This document shows positions 1 to 54,243 of a stretch of 54,243 nucleotides of DNA, piece after piece. A model generated the notes under the pieces. It was not told the origin of the DNA, ran no database searches, and saw only the letters and a program-made list of their open reading frames with translations. The translations under genes and the position numbers were made by a program. The stretch's first letter is position 1, and each line of letters opens with the position of its first letter. This DNA comes from an uncultured Erythrobacter sp. (GTDB lineage Bacteria; Pseudomonadota; Alphaproteobacteria; Sphingomonadales; Sphingomonadaceae): NCBI GenBank assembly GCA_938015255.1, contig CALLQC010000008.1, positions 1 to 54,243 on the forward strand. The letters run 5' to 3'.

Positions 1-3000
1 CCTTTGTTGATTTCGAAGGCGTTGGCCAGTTCGTCCGGATCGGTCCACACGCCGCCATCGATCATCTGGTTTACATTTGCGCCATAGGCGCCTTCCTGAT
101 TTGAAAAGACGCGAAGGGACGCTGTTTCAAGCTCGCAGCCATGTGCCTGTTGATGCGCGAGCGAGTGTTTGCGCACAAAATTCGCCTCAAGCGGCTCGTC
201 CGCCTGGCTCGCGAGCAGGGCGGCCTCTGCCAACATGCGCGTTTGCAAAGGCAGCAGATCCCGGAAAATCCCGGAAAGCGTCATCACCACGTCGATGCGT
301 GGGCGGCCAAGCTCTTCCAGTGGGATCAGTTCCGCACCGCACAGACGGCCATAGGAATCGCGCCGGGGCCGTGCGCCCATCAGCGTCATCGCCTGCGCAA
401 TCTGGACGCCTTCGCTCTTCATATTGTCTGTGCCCCACAGCACCATGGCGATGCTTTCGGGGAACGGCTTTCCGTTTTCGACATGTCTTGCGATCAGGCG
501 CTCTGCCTGGTCCCGCCCCTGTTTGCAGGCAAAGGCTGAGGGAAGCAGAAAGGGATCGAAGCCGTGGATGTTCCGGCCCGTCGGCAAGACCGCAGGATTG
601 GCAACAATATCACCGCCGGGTGCCGGCTGGACATATCCGCCGTCAAGCGCGTGGATCAGGGAGCCGAGTTCATCACTTGCGTCCAGCAGCTTGCCGAGTT
701 CTTCGCTGCCGACATTATCATCTTCGCATGCCTCTGCCATGGCGCGCAGCATGTCAGCGCGTTTGCCACCGGAAGGATTGCTGCCCAGCACATGAAGGCC
801 GTGCGGGATCAACGCCTCTTCAAGTTCGTAGAGCCGTCCGGTCAGATCGCCGATTTCTCCGCATTCAATGTCCAGCGCATCGCATTGGTCTTCAATCAGC
901 TGCGCAAGGTCGGCGCGTTCCTGTTTGCCGTCCGCATCGTTCGCAGTCGCGCGCCAGCGCTCCACGCTCGCTTTGAGTTCGTTGAGACCTTTGTAGAGGC
1001 CTGCCTGTGCCAGCGGCGGCGTCATATAGCTGACGAGTGTCGCGGCAGAGCGGCGCTTGGCCAGCATCCCTTCAGAAGGGTTGTTGGCGGCGTAGAGATA
1101 GTAATTGGGCAGATCGCCGATCAGCCGATCGGGCCAGCACTCGCCTGTCATGCCGGTCTGTTTTCCCGGCATAAATTCGAGCGCACCATGCGTGCCAAAG
1201 TGCAGTATGGAATGTGCGGCGAAATCCTCACGGACCCACCTGTAAAAAGCGCTGAATGCGTGGGTGGGGGCAAAGTTGCCCTCGAACAGCAAGCGCATTG
1301 GATCGCCTTCATATCCGAAGGCTGGCTGGATGCCCACAAACACGTTCCCGAACTGGGCGCCAAGCACCTGGATATGGCCGCCATCGCTTTGCGCCTTGCC
1401 GGGTGCGGGGCCCCACTGTGCCTCAATCTCGGCGAGATGCGGCTCGCGCCGGACATGCTCGTCAGCCGGAATTCGCGCCGCGACATTCGCATCTGCGCCA
1501 AACTGCTCTGCATTGCCCTGAAGGATGGCGTCGCGCAGCGCGTCGACGTTTTCGGGAACCTCGACCGAGTAACCCTCTTCAGAGAGCCGCTGAAGCGTTG
1601 CGCGCAGGGATTCGTAAACTGCGAGGAAAGCCGCCGTACCGGTTGCGCCAGCGTTGGGAGGAAAGTTGAACAGAACCACGGCGAGTTTGCGCGTCGCCCG
1701 TTCGCTGCGGCGCAATTCTATCAGCTTGGCAACCCGAGATGCCAGCGCTTCTGCCCGCTCCGGACAGCCCTGCATCGGGCGCGCATGTTCGGAAGCGGGG
1801 CGTTCACACTTGCGCTCGCAGCCGTTGCAAACCGGTGCTTCACCCGCACGGCCGCCAAAGACACTAGGGACTGTTGAGCCATCAAGCTCTGGCAAAGCGA
1901 CCATCATCGTCGCCTCTAACGGCAGCAATCCTTGCGGACGTGCACGCCATTCCTCGATTGTCTGGAATTCGATCGCGTGCGCCGCCAGATACGGCACATC
2001 CATCTCGCCTAGCACTTCGCGTGCGGCTTCTGCGTCATTATAGGCGGGGCCGCCAACCAGCGAGAAGCCGGTGAGGTTGACGATCGCATCGACTGCAGGA
2101 TTTCCATTGCGATCCTTGAAGAAATTCTCGATCGCCGGGCGCGCATCCAACCCGCTGGCAAAGACGGGAACAACTTTCATGCCCCTGGCTTCAAACGCCT
2201 CGATTGCCGCATCGTAGTGCCCGCTGTCGCGGCCCAGCAAATAGGACCGCAGCAGGATCAGACCGACCGTGCCGTTCTTCGCATTCTTGCGCGGCAGGAC
2301 CCGCAGGCTCTCCGAAATGCGTTGATTGGTGTTCGGGTGATAGACGCCGGTTTCGGGATATTCGAGCGGCGCTTCAGCCTTGGTATCGCCGCGCCGTCCC
2401 GCGCGCTCGCCCGCCGCATACCGATCAATCAGCGCGCGCACCATGGCGATCACGTTCTCGTCGGACCCAGACAGCCAATATTGCAAGGTGAGAAAATAGG
2501 CGCGCACATCCTGCGCTGTGCCGGGGATGAATTTGAGGATCTTCGGCAGGCGGCGCAGCATCTTCATCTGGCCTGCGCCCGAACTTGCGCCTTGCTTCTT
2601 GGAACCGCGCAGTTTCTTCAGCAGCGCGAGCGGCCCTTTTGCCGGGGCATCCATTCTATAGCCGCCCATGCGGGTGAGCTTTACGATCTCGCCCGCTGAC
2701 ATCAGGCAGACCATCGCATCGCAATCTTCCCGGCGTGCTTCCAATGCCGGCTGAATTGCACGGCAGTGATCGTCGAGAAACAGCATTGTTGCGATCACAA
2801 TGTCGGCCTGGGCAATCGCGTCACATGCCCGGTCAAGTGCGTGCTTGTCGCGATCCCAATCCGATGCTGCGTGAAGTGTAAGGTCGATATTCTCCTTGCC
2901 GAGAACGCTGCCTGCCCGTTCAACCGCGCCTTTCAGGTGATTGTCCAGCGTGATGATCACGACCCGGACAGGTGTGCGCTTGTGCGCGAGGATCGAGGCG

Positions 3001-3017
3001 CCGGCATTACCGGGCAT
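1..3017 (-). CDS. bchH: Magnesium chelatase subunit H (BchH), 3' part truncated by window start
   Basis: Manual translation of the minus strand from ATG at 3017 ([35 protein letters not shown]...[45 protein letters not shown]...) stays open to base 1. Not in the ORF track because no stop lies in the window. Overlaps the bchB end by 11 nt. Confidence 0.97.
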
Positions 3018-4560
3018 AGTGAGCTTTCGCGTCGTAAAGCGTTTCAATATCGATTTCCGGCCGGCCCTGGTCGGCGGCAAACGCTTCGGTATTCCGGCGG
3101 GCCTTGCCGCGAACGAAGAACGGTATCTTTTTCAGCTCCCGCTCGGCCTCAATGGTCCAGATGCTTTCGGGATTGTGCGGAATTACCGGCTCTTCCGGCA
3201 CTTCAGCATCAAGCGTTGGCGCTCTTGGCGCATGCGCTGCGTGGTGCGAGGGGCCGTTCTCGTCTGAAAACTCGAAATCTTCACGGAACATCGTCAGCAG
3301 ATGTTCTTCGAGACCCATCACGAGAGGGTGAACCCATGTGTCGAAGATCACATTGGCGCCTTCATACCCCATCTGCGGTGAATGCCGCGCAGGGAAATCC
3401 TGCACATGGACCGGAGCAGAGATCACTGCGCACGGCATACCCAACCGTTTGGCAATGTGCCGTTCCATTTGCGTGCCGAGCACCATTTCGGGCGCGGCTT
3501 CCATGATGGCTTGTTCTACTGCCAGATGGTCATCCGTGATCAGCGGTTCGACGCCGTATTTTTTGGCCGCCTCTCGAACGTCTCGGGCAAATTCGCGGTT
3601 GTAGCAGCCAAGTCCGCATACCTCGAAGCCAAGCTCTTCATGCGCGATCCGCGCGGCAGCGACCGCATGGGTCGCATCACCGAATATGAAGACGCGCTTG
3701 CCGGTGAGGTATGTCGAGTCGACAGAACGGCTCCACCATGGCAGCCGGGAATGGGTGTCGCCGAGGGCAGGCGTGGGATCTGCACCTGCCAGCTCGGCGA
3801 CGTCGACAATGAACGCGTTGGTTGCGCTCACGCCGATAGGGATGGTCCGCACAGCGGGCTGTTTGAACGTGCGTTCAAGCCAGCGGGCGGCCTCATCTGC
3901 AATTTCGGGGTAGAGAACGATGTTGAAATCGGCATTGCCGATCTGAGTGATGTCGTGCGGCGTGGCGCCCAGCGGTGCGACGAGATTGACCTCTACGCCC
4001 AGCTTATCGAGAATTTTGCGGATTTCGACCAGGTCATCACGGTGGCGAAAGCCCAGCGCCGTAGGGCCAAGGATGTTGGCGCGCGCTGCGCGGCCTTCCC
4101 GCGGACCGGGCGTTATAGCCTTGTCCGCCAGATTGCGGACGATCTGATAAAACGTTTCCGCCGCGCCCCAGTTTTCCTTGCGCTGATAGCTGGGCAGCTC
4201 CAGCGCTATTGCAGGGCAGGGCAGATCCATCGCTTCGCTAAGTCCGCCAGGATCATCCTGAATAAGCTCGGCGGTGCAGGACGCACCAACGATTATCGCC
4301 TGGGGATCGAAACGCGCGACCGCGTCGTGTGCCGCATCCTGGAAGAGCTGAGCTGTATCCTTGCCGAGATCGCGCGCTTCGAAAGTCGTATAGGTAACCG
4401 GGGGGCGATGGCCGCGCCGTTCAATCATGGTGAACAGCAGATCCGCATAGGTGTCGCCCTGCGGTGCGTGCAGAACATAATGCAGCTTGTCCATCGCGGT
4501 CGCGACACGCATCGCGCCGACATGGGGTGGGCCTGCATATGTCCAGACTGCAAGCTGCAT
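3007..4560 (-). CDS. bchB: Dark-operative protochlorophyllide reductase subunit B
   Basis: 517 aa, [49 protein letters not shown]; lies between bchN and bchH. Confidence 0.97.
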
Positions 4561-4565
4561 TGCGC

Positions 4566-6412
<1,847 letters not shown>

Positions 6413-6468
6413 CCCGTCTATGCCACCTTTCCCTCTGGAATCATCAACTACGCCATCAGTGCCCTGAG

Positions 6469-6502
6469 TGTCAATTAAACTGGACGTCTCATAGAATTGA
6501 CA
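6469..6502. promoter_or_regulatory. Two abutting PpsR/CrtJ-type sites between bchF and ppaA
   Basis: TGTCAATTAAACTGGACG (6469-6486) and CGTCTCATAGAATTGACA (6485-6502), each one mismatch from TGTC-N10-GACA; outer arms TGTCAATT/AATTGACA are a perfect inverted repeat. Confidence 0.65.
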
Positions 6503-6659
6503 CAATTGATGAAGTGCGCGACTGAGTTTGCCCATTCGCTGGAAAAGGCGTAGGAACGAGTCGTTGGCGGACTGGGAGTCGGAATTTCTCCGACCACGCC
6601 TACATCGACGCGATCCGCGCCGATCCCGGCATAATGGACCGGGAGTCAGGGAGGATCAG

Positions 6660-7571
6660 ATGGCAAGCAAGAAGGATACACGCACTGCTGGCGTGGCCCC
6701 GCCTGTATGGCGGAAACTGTTTGCCGGCCCTCTCGGTCGCGATGAACGAGATGCTCCGGCCAGTTCTTTGGACAACAGCCCGCTTGCCGACGATTCCATA
6801 AACGCGATCATAGAGGGCGAAATAATCCCGCGCTTGTTGATGGCTCATGCTTCGGATAATGCGCCGGGCATGGTCCGAAGAGATCAAGAAATCACGGCAA
6901 CTGATGCCCAGAAATTCGCCGCGCTGCCTCTTAGGCTTGAGGCGGCTGGCTTGCTTGAGGAAGTGGATAACTTCCTGGAGCAGGGGGTTAGTGTCGAGGC
7001 CATTTTGCTCGATCTGCTGGCGCCTGCTGCGCGTACACTTGGCGAAATGTGGGAAAGCGATGAGTGTGATTTCATCGATGTGACGATGGGCTTGTGGCGC
7101 TTGCAGGAAGTGATGCGGGATGTATCAGCGCGCGCGCCGCACTCGATTGAAAATTCACCCAAAAACAATTGGCGTGTTTTGTTCAGTCCAGTGCCGGGAG
7201 ACCAGCACCAATTCGGCGCGCTTATGCTTGATGAAATATTCAGCCGCGCCGGATGGAACAGCCAGGTTCTGGACAAACCGCAGCGGCGTGAATTGCTGGA
7301 CCTGTTGGCTGCAGAACCGTTTGATCTGGTCGGATTGACCATCACACGCGATTGCCCTAGCGCCTCGTTAAATAACTTGATCAAAGCCATGCGCAGCGTT
7401 TCTTCAAATCCGAATATTGCAATTATAATTGGTGGTAATGCGGTTAACGAAGACCCGACCATCGTAGCCGAAACAGGAGCCGATGGGACCGGCCCCGATG
7501 CTCAGGCAGCTCTTAAGGTGGCTGAGCGCTTGGTCCAATCTGCGCCGGTCCGTGCGCATAAACTGCGTTAG
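6660..7571 (+). CDS. ppaA: PpaA/AerR-type cobalamin-binding regulator
   Basis: From ATG 6660 (MASKKDTRTAGVAPP...) with B12-binding motif PGDQHQFG (DxHxxG); directly upstream of ppsR. Confidence 0.9.
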   Translation: MASKKDTRTAGVAPPVWRKLFAGPLGRDERDAPASSLDNSPLADDSINAIIEGEIIPRLLMAHASDNAPGMVRRDQEITATDAQKFAALPLRLEAAGLLEEVDNFLEQGVSVEAILLDLLAPAARTLGEMWESDECDFIDVTMGLWRLQEVMRDVSARAPHSIENSPKNNWRVLFSPVPGDQHQFGALMLDEIFSRAGWNSQVLDKPQRRELLDLLAAEPFDLVGLTITRDCPSASLNNLIKAMRSVSSNPNIAIIIGGNAVNEDPTIVAETGADGTGPDAQAALKVAERLVQSAPVRAHKLR

Positions 7572-7585
7572 GGGCCGGTTGACGG

Positions 7586-9007
7586 ATGCTGACACGAAAA
7601 CACTCCATCGAAGGTAAGAACCCGTTCGGCAAAGCTGCCGAGCTGTTTGATACGCTGGATGCTGACGCGGCGATGAAATTCGCCATGGTGGCAGGCGATA
7701 TCACGCTGGTGCTTGATGATGCGGGAACAATTCTTGATGCGGCGTTCGATCCAAAAGAGTTTCCGGGTTTCGAAAACTGGACCGGCACCAACTGGATAGA
7801 GACGGTTACCGACGAAAGCCGTCCCAAGATCATGGAGATGCTGGCCGCCGCGCGCAAAGGCGAAACACAGCATTGGCGTCAGGTGAACCATCCGTCACCC
7901 GATGGTCCGGTGCCTGTGAAATACGCCGTTCTCAACGTGAACAAAGGCGAGCACAGGATCGCCTTTGGCCGCGATTTGCGCGATGTTGGCCAGGTTCAGC
8001 AGCGATTGTTGCAGGTTCAGCAGGCGCTTGAGCGCGATTATCTGAAAATGCGTCAGCTGGAGGCGCGTTACCGTTTGCTGTTCGATCATTCAGCCGAAGC
8101 GGTGATAATGGTCGAAAGCCAAAGCCTGCGCATTCGCGAGGCCAATCCTGCCGCGCACAGCATGACAGGAAGCCGTGCGGGAACTCTGCTTGGCAAAAAG
8201 CTCCCGAGCATCTTCGACAAGGCGTCCCGTGACGCTTTGCAGGCACTCGCCGGTTCGGCAATGGCCGCTGATGCTGCGACGCCGGTGGAGGTGAAACTCG
8301 CCAAGGGATCAAAGCCGGTTTCCGCCTCGGTCACGGGCTTCACGCAGGATCGCAGCCGGTATCTCTTGCTGCGTCTGGCTGCGTCGGGCGATGGTGGCAA
8401 AGAAACCAGTTCGCCTGTTCTCGGTCTCGTTGATCTGATGCCGGATGCCTTTGTCGTGACCGACGCAAATCTCGAAATTATCGATGCAAATCAATCCTAT
8501 GTGGAATTGATCCATGCCGCGAGTATGGACCAGCTTCGCGGACGTCATTTGTCTGAAGCGGTCGGCAGGCCGGGCATTGATCTCGATCTGATCGAAGGGC
8601 AGATCGACCAGCACGGTTCAGTCCGAAACATCGCGACGGTCTTGCGCACCGGACATGATCATGAAGGTGAGCCGGTGGAGCTATCTGCAGTGCGCAGCAG
8701 CGGAGATGTGCCGCTCTATGCGTTCGTGATCCGCCCAATTGGCCGCCGTCTGCGCGATCTGCCGCCGGGGACGCAGGATCTGCCGCGCTCGGTCGAGCAG
8801 CTGACCGATCTCGTCGGGCGGATGTCGCTAAAAGATATCGTGCGCGAGTCGACCGATCTGATCGAGCGCCTGTGCATCGAGGCTGCGCTTTCCTACACTT
8901 CCGACAACCGGGCATCGGCGGCGGAAATCCTCGGCCTGTCGCGCCAGAGCCTCTATTCCAAATTGCACCGCCACGGGCTTGGCAACTTGGGTGAAGAGTC
9001 CGAATAA
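7586..9007 (+). CDS. ppsR: PpsR/CrtJ transcriptional repressor of photosynthesis genes
   Basis: 473 aa with PAS-like regions and C-terminal HTH (RLCIEAALSYTSDNRASAAEILGLSRQSLYSKLHRHGLG); next to ppaA. Confidence 0.94.
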   Translation: MLTRKHSIEGKNPFGKAAELFDTLDADAAMKFAMVAGDITLVLDDAGTILDAAFDPKEFPGFENWTGTNWIETVTDESRPKIMEMLAAARKGETQHWRQVNHPSPDGPVPVKYAVLNVNKGEHRIAFGRDLRDVGQVQQRLLQVQQALERDYLKMRQLEARYRLLFDHSAEAVIMVESQSLRIREANPAAHSMTGSRAGTLLGKKLPSIFDKASRDALQALAGSAMAADAATPVEVKLAKGSKPVSASVTGFTQDRSRYLLLRLAASGDGGKETSSPVLGLVDLMPDAFVVTDANLEIIDANQSYVELIHAASMDQLRGRHLSEAVGRPGIDLDLIEGQIDQHGSVRNIATVLRTGHDHEGEPVELSAVRSSGDVPLYAFVIRPIGRRLRDLPPGTQDLPRSVEQLTDLVGRMSLKDIVRESTDLIERLCIEAALSYTSDNRASAAEILGLSRQSLYSKLHRHGLGNLGEESE

Positions 9008-9129
9008 CGGCGAGTGCAGGACGAAAACTGACCGGTTGAGGGATGCATAAAGGGGTCTAGGGACTACTTAACGGCGCTCAGACTGACCTCGCTTCGTTCA
9101 AACATTGTCTGAAGCGACTCGCCCACGGG

Positions 9130-9266
9130 TGACAAGTGTCAGGCAAAAGATTCCCAAAAGTGTCAGCCGGTTGCGTCGAAGTGATACGTATTTCCTCCGG
9201 AATTGATCACTTTTGACACTTATACAAATTCGTGTGTCAAAATAATTTGACGCCTGCTTATGTCAG
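9130..9266. promoter_or_regulatory. bchG upstream region rich in TGTCA half-sites
   Basis: TGACAAGTGTCA (9130-9141), further GTGTCAG, TTGACA (9213-9218), TGTCAAAATAATTTGACG (9235-9252, TGTC-N10-GACG), TGTCAG (9261-9266). Confidence 0.55.
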
Positions 9267-9281
9267 GCATAGCCTCTATCT

Positions 9282-10184
9282 ATGGAACGCTCCGCGCTTT
9301 CGACTCGACCTGTGCCGATCCCGGCACTGCGCGACGTCGTCCAGCTGCTGAAGCCGATCACTTGGTTTCCGCCGATGTGGGCCTTTATGTGCGGCGCCGT
9401 TTCTTCGGGTGTCGGACTGGAGGGGCGCTGGTGGTTCGTCGCAGGCGGTATTCTGCTGGCAGGCCCACTTGTGTGCGGAACCAGCCAGGCAGTGAATGAC
9501 TGGTTCGATCGCCACGTAGATGCGATAAACGAACCGGATCGCCCGATCCCCTCAGGCAGGATCGCCGGACGCTGGGGGTTATACATTGCTCTGACCGGCA
9601 CAGCGATTTCGGCTGCGGTTGCGTGGCTGCTGGGAATCTGGGTGTTCGCCGCGGCGCTTGTCGGACTGGCGCTCGCCTGGGGTTACAGTGCGCCGCCATT
9701 CCGGTTCAAGACAAGCGGATGGACCGGCCCGGCTGTTGTCGGCCTGACCTATGAAGGGCTGAGCTGGTTTACCGGCGCCACCGTGATGCTTGGCGCGCTT
9801 CCTTCAAACGCAGTTCTGATCGTGCTGGTCCTATACAGCCTGGGCGCGCACGGCATCATGACGCTGAACGATTTCAAAGCGGTGGAGGGCGACCGCGAAA
9901 CCGGTCTGAAGTCACTGCCGGTCACGATGGGCGTAGACGCGGCGGCGAAACTGGCCTGCGCCGTGATGGCGATGGCGCAGATTGCGGTTGCCGCCTTGCT
10001 GCTTGTCTGGGGCCACACAATCTCTGCGGCGCTGGTTGCGATCGTGCTTGCCGCGCAATTTGCCGCAATGCCGCGTCTGGTCCGTGATCCCAAGAAATAC
10101 GCCCCCTGGTACAACGGTGTTGGCGTAACGCTCTATGTCCTCGGAATGCTTGCTGCGGCTTTCGGGCTGGGGGGATACATTTGA
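9282..10184 (+). CDS. bchG: (Bacterio)chlorophyll synthase, UbiA family
   Basis: LKPITWFPPMWAFMCGAVSSG...NDWFDRHVDAINEPDRPIPSGRI; prenyltransferase motif. Confidence 0.96.
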   Translation: MERSALSTRPVPIPALRDVVQLLKPITWFPPMWAFMCGAVSSGVGLEGRWWFVAGGILLAGPLVCGTSQAVNDWFDRHVDAINEPDRPIPSGRIAGRWGLYIALTGTAISAAVAWLLGIWVFAAALVGLALAWGYSAPPFRFKTSGWTGPAVVGLTYEGLSWFTGATVMLGALPSNAVLIVLVLYSLGAHGIMTLNDFKAVEGDRETGLKSLPVTMGVDAAAKLACAVMAMAQIAVAALLLVWGHTISAALVAIVLAAQFAAMPRLVRDPKKYAPWYNGVGVTLYVLGMLAAAFGLGGYI

Positions 10185-11536
10185 TGGCTGCGACCGGATC
10201 AAAGCCGGCGGGCCTGGGATGGCTTGCGATTGTCAGGATCGGTCTGGTGCAGGCGTCGATCGGTGCGTTGGTCATGCTTCCAACAACGGTGCTGAACCGG
10301 TTGATGGTGGTCGAATATGCGCTGCTCGCGGCGATACCGGCTGGGCTGGTCGCGTGGCATTACGCCGTCCAGTTGACCCGCCCGTTATGGGGGCACGGGT
10401 CTGACAAGGGGCGCAAACGCACCCCGTGGATACTTGGCGGCATAGCGACACTTGCTGGCGGAATGCTCCTCGCCTCCCACGCGACATTGATGATGGCGAC
10501 TACCTTTGGCGTCGGACTGGCGCTGGCGGTTGTAGCCTACACATTGATCGGGATCGGCGTTGGGATGGGCGGCACATCGGCGCTGGCACTGCTCGCATCG
10601 GGCGTTGCTCCGCAAAGGCGTGCGGCTGCTGCTGCGACGACGTGGATCATGATGGTGGCCGGCATCGTAACCTCAGCGATCACTGTCGGCGCATTGCTTA
10701 AACCGTTTTCACCGGACCGGCTTATTGAGGTCGCCAGCGGCCTTGCGTTTGTGACAGTGGGCTTCACTGCGCTTGCGACATTCCGGCTGGAGCAAGGGCA
10801 TGTCGTGTTCGAGGAAACGCGCAAGTCCGAACCTGCGCCCGATTTTCGCGCCGCTCTTGCCGAAATCTGGAGCGAGGCTGCCGCGCGGCGCTTCACCGTC
10901 TTTATTTTTGTCTCCATGATCGCCTTCAGCATGCAGGACCTAATTCTGGAACCCTTTGCCGGGCTGGTGTTCGGCATGGATCCCGGCGCATCGACCCAGC
11001 TTGGCGGGCAGCATCAGGGCGGCATTCTGATCGGGATGATTATCGCCGGCGTCGGCGGGAGCGCGTTCAAGGGCAAGCTTTCTTCAAACCTGCGGCTCTG
11101 GATCATCGGCGGCTGTTTGTTGTCGGCATTGGCGCTAGCCGCGCTTGCCTTTGCCGCCATGGTTGGCCCCGGCTGGCCAATCGGCGCGAACGTGTTCGTC
11201 CTGGGATTTGGCAACGGCGTGTTTGCAGTCGCCGCGATCGGATCAATGATGGGACTGGCGGGGGCGGGCGCAAAAACCCGCGAAGGCATCAGAATGGGCG
11301 TTTGGGGCGCATCGCAGGCCATCGCGTTCGGCACGGGCGGGCTGCTCGGCGCGGTCGGTGTCGATATCGCACGCCGTGCAATGGGCCAGGATGGTCCGGC
11401 ATTCCAGATCATTTTCACAATCGAAGCTGTGCTGTTCGTCGCCGCGGCCGTGCTGGCCATCCGCGCAACCAGCGCCGCAAGCGCATCATCCATGGCGCAG
11501 CGGGAAACCACACGAAAGCAAGAGGTGTTCGCATGA
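10184..11536 (+). CDS. PucC/LhaA/Bch2-family MFS-type protein
   Basis: MAATGSKPAGLGWLAIVRIGLVQASIGALVMLPTTVLNRLMVVEYALLAAIPAGLVAWHYAVQLTRPLWGHGSDKGRKRTPWI; between bchG and bchP; overlaps the bchG stop. Confidence 0.9.
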   Translation: MAATGSKPAGLGWLAIVRIGLVQASIGALVMLPTTVLNRLMVVEYALLAAIPAGLVAWHYAVQLTRPLWGHGSDKGRKRTPWILGGIATLAGGMLLASHATLMMATTFGVGLALAVVAYTLIGIGVGMGGTSALALLASGVAPQRRAAAAATTWIMMVAGIVTSAITVGALLKPFSPDRLIEVASGLAFVTVGFTALATFRLEQGHVVFEETRKSEPAPDFRAALAEIWSEAAARRFTVFIFVSMIAFSMQDLILEPFAGLVFGMDPGASTQLGGQHQGGILIGMIIAGVGGSAFKGKLSSNLRLWIIGGCLLSALALAALAFAAMVGPGWPIGANVFVLGFGNGVFAVAAIGSMMGLAGAGAKTREGIRMGVWGASQAIAFGTGGLLGAVGVDIARRAMGQDGPAFQIIFTIEAVLFVAAAVLAIRATSAASASSMAQRETTRKQEVFA

Positions 11537-12741
11537 CCGAGACTGTCTATGATGTTGTTGTGGTCGGCGGAGGGCCGTGCGGAGCAACCGCGGCGAATGA
11601 TCTGGCGCTGGCGGGCCATTCTGTTCTGCTGATTGAACGGGGCGGGCGCATCAAGCCATGCGGCGGCGCTGTGCCGCCGCGCATGATGGAAGATTTCGAC
11701 ATTCCGCAAAGCCTGCTGGTGGCCCGCGCGCGCTCCGCCCGGATGATTGCGCCGTCTGGCCGCGCGGTTGATATGCCGGTGGGAGAGATCGGCTATGTCG
11801 GCATGGTTGACCGCGATGAATTCGATGAGTGGCTGCGCGAACGGGCCCGCATGTCCGGCGTCGAACGGCTGACTGCGGTGTTCGAGAAGATCGAGCGCGA
11901 TGACGAAGCGCATCCAATCGTGACCTACCGGCGCAAGCGCGGCGGCGAGATTGAGCGGATCCGCGCCCGCTGCGTGATCGGCGCTGACGGTGCGCGCTCT
12001 GCCGTTGCCAAACAGTGCCTGCCCGGTGCCGAGCGCGTCCCATGCGTTTTTGCCTATCACGAAATCATCAAATCGCCCGATATGCGGGAGGTCGCCAACA
12101 AGGAAGCATTCGACGGATCGCGCTGCGATGTGTTTTATCAGGGCAAGCTCTCGCCTGATTTTTACGCCTGGGTCTTCCCGCATGGCGAGACGGCCAGCAT
12201 CGGGGTGGGCAGCGCGAACAAGGGCTTTTCATTGCGCGGCGCTGTCGCCCAGATGCGCTCCGATCTTGATCTGACACGCTGTGAAACCGTTCGGCGCGAA
12301 GGGGCACCAATTCCGCTTAAACCGCTGAAACGGTGGGACAACGGCGCCGATGTGATTGTAGCCGGTGATGCGGCCGGCATCGTTGCGCCCGCATCGGGTG
12401 AAGGCATCTATTATGCGATGACCGGCGGCCGGTATGTTGCCGATGCGGCGAGCGCTTTTCTCAAGACGGGTGAGGCCAAACAGCTCAAAACGGCGCGCAA
12501 ACGGTTTATGAAAGATCACGGCCGCGTGTTCTGGATTCTCGGGATGATGCAGTACTTCTGGTATTCATCGGACAAACGCCGCGAAAGGTTTGTGACGATG
12601 TGCGATGACGAGGACGTGCAGCAACTGACCTGGCAGGCCTATATGAACAAGAAACTGGTGCGCAAAAAGCCGCTGGCGCATGTAAAAATCTTCCTGAAAG
12701 ATACCGCGCATCTGTTAGGACTGCGTGCAGCCACACCCTAG
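11533..12741 (+). CDS. bchP: Geranylgeranyl reductase
   Basis: MTETVYDVVVVGGGPCGATAANDLALAGHSVLLIERGGRIKPCGGAVPPRMM; ATGA overlap with the preceding gene. Confidence 0.96.
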   Translation: MTETVYDVVVVGGGPCGATAANDLALAGHSVLLIERGGRIKPCGGAVPPRMMEDFDIPQSLLVARARSARMIAPSGRAVDMPVGEIGYVGMVDRDEFDEWLRERARMSGVERLTAVFEKIERDDEAHPIVTYRRKRGGEIERIRARCVIGADGARSAVAKQCLPGAERVPCVFAYHEIIKSPDMREVANKEAFDGSRCDVFYQGKLSPDFYAWVFPHGETASIGVGSANKGFSLRGAVAQMRSDLDLTRCETVRREGAPIPLKPLKRWDNGADVIVAGDAAGIVAPASGEGIYYAMTGGRYVADAASAFLKTGEAKQLKTARKRFMKDHGRVFWILGMMQYFWYSSDKRRERFVTMCDDEDVQQLTWQAYMNKKLVRKKPLAHVKIFLKDTAHLLGLRAATP

Positions 12742-12760
12742 GGGACGGGGAAACGGGATC

Positions 12761-13243
12761 ATGAAGACAAGCTGGATTTTACCAGTCTCGATTGCGACTT
12801 TCGCAGCGCTGATCGTGGCGACGCTGGGTGCGACGGTGACAGACCTTGGCCCGTGGTATCAAAGTCTGGAGAAGCCGGACTGGAATCCGCCTGACCAGCT
12901 TTTCCCGATGGTCTGGACGCTGATCTACGCTTTGATAACGGTCTCTGCCATTACCGCCTGGCGCGCAGCGCCCGGCACCGCATCAGCACAATGGGTAATC
13001 AGCCTGTTCGCGCTCAACGGCTTTCTCAACATCACATGGAGCATCCTGTTTTTCCGCCTGCAGCGCCCCGACTGGGCGATGTATGAACTGGCGGCGCTGT
13101 GGCTGTCGATCATCGTTTTGATGATATTTTGCGGTCGGTTCTCGCGCCTCGCGAGTGTGCTTTTGGTGCCCTATCTTATCTGGGTGACAATTGCGGGTGC
13201 GCTCAATTGGGCGGTCGTTGATCTCAACGCTCCGTTTGGCTGA
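12761..13243 (+). CDS. tspO: TspO/MBR family protein
   Basis: LGPWYQSLEKPDWNPPDQLFPMVWTLIYALITVSAITAWR...WSILFFRLQRPDWAMYELAALWLSI. Confidence 0.92.
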   Translation: MKTSWILPVSIATFAALIVATLGATVTDLGPWYQSLEKPDWNPPDQLFPMVWTLIYALITVSAITAWRAAPGTASAQWVISLFALNGFLNITWSILFFRLQRPDWAMYELAALWLSIIVLMIFCGRFSRLASVLLVPYLIWVTIAGALNWAVVDLNAPFG

Positions 13244-13244
13244 A

Positions 13245-13526
13245 ATGCCCGCTGGCCTTGCCTTCGCAGAGCGGTTCTTCGCCTCGGGCCACGCCGCCGA
13301 TTTGATCCTGCTGGTACTCATCATCGAGTCGCTGTGGCTGCGAACGCGCGGTTGGATGTGGCGCGAAATTGCAGGGCTGCTGGGCCCTGCCGTGTTTATT
13401 GTGCTTGGCCTGCGCTCGGCGCTGGTCGGGGCACCGTGGTACTGGACTGCGCTGTTGCTGGGGCTTTCCCTGCCGGTTCACCTCATCGACGTGAAGGCCC
13501 GCCTGGCGCTGCACAAGCCCGACTGA
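13245..13526 (+). CDS. Small hydrophobic membrane protein, function unknown
   Basis: MPAGLAFAERFFASGHAADLILLVLIIESLWLRTRGWMWREIAGLLGPAVF...; starts immediately after the tspO stop. Confidence 0.7.
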   Translation: MPAGLAFAERFFASGHAADLILLVLIIESLWLRTRGWMWREIAGLLGPAVFIVLGLRSALVGAPWYWTALLLGLSLPVHLIDVKARLALHKPD

Positions 13527-13547
13527 CGGGCACCTCTCTCACAAAGG

Positions 13548-13588
13548 AAAAGGCCCGGCTTCGCGATTAGCAAAGCCGGGCCTTTTTC
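13548..13588. terminator. Bidirectional Rho-independent terminator between the convergent tspO and puf units
   Basis: AAAAGGCCCGGCTT...AAGCCGGGCCTTTTT stem with T-runs on both strands. Confidence 0.88.
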
Positions 13589-13647
13589 TAAGCCGACGGG
13601 TAGAGCTTGTGTTGCCGTATCTGGCACGCTCTACCCTCTCTCGCGCG

Positions 13648-14571
13648 TTACTTGGGAGCGTAATAATGCTCCTGCGCCCAGACATACCAGTTGTCGACCA
13701 CGGTTCCGGTCAGCAGGATGCCGATGCCGCCGGTAAAGGTCGTCAGCACTGCAAACCACCAGGCCCAGCGGTGGATCGATTCCATCGTGGCGTTAAAGCC
13801 CATGGTCCAGCGCCAGAACAGGCCGGCACGTTCCGATGCCGTGCCGCGATCGGTGATCTGTTCAATTTCGCGCTCGCCGCCATAGCGGCCCACTGCAAGG
13901 ATCGTCGCCCCGTGCATCGCAAACAGAACCGCAGAGCCATAGAGGAACACGATCGAGAGTGCGTGGAACGGGTTGTAGAACAGGTTGCCGTGGATCAGCG
14001 AGAAATTGTTGGTCCAGTCAAGGTGCGAGAACACGCCGTAAGGCACCGCCTCCGCCCAGCTGCCGAGCAGTAGCGGACGGATGAAGCCCAGCACCAGGAA
14101 CAGCCACACTGCGCTGGAGAATGCCCAGAAGATGTGGAGCCCCATGCCAAGCGCTCTCGCCCGGTAATAGGTCCGCGCCAGCCAGCACAGCACCGAGATC
14201 GAGAGGAACGCGCCGGTCATGATGAACCAGCCGCCCTCGTTCAGCGGTACGAACGGGCTAAAGCCGTATTCCGGCCCCGGAGGATCGAGCGAAAGCCAGA
14301 AGAACTCGCGCATGAAGACCTGCGGGCTCCATCCGGCCTCGGCCCAGAAATTCAGCCCGATGATCATGATCGCCGCGCCGCCAAAGGCCAGGCTGATCAT
14401 ACCGAGCAGGCCGAGATAGACAGGGCCGATCTGGGCCTGACCGATCTTGCCCATCCAATAGCTGTAGCCGGTCAGATTGATGCGTGGTTCGCTTCCGTCG
14501 AGGTGCGGCACGCCCATTTCGGGCGGACCCTTTACCTGGACCTGGGTGAAGATGTTTTGATATGTCGCCAT
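13648..14571 (-). CDS. pufM: Photosynthetic reaction center subunit M
   Basis: [57 protein letters not shown]. Confidence 0.98.
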
Positions 14572-14585
14572 GGTTCAGGTGCTCC

Positions 14586-15410
14586 TTACGACCAGATCGG
14601 GATTTTCTTCCAGAAGTCCCAGAACTCCGGCCAGCTGCCGACATAAAGGGTTCCTGAAATGACGATGCAGATCGCGCTCCAGAATGCCGCGCTCAGCGCG
14701 AGGAACAGACCGACACGGTGAATGCCGAGCGTGCCGACCGAATAGCCAATGAAGTCACGGAAATAGGTGTCTTCATATTCCGGCGAGCGTACGTCGGTTC
14801 CTTTGGGCGGGTTCACCGCAGACAGCACGAGGCCGCCGTGGAGCGCCAGCGCGAGACAGTTCGTGAAGAAGAACGTGATCGCGAGCATGTGCACCGGATT
14901 GTAGTGGAAGTTCGCATACATGTATCCGGTGTTCGACACCCAATCGAGGTGCGACCAGATGCCATACGGAAAGCCGTGGTACCACGCGCCCATCCATACC
15001 GGACGGATGACGACCAGCGTGAAATACGCGAAGACCGCAAAGCTGAATGCGAAGGGAATGTGATAGCTCATGCCGAGCTTGCGGGAGATTTCCGCCTGCC
15101 TCAGCACCCATGAGCCGAACGCGACAAGCGCGCAGGCGGTGATGACTTGCCAATATCCCCCTTCGGAAAGCGGGGCGAGGCCAAGGCCATATTCTTCGGC
15201 TGGTGGTTGGATATCGATCAGCCAGGGATTCAAGGTCGGCCCGTCAATGGCCGCGGCGAAGATCAGCATAGTGCCCAAAAGCGCGCTGATCGCCGTGGTG
15301 ACCCCAAAGAATCCGACATAAAACGGCCCGACCCAGAAATCGAAAAGGTCGCCGCCGATCAATGTACCACCGCGAACGCGGTATTTCCGCTCGAAACTTA
15401 GGAGCGCCAT
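14586..15410 (-). CDS. pufL: Photosynthetic reaction center subunit L
   Basis: [39 protein letters not shown]. Confidence 0.98.
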
Positions 15411-15509
15411 AGGTCCATCCTTCCCGCCAGAGAGGCGGGTTCTAATATGTTACCGGAAAGAAGTAGGAGGCAGGCAGGCGAACCTGCCCCCTCGCATCTT
15501 TGGTTGCCG

Positions 15510-15704
15510 TTAAGTGGCCGCCGGAGCTTCCGACGATTCAACAACAGCTGCCGCAGTCGGATTGCCCGTGGTCGAGTTATCGAGCCAGTTGTAGCGATCC
15601 GTGCTGAGCAGGATGAAGTGAATCGAGAAAGCCAGGACAGCCAGGCCGACGTGAAGAGCCACGAGCACGCGGCGCACGTCAAAATGAAGCCAAATACTCC
15701 ACAT
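15510..15704 (-). CDS. pufA: Light-harvesting complex 1 alpha subunit
   Basis: [42 protein letters not shown]; start trimmed from the ORF-track 15758. Confidence 0.96.
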
Positions 15705-15789
15705 GGTGAAATTCCTTTGGGTTTTCAGTTGCAGGTTTCCGCTGATCGCTTCGGGCAAGCCCTAGCTTCTCAGCGAAGCATGCCGTGGA

Positions 15790-15942
15790 CTAGATTGGGA
15801 ACCAGGGCTTGTCGGCCCAGACCAATGCGTGAGCCACGAGCGCGATTGCCACGTAAAACGTGAACGTGCCCATGAACCCTTTGTGGATCTCCTTGGCCTC
15901 TTCAGGCGTCAGGTGAGTCCCAATGCGTTCCGGATCATTCAT
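15790..15942 (-). CDS. pufB: Light-harvesting complex 1 beta subunit
   Basis: Manual translation (absent from ORF track, 50 aa): [50 protein letters not shown]. Confidence 0.97.
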   Translation of the reverse strand: MNDPERIGTHLTPEEAKEIHKGFMGTFTFYVAIALVAHALVWADKPWFPI

Positions 15943-16081
15943 TTGTATGTCTCCGTATCAGTTGGTTGGAGTGGAGGCCGAAACCTCCGTCGGCATCCCC
16001 GCGTGATCCCCCACGTGGATTTGGTAAGCCCTTTGAGAGGGCTGTCTGGATGCCGGGCACGGCTGAGGTGATCACGATCAT
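15935..16081 (-). CDS. Candidate 48-aa ORF between bchZ and pufB (pufQ position, no evident PufQ similarity)
   Basis: [57 protein letters not shown]-like upstream, ATGA overlap with bchZ stop, 8-nt overlap with pufB start. Confidence 0.4.
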
Positions 16082-17550
16082 GCGTGCTCTCCTTCAAGCT
16101 GTGCCCCAGAATAATGTTCGTCGAGGCAGTCGGGCGTGACTGCGCTCTGCCCGCGCTGGCGCGCGGTGGTTTCTGCCGCATCGCGCAGCCGCTTGGCGGC
16201 GGAAATGCGGATAAGGACAGGCTGCGCTTCGACCAGCTTGTCGAGCTTGGTCTTGGCTGCGGCTTCCCATGAAATTTCGGTCTTCTCGCGCGCCGGGGTC
16301 GGCTGGGCGCGGTCCATGTCACTGCCCAGCGGCAGAATGTGGAACAGCGCATCGAACAGCGCATTGCACACTTCCTGCACCAGATAGGTCGCGCCGGAAT
16401 ACCCCATAAAGGGCGTGCCCGTGTGCCGGCGAATAGCTGCGCCCGGAAAGCTGGCAGGAATGAATTGCCCTTGCGGGCCGTGGCCCACGCCGCCGGTTTC
16501 GGCCATGTACATCCGCTCATTGTAAGAGCCGAACAGCACCAGCGGCGGATTGGAATGGATCGCGGCGCGCACGTCTTCATTGACCGGCTTCTTGCCCGCC
16601 TCCCGGCTGAAGGCAAAGTTGCAGGGCAGCCCCATGTCCTCTTCGAGGAAATGCCGGATGCCGCGTGCGTATGTATCCGTGGCGACTATGCCGAAGCTCG
16701 CCGTGCCAAAGAAATCCTGCGTGACCGAACGCCACAGATCCCACAGCGGTTTTATCGTCGTGTGTTTCTCTCGCTCGATAAACGGTTCCGGGTCCAGACC
16801 CAGCTCCTCGCCCAACGCTCGCAGGAATTTGGTGGTGCTGGAAAGCCCGACAGGTGCCTGGAAATACGGCCTTTCCAGCGTCTCGCAAAGATTGCGGCCA
16901 AACTCGCGGTACATGCAGACATTGGCGTCTGCGGTTCCGAGCTGGCGGATATCGGCAAGATGGCAGCCAAGCGGGAAGACTATCCCGACCTGCGCTCCAA
17001 TCCCTTCAATCAGTCGCCGGATTTCAGCGAGATCGGATGGCATGTTGAACGTGCCGTAGGAGGGGCCGATAATATTGACGACCGGCTTTTCACCTTCCTT
17101 GCGGGCGCGCGGTTTGGGCATCTTCTTGGGGCCAAACTCGGTCCACAGCCAGGTGAGCGCGCGGTCGGCGCTTTGCCATTGATCTTCATCGATCGTGCGC
17201 GGCAGAAAGCGTTTGATATTGGTGCCCTCTGGCGTCACGCCGCCGCCGATCATCTCAGCGATTGATCCGGTCACCACCACAGCGGGCAGTTCCGGGTCGA
17301 GTGTTTCCCAGGCGCGCTTCATCGCGCCTTCCGTGCCGGTCTTGCCGAGTTCCTCTTCGCCCAGGCCCGTTACCACGATCGGCAATTCATGCGGGGGCAG
17401 GGCATCTGTGTAGTGCAGCACGGATGTGACGGGCAGGTTTTCGCAGCCAACCGGGCCATCGATGATGACCTGCAGGCCCTTGACCGCTGTAAAGACGTAG
17501 GTCGCGCCCCAATATCCGCCTGCGCGGTCATGATCGAGAACGAGGGTCAT
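16078..17550 (-). CDS. bchZ: Chlorophyllide a reductase subunit Z
   Basis: [72 protein letters not shown] at 17550 overlaps bchY TGA. The ORF-track start at 17964 is too long. Confidence 0.97.
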
Positions 17551-19073
17551 GTGCCCACCGCCTCTGCCGCCTTGCGCGCGGCTTCGTTGAGGGCGGCGTA
17601 TTTCTTGCGGAATTTTGGCCGGTCGACGGGCGTGTCTTCCCACACACCTGCAGTGTGTTCCGCTCCGACACCTTCGAAGAAGTCCCGCATTTTGTCGAAC
17701 CGATCCTTGTTCGACATCGCCGCATTGATCACCGTTGCGAGGCTGCCTGCGCCAGCAGGTCCCATCAGCGGACGCGCCGAGATCAAATTGGTAAAATATA
17801 GGGAAGGGATGGCTTTCGCCTTGGCATGCTGAACCACAGGGGTTGTGCCGATGGCGAGGTCGGGGCGGAATTCCTCGACGGCAGCGATATCCTCTTCGAG
17901 GCTCGCGCGGAAATTGACTTTGACCCCCTTGCCTTCGAGCCATTGGCGATCTGCATCCGACCATTTGGTCTTGGGGCAGGCGCTGCCGACATAGGGCACA
18001 TCCGCGCCGCTTTCGATCAACAGTCGGGCGACCAGAAGTTCGGAGCCTTCATAGCCGGAAACGGTGATCCGGCCCTTTATCGGCAGGGCCGAGAGCGCGC
18101 CGGTTATGGCGCCGGTCATCGCGTTCTTTACGCTATCGACCTTGTCTTGCGGCAGGCCGAGCGTGTCGCCAATGCTCTGCAGCCAGGCCACCGTTCCATC
18201 GACGCCGACAGGCGCAGAGCCGATGATCGGGCGGCCAGCGGCTTCAAATTCGCGCACGCTGGCGGTGTAGAACGGGTGAATTGCGGCCACCAGCGAACAA
18301 TCGAGCGCAGAATACAGCTCGCGCCACTCGCGGGTCGGCACGACCGGTCCTGCGGCAAGGCCTAGCGGTTCGAGCAGCTGCCCGATGACCACCGGATCGG
18401 CCGGGAACATCTCGCCTAGCAGCGTCACCGTCGGTTTGTCGCTGCGTTCAGCCGGTGCCGCGACCGGGCCTGCCGAAACTTCTTCGCGCGCAAATTTGAG
18501 CATCGCTCCGGCGAGGACGTCCTTCGCCTCGGCGTGGGTGGGGATGCCAAAGCCGGGTACGTCAATCCCGATGATGCGCACACCGTTTATCTGATCGGGC
18601 AGCAAGCGCAGCGGAACGCCGCTCGCCGTAGGCACGCACAGATTGGTGACGACGATCGTATCGTACTGCTGGGGATCGGCGAGATCCTCCACAGCTTCCT
18701 TGATGTCCTCAAACAGTTTGCCGGTGACAAGCGTTTCGGACGAAAAGGGCACATAGCCGACCGTCCGCCGCGCGCCGTAGAAATGCGACGTAAAGGTCAA
18801 CCCGTAAACGCAGCACGCGCTGCCTGACAGCACCGTTGCGGTCCGCTTCATTCGCAGGCCGACGCGGAGCGATCCGAAGGCCGGACACATGCTTTGCGGC
18901 TGATCGTGAGGCCCGACAGGATAATCGGCGGCGTACTGGTCTAGCACGTCGCTTTTGCCTGCCTTGCGCGCGGCTTCCTTCATTGTTTCCGTGCTCGAAC
19001 ACGCGCCGCCGCCACCGCTCAGATCGAGCGTGTCGGGGGTGCGTTCCGCATTAGAGGCGTGAAGGTCGGTCAG
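17547..19073 (-). CDS. bchY: Chlorophyllide a reductase subunit Y (start codon uncertain, possibly CTG)
   Basis: [42 protein letters not shown]...; conserved-looking [12 protein letters not shown] lies upstream of ORF-track ATG 18983, and no ATG/GTG/TTG is in frame there. Confidence 0.92.
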
Positions 19074-19074
19074 A

Positions 19075-20064
19075 TCAAACCTCGTCGTAAATCACTTCGA
19101 GTGATGGTTTTTCTTCGAATGTGCCGCCGCGCATATCGGCCTGCGTGGCCGGCACCAGCTGGACGTCGCCGCCAGTCTCTTCGGGGCTGAAAAGGTTCAG
19201 AAGTCCGTCCTGATCGACCGGGGTCGGCTGGAGCGGCGGTGCGCTGGCAACATTGGTGGCCAGCGTTTCAAACAGGCTTGCCCATTCACCGCCCGGCTTG
19301 CCGATAATCTGGTAATTCGCAGATTTGCGGCGAATATCCTCATCAGCAGGGATTGCGGTGAGTACCGGTATGCCGACGGCATCCGCAAAGGCATGCGCTT
19401 CGCCGGTGCCATCATCCTTGTTCACGATCATGCCTGCCACGCCGACATTGCCGCCCATCTTGCGGAAATATTCGACCGCATGGCAGACATTATTGGCAAC
19501 GTAGAGAGATTGCAGGTCGTTCGAGCCCACGACGATCACTTTCTGGCACATGTCGCGCGCAATCGGCAGGCCGAACCCGCCGCACACAACGTCACCCAGA
19601 AAATCGAGCAGGACGTAGTCAAAGCCCCATTCATGGAAGCCAAGCTTTTCCAGCAATTCAAAACCGTGGATGATACCGCGACCGCCGCAGCCGCGCCCGA
19701 CTTCCGGCCCGCCTAGCTCCATCGCGAACACGCCGTCACGCTGGAAGCACACATCTTCAATGCTGACTTCTTCGCCTGCGAGTTTTTTCTTGGAAGAGGT
19801 TTCGATGATTGTCGGACAGCTCTTGCCGCCAAACAGCAGGCTGGTCGTGTCCGATTTCGGATCGCAGCCGATCAGCAGGACCCGCTTGCCCTGCTGGGCC
19901 ATCATGTAGCTGAGGTTGGAGAGGGCAAAGCTCTTGCCGCTGCCGCCCTTGCCATAGATCGCGATGACCTGCGTTTCCTTGGTCACCTCTCCGGTGTGCA
20001 CAGGATCCGGTTCGTGCGAAGCTTCATCGCGCAGCGTTTCCGTGTGGGCGTCCAACATCGTCAT
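19075..20064 (-). CDS. bchX: Chlorophyllide a reductase iron protein subunit X
   Basis: VIAIYGKGGSGKSFALSNLSYMMAQQGKRVLLIGCDPKSDTTSLLFGG; ATGA overlap with bchC. Confidence 0.97.
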   Translation of the reverse strand: MTMLDAHTETLRDEASHEPDPVHTGEVTKETQVIAIYGKGGSGKSFALSNLSYMMAQQGKRVLLIGCDPKSDTTSLLFGGKSCPTIIETSSKKKLAGEEVSIEDVCFQRDGVFAMELGGPEVGRGCGGRGIIHGFELLEKLGFHEWGFDYVLLDFLGDVVCGGFGLPIARDMCQKVIVVGSNDLQSLYVANNVCHAVEYFRKMGGNVGVAGMIVNKDDGTGEAHAFADAVGIPVLTAIPADEDIRRKSANYQIIGKPGGEWASLFETLATNVASAPPLQPTPVDQDGLLNLFSPEETGGDVQLVPATQADMRGGTFEEKPSLEVIYDEV

Positions 20065-20996
20065 GCAGCTTTGCTCCAATCAAGAACCATTTTCAGGCAG
20101 GCTGGATCTTCGAATGCCTGTGGGTAGGCATCGGCGGCCTGATCCGCTGGCCGCGTGTCTGAAATGAGACCGGCCAGATCGAGCTTTTCGGTTTCAACCA
20201 GCGAGAGGGTCTGGGCGAGATCTTCGCCCTGCCATTCGGCTGCAATGCGCAGGCGCGCTTCCTTCATGAATGCAGCAGGGAAAGCGAAGTTCACCCTGTC
20301 CGAATAGAAGCCTGCGAGCGTGATCTCTCCGCCTTTGGCAAGGTGCGGCAGGACTGAATCGATGATCGCAGCATCGCCGCTGGCATCGAAAACCGATTGA
20401 TAGTCGCGGCGCTCGTCAGCTTTTGGATGGACAAGCCGATAGCCCGCCTCACCCGATTGGCGGACCTCGTTTGTTTCCCACACAGTGGGCGCGGGCGATC
20501 CGAGCGCAATAGTAAGCCGGGCGAGCAAACGGCCAAGGACACCGTGACCGATGATGAGATCAGGCGGTGATCCGCCATTGATTGCGTGAAGCGCCGTTGC
20601 CGCAAGGGCGCACAGGACCCCCTGATTGCCAAGCCGCTCGGGCACAGCCAGCGCTCTGGCAGAAGGAACGACGAGACGGCTGGCGGCGCCGCCGAACAGG
20701 CCAAGCGCTTCGCGGTAGCAATTGGCGCCGGGGACAAAAACCCACTCGCCAATACGCGCCTGCGCGTCAGCGCCAGCCTCGACAACCCGCCCTATCGACT
20801 CGTAACCGGGGACAAGCGGATAACCCATGCCGGGAAATTCGGGCATCTTGCCCGTCCACAGCAGTTTCTCGGTTCCTGATGAAATACCGCTCCAGGCGAC
20901 GTCTACGACGACGTCTCCAGCACCCATCGGCGTAAGCTCAAGCTCCCGCAGCGCCAAATGCGCAGGTCGCTCAAGTAAGACTGCCAGTGCGTACAT
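20061..20996 (-). CDS. bchC: 3-hydroxyethyl bacteriochlorophyllide a dehydrogenase
   Basis: MYALAVLLERPAHLALRELELTPMGAGDVVVDVAWSGISSGTEKLLWTGKMPEFPGMGYPLVPGYE. Confidence 0.95.
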   Translation of the reverse strand: MYALAVLLERPAHLALRELELTPMGAGDVVVDVAWSGISSGTEKLLWTGKMPEFPGMGYPLVPGYESIGRVVEAGADAQARIGEWVFVPGANCYREALGLFGGAASRLVVPSARALAVPERLGNQGVLCALAATALHAINGGSPPDLIIGHGVLGRLLARLTIALGSPAPTVWETNEVRQSGEAGYRLVHPKADERRDYQSVFDASGDAAIIDSVLPHLAKGGEITLAGFYSDRVNFAFPAAFMKEARLRIAAEWQGEDLAQTLSLVETEKLDLAGLISDTRPADQAADAYPQAFEDPACLKMVLDWSKAA

Positions 20997-21104
20997 CCTT
21001 CGCGGTTTCCCCCTTTGCGGTGATCCCTACCGCGTTGTTTGTGCGACTCGTGCCGAGACAAAAGCCGCTTTATCGTTGAGTTTGCTACGCCTTACACCTT
21101 CAAG

Positions 21105-21122
21105 TGTCAAACAAAGCAGACA
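21105..21122. promoter_or_regulatory. PpsR/CrtJ-type palindrome upstream of bchC
   Basis: TGTCAAACAAAGCAGACA = exact TGTC-N10-GACA, about 110 bp upstream of bchC ATG. Confidence 0.7.
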
Positions 21123-21131
21123 CTATTTCTG

Positions 21132-22274
21132 TCAAGCGTCCGCGATGATGCAGCTTGCGATGACCGGTTGGGCTGTCGCGACGGGGCGAGGATTCGCAAA
21201 TCCGGCCTCTCGCATCATCGCGCGAATTTCTGCCGATGTGCGCGGTCGGCCAGAGCCCATGGCCCAAAGATAGAGCCCGAAAAATGCCTCCCCCATTGGC
21301 TCTGCGCCCGGAACGCCTGCCATCGGTTCTGCGATCAGGAGCCGCGCACCGGGTGCAAGGCTGGCGTGGATATTCCTGAGCAGTGCCAATGCCGGTCCAT
21401 CGTCATGATCGTGAAGGATGCGGACGAGCGAGACGATATCGTAGCCCTGCGGAATGGGATCTTCGAAAAAGTTGCCTGGATGGCAGGTAAGGCGATCTGC
21501 ACCCACCGCATCGCCGAGTGGTCTGCTGGCACTTTGCGCGACTTCCGGCAGATCGAACAGGCCGAGTTCCAGACCGGGATAGGCAGCCCCCACCCGTTTC
21601 AGAAATGCGCCGTGTCCGCCGCCCACATCAAGCAGCCTGCCGGTTCTGGGGAATCGGAATGCGCCGATGACCTCGTCAGCGACAAAACGCTGGGATGCGG
21701 CCATAAGCTCGGAATATTCGCGCGTCTCCTCACCGCGTTCGGCAGCGCCGTGCAGCGCACCGGCATAGGACCAGTAGCGCGACAGCGCGGTCGGTTCCTT
21801 GCGGTCCCGCCGCAGCAGATCCATCACATCTGTCAGATCGCTATACAGCAGTCGGTGGTGCCTGATCATCGCCTGCGTTCCCGGATCGGCCTGAAGCACG
21901 GCACCTTGCTGGCCGAGCATCCAGCCATCGCTCGTAGCCTCTTCTGCAAGGTCGAGCGCGCGGGCAGCCCTCAGCAGGCAGATACCGGCATCTTCACTCA
22001 GCCCGGTTGCCCCGGCAACCTCTCGTGCCGTCACCGGTCCTTTGGCAAGGATATCAAGAAGTCCGCTTTCCACCGCAGCGCGCAGGACCTGCGAATAGGA
22101 AAATCCGACCAGGTGATCGAACATCCGGGTCGCACGGCTGCGGGCGACTGACCGGATAAAGGGAATGCGAGCGGCCCAATATTGAAAGCGCGTGTCAGCA
22201 AACACCGCATTGCGCTTCGCGATCCAGCGCACCTTGAAAGGCGATTTTTCGCTCATATCCAGCTGATTTGACAT
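21132..22274 (-). CDS. crtF: Hydroxyneurosporene O-methyltransferase-type (CrtF)
   Basis: Dimerisation and SAM-methyltransferase motifs (RLLDVGGGHGAFLKR...LVRILHDHDDGPALALLRNI), between bchC and crtD. Start may be MSEKSP at 22256. Confidence 0.92.
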   Translation of the reverse strand: MSNQLDMSEKSPFKVRWIAKRNAVFADTRFQYWAARIPFIRSVARSRATRMFDHLVGFSYSQVLRAAVESGLLDILAKGPVTAREVAGATGLSEDAGICLLRAARALDLAEEATSDGWMLGQQGAVLQADPGTQAMIRHHRLLYSDLTDVMDLLRRDRKEPTALSRYWSYAGALHGAAERGEETREYSELMAASQRFVADEVIGAFRFPRTGRLLDVGGGHGAFLKRVGAAYPGLELGLFDLPEVAQSASRPLGDAVGADRLTCHPGNFFEDPIPQGYDIVSLVRILHDHDDGPALALLRNIHASLAPGARLLIAEPMAGVPGAEPMGEAFFGLYLWAMGSGRPRTSAEIRAMMREAGFANPRPVATAQPVIASCIIADA

Positions 22275-22280
22275 CCCATA

Positions 22281-22298
22281 TGTCCAAATGATTGGACA
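22281..22298. promoter_or_regulatory. PpsR/CrtJ-type palindrome between crtF and crtD
   Basis: TGTCCAAATGATTGGACA: exact TGTC-N10-GACA with perfect 7-bp arms in a divergent intergenic region. Confidence 0.8.
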
Positions 22299-22316
22299 GA
22301 TGATACAGTAAGGTCA

Positions 22317-23939
22317 ATGATTAAGTCTGGACCGGGCGCGAGTCTCGGACAGGGAATCGGGGGAGTGGTGAGCGAAAAAGTCGCGATTATCGGTGCAGGA
22401 ATTGGCGGGCTTTCGAGCGCCGCGATGCTCGCCGCGCGCGGCTTTGACGTCACCGTCATCGAAAAAGAATCGCATGTCGGCGGCAAAGCCCGGTCGGTGG
22501 AAGTCGATGGCCAGCAGATCGAGGCCGGGCCGACTGTCTTCACCATGAAAGACGTGTTCGACCGGATATTCCGCGCCTGCGGTGCACGGCTGGAAGACCA
22601 TTTGAACATCCATCAGGCCGAAGTCATTGCCCGCCATGCCTGGGATGCGGGCGAAACACTGGACCTGTTCGCTGATCCACAGCGCAGTGAAGAAGCAATC
22701 GGGGATTTCGCAGGGGCCGATGCCGCTGCTGGATATCGCAGCTTTCGGGCAGAGGCGCGGCGCATCTATGAGGTTCTGGACGAGCCGTTCCTGCGCGGTG
22801 ACAAAAGCTACACTCCGCTGCCGATGATGTGGCGCATTGGCCTGCACCGCATCGGTGATGCGATGGCCATGCGCCCGTTCGACAATCTCTGGAAAGCGCT
22901 GGGTGAGCATTTTTCCGATCCGCGCTTGCAGCAGCTTTATGGCCGCTATGCCACCTATTGCGGGTCCGATCCGTTCCGCTCACCCGCGACCTTGATGTTG
23001 ATCGCTCACACAGAGGCGCGGGGCGTCTGGCTGATCGATGGCGGCATTAGTGCGCTGGCCAAGGCCCTGCGCTCTCTGGCTGAGGCCAAGGGCGTTACTT
23101 TCAGGCAAGGTGTGGCGGCGGCGCAGATCCTGACTGAAGGGCGCAAGGTGAGCGGAGTGCGGCTTGCCAATGGCGATACCCTATCGGCCGATATTGTCGT
23201 TTCCAATGCCGATCCTGCGGCACTGGCACAGGGCAAGTTCGGCGGATTGGTGGCGAAATCGGTGCCGCAGATGGCGGCAGAAAAACGCTCGCTTTCCGCA
23301 TTGGTCTGGTTTGCCCATGCACGCACCGAAGGCTTCGACCTTTCTCATCACAATGTCTTTTTTTCTGCTGATTACAAACGCGAATTTGATGAGATTGCCA
23401 GAGGTGCGCCGCCGTCCGAGCCCACCGTTTACATCTGCGCCCAGGATCGCAGCGCGCGCGCTGCTTCGCCCGTCAACATCCGGGATGCACAGCGCGAGCG
23501 CATCCAGATCATCGTAAACGCACCCGCCAATGGCGACACCCACCGTTACACAGCCGAGGAGACAGCATCATGCACTCACGCCATGAGGAGCACGCTGGAG
23601 CGATGCGGCCTGACGCTGGAGGCGGAGATGCCGCATCAGCTCGCAACACCAGAGACATGGGAGGGCTTGTTCCCGGCAACCGGCGGCGCCCTGTATGGCA
23701 GAGCCTCGCACGGCTGGGCGGCTTCTTTCCTGAGGCAAGGCCCGAAGACCAAGGTTCCGGGGCTGTATTGCACGGGCGGAGCGACTCACCCTGCAGCGGG
23801 GGTCCCGATGGCTGCCTTGTCAGGACTGTTGGCGGCGCGAACGATCGAACGGGACCTCGCTTCGATGCGAAAGTTCCTGCCGGTGGCTACACTTGGTGGT
23901 ATATCGATGCGATCAGCGAGGACGGGCAGCACGGGCTGA
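22317..23939 (+). CDS. crtD: Hydroxy/methoxyneurosporene dehydrogenase-type (CrtD)
   Basis: KVAIIGAGIGGLSSAAMLAARGFDVTVIEKESHVGGKARSVEVDGQQIEAGPTVFTM...GLYCTGGATHPAAGVPMAALSGLLAA. Start could be GTG at 22368. Confidence 0.92.
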   Translation: MIKSGPGASLGQGIGGVVSEKVAIIGAGIGGLSSAAMLAARGFDVTVIEKESHVGGKARSVEVDGQQIEAGPTVFTMKDVFDRIFRACGARLEDHLNIHQAEVIARHAWDAGETLDLFADPQRSEEAIGDFAGADAAAGYRSFRAEARRIYEVLDEPFLRGDKSYTPLPMMWRIGLHRIGDAMAMRPFDNLWKALGEHFSDPRLQQLYGRYATYCGSDPFRSPATLMLIAHTEARGVWLIDGGISALAKALRSLAEAKGVTFRQGVAAAQILTEGRKVSGVRLANGDTLSADIVVSNADPAALAQGKFGGLVAKSVPQMAAEKRSLSALVWFAHARTEGFDLSHHNVFFSADYKREFDEIARGAPPSEPTVYICAQDRSARAASPVNIRDAQRERIQIIVNAPANGDTHRYTAEETASCTHAMRSTLERCGLTLEAEMPHQLATPETWEGLFPATGGALYGRASHGWAASFLRQGPKTKVPGLYCTGGATHPAAGVPMAALSGLLAARTIERDLASMRKFLPVATLGGISMRSARTGSTG

Positions 23940-24778
23940 CGATCATTGCATTTCTGGGAAGCGTTTTTTCCCCTTATTATAAGCGCAGCGGACGCGGTGA
24001 CCCGCTCAACCATTGCTCGCTCAACGTCGCGCTATATGGGCCGCAGGCGCGCTGGGCGATGACCGAACGGACCCAATCGTGTGTTGAAAGCGATGCCTCC
24101 AACCTGCGGATCGGACCAAGCCATGTGGAATGGGACGGGAACGCGCTGGAAATCACGATCGAGGAAAGAGACAAACGGCTGTTCAACCCCTTCCGCCGCC
24201 CTGTGCGCGGCAAGGTGAGAGTTATTCCGGAGGCTCTCAACCCGACCAGTTTCGCGCTCGATCCCGATCAGAACCATATCTGGCATTGCATGGCCCCGCG
24301 TGCGCGGATCGAGGTTGAGATGGAGCAGCCGGGCATTTCGTGGTCGGGCAAAGGCTATTTTGATCACAATCGCGGCTCTGAACCGCTGGAGAGCGGCTTT
24401 CGCGCATGGCACTGGTCTCGCGCGCACATGAAACGCGGAGCGGTCGTCTGCTATGAAGGCGAGCGGAGCGATGGGTCGGTTTTTGCCAGCGCGATCCGGT
24501 TTGGTGCTGACGGAATCCCTGACGAGGTCGAGCTGCCCGACGTGGCGCATCTGCCGCGCAGCGCGTGGGGGATCAAGCGCCGGACACGATCCGATATCGG
24601 TGTGTCGCAAATCATCAGGTCATGGGAAGACACGCCGTTCTACTCCCGCGCAGAGCTATCGACACAGCTGTACGGTGAGGACGTGGTGTCAGTGCAGGAA
24701 AGCCTCGATATGCGCCGGTTTGCCTCCCCGCTGGTGCAGTTCATGCTGCCTTACCGGATGCCGCGGGCGAGACGATAG
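23768..24778 (+). CDS. crtC: Carotenoid 1,2-hydratase (CrtC); start uncertain
   Basis: FDAKVPAGGYTWWYIDAISEDGQHGLTIIAFLGSVFSPYYKRSGRGDPLNHCSLNVALYGP...WHWSRAHMKRGAVVCYE. No ATG/GTG close to the homologous N-terminus; 23768 is the nearest in-frame TTG. Confidence 0.9.
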   Translation: MHGRSDSPCSGGPDGCLVRTVGGANDRTGPRFDAKVPAGGYTWWYIDAISEDGQHGLTIIAFLGSVFSPYYKRSGRGDPLNHCSLNVALYGPQARWAMTERTQSCVESDASNLRIGPSHVEWDGNALEITIEERDKRLFNPFRRPVRGKVRVIPEALNPTSFALDPDQNHIWHCMAPRARIEVEMEQPGISWSGKGYFDHNRGSEPLESGFRAWHWSRAHMKRGAVVCYEGERSDGSVFASAIRFGADGIPDEVELPDVAHLPRSAWGIKRRTRSDIGVSQIIRSWEDTPFYSRAELSTQLYGEDVVSVQESLDMRRFASPLVQFMLPYRMPRARR

Positions 24779-24789
24779 GCGGGCGCGGC

Positions 24790-24951
24790 TCAATCAGGTT
24801 TCACGTCTTGCTCAGCCTCCGCCTCAGCCTCAGCCTTTTCCTTGCGCGATTGTTTGAGGTCGCGGTCCATCTTCCACCATTGCCATGCGCCAATACCTAT
24901 GGCGACGCCGTAGAACAGAACAATCTCTATCCAGCCTAAATTGCCTTCCAT
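24790..24951 (-). CDS. 53-aa single-TM small protein, unannotated
   Basis: Manual translation MEGNLGWIEIVLFYGVAIGIGAWQWWKMDRDLKQSRKEKAEAEAEAEQDVKPD*; SD-like AAAGAGG, 12 nt after bchO stop; below the ORF-track size cutoff. Confidence 0.65.
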   Translation of the reverse strand: MEGNLGWIEIVLFYGVAIGIGAWQWWKMDRDLKQSRKEKAEAEAEAEQDVKPD

Positions 24952-24963
24952 CGCCCGGCCTCT

Positions 24964-25860
24964 TTAGTGTGATTTTGCAAGCATGTGCGCATCCAGAAAC
25001 GCGCAGATATGCGCAAGGGTCCGCTGCGGCGCTTCTTCGTGGGCGAGATGACCCAGACCCTCCAGCACTTCCAGCCGCGCATCATCCAGCCAGCTTTGCG
25101 CCTCGCGTGCCCAATCGAGCGGAATGGCCGCATCCCTGTCCGAGTGGATCAGCAGAACCGGGTTGCCAACCTCCTTCATCCGCGTTTGCAGTGTTGGCAG
25201 ATCCCAATTCGCCATCATCGCCAGCGCACCTTTGGTATGGCGCGAATTGGTAAACAGCGCCTCGTAACAGGCGAGCCCATCCGCATCGACATGCGACCCT
25301 GTCGCCTTCTTAAGAAACCGGTGCGTGTCGCCCGAAAGCGACGCCGCGCCGGAGAACAATCGCGGGACAAGCGGATTGACGAACAGCAGCTTGGCAACTG
25401 CGGGAAAAAGCTGCGCCGCAATACCGGGGAAGGGTCGCAAAGCCGAATTGAGACCGATGACAGGGCCGGCAAAGCGGTGATCAAGGGCGAGCTGCAAAGC
25501 CAGCGCCGCGCCTGCCGAATGGCCGATGATCGCGGTGGGCTGAAAATCCAGATGCTCGATCAGCTGCGCGATTTCGCGGGCCATACGTGGCAGGCTGGTT
25601 GCCTCTGGCGGATGTCCGGCAGTGAAGGCGTGGCGCGGCAGATCGGGCGCAAGCACATCGAACTTTTCAGCCAGAGCGGGCATGATGTGCCGCCATGAAT
25701 GCACCGAAGCACCCGTTCCGTGAAGCAGCAGCAGTTTGGGTAAGCCGGAACTGCCCATTTGCTGGACGTGCCAGTTCACCGAGCCAAGCCTGATGAACCG
25801 GCTCGCCTCGCGGTGTGGCCAGATGCGTCCTTCGCGCTGCCAATCGAGCGCGCGGCTCAT
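24964..25860 (-). CDS. bchO: Alpha/beta hydrolase, magnesium chelatase accessory protein BchO
   Basis: LLLLHGTGASVHSWRHIMPALAEKFDVLAPDLPRHAFT...; downstream of bchD with ATGA overlap. Confidence 0.93.
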   Translation of the reverse strand: MSRALDWQREGRIWPHREASRFIRLGSVNWHVQQMGSSGLPKLLLLHGTGASVHSWRHIMPALAEKFDVLAPDLPRHAFTAGHPPEATSLPRMAREIAQLIEHLDFQPTAIIGHSAGAALALQLALDHRFAGPVIGLNSALRPFPGIAAQLFPAVAKLLFVNPLVPRLFSGAASLSGDTHRFLKKATGSHVDADGLACYEALFTNSRHTKGALAMMANWDLPTLQTRMKEVGNPVLLIHSDRDAAIPLDWAREAQSWLDDARLEVLEGLGHLAHEEAPQRTLAHICAFLDAHMLAKSH

Positions 25861-27539
25861 GGTACCGCTTTGAGCGGGCCGACCGCCTCGATCGCCTTGT
25901 GCAGCGCCTTCGCATCGGCGCGGGGCAGGGCGAGAAAACGCGCCTGCATGGCTTTGGCAATCGCTGCGCCTTCGGGGCCGGGGCGGGCCGATATATCAAT
26001 CACGATCGCGTCAATGCCTGCGCGCGCTACAGCTTTGGCTGCCGCCTCGGCGTCTGCTGCGGCCTGTTTGCGGCCGGGCTTACCCTCAGCGTCAAGATTG
26101 GCTCTGCCATCGGTCAGGATAACGAGGCTGGCGGTGCGTCCGCGCGCAGCGACTGCTTCAGCCGTTTCGCGCGCGGCATTGAGGCCCATGGCGAGCGGCG
26201 TGCCGCCCCCGCCGGGTAGCTCAGCCAGTGCGCGCCGTGCACGGGTGAGCGAGCGGGTTGGCGGCAGCAGCAGATCGGCTGTTTCCCCTCTGAATGCGAT
26301 CAGCGCGACTTCGCTGCGGGTGACATAGGCCTGGGCCAGCATCAGCTCAACCGCGCCCTTCGCCTCGGCCAGACGCGCTGCGGCGGCGGACCCGCTGGCA
26401 TCAACGGCGAATATGGTGACCCGCGCAGCTTTCTCTTCAAAGCGGCGGATGCGCAGATCGTCTTTGCGGGTGAGGATCGCTGTGGGAGAGGCATCTGGGC
26501 GGTCCTTGCGGCGTATTGGCTGCCACGGCACGGCTGCGCGCAGCGTGTCGATCAGCGCAAGCCGCGCTCCGCCGCGCGGCATTCCTGGCCGCGCGCCCAG
26601 CGGTTTGCCGCGCAGGCCCGACTTCTTCTTCTGCCCGGAACCCGACGCGCCTGAGCGTCTCTGCGTCTGCCCCTGCGCGAGCTGTGCCAGCAGATCGGCC
26701 GGAATTGCCGCGGCCGCGGCTTCTACCAGCATCTCCTCCAGCGGCTGGTCAGGGGTCTGCTGCTCGGACTCGGAGCGATCATCCCCGTGGTCCTGCGGTT
26801 GTTCGGGAGGGGGTTCCTGCGGCTCCTGCTGCTCCATCGGGGGAAGCTGCGCCGCGCGCGGGGCGAGAACCAGTCGCACAGCGGCGGCCAGATCCATATC
26901 CTCCACCGCGCGCCTGCCTGCCAGAGCCGCGTGGGCGAGGGCGACATCCCCTGTAAAGAGCAGCGGTCTAAGCGAATGCACGCCCAGCGCGCCAGCTGTG
27001 GCCGCGAGCGCCCGCAGCGCCTCATCGTCAAGCTGATCGACCTTGCAAAGATCGCCGGACACTTCACCCCAGCCCGCTTCCCATTCGCGTGAGGCGGAAA
27101 GGTCGCACAAAAAGGCGCAGCGCTCTGTCAAGGTGGCGGGCGGGGCGTCCTCCGCCTCGGTGCTGTCATCCAGCAAGATCAATGCCGATTCGCCCGCGTC
27201 TACCGTTTGCGCCAGCCTGCCCGAAATCGCATCGCCCAGCCGCTCCGCCATCGGTGCGATCAGCGCGCCATCCTTCGCTTCGGTCAGCAATCCGGACTGA
27301 TTGACAGGCCGGCCAGCGGCGAGGCTGGCGGCGATGTCTATCCCGCCGAGCAGCCGCTCATCGTCGACATGGCCCGGCAAGCGGCGGCATGGCAAAGCGT
27401 TTTGCAGGGCTGCGACCACAGCATCGCGTGCAGGGCTGGCGCCGCGCAGCACGATCCCGCCAAACCGGTTCGGGGCCAGGGTAAAAAGGCGGGCCGCCAG
27501 CATGGCGTCGAATATGGGATCGGGCGCTGGAGCGTTCAC
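25857..27539 (-). CDS. bchD: Magnesium chelatase subunit D
   Basis: Acidic/proline linker, C-terminal VWA with FAVDASGSAAAARLAEAKGAVELML; GTG start, GTGA overlap with bchI. Confidence 0.96.
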   Translation of the reverse strand: MNAPAPDPIFDAMLAARLFTLAPNRFGGIVLRGASPARDAVVAALQNALPCRRLPGHVDDERLLGGIDIAASLAAGRPVNQSGLLTEAKDGALIAPMAERLGDAISGRLAQTVDAGESALILLDDSTEAEDAPPATLTERCAFLCDLSASREWEAGWGEVSGDLCKVDQLDDEALRALAATAGALGVHSLRPLLFTGDVALAHAALAGRRAVEDMDLAAAVRLVLAPRAAQLPPMEQQEPQEPPPEQPQDHGDDRSESEQQTPDQPLEEMLVEAAAAAIPADLLAQLAQGQTQRRSGASGSGQKKKSGLRGKPLGARPGMPRGGARLALIDTLRAAVPWQPIRRKDRPDASPTAILTRKDDLRIRRFEEKAARVTIFAVDASGSAAAARLAEAKGAVELMLAQAYVTRSEVALIAFRGETADLLLPPTRSLTRARRALAELPGGGGTPLAMGLNAARETAEAVAARGRTASLVILTDGRANLDAEGKPGRKQAAADAEAAAKAVARAGIDAIVIDISARPGPEGAAIAKAMQARFLALPRADAKALHKAIEAVGPLKAVP

Positions 27540-28537
27540 CCGAACAATTCATCAATCGCGCGTGTGATGCGCACGGTCGATCCGGTTTCGTCCAGCACAT
27601 CGCGGCGCAGGCGGTGACGCAGCGCGGACGGAGCGATGGCAACCAGATGTTCGCGTTTTACTGTTTTCGCGCCGTTCAGCGCGGCAAGGGCACGTGCTGC
27701 GCGCATCAGAGTGAGTTCCCCGCGAAGGCCGTCTGCGCCCACTGCGAGACACAATTCGGCTGCATCGCGTAGAACATCCTCACCCGGCTCCAGCTTGGCC
27801 AGCTTCGCCTTTCCGCGGGCAATCTGTTTCAGGATCTTCTGGTCCTGCGCGGCCCAGTCCGCGGCAAAACTTTCAGGATCGCGTTCATTCGCAGCAACCA
27901 GCCGCATGATCTCTATCCGCGTTTCAATATCAGTGGGCGTTCGCACTTCCACAGATAAGCCAAAGCGGTCCAGCAATTGGGGGCGCAGTTCGCCCTCTTC
28001 CGGGTTGCCGCTGCCGATCAGCACAAATTTTGCACGGTGCCGGACCGACAGGCCTTCGCGTTCAACCACGTTCTCGCCCGAGGCGGCTACATCCAGGAGC
28101 AGGTCGACAAGGTGATCTTCGAGCAGGTTGATCTCATCGATATACAGGAACCCGCGATGCGCCTTGGCCAGCAGGCCCGGCTCGAACGCTTTTTCGCCTG
28201 CCCGCAGTGCCCGTTCAAGATCGAGAGAGCCGATTACCCGGTCTTCGGTCGCGCCCAGCGGCAAGTCGACGAAAGGCACGTCGCGCTTGCGCACACGGCC
28301 TGATTTGCACGGATCGGGGCAGGTGCCCTTGTGATCGCTTTCGCAGCCATAACGGCAATCCTCGACCGCGCTGATCGGCGGCAGCAGGCCAGCCAGAGCG
28401 CGCGCAGCGGTCGATTTGCCGGTGCCCCGGTCGCCAAACACCATCACCCCGCCGACGCTGGGGTCGACGGCGGCAATCAGCAATGCCTGCTTCATCTCGT
28501 CCTGACCGACGATCGCAGAGAAGGGAAAACGAGCCAT
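27536..28537 (-). CDS. bchI: Magnesium chelatase ATPase subunit I
   Basis: MARFPFSAIVGQDEMKQALLIAAVDPSVGGVMVFGDRGTGKSTAARALAGLLP; AAA+ Walker A. Confidence 0.97.
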   Translation of the reverse strand: MARFPFSAIVGQDEMKQALLIAAVDPSVGGVMVFGDRGTGKSTAARALAGLLPPISAVEDCRYGCESDHKGTCPDPCKSGRVRKRDVPFVDLPLGATEDRVIGSLDLERALRAGEKAFEPGLLAKAHRGFLYIDEINLLEDHLVDLLLDVAASGENVVEREGLSVRHRAKFVLIGSGNPEEGELRPQLLDRFGLSVEVRTPTDIETRIEIMRLVAANERDPESFAADWAAQDQKILKQIARGKAKLAKLEPGEDVLRDAAELCLAVGADGLRGELTLMRAARALAALNGAKTVKREHLVAIAPSALRHRLRRDVLDETGSTVRITRAIDELFG

Positions 28538-28600
28538 TGCCGCCACTTGTGAACGTTTGGCAGCGTTTGGACAAGTGAAAGTGACAATTCAGCCTGACAC

Positions 28601-30280
28601 TTATGCCTTTGTGAGACGGTTCAGCAAAAGCACTGGCAACAGGCCCGCAGCCAGCAGGATGAGCGCGGGGATGGAGGCTTCGACCAGCCGTTCGTCGCTG
28701 GCAAGACGGTAAGTTCGCGTGGCCAGGGTTTCGAGATTGAACGGACGCAGGATCAGCGTCGCGGGCAGTTCGCGCACGGTATCGATAAAGACTAGGGCGG
28801 CGGCGGCGAGCAGGCTCGGGCGCAGCAGGGGCGCATAGATCTTCGCCAGAACCTGTGCCGGCCCCGCGCCCAGAGACCGGGCCGCCGCATCGAGGTTGGG
28901 CGGTATCTTGGCAAGGCCACCGTCAACCGAGTTATAGGCGACGGTCAAAAAGCGGACCGAAAGCGCGTATATCAGGATCACGCTGGTCCCTGTCAGCAAG
29001 AGGCCGCCGCCATAGCCGAACGTATCGCGCGCGAACCGGCTGAGGCTGGTGTCAATCGCTCCCAATGGTGCAAGCAGACCCACTGCGAGCAAGGCGCCCG
29101 GTACCGCATAACCGAGCGTTGCGATGCGGATCATGGCCGGGACAACAGGCCCGTTCGCGCGGGCCTTGGCAAAGGCCAGTATCAGCGCGGTGATGAGGCA
29201 GGTAAGCGCGGTCGCAAGACCCAGCCACAGGCTGCCGCTGGCATAGGTGGACAGCTGCCTCACCGCGCCAATCGCCGCCTGATCGAGCGCCAGCCAGCCA
29301 AGCCACGCCGCCGGAAGCACAAAGCCGAGCAATACCGGAATGGTGCAGGCGATGCTCGCCGCGATGCGGCCTGACGGCGTCAGGTCAATCAGAGGCCCGG
29401 CGCTTGCGGACAGTCCGTCTTTGCTGTGAGTGCGGCCTTTACGGGTCGATGCCTCCAGCGCGATCAATATTACAACAAACACCAGCATCATGGCCGCCAG
29501 TTTGAGCGCCGCTTGCTTGTCGCCCATCGCCAGCCAGCTGCGAAAGATGCCGGTGCTGAATGTCGGGATCGCAAAATATTGGGCGACACCAAAATCTGCG
29601 AGGCACTCCATCAGCACCAGGGCAAGTCCCCCGGCGATTGCCGGACGCGCAGCGGGCAGTGCAACCTTGAAGAAAGCGCCGCTCGGCGCCGCGCCCAGGC
29701 TGCGCGCAGCCTTGAACTGACTGTGACTTTGCGCAGCAAAGGCGGCGCGGGCGAGCAGATAGACATACGGATAGAGCACAATGCCGAGCACAAATGCACC
29801 GCCGCCGAGGGACCGGATGGCAGGGAACCAGTAATCTCCTGCTCCCCACCCACTAACAGCGCGCAGGCCGGTCTGAACGGGACCGGTGAAATCGAGAATA
29901 TCGGCATAGATGTAGGCGGCGATATAGGCTGGCAAAGCAAGCGGCAGGACCAGCGCCCATGCCAGCAACTTCCGGCCCGGAAACCGTGCAGCGGTAACGA
30001 GCCACGCGCATCCCGTCCCGATGATTGCGGCAACGCATCCGGCAAGCAGCATCAAAAGCGCGGTGTTCGCTGCGTATCTCGGCAAGACGGTGGAGGCGAG
30101 GTGCGCAATCGCTTCCGCCCCTCCACTGGGCGCGGATACGATAATCGCGATGATCGGAAGCGCAGCCAGCGCGGCAAAGACGAGCGCCGCGACAAGCCAT
30201 CCATTTATCCCTGTGCGATGCACCGGCACAGCACGCATGCTTGCCTCGCCCCCGTCAATCTGACTAAGGCGGCTCACCAC
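28601..30280 (-). CDS. Iron(III) ABC transporter permease (FbpB-like)
   Basis: 559 aa polytopic, two repeated permease halves (ALPAYIAAYIYADILDFTGPVQTGLR; AARSLGAAPSGAFFKVALPAARPAIAGGLALVLMECLADFGVAQYFAIPTFSTGIFR). Confidence 0.88.
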   Translation of the reverse strand: MVSRLSQIDGGEASMRAVPVHRTGINGWLVAALVFAALAALPIIAIIVSAPSGGAEAIAHLASTVLPRYAANTALLMLLAGCVAAIIGTGCAWLVTAARFPGRKLLAWALVLPLALPAYIAAYIYADILDFTGPVQTGLRAVSGWGAGDYWFPAIRSLGGGAFVLGIVLYPYVYLLARAAFAAQSHSQFKAARSLGAAPSGAFFKVALPAARPAIAGGLALVLMECLADFGVAQYFAIPTFSTGIFRSWLAMGDKQAALKLAAMMLVFVVILIALEASTRKGRTHSKDGLSASAGPLIDLTPSGRIAASIACTIPVLLGFVLPAAWLGWLALDQAAIGAVRQLSTYASGSLWLGLATALTCLITALILAFAKARANGPVVPAMIRIATLGYAVPGALLAVGLLAPLGAIDTSLSRFARDTFGYGGGLLLTGTSVILIYALSVRFLTVAYNSVDGGLAKIPPNLDAAARSLGAGPAQVLAKIYAPLLRPSLLAAAALVFIDTVRELPATLILRPFNLETLATRTYRLASDERLVEASIPALILLAAGLLPVLLLNRLTKA

Positions 30281-30312
30281 GTTTCCATGCTTTCCATCAT
30301 CGGAACCCGGAT

Positions 30313-31332
30313 TTGAGCCTCGAATTTCGTCATATTGCCCATGCTTACGGTCCTGTGCGGGCGCTGGAAGATATCAGCTTTACCGCTCAGGAGGGTGAGA
30401 TCACGTGCCTGCTTGGGCAATCGGGGTGCGGAAAGTCAACCTTGCTCAACCTCGCTGCGGGTCTGCTTGATGTGCAAAGCGGCCATATCGCGCTTGCAGG
30501 CGAGACCCTGGCGGAGGCGGGTTATAATCCGCCGCCGGAAAAACGCCCCGTCGGTCTGGTGTTTCAGGATGGCGCTCTGTTTCCGCACATGACGATTGCC
30601 CGGAATGTCGGGTTCGGCCTTGAGCATAAGGGCGGTGCGGTGATTGAGGGCTGGCTTGACCGGGTCGGGCTGGGCGGGTTTGGCCAGCGTTACCCGCATG
30701 AGCTTTCCGGCGGTCAGCAGCAGCGCGCGGCGCTGGCGCGCGCAATGGCACCGGGACCGCGCGTGCTGTTGATGGATGAACCATTTGCGAGCGTGGACAT
30801 CGTGCTGCGCCGGGCGCTGCGGCGCGAGTGCCGCCTGCTGCTGCGTGAGCAGGGTGCAACGACCATTCTCGTCACCCACGACCCGTCCGAGGCGCTGGAC
30901 GTGGCAGACCGGATCGCGGTGATGGAAAGCGGAAAGATCGTGCAGTTCGGCACGCCGCTTGAACTGCATGAGGAACCTGCCGCGGCAAGTGTTGGCGCGA
31001 TATTCAGCGGCGCGCAGATCGTGCGAGCGCAGCGGCACGGCGAAATGCTGCGCACCGCATTTGGCGACTGGCCGGTCGAGTGCGTGCGCGGCCGCCTGCC
31101 CGATGCAAAAACGCTCGACCTGCTTGTGTCCGCAAGCGACATTGCCCTGTTCGAGGATGGCGAGCTTTCCCCCGTGCGCGATATTCAGCCGATGGGCGAA
31201 GGATCGCGTGTTTTGCTAAGAGGCGCGGACGGCAGCGAGATCACTTCCGAGCGCAGCTTCGCTATGAAGAACTGCGATGCCTACCGCGCAACGCCGATGC
31301 CCGGCACGGTGCGCGCTTTCGCTGCGAAATAG
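30313..31332 (+). CDS. Iron(III) ABC transporter ATP-binding protein (FbpC-like), TTG start
   Basis: CLLGQSGCGKSTLLNLAAG, LSGGQQQRAALARA, LLMDEPFASVD, ILVTHDPSEALDVADRIAVM. Confidence 0.9.
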   Translation: MSLEFRHIAHAYGPVRALEDISFTAQEGEITCLLGQSGCGKSTLLNLAAGLLDVQSGHIALAGETLAEAGYNPPPEKRPVGLVFQDGALFPHMTIARNVGFGLEHKGGAVIEGWLDRVGLGGFGQRYPHELSGGQQQRAALARAMAPGPRVLLMDEPFASVDIVLRRALRRECRLLLREQGATTILVTHDPSEALDVADRIAVMESGKIVQFGTPLELHEEPAAASVGAIFSGAQIVRAQRHGEMLRTAFGDWPVECVRGRLPDAKTLDLLVSASDIALFEDGELSPVRDIQPMGEGSRVLLRGADGSEITSERSFAMKNCDAYRATPMPGTVRAFAAK

Positions 31333-31349
31333 GAGTTGCGTGATTTTCT

Positions 31350-31368
31350 TATAATGATAATCAATCGC
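31350..31368. promoter_or_regulatory. Fur-box-like site upstream of the iron-binding lipoprotein gene
   Basis: TATAATGATAATCAATCGC compared with GATAATGATAATCATTATC. Confidence 0.65.
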
Positions 31369-31393
31369 AACAAATGGACGGAAGGATTCGGGT

Positions 31394-32428
31394 ATGAAAA
31401 AGGGTTTGTTCGGCGGATTGCTTGCACTTGCTGTTGTGGCATGCTCGCCCGGCGAAGAGGTGCCGGGTACTGCCGATGCGGGTGAGGTGAACCTCTATTC
31501 CTCGCGGCACTATGACACCGATCTGGCGCTTTATGAGGATTTTACCGAGCAGACCGGGATCAAAGTAAACCTGATCGAAGCCGATGCCGACGCCCTGATC
31601 GAACGTATTCAGAGCGAAGGCGAATTCTCGCCAGCCGATCTGTTGATCACGGTCGATGCCGGCCGCCTGTGGCGCGCGGAGGAAGCAGGCGTCCTTGCCC
31701 CGGTTGAAAGCGACGTTCTGAAAGAGCGCCTGCCGGACCATCTGCGGCACCCGGACGGGCTGTGGTTCGGTCTTTCGACCCGTGCCCGCGTGATCATCTA
31801 TGACAGGGCGCAGGGCGAGCCTGCAGGTCTGGAAACCTATGCCGATCTCGCGGACCCTGCCTATCGCGGTGATATCTGCATCCGTTCGTCGTCCAACATC
31901 TACAATATCTCGCTGCTATCCAGCATCATCGCCAATGCCGGTGAGGAGGTCGCAGAAGAATGGGCGAAGGGCGTGGTTGCCAACTTTGCGCGCGATCCCG
32001 AGGGCAATGATACAGCGCAGATCGAAGCGGTTGCCGCTGGTCAGTGCCGGATTGCAGTGGTGAACACATATTACCTTGCGCGCTTTGCTGGCGGTGATGA
32101 GGAGCAGAAGGCTCTGTTCGAGAAACTCGGCGTGATCTTCCCCGATCAGAACGGCAGCGGCACGCACATCAATGTCAGCGGCGCGGGGCTTGTCAAAACT
32201 GCGCCCAACAAGACGAACGCGATCAAGTTCCTGGAATATCTCACTGCCGAAAGTGCGCAGCGGTATTTTGCGGATGGCAACAACGAATATCCTGCCGTCA
32301 GCGGGCTCAAGGCAAATTCGGCGGTGGAAACGCTCGGCAATTTCAAGGCTGATACGCTGAACGCCGCAGAAATCGGCAAGAACCAGGCGCTGGCGGTGCA
32401 GATTTTCGACCGCGCAGGCTGGAACTGA
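31394..32428 (+). CDS. Iron(III) ABC transporter substrate-binding lipoprotein (FbpA-like)
   Basis: Signal and lipobox LLALAVVACS; VNLYSSRHYDTDLALYEDFTEQTGIKVNLIEADADALIERIQSEGE... Confidence 0.9.
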   Translation: MKKGLFGGLLALAVVACSPGEEVPGTADAGEVNLYSSRHYDTDLALYEDFTEQTGIKVNLIEADADALIERIQSEGEFSPADLLITVDAGRLWRAEEAGVLAPVESDVLKERLPDHLRHPDGLWFGLSTRARVIIYDRAQGEPAGLETYADLADPAYRGDICIRSSSNIYNISLLSSIIANAGEEVAEEWAKGVVANFARDPEGNDTAQIEAVAAGQCRIAVVNTYYLARFAGGDEEQKALFEKLGVIFPDQNGSGTHINVSGAGLVKTAPNKTNAIKFLEYLTAESAQRYFADGNNEYPAVSGLKANSAVETLGNFKADTLNAAEIGKNQALAVQIFDRAGWN

Positions 32429-32551
32429 GCGAGGGAAGGCGGGCAGGACAGCCAAGCCGCGCTTTCACCCTTTATCACTAATCTACCTTGATCGGGGGGC
32501 GCGGAGCGTCCATTTGCGCCCCCGATCCGGCCGCGCAATCCACGCGGCAAT

Positions 32552-33388
32552 TTGCCAATTGAGAGCCTGTTTGTGACCCAGCCTATCCCTGACCGTTCCG
32601 AATTTCAGGAAAGCGGTGCCTTCACCGTTGAGACGATCACCCATGTCCACCATTGGACGGACAGCCTGTTCAGCCTGAAGATGACGCGCCCCGCTGCGTT
32701 CCGTTTCCGCTCGGGCGAGTTTATCATGATCGGCCTGCCGGGTGAGAATGGCAAACCGTTGCTGCGGGCCTATTCCATGGCGTCGCCCAGTTACGCCGAG
32801 GAGCTCGAATTCCTCTCGATCAAGGTGCAGGATGGCCCGCTCACCTCACGTCTCCAGCATATCAAGGTCGGCGATCCGATCTATCTTGGCAAGAAGCCGA
32901 CCGGCACTCTCGTTACCGATGCGCTGCTGCCTGGCAAACGCCTGTTTATGCTTTCAACCGGCACGGGTCTCGCCCCGTTCATGAGCCTGGTGCGCGATCC
33001 CGAAGTGTACGGCATGTATGACGAGATCATCGCGGTCCATTCCGTGCGGCATGCCAATGAGCTGGCTTACCGCGAGCTGCTGGAGGCTAAGCTTGAAGGC
33101 GATCCGCTGCTCGAAGACGAGGACCGCGAACGCTTTATCTACGTGCCCACCGTAACGCGGGAAGATTTTCGCACGACCGGCCGGATCCAGACGCTGATCG
33201 ACAGCGGCGATCTGTTCAAGGAAAGCAAGGGCCCGCAGAAATTCGATCCCGAAAACGACCGTGTGATGCTGTGCGGATCGATGGCGATGATCAAGGATCA
33301 CGCAGCAGATCTAGAAAACCGCGGGTTCGAAGAGGGCGCGAACAACAAGCCCGGCCAGTTTGTGATCGAACGCGCATTCGTGGGCTGA
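32552..33388 (+). CDS. fpr: Ferredoxin--NADP+ reductase
   Basis: FRSGEFIMIGL...LLRAYSMASP...FLSIKVQDGPLTSRLQ...STGTGLAPFMSLVRDP...VMLCGSMAMIKD. Confidence 0.93.
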   Translation: MPIESLFVTQPIPDRSEFQESGAFTVETITHVHHWTDSLFSLKMTRPAAFRFRSGEFIMIGLPGENGKPLLRAYSMASPSYAEELEFLSIKVQDGPLTSRLQHIKVGDPIYLGKKPTGTLVTDALLPGKRLFMLSTGTGLAPFMSLVRDPEVYGMYDEIIAVHSVRHANELAYRELLEAKLEGDPLLEDEDRERFIYVPTVTREDFRTTGRIQTLIDSGDLFKESKGPQKFDPENDRVMLCGSMAMIKDHAADLENRGFEEGANNKPGQFVIERAFVG

Positions 33389-33488
33389 TCGCCAGCGGCA
33401 TTGTTGCATCATTTGCGCTTTACAGCGCGCCATCTCTCAGGTCAGTTGCTTCCCGCAACCTGAATCACCTGGAAGAGAGAAACCTGCA

Positions 33489-34631
33489 ATGCTCGATGTA
33501 GCTCACCGCACCGCCTATAACGAAGATCACGAGGCGTTTCGCGACACCGTCCGCAAAGTGCTCGCCGAGCATATGGTACCGCACCTCGACAAACACGAGG
33601 AAGAGGGCATTGTCGGGCGCGAAGCGTGGAAGGCGCTGGGCGAGGCTGGGATGCTGTGCCCGACGGTCGCTGAAGAGAATGGCGGGCTGGGCCTCGATTT
33701 CGGGTTCAACTGCGTGCTCGCCGAAGAGCTCGCCTATATCGGCACAAGCGCGGGCTTCACCTTGCAGAATGACATCACGGTCAATTATTTCGAACGCCTC
33801 GGTTCGCCCGACCAGAAGGAGAAGTATCTCCCCGGAATGATCTCGGGCGACGTGATCACCGCCATCGCCATGACCGAACCGGGCGCAGGGTCCGACCTTC
33901 AGGGCGTGCGCACCACTGCGATTGAGGATGGCAATCACCTCGTCATCAATGGCTCGAAAACCTACATCACCAACGGCCAGAATGCAGACGTCGTGATCGT
34001 CGTTGCCAAGACCGATCCCTCGCAGGGCGCGAAGGGCACTTCGCTGGTGCTGGTCGATGCGGGCACGCCGGGTTTTGAAAAGGGCCGCAACCTCGACAAG
34101 ATCGGCCAACATTCCGCCGACACGTCCGAACTGTTTTTCCAGGACGTGCGCGTTCCCAAGACCAACATCCTGGGCGGTGAGGGTCGCGGCTTCGTGCACC
34201 TGATGGAAGAGCTGCCGCAAGAGCGCCTTTCGATCGCCGTTTCCGCACAGGGCGGCGCCCAGCGCGCCTTTGATGAGGCGGTGAAGTTCACAAAAGATCG
34301 CAAGGCCTTTGGCCGCACCGTGTTCGAATTCCAGAACACCAAGTTCACGCTCGCCGACCTCAAGGCCAAGCTGCAGGTCGGCTGGGCGCATCTCGACTGG
34401 GCCATCGCCCGCCACCTGCGCGGCGAACTGACTACGGACGAGGCGAGCGCGGCGAAGCTGTGGCACACCGAAATGCAGTGGGAGATGGTCGATGCCTGCC
34501 TGCAACTGCATGGCGGCGCGGGCTACATGAACGAATACGCCATCGCGAGGCTGTGGCGCGATGCGCGCGTGCAGCGCATCTATGGCGGCACGAGCGAGAT
34601 CATGAAGGAAGTGGTGAGCCGCTCGATCTAG
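33489..34631 (+). CDS. Acyl-CoA dehydrogenase
   Basis: AMTEPGAGSDLQGVRTTA...YITNGQNADVVIVVAKTD...RDARVQRIYGGTSEIMKEVVSRSI. Confidence 0.95.
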   Translation: MLDVAHRTAYNEDHEAFRDTVRKVLAEHMVPHLDKHEEEGIVGREAWKALGEAGMLCPTVAEENGGLGLDFGFNCVLAEELAYIGTSAGFTLQNDITVNYFERLGSPDQKEKYLPGMISGDVITAIAMTEPGAGSDLQGVRTTAIEDGNHLVINGSKTYITNGQNADVVIVVAKTDPSQGAKGTSLVLVDAGTPGFEKGRNLDKIGQHSADTSELFFQDVRVPKTNILGGEGRGFVHLMEELPQERLSIAVSAQGGAQRAFDEAVKFTKDRKAFGRTVFEFQNTKFTLADLKAKLQVGWAHLDWAIARHLRGELTTDEASAAKLWHTEMQWEMVDACLQLHGGAGYMNEYAIARLWRDARVQRIYGGTSEIMKEVVSRSI

Positions 34632-34665
34632 GGCTGTTGAAGCCATCGCCCGTTCGATAAGCTCT

Positions 34666-35328
34666 TTGTCTCAACCTCAGCTACTGCTTTGGCCCGCGCT
34701 GGCCTGGGCCTGCGCGGTGGTGATCGGCGTGGTGGCTCCTATCGCAGCTATGCTGCTGATCCCCGAAGCAGGTCACGCGTTGGCGATGGGGCCGACCATT
34801 TCGATTGGCCTTATGGGCACCGCCATGATTGGCGCGGCTGCAGCCGGGCGCTCTGCAACGGGCGTCATGCTCGGTCTGGCGGTCGGGGCCGGTCTGCTGG
34901 TTCTGGCCCAAGCCGTGGGCCAGCCAGTGTTCCCCGTTCTGCCCGCAGCGCTCCTGTCGGTTGTCGCCGCGAGCATCAGCTTTGCAGCTCGCGGCGCGCT
35001 GTTCGCGACAAGCATCCCCGGCAAAGGCTGGCTGATGGCGCTCTTCGTGGTGGCGGGCGAGGCGGCGATTGTGCTGACAGCCGTGGCCCAGCCGGGGCTG
35101 CTGCCCGACTGGCTCCTCGCTCTATTGCCTGCACAATGGGCCAGCCTCGCGATCCAGTCTGCTTTCAGCGGCGCAGGAACCTTCGCGGCATGGGCAGCTC
35201 TGATCGCTCTGGTCGGAACCGCCACGGCGACGATGCTGGTGAAAGAGCTCTGGCCAAGCCGCTGGCCCTACCTCGTCATGTTCACGACCTGGCTGGGCTT
35301 ATCCGCAGTCGTGTATTACCATTCGTGA
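34666..35328 (+). CDS. Hypothetical integral membrane protein (TTG start)
   Basis: 220 aa, multiple hydrophobic segments. Confidence 0.65.
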   Translation: MSQPQLLLWPALAWACAVVIGVVAPIAAMLLIPEAGHALAMGPTISIGLMGTAMIGAAAAGRSATGVMLGLAVGAGLLVLAQAVGQPVFPVLPAALLSVVAASISFAARGALFATSIPGKGWLMALFVVAGEAAIVLTAVAQPGLLPDWLLALLPAQWASLAIQSAFSGAGTFAAWAALIALVGTATATMLVKELWPSRWPYLVMFTTWLGLSAVVYYHS

Positions 35329-35374
35329 TCTCTTGTTTCGCTGATCGAAGCGAACTGGCCAAAGGAACGGCACC

Positions 35375-36118
35375 ATGCTCACCAACCCACTCGACTTCAC
35401 CGGAAAACGAGTCCTCGTTATTGGCGGGTCGAGCGGGATCGGCAATGGCATCGCGCAGGGCTTTCGCGCTCGCGGGGCGGAGGTGATTGTCACCGGCACG
35501 CGGCCCGATGCGGGCGATTATCTGGAGGCCGAAGACAGCGATCTGCGCGGGCTCACCTATCATCAGCTCAATGTCAGCGACCGGGAAGCTCCCGCGCGGC
35601 TCGCGGGCGAGATTGGCGCGCTCGATGTGCTGATCCAGAGCCAGGGCATCGTCCATTACGGGCGCAAGGAGTTTGCGCGCGAGGGCTGGGACGATGTGAT
35701 CGACGTCAACCTGAACTCGGTCATGGACGCCGCGCGCGCATTCCACGATGCGCTGAGGGAAAGCGGCGGGTCGATGGTGGTCGTATCCTCTGTCGCAGCG
35801 TTCAAATCGACGTTTGGCAATCCGGCCTATGGTGCGTCAAAGGCGGGGGCGGCGAGCCTTGTGAAATCATTGGGCGAGGCTTGGGCGAGAGACGGCGTGC
35901 GGGTGAACGGCATCGCGCCGGGGCTGGTCCCGACCAAGCTGACCACGGTGACGACCGAGCATGAGGGCCGGCGCGAGGGCGCGCTTCGCTCGATCCCGCT
36001 GGGGCGGATGGGCACGCCCGAGGATATGGCGGGCGCGGGGCTGTTTCTCGCCTCGCCGCTCGCATCCTATGTCACGGGGCAGACGCTGGTGGTCGATGGT
36101 GGACTGACGCTGAGTTGA
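35375..36118 (+). CDS. SDR family oxidoreductase
   Basis: GKRVLVIGGSSGIGNGIAQGF...NPAYGASKAGAASLVKSL...YVTGQTLVVDGGLTLS. Confidence 0.93.
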   Translation: MLTNPLDFTGKRVLVIGGSSGIGNGIAQGFRARGAEVIVTGTRPDAGDYLEAEDSDLRGLTYHQLNVSDREAPARLAGEIGALDVLIQSQGIVHYGRKEFAREGWDDVIDVNLNSVMDAARAFHDALRESGGSMVVVSSVAAFKSTFGNPAYGASKAGAASLVKSLGEAWARDGVRVNGIAPGLVPTKLTTVTTEHEGRREGALRSIPLGRMGTPEDMAGAGLFLASPLASYVTGQTLVVDGGLTLS

Positions 36119-36149
36119 ATGGTGAGCCACTCGCTTCCAATCAAAAGCA

Positions 36150-36244
36150 CCGCTCATGCTGAGCTTGTCGAAGCATTGTCCTTGCTTCTGCAAAGCGCGG
36201 CACCGAAAGAAAAAGCAGCCCTTCGACAGGCTGAGGGCGAGCGG
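36150..36244. repeat. Imperfect inverted repeat, REP-like (GAGCTTGTCGAAGC ... CCTTCGACAGGCTGAG)
   Basis: CCGCTCATGCTGAGCTTGTCGAAGCA (36150-36175) and CCCTTCGACAGGCTGAGGGCGAGCGG (36219-36244) are imperfect reverse complements. Confidence 0.7.
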
Positions 36245-36432
36245 CTTAGAGCATGAGAGTGGTTTCCTACCCCCTTAGTTTCGTGCCAAACAGCACGCAT
36301 GGAAACCTCGCCTGCCTCGCTTCACTTCCGCCAGAAAAATCGCGCAAACGCGGCCCCGGATTTTTGTCGCCAGGACTGTGTTCCATGTGTTCCATCCTGT
36401 AGGACTTCGGGCGATCAATTGAGGAGCCTGCG

Positions 36433-37455
36433 ATGAAATTCACCCGTCTCGGCAATTCCGGCCTGATGGTCTCGCGCCTGTGCCTAGGCTGCATGTCCTA
36501 TGGCGACACGACAAAGGGATGGCACGGCGACTGGCTGCTGGGCGAGGAGGAGAGCCGCCCGTTCTTCCGTTCTGCGCTGGAGAAGGGGATCAACTTCTAC
36601 GATACGGCCAACGTCTATTCGGGCGGCACGTCGGAAGAGATCACCGGCAAAGTGCTGAAGGAGATGGCGCGGCGTGACGAGATCGTGGTCGCGACCAAGG
36701 CGTACTTCCCGTGGCGACAGGCGCCCAATGCGGGCGGCAATTCGCGCAAGGCGTTGATGCAGGCCGTCGATGACAGTCTCACACGGCTCGGCATGGACTA
36801 TATCGACCTCTACCAGATCCACCGCTGGGACGACGCAACGCCAATCGAGGAGACAATGGAGGCGCTGCACGATATCGTGAAGGCGGGCAAGGCGCGCTAT
36901 ATCGGCGCTTCGTCAATGTATGCGTGGCAGTTCGCCAAGGCCCAGGAAACCGCGCGGGCAAACGGGTGGACGCCGTTCACCTCGATGCAGAACCAGCTCA
37001 ACCTGCTCTACCGCGAGGAGGAGCGCGAGATGCTGCCGCTGTGCGAGGACGACGGCGTGGGCGTGATCCCGTGGAGCCCGCTCGCGCGCGGGCGGCTGGC
37101 GCGGCCTCTTGGTGAGCAGACGGTGCGCAGCGAAACCGACGGTGTTGGCAAGATGCTCTACAAGGAGGGCGAGCAGGCCGATGAGGCGGTGGTGGGCGCG
37201 CTCGCCGATCTCGCCAACAAGCGCGGCGATGAAATGGCAAGCCTCGCGCTCGCATGGCACTTCACCAAGCCTGCGGTGACCGCACCCATCATCGGCGCGA
37301 CCAAGCCGCACCATCTCGAAGCAGCGCTGGCAGCTCTCGATATCGAGCTGTCGGCAGACGAGATCGCCATGCTTGAGGGACAGTACAGGCCGAAAGAGCC
37401 CACCGGGATGGGCATGCCGATGTCGGCCATGGACCAGGTTTCAGTGCTCAAATGA
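36433..37455 (+). CDS. Aldo/keto reductase
   Basis: MKFTRLGNSGLMVSRLCLGCMSYGD...GINFYDTANVYSGGTSEEITGK...VIPWSPLARGRL. Confidence 0.95.
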   Translation: MKFTRLGNSGLMVSRLCLGCMSYGDTTKGWHGDWLLGEEESRPFFRSALEKGINFYDTANVYSGGTSEEITGKVLKEMARRDEIVVATKAYFPWRQAPNAGGNSRKALMQAVDDSLTRLGMDYIDLYQIHRWDDATPIEETMEALHDIVKAGKARYIGASSMYAWQFAKAQETARANGWTPFTSMQNQLNLLYREEEREMLPLCEDDGVGVIPWSPLARGRLARPLGEQTVRSETDGVGKMLYKEGEQADEAVVGALADLANKRGDEMASLALAWHFTKPAVTAPIIGATKPHHLEAALAALDIELSADEIAMLEGQYRPKEPTGMGMPMSAMDQVSVLK

Positions 37456-37509
37456 TCGCGAAAATCGGCAAACCCGTCGTCAGGTTAAGACGGGGGTCTG
37501 TCACTCCAT

Positions 37510-37527
37510 TGTCACTTCGGCTAGACA
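37510..37527. promoter_or_regulatory. TGTC-N10-GACA palindrome upstream of virB1 (possible PpsR-type site)
   Basis: TGTCACTTCGGCTAGACA, 26 bp upstream of the likely virB1 ATG; could be chance. Confidence 0.3.
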
Positions 37528-37552
37528 AAGGGTCGGGATCGGAGGGTATTGG

Positions 37553-38191
37553 ATGATTCTCGCGCGGGCGGGCACAATCGGTATCGCAGCAGCGCTCGCT
37601 CTTGGCGGGGCGGGCGTGCGCGCCGATGTCATGGAAGTGGACTCCAATGGGGCGCGCTGGATTGCTGGCGGTCTGCCCGCTGCTGCACCCGCGATTTCCA
37701 GCACATCTGCCGCGGTGAACGTTGATGGCGAGATGATCGACGTACCGGAAGAGGCGGTGGCCAATCCCGTCCGGCACGCCGCACAGGTGCCGGAGCGTTA
37801 TGCCGCCAAAATCGCCGAGCTTGCCCGGCGTTTTGATCTCAGTCCCAGCCTGCTTGAAGCGGTCGTCTGGCAGGAAAGCCGCTGGCGAGAGAACGCCGTT
37901 TCGCACGCAGGTGCGCGCGGACTTGCTCAGCTGATGCCGGGAACAGCGCGGTATCTGGGTGTCGATCCGGATGATCCCTTGCAAAATCTCGAAGGCGGCG
38001 CGCGCTATCTTCGCGAACAGCTCGACCGGTTCGACGGGGATCTGGAAAAGGCGCTGGCTGCATATAATGCCGGGCCTGGCCGGGTGATCAAGGCGGGCGG
38101 CATTCCCAATATCCGCGAAACGAGGCAGTATGTCGCGGCGATTATGGGCCGATTGGCCAGCCATTCGCGATCAGATGGCAGACAGAATTGA
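37553..38191 (+). CDS. Lytic transglycosylase (VirB1-like)
   Basis: LSPSLLEAVVWQESRWRENAVSHAGARGLAQLMPGTARYLGVDPDDPLQNLEGGARYLREQL...ALAAYNAGPGRV. Confidence 0.92.
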   Translation: MILARAGTIGIAAALALGGAGVRADVMEVDSNGARWIAGGLPAAAPAISSTSAAVNVDGEMIDVPEEAVANPVRHAAQVPERYAAKIAELARRFDLSPSLLEAVVWQESRWRENAVSHAGARGLAQLMPGTARYLGVDPDDPLQNLEGGARYLREQLDRFDGDLEKALAAYNAGPGRVIKAGGIPNIRETRQYVAAIMGRLASHSRSDGRQN

Positions 38192-38220
38192 TTAGAATGA
38201 CAATGAGAATGGGGTTGTAC

Positions 38221-38532
38221 ATGAATTCGATGCGTTACCTGCCCGCTAAATTGGCAGCTTTCCTTACAATGCTTGCCATGCCCGGTGCAGCCGCCGCGCA
38301 AGGCGCCGATCCGGCAGGTTCCGGTCCGATCAACAACGCGCTTCTGTGGCTTCAGGGCACCTTGCTGGGTACAGTTGCGACGACTATTGCCGTCATGGCT
38401 GTCGCCGCGATCGGCTTTATGATGCTGACCGGCCGGATGAACTGGCGCTTTGGTGCAACGGTGATTATCGGTGTGTTCATCCTGTTCGGTGCCACCACTA
38501 TCGTTGCTGGCATTCAGGCTGCGGCAGGATAG
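38221..38532 (+). CDS. virB2: T4SS pilin VirB2/TrbC family
   Basis: Signal peptide plus two TM segments: INNALLWLQGTLLGTVATTIAVMAVAAIGFMMLTGRMNWRFGATVIIGVFILFGATTIVAGI. Start uncertain. Confidence 0.88.
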   Translation: MNSMRYLPAKLAAFLTMLAMPGAAAAQGADPAGSGPINNALLWLQGTLLGTVATTIAVMAVAAIGFMMLTGRMNWRFGATVIIGVFILFGATTIVAGIQAAAG

Positions 38533-38553
38533 CGCCAGTTAGAGGACGACACG

Positions 38554-38865
38554 ATGAGCGATCTGAACCGTCATCCCGTGCACCGCGCACTGACAAGGCC
38601 GCAGATGTTTGCGGGCGTGACGATGAATTTCTTTATCATCAACATGATGGTCACGACGATCGCCTTCCTGATCCTTAAAAATTTGCTGATCACCAATGGA
38701 TTGCTGCTGGTCGCGTTTCTGCTGGTGCCAGTGGTGATGCATGTGATCGGATACTTTTCGAGCCTGCGTGAACCGCGTATCTTTGATTTGTGGATCACGA
38801 AGGTGTCAAAGTGCCCGCGTGTTCCGAATTACAAACGCTGGGGCTGCAACAGCTACACGCCCTGA
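38554..38865 (+). CDS. virB3: T4SS VirB3
   Basis: HRALTRPQMFAGVTMNFFIINMMVTTIAFLIL...; VirB3 position and features. Confidence 0.88.
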   Translation: MSDLNRHPVHRALTRPQMFAGVTMNFFIINMMVTTIAFLILKNLLITNGLLLVAFLLVPVVMHVIGYFSSLREPRIFDLWITKVSKCPRVPNYKRWGCNSYTP

Positions 38866-38901
38866 GGCGAATTTCTGGCCACCCGAAGGAGGGCCAAGCA
38901 T

Positions 38902-41343
38902 ATGGGAAACTGGATAGGAGCTGCATCCTGGAGCGCGAAAGAAGCGCGCGCCGGTGATCGCCTGCCCTATGAGCGCCTGATCGACGAAAATACCGTGCTG
39001 CTGCGCGATGGTTCGGTAATGACTGCGATCCAGGTGCCGGGTCTCTTGTTCGAAACAGAGGATTCGGACGCGCTGAATGCGCATGCAGCCACACGTGAGG
39101 TGATGCTGCGCTCCACGCTAGATGCGCGGTTCGTGCTTTATCACCACGTCATCCGCCGCCGGGTTGAAGTGGAGCTGAACGCCGAATTCGACGATCCCCT
39201 TTCGCGGCATATCGATGCGCGCTGGAAAGAGCGGCTGGCTGGTGGATCGCTGTTCATAAACGATCAGTTTGTCACCCTGATCCGCCGGCCCGCGCGCGGA
39301 AAAGCCGGCTTGCCGGAGCGGATCAGCCGTTTCTTCAACAAGCGCACGCGCGATGAGCTGGAAGCAGACCCGAAGGACCTGCGCAGTCTGAAAGCTGCTG
39401 CGACCGGCCTTGTAGCGACGCTGTCTGCCTATGGCGCGACTTTGCTGGGCGATTACGCAGCGCAAGGTGGCGGCACCAATTCGGAAATGCTGGAGCTTCT
39501 TTCAGCGCTCTACAACGGAGAGATGCGTCCGGTGCGCCGTCCTCACGAGGATACCGATATCGGACAGATGCTGCCCTATCGCCGGGCCAGCTTTGGTCTG
39601 GACGCTATGGAACAGCGCGGTTCAGGTGATCCGGACTTTTCCGCTATTCTGGGCCTGAAGGACTACCCGGAGGCGACATCGCCAGGCCTGCTCGATCCGC
39701 TTCTGCGGCTTCCGTACGAGATGATCGTGACGGAAAGCTACGCGCCGAGCGAGCGCACGACCGCGCGTGAGCGTATCGATCTAGCGCTGCGCCGTTCGCG
39801 GTCGGTTGATGAAGAGGCCGCTGCCGAGCGTGCCGATATGATGGCGGCGCGCGATGCCTTGGGTAATGGCGGCGTGGGCTTTGGCGATCATCATCTGACG
39901 GTGCTTGTCCGTGAGAGCACGCTGGGCCGCCTTGACGATGCGACCGCTGCCTGCGCGGCCGCTTTGGCAGATACCGGCGCGATTGCCGTGCGCGAAGACA
40001 CCAATCTGGAGCCGGCATTCTGGGCACAGTTCCCCGGCAATGAAGACTATATTGTCAGGCGCGCTCTCATTTCCTCGGCCAATATGGCAGGCTTTGGCAG
40101 CTTCCACGGCTTTGCTTTGGGTCAGGCGGAGGGCAACCACTGGGGTGACGCTGTCACACTGCTCGAAACGACCAGCGCCACGCCGTTCTTCTTCAACTTT
40201 CATAACGGCGACCTTGGCAATTTCTCGGTCATCGGGCCGTCGGGTTCCGGCAAGACTGTTGTGATGAACTTCCTTGCGGCACAGGCGCAAAAGTTTGGTC
40301 CGCGGACCATCCTGTTTGACAAGGATCGCGGCGCAGAGCTGTTCATCCGCGGGATTGGCGGGCGCTATGACAAGATCAGCCCTGGCGAGCCGACCGGTTT
40401 CAATCCGCTTTCGTTGCCGGATACGGCATCAAACCGTGCTTTCCTCCGCGATTGGCTGGGTGTGCTTCTGAAGGCGGAAGGTCCGGAGGAATTCGCGACG
40501 ATCAGCGCCGCAGTTGACGCCGCCTACCAGAATGATGCCGGTTTGCGGCGACTGCGCCATTTCAAGGAATTGCTGGCAGGTGCGCGGCGACCGGAGCCGG
40601 GCGATCTGGCAGACCGGCTGGGCGCGTGGATTGGCGGCGGCAGCGGCGACGGCGGCGAACACGCCTGGCTGTTCGATAATGATCGTGATCTGCTCGATCT
40701 GGATCAGCGCGTGCTGGGTTTCGACATGACCGCGCTGCTTGAAAATCCGCGTCTTCGTACCCCGGTGATGATGTATCTGTTCCACCGGATCGATGAACGG
40801 CTTGATGGTCAGCCGACCATGATCCTGATCGACGAGGGCTGGAAAGCGCTTGATGATGAAGTCTTCGCCGCGCGCATTCGCGACTGGCTGAAAACCCTGC
40901 GAAAACGCAACGCACTTGTCGGGTTTGCGACCCAATCCGCGAAGGACGCACTTGAGAGCCGGATTTCGACCGCGCTGGTAGAACAGACTGCGACGATGAT
41001 CTTCATGCCCAACAGCCGCGCCCGTCCCGAAGATTATTGCGATGGTTTTGGCCTGACAGATCACGAATTGGCTTTGATCCGGAGCCTTCCGGCGCATTCG
41101 CGGTGTTTTCTGGTGCGGCAGCCCGATGCGAGTGTTGTGGTGCGGCTCGATCTGTCGGGTGCGCCAGAGGTGCTTACGATCCTGTCTGGCCGCGAGGCCT
41201 CTGTCCGCAGGCTGGATCTGCTGCGTGAGGCGGTCGGTGATGATCCTTCGCAGTGGTATCCCGCACTCACCAATCGCGCGTGGCCAGATGGCCCGGGCGA
41301 GGTGGACGAGCATGGCCATCCGATCCAGCAGGCAGCCGAATAA
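38902..41343 (+). CDS. virB4: T4SS ATPase VirB4
   Basis: 813 aa; Walker A FSVIGPSGSGKTVVMNFLAAQA, ILIDEGWKALDDEVFAARIRDWLKTLRKRNALVGFATQS. Confidence 0.95.
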   Translation: MGNWIGAASWSAKEARAGDRLPYERLIDENTVLLRDGSVMTAIQVPGLLFETEDSDALNAHAATREVMLRSTLDARFVLYHHVIRRRVEVELNAEFDDPLSRHIDARWKERLAGGSLFINDQFVTLIRRPARGKAGLPERISRFFNKRTRDELEADPKDLRSLKAAATGLVATLSAYGATLLGDYAAQGGGTNSEMLELLSALYNGEMRPVRRPHEDTDIGQMLPYRRASFGLDAMEQRGSGDPDFSAILGLKDYPEATSPGLLDPLLRLPYEMIVTESYAPSERTTARERIDLALRRSRSVDEEAAAERADMMAARDALGNGGVGFGDHHLTVLVRESTLGRLDDATAACAAALADTGAIAVREDTNLEPAFWAQFPGNEDYIVRRALISSANMAGFGSFHGFALGQAEGNHWGDAVTLLETTSATPFFFNFHNGDLGNFSVIGPSGSGKTVVMNFLAAQAQKFGPRTILFDKDRGAELFIRGIGGRYDKISPGEPTGFNPLSLPDTASNRAFLRDWLGVLLKAEGPEEFATISAAVDAAYQNDAGLRRLRHFKELLAGARRPEPGDLADRLGAWIGGGSGDGGEHAWLFDNDRDLLDLDQRVLGFDMTALLENPRLRTPVMMYLFHRIDERLDGQPTMILIDEGWKALDDEVFAARIRDWLKTLRKRNALVGFATQSAKDALESRISTALVEQTATMIFMPNSRARPEDYCDGFGLTDHELALIRSLPAHSRCFLVRQPDASVVVRLDLSGAPEVLTILSGREASVRRLDLLREAVGDDPSQWYPALTNRAWPDGPGEVDEHGHPIQQAAE

Positions 41344-42539
41344 TGGCGACGTCCTGTGATCTTGCAACCGAAGGGATGGGCACCGGCGTTGCCGCTGCTC
41401 TGACAGCGGTTGATTGCATCGCTTCGCAAGTCAGCGAGCAGGCATTCGGGCGGCTTTTCGGCACCGACGGCCAGCTCGCATTCGTCCTGACGATGCTGCT
41501 GATCCTCTATGTGGCGTTTTTCGGCATCAGCCTGATGCTTGGCCGGTCCAATCTGTCCGTCAGGGCGCTGGTCCCGCGCATGATGACGATCGGTCTTGTG
41601 CTGACATTTGCAACAAGTTTTGCAGCGTTCTCGGCGATCTTTTACAACATCTTTGTCGGCGGGCCCGATCAGGTTGCCACTGTTCTCACTGGTTCACAGG
41701 GGTCTGCAACAGCCACTTTCGCACAAAAGCTGGATATCGTGTTTCTCGCGGTTCAGCAGGCCAGCGGTGCCAACGGCGCGCAGACCGATATCAGCCTGTT
41801 CTCACCCGAAGGTATGATGTGGGCAGGGGCCATGATGCTGTTGCTGGGCACAGTCGGATTGCTGGTGACAGCGCGGATTGGTCTTGCACTGCTGCTCGCT
41901 GTGGGACCGATCTTCGTGGTTCTTGCGCTGTTCAACGGCACGCGCGGCCTCTTCACCGGGTGGCTGAAGGGCGTGACCATGCTGGCGATTGCGCCGCTAT
42001 TCGCGGTGCTGGGCGGCTCCATCATGCTTGAAATTGCGGTGCCGATCCTGTCTTCGCTTGTGGCGGTGCCGGGCCAGATTGATCAGCAAGCCGCGATGGC
42101 ATTCTTTGTGTTAGGCTTCGTGCATTGCGCGCTGATGATGCTCGCCCTGATCGTTTCTGTCGTGATGGTCGGAAAATGGCAGGTCTTTGGCCTTGTCCCG
42201 TCTGCGGATAGCGGATCTGGTGTGGATGCCGCCCGCTCTGCGCCCGTCGCCGCTGCTGCGCAAACGGCGCAAATGCAAACCGCTGCGCCGACTGGGGCAA
42301 CCGCCGCCAGCGGACAGCGCAGGATCGACATCGCACAGCCATCCGTTGTGGTCGCAGCCAACGATACCGGCGGTTCGGCCGCCAGTCCGGTGCGCGAGAC
42401 CAAGGTGTATGCCACATCATCGGGTAATGGTCAGAGCGCACCGCTAAACCCCGCTGCATCGCGCACGCGCGGCATCGGCAACCGGTTCCGCCCTGCAAGC
42501 GTCGGCAAAACAGTTTCCAATTCGGAGAATACAAAATGA
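41343..42539 (+). CDS. virB6: T4SS VirB6/TrbL-like membrane protein
   Basis: MATSCDLATEGMGTGVAAALTAVDCIASQVSEQAFGRLFGTDGQLAFVLTMLLILYVAFFGISLMLGR; polytopic; TAATG overlap with virB4. Confidence 0.88.
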   Translation: MATSCDLATEGMGTGVAAALTAVDCIASQVSEQAFGRLFGTDGQLAFVLTMLLILYVAFFGISLMLGRSNLSVRALVPRMMTIGLVLTFATSFAAFSAIFYNIFVGGPDQVATVLTGSQGSATATFAQKLDIVFLAVQQASGANGAQTDISLFSPEGMMWAGAMMLLLGTVGLLVTARIGLALLLAVGPIFVVLALFNGTRGLFTGWLKGVTMLAIAPLFAVLGGSIMLEIAVPILSSLVAVPGQIDQQAAMAFFVLGFVHCALMMLALIVSVVMVGKWQVFGLVPSADSGSGVDAARSAPVAAAAQTAQMQTAAPTGATAASGQRRIDIAQPSVVVAANDTGGSAASPVRETKVYATSSGNGQSAPLNPAASRTRGIGNRFRPASVGKTVSNSENTK

Positions 42540-43345
42540 TCCGCGCCGACGCTTTTCGGCTTGGCATCGCCACCTTGGCGCTTGCCCTTTCAGCACCCGC
42601 CCTTGCTCAGGGCGACGCACGTTTGCAGACCCGCACCTATGACGAAACTGCCGTATTCCAGATCAATGGCCGCGTTAAGGTTCAGACGACGATCAAGTTC
42701 CGCGCCGATGAAGCGATCGAGAACGTGGCTATCGGTGACAGTCAGGCCTGGCAGGTTCAGCCGAACAAGGCGCAATCTCTGCTTTTCGTGAAACCGCTTG
42801 AGCCCAATGCGAAGACCAATCTGACAGTCGTAACGAACAAGCGGACCTATCTGTTCGACCTTGTGGCGAGCCCGCGCAATGCACCGCTTTACGTGATGCA
42901 ATTCCGATACCCGGAAGCCGAAAGAGCTGAAGAAGAAGCCCGCCTCGCTGCGCAGGAATTGCTTGAACGAGAGCGCGCAAACTCTGTCGAACTGGCCGCT
43001 GCCAACGATCCGTTCGCTGTGGCCGATCCGACCGCACTCAATTTTGAATGGGCCAAGGCAGGCGATACCGATCTGATTCCAGAGCGCGCCTACGATGATG
43101 GCGACGCGGTGTTCCTCACCTGGTCCGCCGGGGTTCCTATCCCGGCCATCCTCATTACGAATGAAGAAGGCGAAGAGGGGCCGGTCAATTTCACCGTACG
43201 CGGGCAGACAGTGGTGCTTGATACGGTTCCTGCGCAGATCATCCTGCGATCAGGAGGAGATGTCGCCACACTCACCAACACCGGCCCGGTACGAACGAGC
43301 CTACGCAGCAGCACTGGCGCTATGGCAGCAAGGGAGGCCAAGTGA
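42536..43345 (+). CDS. virB9: T4SS VirB9
   Basis: LQTRTYDETAVFQINGRVKVQTTIKFRADEAIENVAIGDSQAWQVQP...LNFEWAKAGDTDLIPERAYDDGDAVFLTW. Confidence 0.93.
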   Translation: MIRADAFRLGIATLALALSAPALAQGDARLQTRTYDETAVFQINGRVKVQTTIKFRADEAIENVAIGDSQAWQVQPNKAQSLLFVKPLEPNAKTNLTVVTNKRTYLFDLVASPRNAPLYVMQFRYPEAERAEEEARLAAQELLERERANSVELAAANDPFAVADPTALNFEWAKAGDTDLIPERAYDDGDAVFLTWSAGVPIPAILITNEEGEEGPVNFTVRGQTVVLDTVPAQIILRSGGDVATLTNTGPVRTSLRSSTGAMAAREAK

Positions 43346-44460
43346 TGAAGCTGGCCATGAGATTACCGCCCAAAAAGGGCAGCAACACACTCGAAGGCGA
43401 TCCGCGAGACAGCGAATCGGCCGAGATCATTGACCTGGCGAGCCGCAATGGCTTTCCTGCGGTGGTCGACCGCAAGGCAAAGACCGATGGTCTGGGACTG
43501 GCCGCCGGTGTTGCAATCGTGGGTTTGCTGGGCGCGGTTACATTCTGGGCGATGAATGCAGCTCAGCAACCTCCGCCACCTGTGGTGGGCAATCAGAATG
43601 TGGCTCCTCCGCCGCAAGTCGCCCCGGCCCCGGTTGTTGCAGCGGCTCCGGCCCCGCAAGAGGTTCAGCCATCTCAAAACCCGGCCCCCGCGCCGGTTTA
43701 TGCAAACAATCCGAATGCGAGCAACGCGCCTGCAACCAATCCATATGCGAGCCCGACAATGGTGTTTGACGCCAGCACAGCCGCGCAGCCCGCCCAGATC
43801 GCCGAGGCTGCTGCAGCAGCTGCAAACGCGCCCGCGGCCGGCGATGGTGGTTCGCTCGGCTCGGCGGCTGCCTTTGCCAGCAGCGTTGGCGGGGTGGGCG
43901 GCGCTCCGGCGCAGGCGCGCCCTATGACCAACCCGTCCACCACGGTAACGGAAGGCACGCTGATTCCGGCAATTCTGGAAACCGCGATCAACACCGATGT
44001 GCCCGGCTATGTTCGCGCAGTGGTTAGCCAGGATGTGATGAGCTTTGATGGTCGCAACGTGCTCGTGCCGCGTTCTTCGCGATTGATCGGTCAATATCAA
44101 TCGGGCGTGCAGCAAGGTCAAAAGCGTGCTTATGTCATCTGGACCCGTCTGATCCGGCCTGATGGCGCTTCTGTAAACATCGCTTCACCGGCCATCGGTT
44201 TTGACGGGACAACCGGTCTTCCCGGCGATGTCGACAGTAAGTTCTTCCGCCGGTTCGGCTCGGCTTTGCTTTTGTCTTTGGTTGACGGTCTGGGCGCGAT
44301 TGCAACGGGCGGCGCGTCTGTTGTTGTCGGCGGCGGTTCGAGCGCGGCCAGCACGGCGTTGCAGCAGGATGGCCAGATCGGCCCGACGATCCGCGTGCGT
44401 CCGGGGGAGCCCATCCGCGTCTTCGCTGCCCGCGATCTCGATTTCAGCACCGTACAATAG
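43342..44460 (+). CDS. virB10: T4SS VirB10
   Basis: N-terminal TM, Pro/Ala-rich linker, C-terminal LIPAILETAINTDVPGYVRAVVSQDVMSFDGRNVLVPRSSRLIGQYQSG. Confidence 0.94.
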   Translation: MMKLAMRLPPKKGSNTLEGDPRDSESAEIIDLASRNGFPAVVDRKAKTDGLGLAAGVAIVGLLGAVTFWAMNAAQQPPPPVVGNQNVAPPPQVAPAPVVAAAPAPQEVQPSQNPAPAPVYANNPNASNAPATNPYASPTMVFDASTAAQPAQIAEAAAAAANAPAAGDGGSLGSAAAFASSVGGVGGAPAQARPMTNPSTTVTEGTLIPAILETAINTDVPGYVRAVVSQDVMSFDGRNVLVPRSSRLIGQYQSGVQQGQKRAYVIWTRLIRPDGASVNIASPAIGFDGTTGLPGDVDSKFFRRFGSALLLSLVDGLGAIATGGASVVVGGGSSAASTALQQDGQIGPTIRVRPGEPIRVFAARDLDFSTVQ

Positions 44461-44476
44461 ACCGGTCTGGTAGTTT

Positions 44477-45502
44477 ATGAGCGCAGACATCCATCCTCTG
44501 GCGGGCGACGGCGACGGGGAAGACGCGAGCGACAGCCTCACAACGATGAGCGAGCGCAGCGTCTATCTGGATGCCTATCTCGAACCGTTCAGGCAGTGGC
44601 TGGAGCGGGATACCGTGACTGAAATCATGGTGAACCGCCCCGGTGAAGTCTGGATTGAGGATGCAAGCGATCCCGGTATGCAGCGGATTGAAACGCCCAA
44701 GATCGACGATCGGCTTGTCCAGCGTCTGGCGGAGCAGGTTGCGCGGGTCTCCCATCAGGGGATCAACCGCGAGCACCCGCTGCTGGGCGCTACGCTGCCG
44801 GACGGGGCGCGTATTCAGTTTTGCGGTCCACCTGCGAGCCGTAAGCATTGGACGATGGCAATTCGCCGCCACCGCCGCCTCGATCTGCCTCTGGATGCGT
44901 ATGACGCAGGGCCTCTGGTCGGAGAGCCCAATCCGGCAATGCCAGACCCGCAAGCGCAGCCGATAGCGTATCTGCGCGAGGCCATTCGTCATCGCCGCAC
45001 TATCCTGATTTCCGGCGGCACCAGCACCGGCAAGACCACGTTTCTCAACGCGATGCTGGGTGAAATCCCGCGGCAGGAGCGTGTCGTGTTGGTGGAAGAC
45101 ACGCCAGAATTGAAATTTCCGGGCGAAAATTCGGTCGGCCTGGTCGCCGTTAAGGGTGAGCTTGGCGAGGCCAAGGTGACCGCGAACGAATTGCTTCAGG
45201 CTGCCCTTCGCCTGCGCCCTGACCGGATCGTTCTGGGCGAGCTGCGCGGCGCGGAAAGCGTTTCGTTTCTGCGCGCTATTAACACCGGGCATCCGGGAAG
45301 CTTTTCAACCATCCACGCCAATTCACTGCGCGGCGCGTTGGAGCAGCTCGCGCTGATGGTGATGCAGACCGGTATTGGCCTTTCGCGGTCGGATACCATT
45401 GCGTATTCGGCCAGTGTTATCGACGTCATCGTGCAGCTGGGTCGCGACGCGAATGGCAAGCGCGGCATTACGCAAATCGCCGAAAGTTCTGACTTGCTCT
45501 GA
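44477..45502 (+). CDS. virB11: T4SS ATPase VirB11
   Basis: ILISGGTSTGKTTFLNAMLGEIP, LRLRPDRIVLGELRGAESVSFLRAINTGHPGSFSTIHANS. Confidence 0.95.
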   Translation: MSADIHPLAGDGDGEDASDSLTTMSERSVYLDAYLEPFRQWLERDTVTEIMVNRPGEVWIEDASDPGMQRIETPKIDDRLVQRLAEQVARVSHQGINREHPLLGATLPDGARIQFCGPPASRKHWTMAIRRHRRLDLPLDAYDAGPLVGEPNPAMPDPQAQPIAYLREAIRHRRTILISGGTSTGKTTFLNAMLGEIPRQERVVLVEDTPELKFPGENSVGLVAVKGELGEAKVTANELLQAALRLRPDRIVLGELRGAESVSFLRAINTGHPGSFSTIHANSLRGALEQLALMVMQTGIGLSRSDTIAYSASVIDVIVQLGRDANGKRGITQIAESSDLL

Positions 45503-45599
45503 TCTTTGGCGAGATCGATTACAGCTCGCGTGATTGACATTGTCGCTACAACGCGCATGTGAAGAAGCATGTGGCAACAATGGCAATATCAGCACTAGT

Positions 45600-47795
45600 A
45601 TGAGCAGCACGCCGATCAGCAGTTTGATTGCCGACGCAACTGGTGCGGGCCTTGGCGGTCCCGATGCACCGGCGGCCCGCAATGCGCATGATGACCCGTA
45701 CTTCAATCGCGAGCTGTCCTGGCTGTCCTTTAACGAGCGTGTCCTGGCGGAAGCTTGTAACGAGCAATATCCGCTGTTGGAGCGACTGCGGTTCCTTTCG
45801 ATATCCGGTAGCAACCTGGATGAATTCATGATGATCCGCGTCGCGGGCCTTGTTGGGCAGGCTCAGCGCGGCATCGACAAACCGGCGATAGATGGCCGCA
45901 CACCGACACAGCAGCTTGCAGCCATTCGGGAGAAGCTCGCCAAACTTTCCGCCTTGCAGCAGGATATCTGGCGCGATTTGCGCGATAGGCTGGCCGAGAC
46001 AGATATTCATGTGGCGGATGAGCGCCGCGTAAAACCCGCCGCGCACCAATGGCTAAAGGCGTTCTTTCTCGAAGAGATCCTGCCGGTCATAACTCCTCAG
46101 GCGCTGGATCCGGCTCACCCGTTTCCGTTCGTCCAGAATGAGGGGATAGGCATCCTGTTCACGCTGACGCGCGATGCGGATCGCGAACAGATCATGGAAA
46201 TGGTGCTGATCCCCAGCGCTCTGCCAAGGTTTGTGCGGGTTCCAGGTGAGGGCGAGGCGATCTACGTATCCATCGCAAGCCTTATTCAGCGCTATGCCAG
46301 CAAGCTGTTTCCGGGCTTCACTATTGAAGGCGACGGCCTGTTCCGCGTCCTGCGCGACAGCGACATCGAGATCGAGGAAGAAGCCGAGGATCTGGTGCGG
46401 ACATTTCGCAGCGCTATCCAGAGGCGCCGGCGCGGTCAGGTGATCCAGCTGGAGCTTGAGGAAGATTTCGACTTTCAGGCAGAGACGCTCCTGCTTGAAC
46501 AGCTTGGCGTTCACGAAGCCGCCGTGATCAAGACCGATGGCATGATCGGGATAGACGGGCTGGCGGAGATCGCTGATGAAGATCGCCCCGATCTCAAATT
46601 TGATTCCTATTCGCCGCGCTATCCAGAGCGTGTGCGCGAGCATGACGGGGATGCTTTTTCAGCAATCCGTGAAAAGGACATCATCGTCCACCACCCCTAC
46701 GAAAGCTTCGAAGTGGTGGTCGATTTTATCCGTCAGGCTGCAGAAGATCCGGATGTGGTCGCAATCAAGCAGACGCTCTACCGCGCAGGCTCGCAATCGG
46801 CTGTCATCAATGCGCTGATCGATGCAGCCGAGCGCGGGAAATCAGTGACTGCTGTGGTCGAGCTCAAGGCACGTTTTGACGAGGAGCAGAACCTCACCTG
46901 GGCGACCAAGCTCGAACGTGCGGGCGTGCAGGTGATCTACGGCTTCACCGACTGGAAAACCCACGCAAAGGTCGCGATGGTCGTGCGCCGCGAAGATGAG
47001 GGCTTTCGCACATACTGCCATTTCGGGACTGGGAACTACCACCCTGTCACCGCCAAGATTTATACTGATCTCAGCTTTTTCACCGCTGATCCCAAGCTGG
47101 CTCAGGATGCTGCGAAGATGATGAATTTCGTCACTGGCTATGTCGAGCCCGCAGATCTTGAGCGGATTTCTATTGCTCCGCTCAATCTGCGCGAGGAGCT
47201 TTACCGCCGGATCGATACCGAAATTGCCAACGCGGCCAAAGGAAATCCCGCAGCGATCTGGATGAAGTGCAACCAGATCACCGATCAGGGGATGATAGAC
47301 AGGCTGTATGCTGCGAGCGATGCGGGTGTACAGGTTGAGCTGGTGGTACGCGGAATTTGCAGCCTGCGCCCCGGTGTGCCGGGGCTTAGCGAGAACATCC
47401 GGGTCAAATCGATAATCGGGCGTTTCCTGGAACACAGCCGGATTTACGCCTTCGCCGATGGTGAAGCGATGCCTGGCCCCAACGCTGCTGTGTTTATCTC
47501 GTCAGCCGACCTGATGGGCCGCAATCTTGATCGCCGGGTTGAATGCCTCATCCCGATCCTGAATCGAACCGTGCATGATCAGGTCCTGCAACAGGTGTTG
47601 CTCGCGAATATGCTTGATACGCAGCAAAGCTGGTGGCTGCATGCCGATGGAACCTATTCACGGATCGAAACCGATGGCACACCGTTCAACTGCCACCGCT
47701 ATTTCATGACCAACCCATCGCTTTCTGGTCGTGGGGGGGCGCTTGCAGCAGGGGCCGTGCCCAAACTCTCGCTGCGCAAAGGCCGCACAGGATGA
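45600..47795 (+). CDS. ppk: Polyphosphate kinase 1
   Basis: FNRELSWLSFNERVLAEA...FDSYSPRYPE...KQTLYRAGSQSAVINALIDAAERGKSVTAVVELKARFDEE... Confidence 0.95.
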   Translation: MSSTPISSLIADATGAGLGGPDAPAARNAHDDPYFNRELSWLSFNERVLAEACNEQYPLLERLRFLSISGSNLDEFMMIRVAGLVGQAQRGIDKPAIDGRTPTQQLAAIREKLAKLSALQQDIWRDLRDRLAETDIHVADERRVKPAAHQWLKAFFLEEILPVITPQALDPAHPFPFVQNEGIGILFTLTRDADREQIMEMVLIPSALPRFVRVPGEGEAIYVSIASLIQRYASKLFPGFTIEGDGLFRVLRDSDIEIEEEAEDLVRTFRSAIQRRRRGQVIQLELEEDFDFQAETLLLEQLGVHEAAVIKTDGMIGIDGLAEIADEDRPDLKFDSYSPRYPERVREHDGDAFSAIREKDIIVHHPYESFEVVVDFIRQAAEDPDVVAIKQTLYRAGSQSAVINALIDAAERGKSVTAVVELKARFDEEQNLTWATKLERAGVQVIYGFTDWKTHAKVAMVVRREDEGFRTYCHFGTGNYHPVTAKIYTDLSFFTADPKLAQDAAKMMNFVTGYVEPADLERISIAPLNLREELYRRIDTEIANAAKGNPAAIWMKCNQITDQGMIDRLYAASDAGVQVELVVRGICSLRPGVPGLSENIRVKSIIGRFLEHSRIYAFADGEAMPGPNAAVFISSADLMGRNLDRRVECLIPILNRTVHDQVLQQVLLANMLDTQQSWWLHADGTYSRIETDGTPFNCHRYFMTNPSLSGRGGALAAGAVPKLSLRKGRTG

Positions 47796-49345
47796 GCTAC
47801 CGCCAGAAAATCGCTGATCGCGACGGTGCGTTTTCGGGAACCAAGCCGGGACAGGCTATTCTAGATATCGGCTCAAATACGGTCCGCCTGGTGCTTTACG
47901 GCGGTTCGATGCGTGCTCCGGGCGTGCTGCTTAATGAGAAGGTGACTGCGCAGCTTGGCCGAGCAATCGCGAGCGACGGCGTTCTGGCGCAGGAGGCGAT
48001 CGATCTTGCAATGCTAGGCTTGCGCCGCTTCGCGCTATTGCTTGAAGATCTTGGCATCGACGACGTAGAAACCGTAGCCACAGCGGCGGTTCGTGATGCC
48101 AGCAATGGTGGTGAATTCGTCGCCGCTCTCAAGGAGCTGGGTTTTAATCCACGTGTGATTTCCGGTGAGGAGGAAGCGTGTCTCAGCGCAAGCGGTGTCG
48201 CCGGCGCATTTCCCGGTGCCTGCGGTGTCGTGGCCGATCTTGGCGGCGGCAGTCTGGAGCTTGTCGATATCGCCGATGGCAAGCCCGGCAAGGCCGTTTC
48301 TCTTCCGCTCGGCACGCTGCGACTGCCCGAGTTCAGCGAAAGCGCCGATGGCCCTGCTGGCATGCGCAAGTCGCTTGTGAAAGCACTTAAGAAAGGCGCA
48401 AAACAGTTTGATGGTGAGCTGGGTAAGGGGCAGCCGCTGTACCTTGTCGGCGGAACGTGGCGGACAATGGCCGTTTTCGCGATGCAGGAACAGGGGCACC
48501 CGCTGTCGGATCCACACGGGTTCACCCTGTCTGCCAAAGAGGCGGCAAAGCTGGCCAAAAATTTGGCATCACAATCCGTAGATGACCTGAAAGCGCGCGA
48601 ACGTATTTCTTCCATGCGCGCGGAGAAGCTGCCTGATGCTGCGGTGCTGCTTCAGGCGCTTTTGGCCCGGCTTAAACCCAGCTTTCTCGTCTTTTCATCA
48701 TGGGGATTGCGCGAAGGGCTGCTTTATGACCGCTTGCCAAGCCACGCCAAATCGCAGGATCCCCTGCTGGCCGGCATTGGCGAGTTCGCTAAACAGCGCG
48801 GGGCGCCGCCAACGCTTGCCGCGCGCATTGCCGGTTGGACGGTCGATGCAGCTCCTGCACAAAAGCATGGCAGCGAAAGGCTGCGTCTCGCGGCGACCAT
48901 GCTGTCGCTCGCATCGATGCAGATTGAGCCCAACATCCGTCACCCGCAATCCGCAGATTGGGCGCTCTACAAACGCTGGATTGCAGTTTCGGATCAGGAC
49001 CGTGCAATGCTGGCCGCTGCAATTGCAGCCAATGGCAATCAGCTTTCCTTGCCTGAAACCGTTACCGAGCTTGCCAGTCCTGAAGCGCTGGAAGAGGCCA
49101 TTTGCTGGGGGTTGGCTGTGCGCCTTGCGCGTCGGCTCGGCGCAAATTCGCGCAGATCACTGCGGGTTAGCCGATTGATAGTCCGCGACAAGACCCTGGT
49201 TCTCAGGCTGGAAAAAAGCCACGAGGCCCTTTTCGGCGTTCCTACGGAAAAGGATATCATTCTGCTTGCTGACAGACTTGGTATGGATTGGGCAGTGGAA
49301 ATTGTGCCTGAGGGTGAACTGATGGAGAATAATCCGCAGGATTAA
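47792..49345 (+). CDS. ppx: Ppx/GppA family exopolyphosphatase
   Basis: AILDIGSNTVRLVLYGG...VVADLGGGSLELVDI; ATGA overlap with ppk. Confidence 0.94.
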   Translation: MSYRQKIADRDGAFSGTKPGQAILDIGSNTVRLVLYGGSMRAPGVLLNEKVTAQLGRAIASDGVLAQEAIDLAMLGLRRFALLLEDLGIDDVETVATAAVRDASNGGEFVAALKELGFNPRVISGEEEACLSASGVAGAFPGACGVVADLGGGSLELVDIADGKPGKAVSLPLGTLRLPEFSESADGPAGMRKSLVKALKKGAKQFDGELGKGQPLYLVGGTWRTMAVFAMQEQGHPLSDPHGFTLSAKEAAKLAKNLASQSVDDLKARERISSMRAEKLPDAAVLLQALLARLKPSFLVFSSWGLREGLLYDRLPSHAKSQDPLLAGIGEFAKQRGAPPTLAARIAGWTVDAAPAQKHGSERLRLAATMLSLASMQIEPNIRHPQSADWALYKRWIAVSDQDRAMLAAAIAANGNQLSLPETVTELASPEALEEAICWGLAVRLARRLGANSRRSLRVSRLIVRDKTLVLRLEKSHEALFGVPTEKDIILLADRLGMDWAVEIVPEGELMENNPQD

Positions 49346-50247
49346 CCCTGCGGCTGGCTCGCGCTTCCCTTCGAAGAGAATGGCGAGAAATCCGTTTCCG
49401 TATCGAACAGATCGACCCCTTCGGCTTTCTTCAGCTTGCCAACGACCAGATATGTGACCGGCGTAAGCGCCGCCTCCCAAAGGACTTTCAAGAGCCAGTT
49501 CGTGATCATTACGGTGATGACCGCTTCGGTTGACCAGATGCCGTAAAATGCGATCGGGTAGAAAATCAAACTATCAACGCCTTGACCTACTACCGTCGAT
49601 CCAATCGTTCGGCTCCAAAGCGCCTTACCCTTCGTCCATACTTTCATCTTCGCCATCACATAGGAATTGACGAACTCGCCTGCCCAAAAGGCGACGATTG
49701 AGGCGATAACAATGCGCCAGGTGCTTCCGAAAACGGATTCGTATGTTTGCTGACAGATGGAGCCGGGCACCGCGTCCGGATTTCCTCTCAAGTCGAGCGC
49801 GCCAGAGCCCGCGCATTCCCATCCGTCAAAGGCTGGCAGGCTGACGACGATGTAACTCATGAAGGCGAGAAATATCATCGCGGCAAAACCGGTCCAGATA
49901 ACGCGCCGCGCCCGTGCGAAACCGTAAATCTCGGTGAGAATGTCGCCAATCACGTAGCCGAGGGGGAAGAACAGGATACCTGCGCCGTATATGAAAACGC
50001 CGTCCGCTGCGGGCCACCAGCCATCAGGCCACCAACTGACTTCGACAAAGGTTAGCTTCGCTGCGCCAATAATGTTGGACAGCAACAGGATCGCAACGAA
50101 CGCCGCCATGACGAAATCGTAATACCGGAATGTCATCGGTGCATGGCTGGTCGCACGGATCCCATCATCGGGGTTGTCGTCAAACGCTGCTGCTGTATCG
50201 GGCTTATCCATATTTCGCGGCATTAGCGTGATTCCCAAGGGGGACAA
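49342..50247 (-). CDS. Queuosine precursor transporter (YhhQ family)
   Basis: FFPLGYVIGDILTEIYGFARARRVIWTGF...FWAGEFVNSYVMAKMKVWTKGKALWSRTIGSTVVGQGVDSLIFYPIAFYG. Start uncertain. Confidence 0.93.
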   Translation of the reverse strand: MSPLGITLMPRNMDKPDTAAAFDDNPDDGIRATSHAPMTFRYYDFVMAAFVAILLLSNIIGAAKLTFVEVSWWPDGWWPAADGVFIYGAGILFFPLGYVIGDILTEIYGFARARRVIWTGFAAMIFLAFMSYIVVSLPAFDGWECAGSGALDLRGNPDAVPGSICQQTYESVFGSTWRIVIASIVAFWAGEFVNSYVMAKMKVWTKGKALWSRTIGSTVVGQGVDSLIFYPIAFYGIWSTEAVITVMITNWLLKVLWEAALTPVTYLVVGKLKKAEGVDLFDTETDFSPFSSKGSASQPQG

Positions 50248-50286
50248 AGCGCGCTATTGCGGCGGAGGCTTTCGACTGAAGGCCGC

Positions 50287-50363
50287 GCGCCCGTAGCTCA
50301 TCTGGATAGAGCGCGAGACTTCTAATCTTGAGGCAGCAGGTTCGAGTCCTGCCGGGCGCGCCA
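50287..50363 (+). tRNA. tRNA-Arg (anticodon TCT), CCA encoded
   Basis: Cloverleaf: acceptor GCGCCCG/CGGGCGC, anticodon arm CGAGA-CTTCTAA-TCTTG, T-arm GCAGG-TTCGAGT-CCTGC, discriminator G + CCA. Confidence 0.95.
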
Positions 50364-50494
50364 ATTCACCCTTCGGGTGAGTTGGCGAGGCCGCATGGAG
50401 GATCGAACCCGTTCGGAGTCGAGGCCCAATTGCCAAATTGGGCCGAGCCGAACGAGCCCCTTGGGGCGAGGACAGTCCTGCCGGGCGCGCCAAT
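50345..50494 (+). repeat. 21-bp direct repeat of the tRNA-Arg 3' end flanking a 108-bp hairpin-rich segment
   Basis: AGTCCTGCCGGGCGCGCCAAT at 50345-50365 and 50474-50494. Confidence 0.9.
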
Positions 50495-50498
50495 CTCT

Positions 50499-51332
50499 TT
50501 ATCCTCGTGCGACAGTTTCGAGCAGCTCCGAGGTGACCGGATAGCCGGCGTCTTCGAGAATAGTGAGCATAGGTTTGCCTGAACTGTCATCAATTTTGGG
50601 AATGATGGTTTTGACTGGGATTGCTTCCGCCTGAGACCGCGCTTCTTCAAAGCTTGAGAACAGCGCCAGTCGCTCAAGGTTGCGGCGGGTCGGGAAGATC
50701 AGCTTGATCTCGCCGCGTTCTGCCATTTCGAGAGCACCTTGTGCGCTAGTCCAGAAAAGCCGGGTGTTCTCTGACTGGTCGACTTCGATCTTTACCGCCC
50801 CGGTTCCTAGGTCTGCGAGGTAGAATCTGGTGTCGTAAACACGGCTGATGTTTTCGTTCTTGGGAAACCAGCGCGCGAACGGAACGATCTGGTCAAAATC
50901 GAGCGACCAGCCAAAAGCGTCGAGAACCGGTGCCAGCGCCCCACTTTGTTCGAGCATGACGCGCGCCGCGGCTGCCGTATCTGAGGTGATATCTCCAGAA
51001 AGGCCCAGGGCCAGCCCGGTTTCTTCGAGAGTTTCGCGAATGGCGGCGATCTGATGGGCGCACTCATCAATCGGCATGGACCCGCTGGTCCTTTCTGCCA
51101 GTTCGAAGTCCGCCGGATCGACACGGCCACCGGGAAACACTGCCATCCCTCCCGCAAAGGCCATGTTGCGCGATCGCACCGTCATCAGGATCTCGGGCGG
51201 TCCGCCATCGGCAGCCTTTCGAAAAATAATGATTGTTGCAGCAGGAATGCCCTCAGGCCCGGAATCGTTTGGCATGGATTGAATGTTGGCTTGTCCGCAT
51301 GATCTTGCCAAGGGAGCAGTGCTAACCATCAC
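50499..51332 (-). CDS. NUDIX hydrolase family protein
   Basis: MAFAGGMAVFPGGRVDPADF...AAIRETLEETGLALG; start may be internal (about 51275). Confidence 0.88.
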   Translation of the reverse strand: MMVSTAPLARSCGQANIQSMPNDSGPEGIPAATIIIFRKAADGGPPEILMTVRSRNMAFAGGMAVFPGGRVDPADFELAERTSGSMPIDECAHQIAAIRETLEETGLALGLSGDITSDTAAAARVMLEQSGALAPVLDAFGWSLDFDQIVPFARWFPKNENISRVYDTRFYLADLGTGAVKIEVDQSENTRLFWTSAQGALEMAERGEIKLIFPTRRNLERLALFSSFEEARSQAEAIPVKTIIPKIDDSSGKPMLTILEDAGYPVTSELLETVARG

Positions 51333-51449
51333 CGGCTCCCTGTGTCGGGACGCTTTACACTATCTGACATCTTGAATTCGCGTTAACCATCGAAGTACCT
51401 GAATATACGCGAGACTTGCAGTTTGGCACGGTGGGTGCATAGTAATGGG

Positions 51450-51557
51450 CAGCCTAACGGTCTTTGAATGAGGTTCGGCCTTCCTGGTCTCTGGGTCTAA
51501 CCTCCCCGTATAGAAAAAGAGCCGCTCTGCTTTGGTCAGCAGGGCGGCTTCTTTTTA
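51450..51557 (+). ncRNA. Candidate small RNA with promoter-like and terminator sequences
   Basis: TTGCAG (51416-51421)-16 nt-CATAGT (51438-51443); ends in AAGAGCCGCTCTGCT...AGCAGGGCGGCTTCTTTTT. Confidence 0.45.
51518..51557 (+). terminator. Rho-independent terminator
   Basis: AAGAGCCGCTCTGCT-ttggtc-AGCAGGGCGGCTTCTTTTT. Confidence 0.85.
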
Positions 51558-51602
51558 TTTCGGCGCCGGGACAGACAGCTTCTCCGTGTCGCAGCGTACG
51601 GG

Positions 51603-51932
51603 TTAGGAGGCTTTGGCGACCCCTTGTTCGTCCATCATCTGTTGCAGTTCCCCGGCTTCGAACATTTCCATCATGATATCGCTTCCGCCGACAAATTCGC
51701 CTTTAACATAAAGCTGCGGAATGGTGGGCCAATCGGAATAGCTTTTGATGCCCTGGCGGATTTCCATGTCCTGCAACACGTCGACGCTTTCATAGGCAAC
51801 GCCGCAATGATCGAGGATCGCAACCGCGCGGCTGGAAAAGCCGCATTGCGGAAACAGCGGAGTGCCCTTCATAAAGAGGACAACGTCATTATCACTAACC
51901 AGGGTGGAGATGCGTGAATTTGTATCAGCCAT
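51603..51932 (-). CDS. grxD: Monothiol glutaredoxin (Grx4/GrxD family)
   Basis: VVLFMKGTPLFPQCGFSSRAVAILDHCGV...YSDWPTIPQLYVKGEFVGGSDIMMEMFEAGEL (CGFS). Confidence 0.96.
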   Translation of the reverse strand: MADTNSRISTLVSDNDVVLFMKGTPLFPQCGFSSRAVAILDHCGVAYESVDVLQDMEIRQGIKSYSDWPTIPQLYVKGEFVGGSDIMMEMFEAGELQQMMDEQGVAKAS

Positions 51933-51973
51933 GATGATGCGGCCTTCTTTGAACGAATAACTAATGCTAAAGC

Positions 51974-52207
51974 TTACGTGGGAACCACAGTCGTGACTTG
52001 CAAGGCGTGCAGTTCGCCGCCCATTCTTCCGCCCAGAGCGGCGTAGACCATCTTGTGCTGCTGCACCCGCGACTTGCCAGCAAATTGCGGTGCAGTGACT
52101 TTGGCTGCCCAATGATCGTTGTCACCGGCAAGATCTGTCATTTCTACTACCGCGCCGGGCAGGGCAGCTATGATAGCGGCTTCGATATCGGGTCCGGGCA
52201 TGGGCAT
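51974..52207 (-). CDS. BolA family protein
   Basis: MPMPGPDIEAAIIAALPGAVVEMTDLAGDNDHWAAKVTAPQFAGKSRVQQHKMVYAALGGRMGGELHALQV. Confidence 0.92.
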   Translation of the reverse strand: MPMPGPDIEAAIIAALPGAVVEMTDLAGDNDHWAAKVTAPQFAGKSRVQQHKMVYAALGGRMGGELHALQVTTVVPT

Positions 52208-52217
52208 CGGAGCAGCC

Positions 52218-52541
52218 CTAACTTTCGCCCATGAACTGGCGTTTCGCCTCAATCGTCATTTCTTCGAGCTTGAGACGGATGTCGGCTTCGCTGATATTGG
52301 TGTCTGCAGCGGTCAGATCACCCAGCAGCTTGCGGATCACGTCTTCGTCACCGGCCTCTTCGAAATCGGCCTGAACGACAGCCTTCTTGTACGCATCGGT
52401 TTCTTCTTCGGTAAGGCCCATTTCGCCAGCGGCCCATTCGCCAAGCAGGCGGTTGCGACGAGCGGCCACCTTGAATGCGGTTTCTTCGTCCATTGCGAAT
52501 TTGGCTTCTTCCGCGCGTTCGCGGTCTTTGAAATCGGTCAT
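52218..52541 (-). CDS. DUF1476 protein (ATPase inhibitor zeta-like)
   Basis: MTDFKDRERAEEAKFAMDEETAFKVAARRNRLLGEWAAGEMGLTEEETDAYKKAVV. Confidence 0.9.
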   Translation of the reverse strand: MTDFKDRERAEEAKFAMDEETAFKVAARRNRLLGEWAAGEMGLTEEETDAYKKAVVQADFEEAGDEDVIRKLLGDLTAADTNISEADIRLKLEEMTIEAKRQFMGES

Positions 52542-52614
52542 AATTGTCCCTCCGAAGATGTTGGGATTGAAATAGGTAGAGCGGGCTGGACCGGCAAGCG
52601 GTTTGCGCCCTAAT

Positions 52615-53613
52615 TCAGTCTATCGTCACCACAAGTTTGCCGACAGCCTCGCGGTTCTCCAGCTTGGCTATGGCGTCACCAGCACGCTCAAGCGGGAAAG
52701 TTTCTGATACCAGCGGATCAATCTTCCCGTCTTTCATGAGCGCGAACAGCTCTTTCACCTGCTCGACATACCTCGCCGGTTCACGCGCGGTGAAGGCACC
52801 CCAGAAAACGCCGCAAATGTCACAGCTCTTCAGCAAGGTGAGATTGAGCGGCATTTTTGCGATGCCTGCCGGGAAACCGACAACCAGAAACCGGCCTTCC
52901 CAGGCGATCGAGCGCAGGGCCGGTTCGGAATATTGTCCGCCGACGATGTCGTAAACGATATTGGCTCCTTCCGGTCCGCAGGCTGCCTTGAACTTGCTGG
53001 CCAGCTCTTTTGAGGCGGCCTTGTCCATTTCCTCGCGGGGATAGATGACCACATCATCTGCTCCCGCTTTTTTGGCTACCTCTCCCTTTGCCTCACTCGA
53101 AACTGCTGCAATCACGCGCGCACCGAACGCTTTGGCAAGTTCAACGGCAGAAAGGCCGACCCCGCCAGCTGCACCCAATACCAGCACAGTATCACCGGCT
53201 TTGATGTGGCCACGATCTTTCAACCCGTGGATGGTGGTGCCGTAGGTCATCAGCAGCGATGCCGCTTTTTCGAACGGTACTCCGTTGGGTACGGGGAACA
53301 TTCGTCCCGCCGGGACAATAACTTTTTCCGCAAGTCCGCCATTGCCGATGCCTGCAAGGACGCGGTCGCCGATTTTGTAGTTTTCGACGCCTTCACCCAC
53401 CGCTTCGACCACACCGGCGAGTTCGCCGCCCGGTGCAAAAGGGCGGGGCGGCTTGAACTGATAGAGATCGCGGATGATCAGCGTGTCGGGGTAGTTGATC
53501 GCACAGGCCTTTACCGCGACCAACACTTCGCCCTTACCTGGCGCCGGAGTGTCAATTTCGTCGAGTTTGAGCGTTTCTGGTCCGCCCACTTCGTGGCTTC
53601 GGATGGCTTTCAT
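52615..53613 (-). CDS. NADPH:quinone oxidoreductase / zinc-type alcohol dehydrogenase family
   Basis: ACAINYPDTLIIRDLYQFKPPRPFAPGGELAGVVEAVG...VLVLGAAGGVGLSAVELAKAFGARVIAAVSSE. Confidence 0.93.
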   Translation of the reverse strand: MKAIRSHEVGGPETLKLDEIDTPAPGKGEVLVAVKACAINYPDTLIIRDLYQFKPPRPFAPGGELAGVVEAVGEGVENYKIGDRVLAGIGNGGLAEKVIVPAGRMFPVPNGVPFEKAASLLMTYGTTIHGLKDRGHIKAGDTVLVLGAAGGVGLSAVELAKAFGARVIAAVSSEAKGEVAKKAGADDVVIYPREEMDKAASKELASKFKAACGPEGANIVYDIVGGQYSEPALRSIAWEGRFLVVGFPAGIAKMPLNLTLLKSCDICGVFWGAFTAREPARYVEQVKELFALMKDGKIDPLVSETFPLERAGDAIAKLENREAVGKLVVTID

Positions 53614-53627
53614 CGCATTGTTCTCCG

Positions 53628-54227
53628 TTAAATCTGTGTGCCGCGTGTCAGCCAGGATCTGGCGCTGGCGCGGGTCTTTTCGAAATTGCCAATAACCGCT
53701 TGCCGTTCGAGCGTGAGGGCAACTTCGTCAAGCCCGTGGAGCAGGCAATGCTTGCGAAACGGGTCGATCGCGAATTCGAAGCGATCCTGAAACGGCGTGG
53801 TGACCGTTTGTGTATCGAGATCGACGGTTATCGAGTGACCTTCTTTGGCAACTTCCATCAAGCGGTCGATTGCGTCCTGCGGCAAGACTACGGGAAGAAT
53901 GCCGTTTTTCACCGCATTGCCGGAAAAGATGTCCGAATAGCTCGGCGCGATTACCGCGCGTATTCCCAGGTCACCAATCGCCCATGCAGCATGCTCGCGG
54001 CTTGACCCGCAGCCGAAATTGTCGCCGGCGATCAGGATCGGCGCGCCTTTGTACGCGGGATCATCAAAAATGTTGTCCGGGTTCTCTCGAATGGTCTCGA
54101 ACGCGCCTGCGCCAAGCCCTTCGCGCGTGATGGTTTTCAGCCACTTCGCAGGAATGATGATGTCGGTGTCGATATTCTTCGCGCCAAAGGGGATCGCGCG
54201 ACCTTCAACTTGCAAGAGAGCGTCCAT
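53628..54227 (-). CDS. leuD: 3-isopropylmalate dehydratase small subunit
   Basis: [28 protein letters not shown]...[47 protein letters not shown]. Confidence 0.96.
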
Positions 54228-54243
54228 AGCGCAGATTTCCTAG

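Follow-up and report, generated by a model that had tools for sequence, protein, structure and literature searches.

A 129-nt repeat unit (positions 50364-50492) located behind a tRNA-Arg(UCU) gene of an uncultured Erythrobacter was identified from its layout as a tRNA-linked repeat (TLR) of the alphaproteobacterial kind. We consider it probable, at roughly 60%, that this unit is a structured trailer RNA which is co-transcribed with the tRNA, freed by tRNA-type 3' processing and lost via recombination between repeats. The window analysed spans 54,243 nucleotides, and a genome search found the unit only once in the genome to which it belongs. As expected of a TLR, the unit lies directly downstream of a stable RNA gene, beginning at the base directly after the CCA of tRNA-Arg(UCU). 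It ends in a copy of that gene's own 3' tail (19 of 19 nucleotides plus AT, where TLRs carry 18-19 bp) and it occurs as one unit at a kind of locus that holds one to five. The coordinates of its parts are given in Table 1.

Table 1. Positions of the tRNA gene, the repeat unit and its structural parts in the window
Feature	Positions	Strand	Basis or remark
tRNA-Arg(UCU), host gene, CCA encoded	50287-50363	+	ARAGORN; Rfam tRNA 66.9 bits
Direct repeat copy 1, AGTCCTGCCGGGCGCGCCAAT (tRNA 3' end plus AT)	50345-50365	+	direct-repeat search
Trailer hairpin GCCAATTCACCC-TTC-GGGTGAGTTGGC, including TCACCC-TTC-GGGTGA (50366-50380)	50360-50386	+	fold
Whole repeat unit, 129 nt, first base past first CCA to end of second CCA	50364-50492	+	present or absent precisely between relatives
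Core matched by covariance model R2	50395-50480	+	58.8 bits (R1 70.4 bits, window among the R1 seeds)
Antisense T-arm	50398-50409	+	covariation of P0 and H1; match to own tRNA
P0 5' strand AGGAT, pairs with GTCCT (50475-50479)	50399-50403	+	covariation
H1 5' strand CGAAC	50404-50408	+	covariation
H1 3' strand GTTCG, T-loop nt 54-57 equivalent of the sense T-arm copy	50411-50415	+	
H2, first T-loop-insert hairpin, GGCCCAATT-GCCA-AATTGGGCC (50423-50444)	50418-50449	+	
H3, second insert hairpin, GCCCC-TT-GGGGC, followed by CGAGGACA	50456-50467	+	
Direct repeat copy 2, AGTCCTGCCGGGCGCGCCAAT; tRNA nt 59-76 equivalent, CCA at 50490-50492	50474-50494	+	direct-repeat search

The two copies of AGTCCTGCCGGGCGCGCCAAT are 100% identical at a spacing of 129 bp and form the sole direct repeat in the 801 bp searched, in agreement with the preliminary description, which had reported that the final 19 nt of this tRNA, together with AT, recur 129 bp downstream. 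Every hairpin that it named in the 108 bp between the repeats was located in the sequence. The T-loop-like complement that it pointed out (GGATCGAACCC at 50400-50410) is real as well and belongs to the antisense copy of the tRNA T-arm. No integrase was found within the 129 bp of the unit, as had been stated, and an ORF check of 50364-50492 gave no credible ORF. The neighbouring genes are a divergent VUT-family (putative vitamin uptake) transporter upstream of the tRNA (49342-50247, minus strand) and a convergent NUDIX hydrolase downstream of the unit (50499-51332, minus strand).

A 141-nt stretch was observed to fold better than all 200 of its dinucleotide shuffles (z = -4.81), and the 129-nt unit alone gave z = -3.66. 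The H2 hairpin of the window is an unusually long version with an imperfect lower stem. The stem CGTTCGG...CCGAACG proposed earlier does form in the minimum-energy fold of this one sequence, but the conserved partner of GTTCG is the upstream CGAAC, with which it forms helix H1; across the relatives, 95.1% of the cells in H1 are paired. That GTTCG pairs with the downstream CGAAC rather than in H1 in the lowest-energy fold of the window counts against the trailer RNA reading. A GGA/UCC mini-hairpin placed before the second tail by RNAalifold was lost in wider sampling and is replaced by the P0 pairing. Rfam matches to miRNA and plastid families on the minus strand were far below the cut-off and consisted mostly of the tRNA read backwards.

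Our comparison of the relatives shows the same order of parts along the tRNA strand, where a trailer hairpin (often terminator-like) is followed by an antisense T-arm, by the 5' part of a sense T-arm ending in GTTCG, by a pair of hairpins that interrupt the T-loop between nt 57 and 59, and finally by tRNA nt 59-76 with CCA. The antisense arm is able to pair with the second tail to form helix P0 and with GTTCG to form helix H1, which closes a multi-helix structure. A symmetric GNA/GNA internal loop was observed in H2 in 92 of 101 copies. The host-specific T-arm inverted repeat, the GNA/GNA hairpin and the tail of the own tRNA are the constant parts, while the terminator and extra hairpins vary. 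Among 58 distinct sequences, 91.8% of the cells were paired and two-sided changes numbered 109 against 31.9 in shuffles; the alignment behind these pair counts was built with a model that holds most of this structure, with P0 lying outside that model. None of 500 shuffles reached any of the measures, and the signal collapsed when the partner was slid by 1-3 columns.

The ends of the unit follow the tRNA behind which it is found. Over 77 relatives, the second tail scored 32.3 against its own tRNA and 17.1 against other tRNAs, its own being the better match in 76 of them (0 of 2000 permutations), and the tail was exact over 18 nt in 49. The antisense T-arm carries a host signal in the same manner, for example GACAGGA-TCGAACCTG behind tRNA-Pro and GGT-GGA--CGAACCCAC behind tRNA-Ser(CGA). 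This signal is weaker than that of the tail, with a score of 15.1 for the own tRNA and 13.3 for others and the own tRNA better in 57 of 77 (0 of 2000 permutations). An earlier test on 53 copies had pointed in the same direction.

From the precedent of the E. coli TLRs (PMC8144298), we infer how such a unit would be transcribed and processed. The unit would be co-transcribed from the tRNA-Arg gene by read-through, and a structured RNA of about 129 nt would be released when tRNA-type 3' processing cuts at the second CCA as well as behind the first. The antisense arm may fold the second tRNA tail away and so prevent it from competing with the real tail or from pairing with the tRNA body. The earlier suggestion of a tRNA 3'-processing module agrees with the E. 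coli TLRs as they are known. In the window, the trailer hairpin has no T-run and occupies the place of the intrinsic terminator of other copies; no terminator-like site was found behind tRNA-Arg(UCU), so read-through should be efficient here. In most relatives an apparent terminator lies between the tRNA and the unit and read-through may therefore be low, a point against the trailer RNA reading.

Related units were found to be scattered over the surrounding taxa. When 114 genus genomes were searched at the DNA level, about a dozen showed a related core behind tRNA-Arg(UCU), and in one genome (G046) such a core follows tRNA-Pro(GGG), its unit ending with the Pro tail TCCTGTCTTCCCGACCA. With R1, a covariance model made from alignment A1, the element was found in 30 of the 114 genus genomes and in 19 of 201 genomes of the family. 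With R2, a second model of 62 sequences that are alphaproteobacterial only, it was found in 51 of 301 genomes of the order (about one in six) and in 9 of 289 genomes of the class, about six of which look credible by their position behind a tRNA. Up to seven copies were observed per genome. The host tRNAs belong to nine amino acids, namely Arg (UCU, ACG, CCG and CCU), Pro, Ser, Tyr, Lys, Gln, Leu, Met and Gly. Where a tRNA lies upstream on the same strand, 78 of 83 copies sit 17-77 nt behind it and the remaining five are mostly second units or lie behind displaced tails. Tandem units were observed at several loci (L063, L124 and L082/L086), and a gammaproteobacterial locus (L142) has three units. 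Weak R2 matches without a nearby tRNA (L108, L109, L111, L139-L141, L143, L145 and L146) were rejected as chance, and three R1 matches (L058, L075 and L083) were also taken as chance.

The arrangement is thus not one that is conserved vertically without copies at other tRNAs or empty sites, the outcome that the preliminary description had set against its own proposal of a tRNA-targeting mini-element; both were found. Among the 83 tRNA-Arg(UCU) loci compared, an intact or nearly intact unit lies beside the tRNA in 12 and a displaced one in two more (G015 and G026), while four loci have apparent remnants (G008, G013 and G049, and G080, which is doubtful). For loci with a recognisable flank, to which the comparison was limited, what follows the second CCA where a unit is present matches what follows the only CCA where the relative is empty (G052 with G012, score 94; G057 with G077, score 102). 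The sequence past the first CCA of the filled loci was at background against the empty relatives. The unit is therefore precisely present or absent between relatives, an observation which fits insertion and deletion between the 17-19-bp repeats equally. According to the trailer RNA reading, recombination or slippage between the repeated tRNA tails would expand units or remove them, and removal would leave a clean tRNA gene.

These clean empty sites, together with the duplicated tRNA 3' end, the scattered distribution, the occurrence at tRNAs for nine amino acids and the up to seven copies in one genome, could also be produced by a non-autonomous mobile mini-element whose target would be the T-loop or the 3' end of a tRNA (att-like core TCCTG...CCA) and whose movement would depend on a trans-acting recombinase or some other enzyme recognising the two hairpins. 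Full tRNA-Arg(CCU) copies whose T-loop holds this insert at an identical position speak for it as well. We nevertheless regard this as unlikely, since the unit has no integrase and is only 129 bp long, its remnants show decay, and both T-arms, antisense and sense, match the particular host tRNA, as would not be the case for a fixed element on the move. In addition, the cores follow the tRNA locus and not the genome. The nearest-neighbour core was at the same tRNA in 42 of 81 cases against 14.7 expected, and core similarity was 0.618 for the same tRNA in different genomes compared with 0.580 for different tRNAs in one genome. As the cores resemble those at the same tRNA locus elsewhere more than those at other loci in their genome, frequent hopping is disfavoured. 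Of the proposed mini-element, the occurrence at many other tRNAs with their own tails and with clean empty sites was borne out. The att-type recombination suggested at the same time received no supporting sign, as the 129 bp lack an integrase and a credible ORF and the layout is that of known TLR and RtT anatomy. An att scar or mini-integrative element was accordingly rejected on the missing integrase, the host-specific T-arms and the locus-tracking cores. The attL/attR sites of tRNA-integrating islands likewise have a duplicated tRNA 3' end flanking the inserted unit and clean empty sites, but the unit in the window differs from such islands in having no integrase, in its length of only 129 bp and in a T-arm inverted repeat that is specific to each host tRNA.

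On a tree of the VUT transporter, a single-gene tree in which G057 falls in an unexpected clade, the state of the unit changed at least 15 times, which is about as often as with shuffled labels. Divergence of the element and of the neighbouring gene was at most weakly correlated (rho 0.17, p = 0.08). The transporter tree of the genus itself has two deep clades with G057 oddly placed, and this suggests transfer or replacement at the VUT locus. We read these results as inheritance that is for the most part tied to the locus, with units often lost, expanded locally in tandem and only rarely established at a new tRNA, though gains may have occurred as well. Loss is seen directly in the decay remnants, and the patchy presence means that the unit is dispensable. 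The scattered presence could reflect either an RNA without function or mobility. The resulting natural pairs of loci with and without the unit are many and can be used to ask whether the unit affects its tRNA.

The patchy presence, the remnants and the tandem arrays would also be expected if the units were neutral by-products of tandem duplication of tRNA tails with no selected structure. This is highly improbable, as conserved hairpins with strong covariation and a similar core in alpha- and gammaproteobacteria require either selection or templated copying of the structure. A bolder reading, which we hold to be quite doubtful, is that TLRs are widespread structure-borne selfish or domesticated elements of proteobacteria. 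Such elements would copy a two-hairpin insert into the T-loops of duplicated tRNA tails (occasionally of whole tRNA copies, as with tRNA-Arg(CCU)). At every tRNA newly occupied they would rebuild antisense and sense T-arms that match the host, through an RNA-templated or single-strand-templated mechanism of a kind not yet described.

The full tRNA-Arg(CCU) copies mentioned above were observed in six genomes (G054, G450, G409, G474, G206 and G285; loci L048, L098, L102, L118, L129 and L135), where they lie directly upstream of the intact gene. At two of these loci (L102 and L118) a second insert is located in the anticodon arm of the copy. Judged from their sequence these copies are pseudogenes, because the 3' strand of the acceptor stem is broken. 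Insertion exactly in the T-loop and the existence of full tRNA copies interrupted there might indicate an intron-like or alternative-tail device, in which the mature tRNA would carry the second tail in place of the first once the insert had been removed from the T-loop. The chance of this is very slight. The insert is only about 60-70 nt long and has no match to an Rfam intron family (group I or group II) at E <= 5; the acceptor stems of the full copies interrupted in this way are broken; and the first tail is complete, so that splicing isn't needed. Splicing of a T-loop intron was rejected on these grounds.

In one genome (G015:C10:112148-128250; L033 and L177), about 16 kb lie between an intact tRNA-Arg(UCU) and a truncated 3' piece of that tRNA with its TLR, and this stretch is apparently an island integrated in the tRNA with the TLR displaced. 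Similar displaced 3' halves of tRNA-Arg(CCG) were found at L043 and L053.

TLRs as such are already known, having been described in E. coli since 1978, and an early claim of a role in the stringent response was withdrawn (PMC8144298). For E. coli, 22 TLRs at ten tRNA or rRNA loci are given (Egan and Landy 1978; Rudd 1999, as cited in PMC8144298). Like the units described here, they lie directly behind a tRNA on its strand, have an 18-19-bp 3' end identical to that of the upstream gene with hairpins in between, and occur singly or in tandem; the tyrT examples have the inverted T-arm and the T-loop insert. The alphaproteobacterial units differ in being at other tRNAs (mainly Arg), in their length (129 bp here against 178 bp) and in having fewer internal hairpins, and those behind tRNA-Arg often have a sense copy without the 5' strand of the T-stem. 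The 178-bp RtT/RttR repeats of tyrT-tyrV have the same order of parts, with an antisense T-arm, GGTTCG, a hairpin whose internal loop contains GA, then more hairpins, GAGTA or GGACA and finally the tRNA tail. For RtT, a covarying helix that frames a tandem GA has been reported (PMC8250186), and RtT RNAs were detected on northern blots in Actinobacillus (PMC4986893).

R2 was observed to match all four E. coli tyrT RtT units (E of 9e-5 to 3e-4 in 7.5 kb, 20.6-22.5 bits) and nothing else in the locus, with part of the score on these units coming from their tRNA-derived ends. It also matches gammaproteobacterial units behind tRNA-Lys and tRNA-Ser which are called RtT by Rfam. Deep common descent of the alphaproteobacterial units and E. 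coli RtT is thus likely rather than certain. In the reverse direction, the Rfam RtT model (RF00391, gathering cut-off of 45 bits) gave no match in the window up to E = 5 and none at eight other alphaproteobacterial loci (E <= 1). The alphaproteobacterial copies tested thus differ from RtT in that the Rfam covariance model fails to match them, and this branch is outside the reach of the current model. The diverged branch supplies, at tRNAs of nine amino acids, comparative data that were seemingly missing before. The branch itself, the host-specific T-arm inverted repeat and the tRNA copies interrupted in the T-loop appear undescribed in the literature searched, which was covered in part. Beside TLRs, the Rfam family sX4 (RF02223, a Xanthomonas sRNA) was observed to cover tRNA-Ser plus its trailer, above the cut-off at one locus (L144, 1588-1796, minus strand) and below it at another (L105, 1570-1727, minus strand). 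What sX4 describes may be the trailer of tRNA-Ser and no sRNA in its own right.

The 5S-linked E. coli TLRs (RrA, RrB and RrF) are transcribed via read-through of the first terminator, and their long form extends 3 nt beyond the repeated tail (PMC8144298). They share with the alphaproteobacterial units the repeated tail of the upstream stable RNA, and their dual terminators resemble many of the alphaproteobacterial copies. They differ in being linked to 5S rRNA and not to a tRNA, in that R2 did not find the rrnB unit (rrB), and in binding CsrA, a protein missing from this genus. Since these RNAs bind Hfq and CsrA in vitro (PMC8144298), a regulatory sponge for CsrA and Hfq, as proposed for E. 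coli, was also considered. Several GGA motifs are present in the alphaproteobacterial units and Hfq was found in 57 of 61 genomes of the genus. The GGA motifs, however, are mostly located in the H2 internal loop rather than in hairpin loops, the window genome and all 52 good genus genomes tested lack CsrA (one match was found, in a genome that is 74% complete), and Hfq was not found in the window's own assembly, perhaps owing to its completeness of 94%. We consider a sponge very unlikely here and rejected CsrA as its target. As CsrA is missing from the genus, a role as CsrA sponge cannot be general, which argues against CsrA as a general partner of TLRs. The Hfq of the genus (for example G066:C29:19571-19996) consists of a pair of Hfq domains that are separated by about 50 nt within a single open frame of roughly 200 or more amino acids, and appears from its sequence to be a tandem-domain Hfq.
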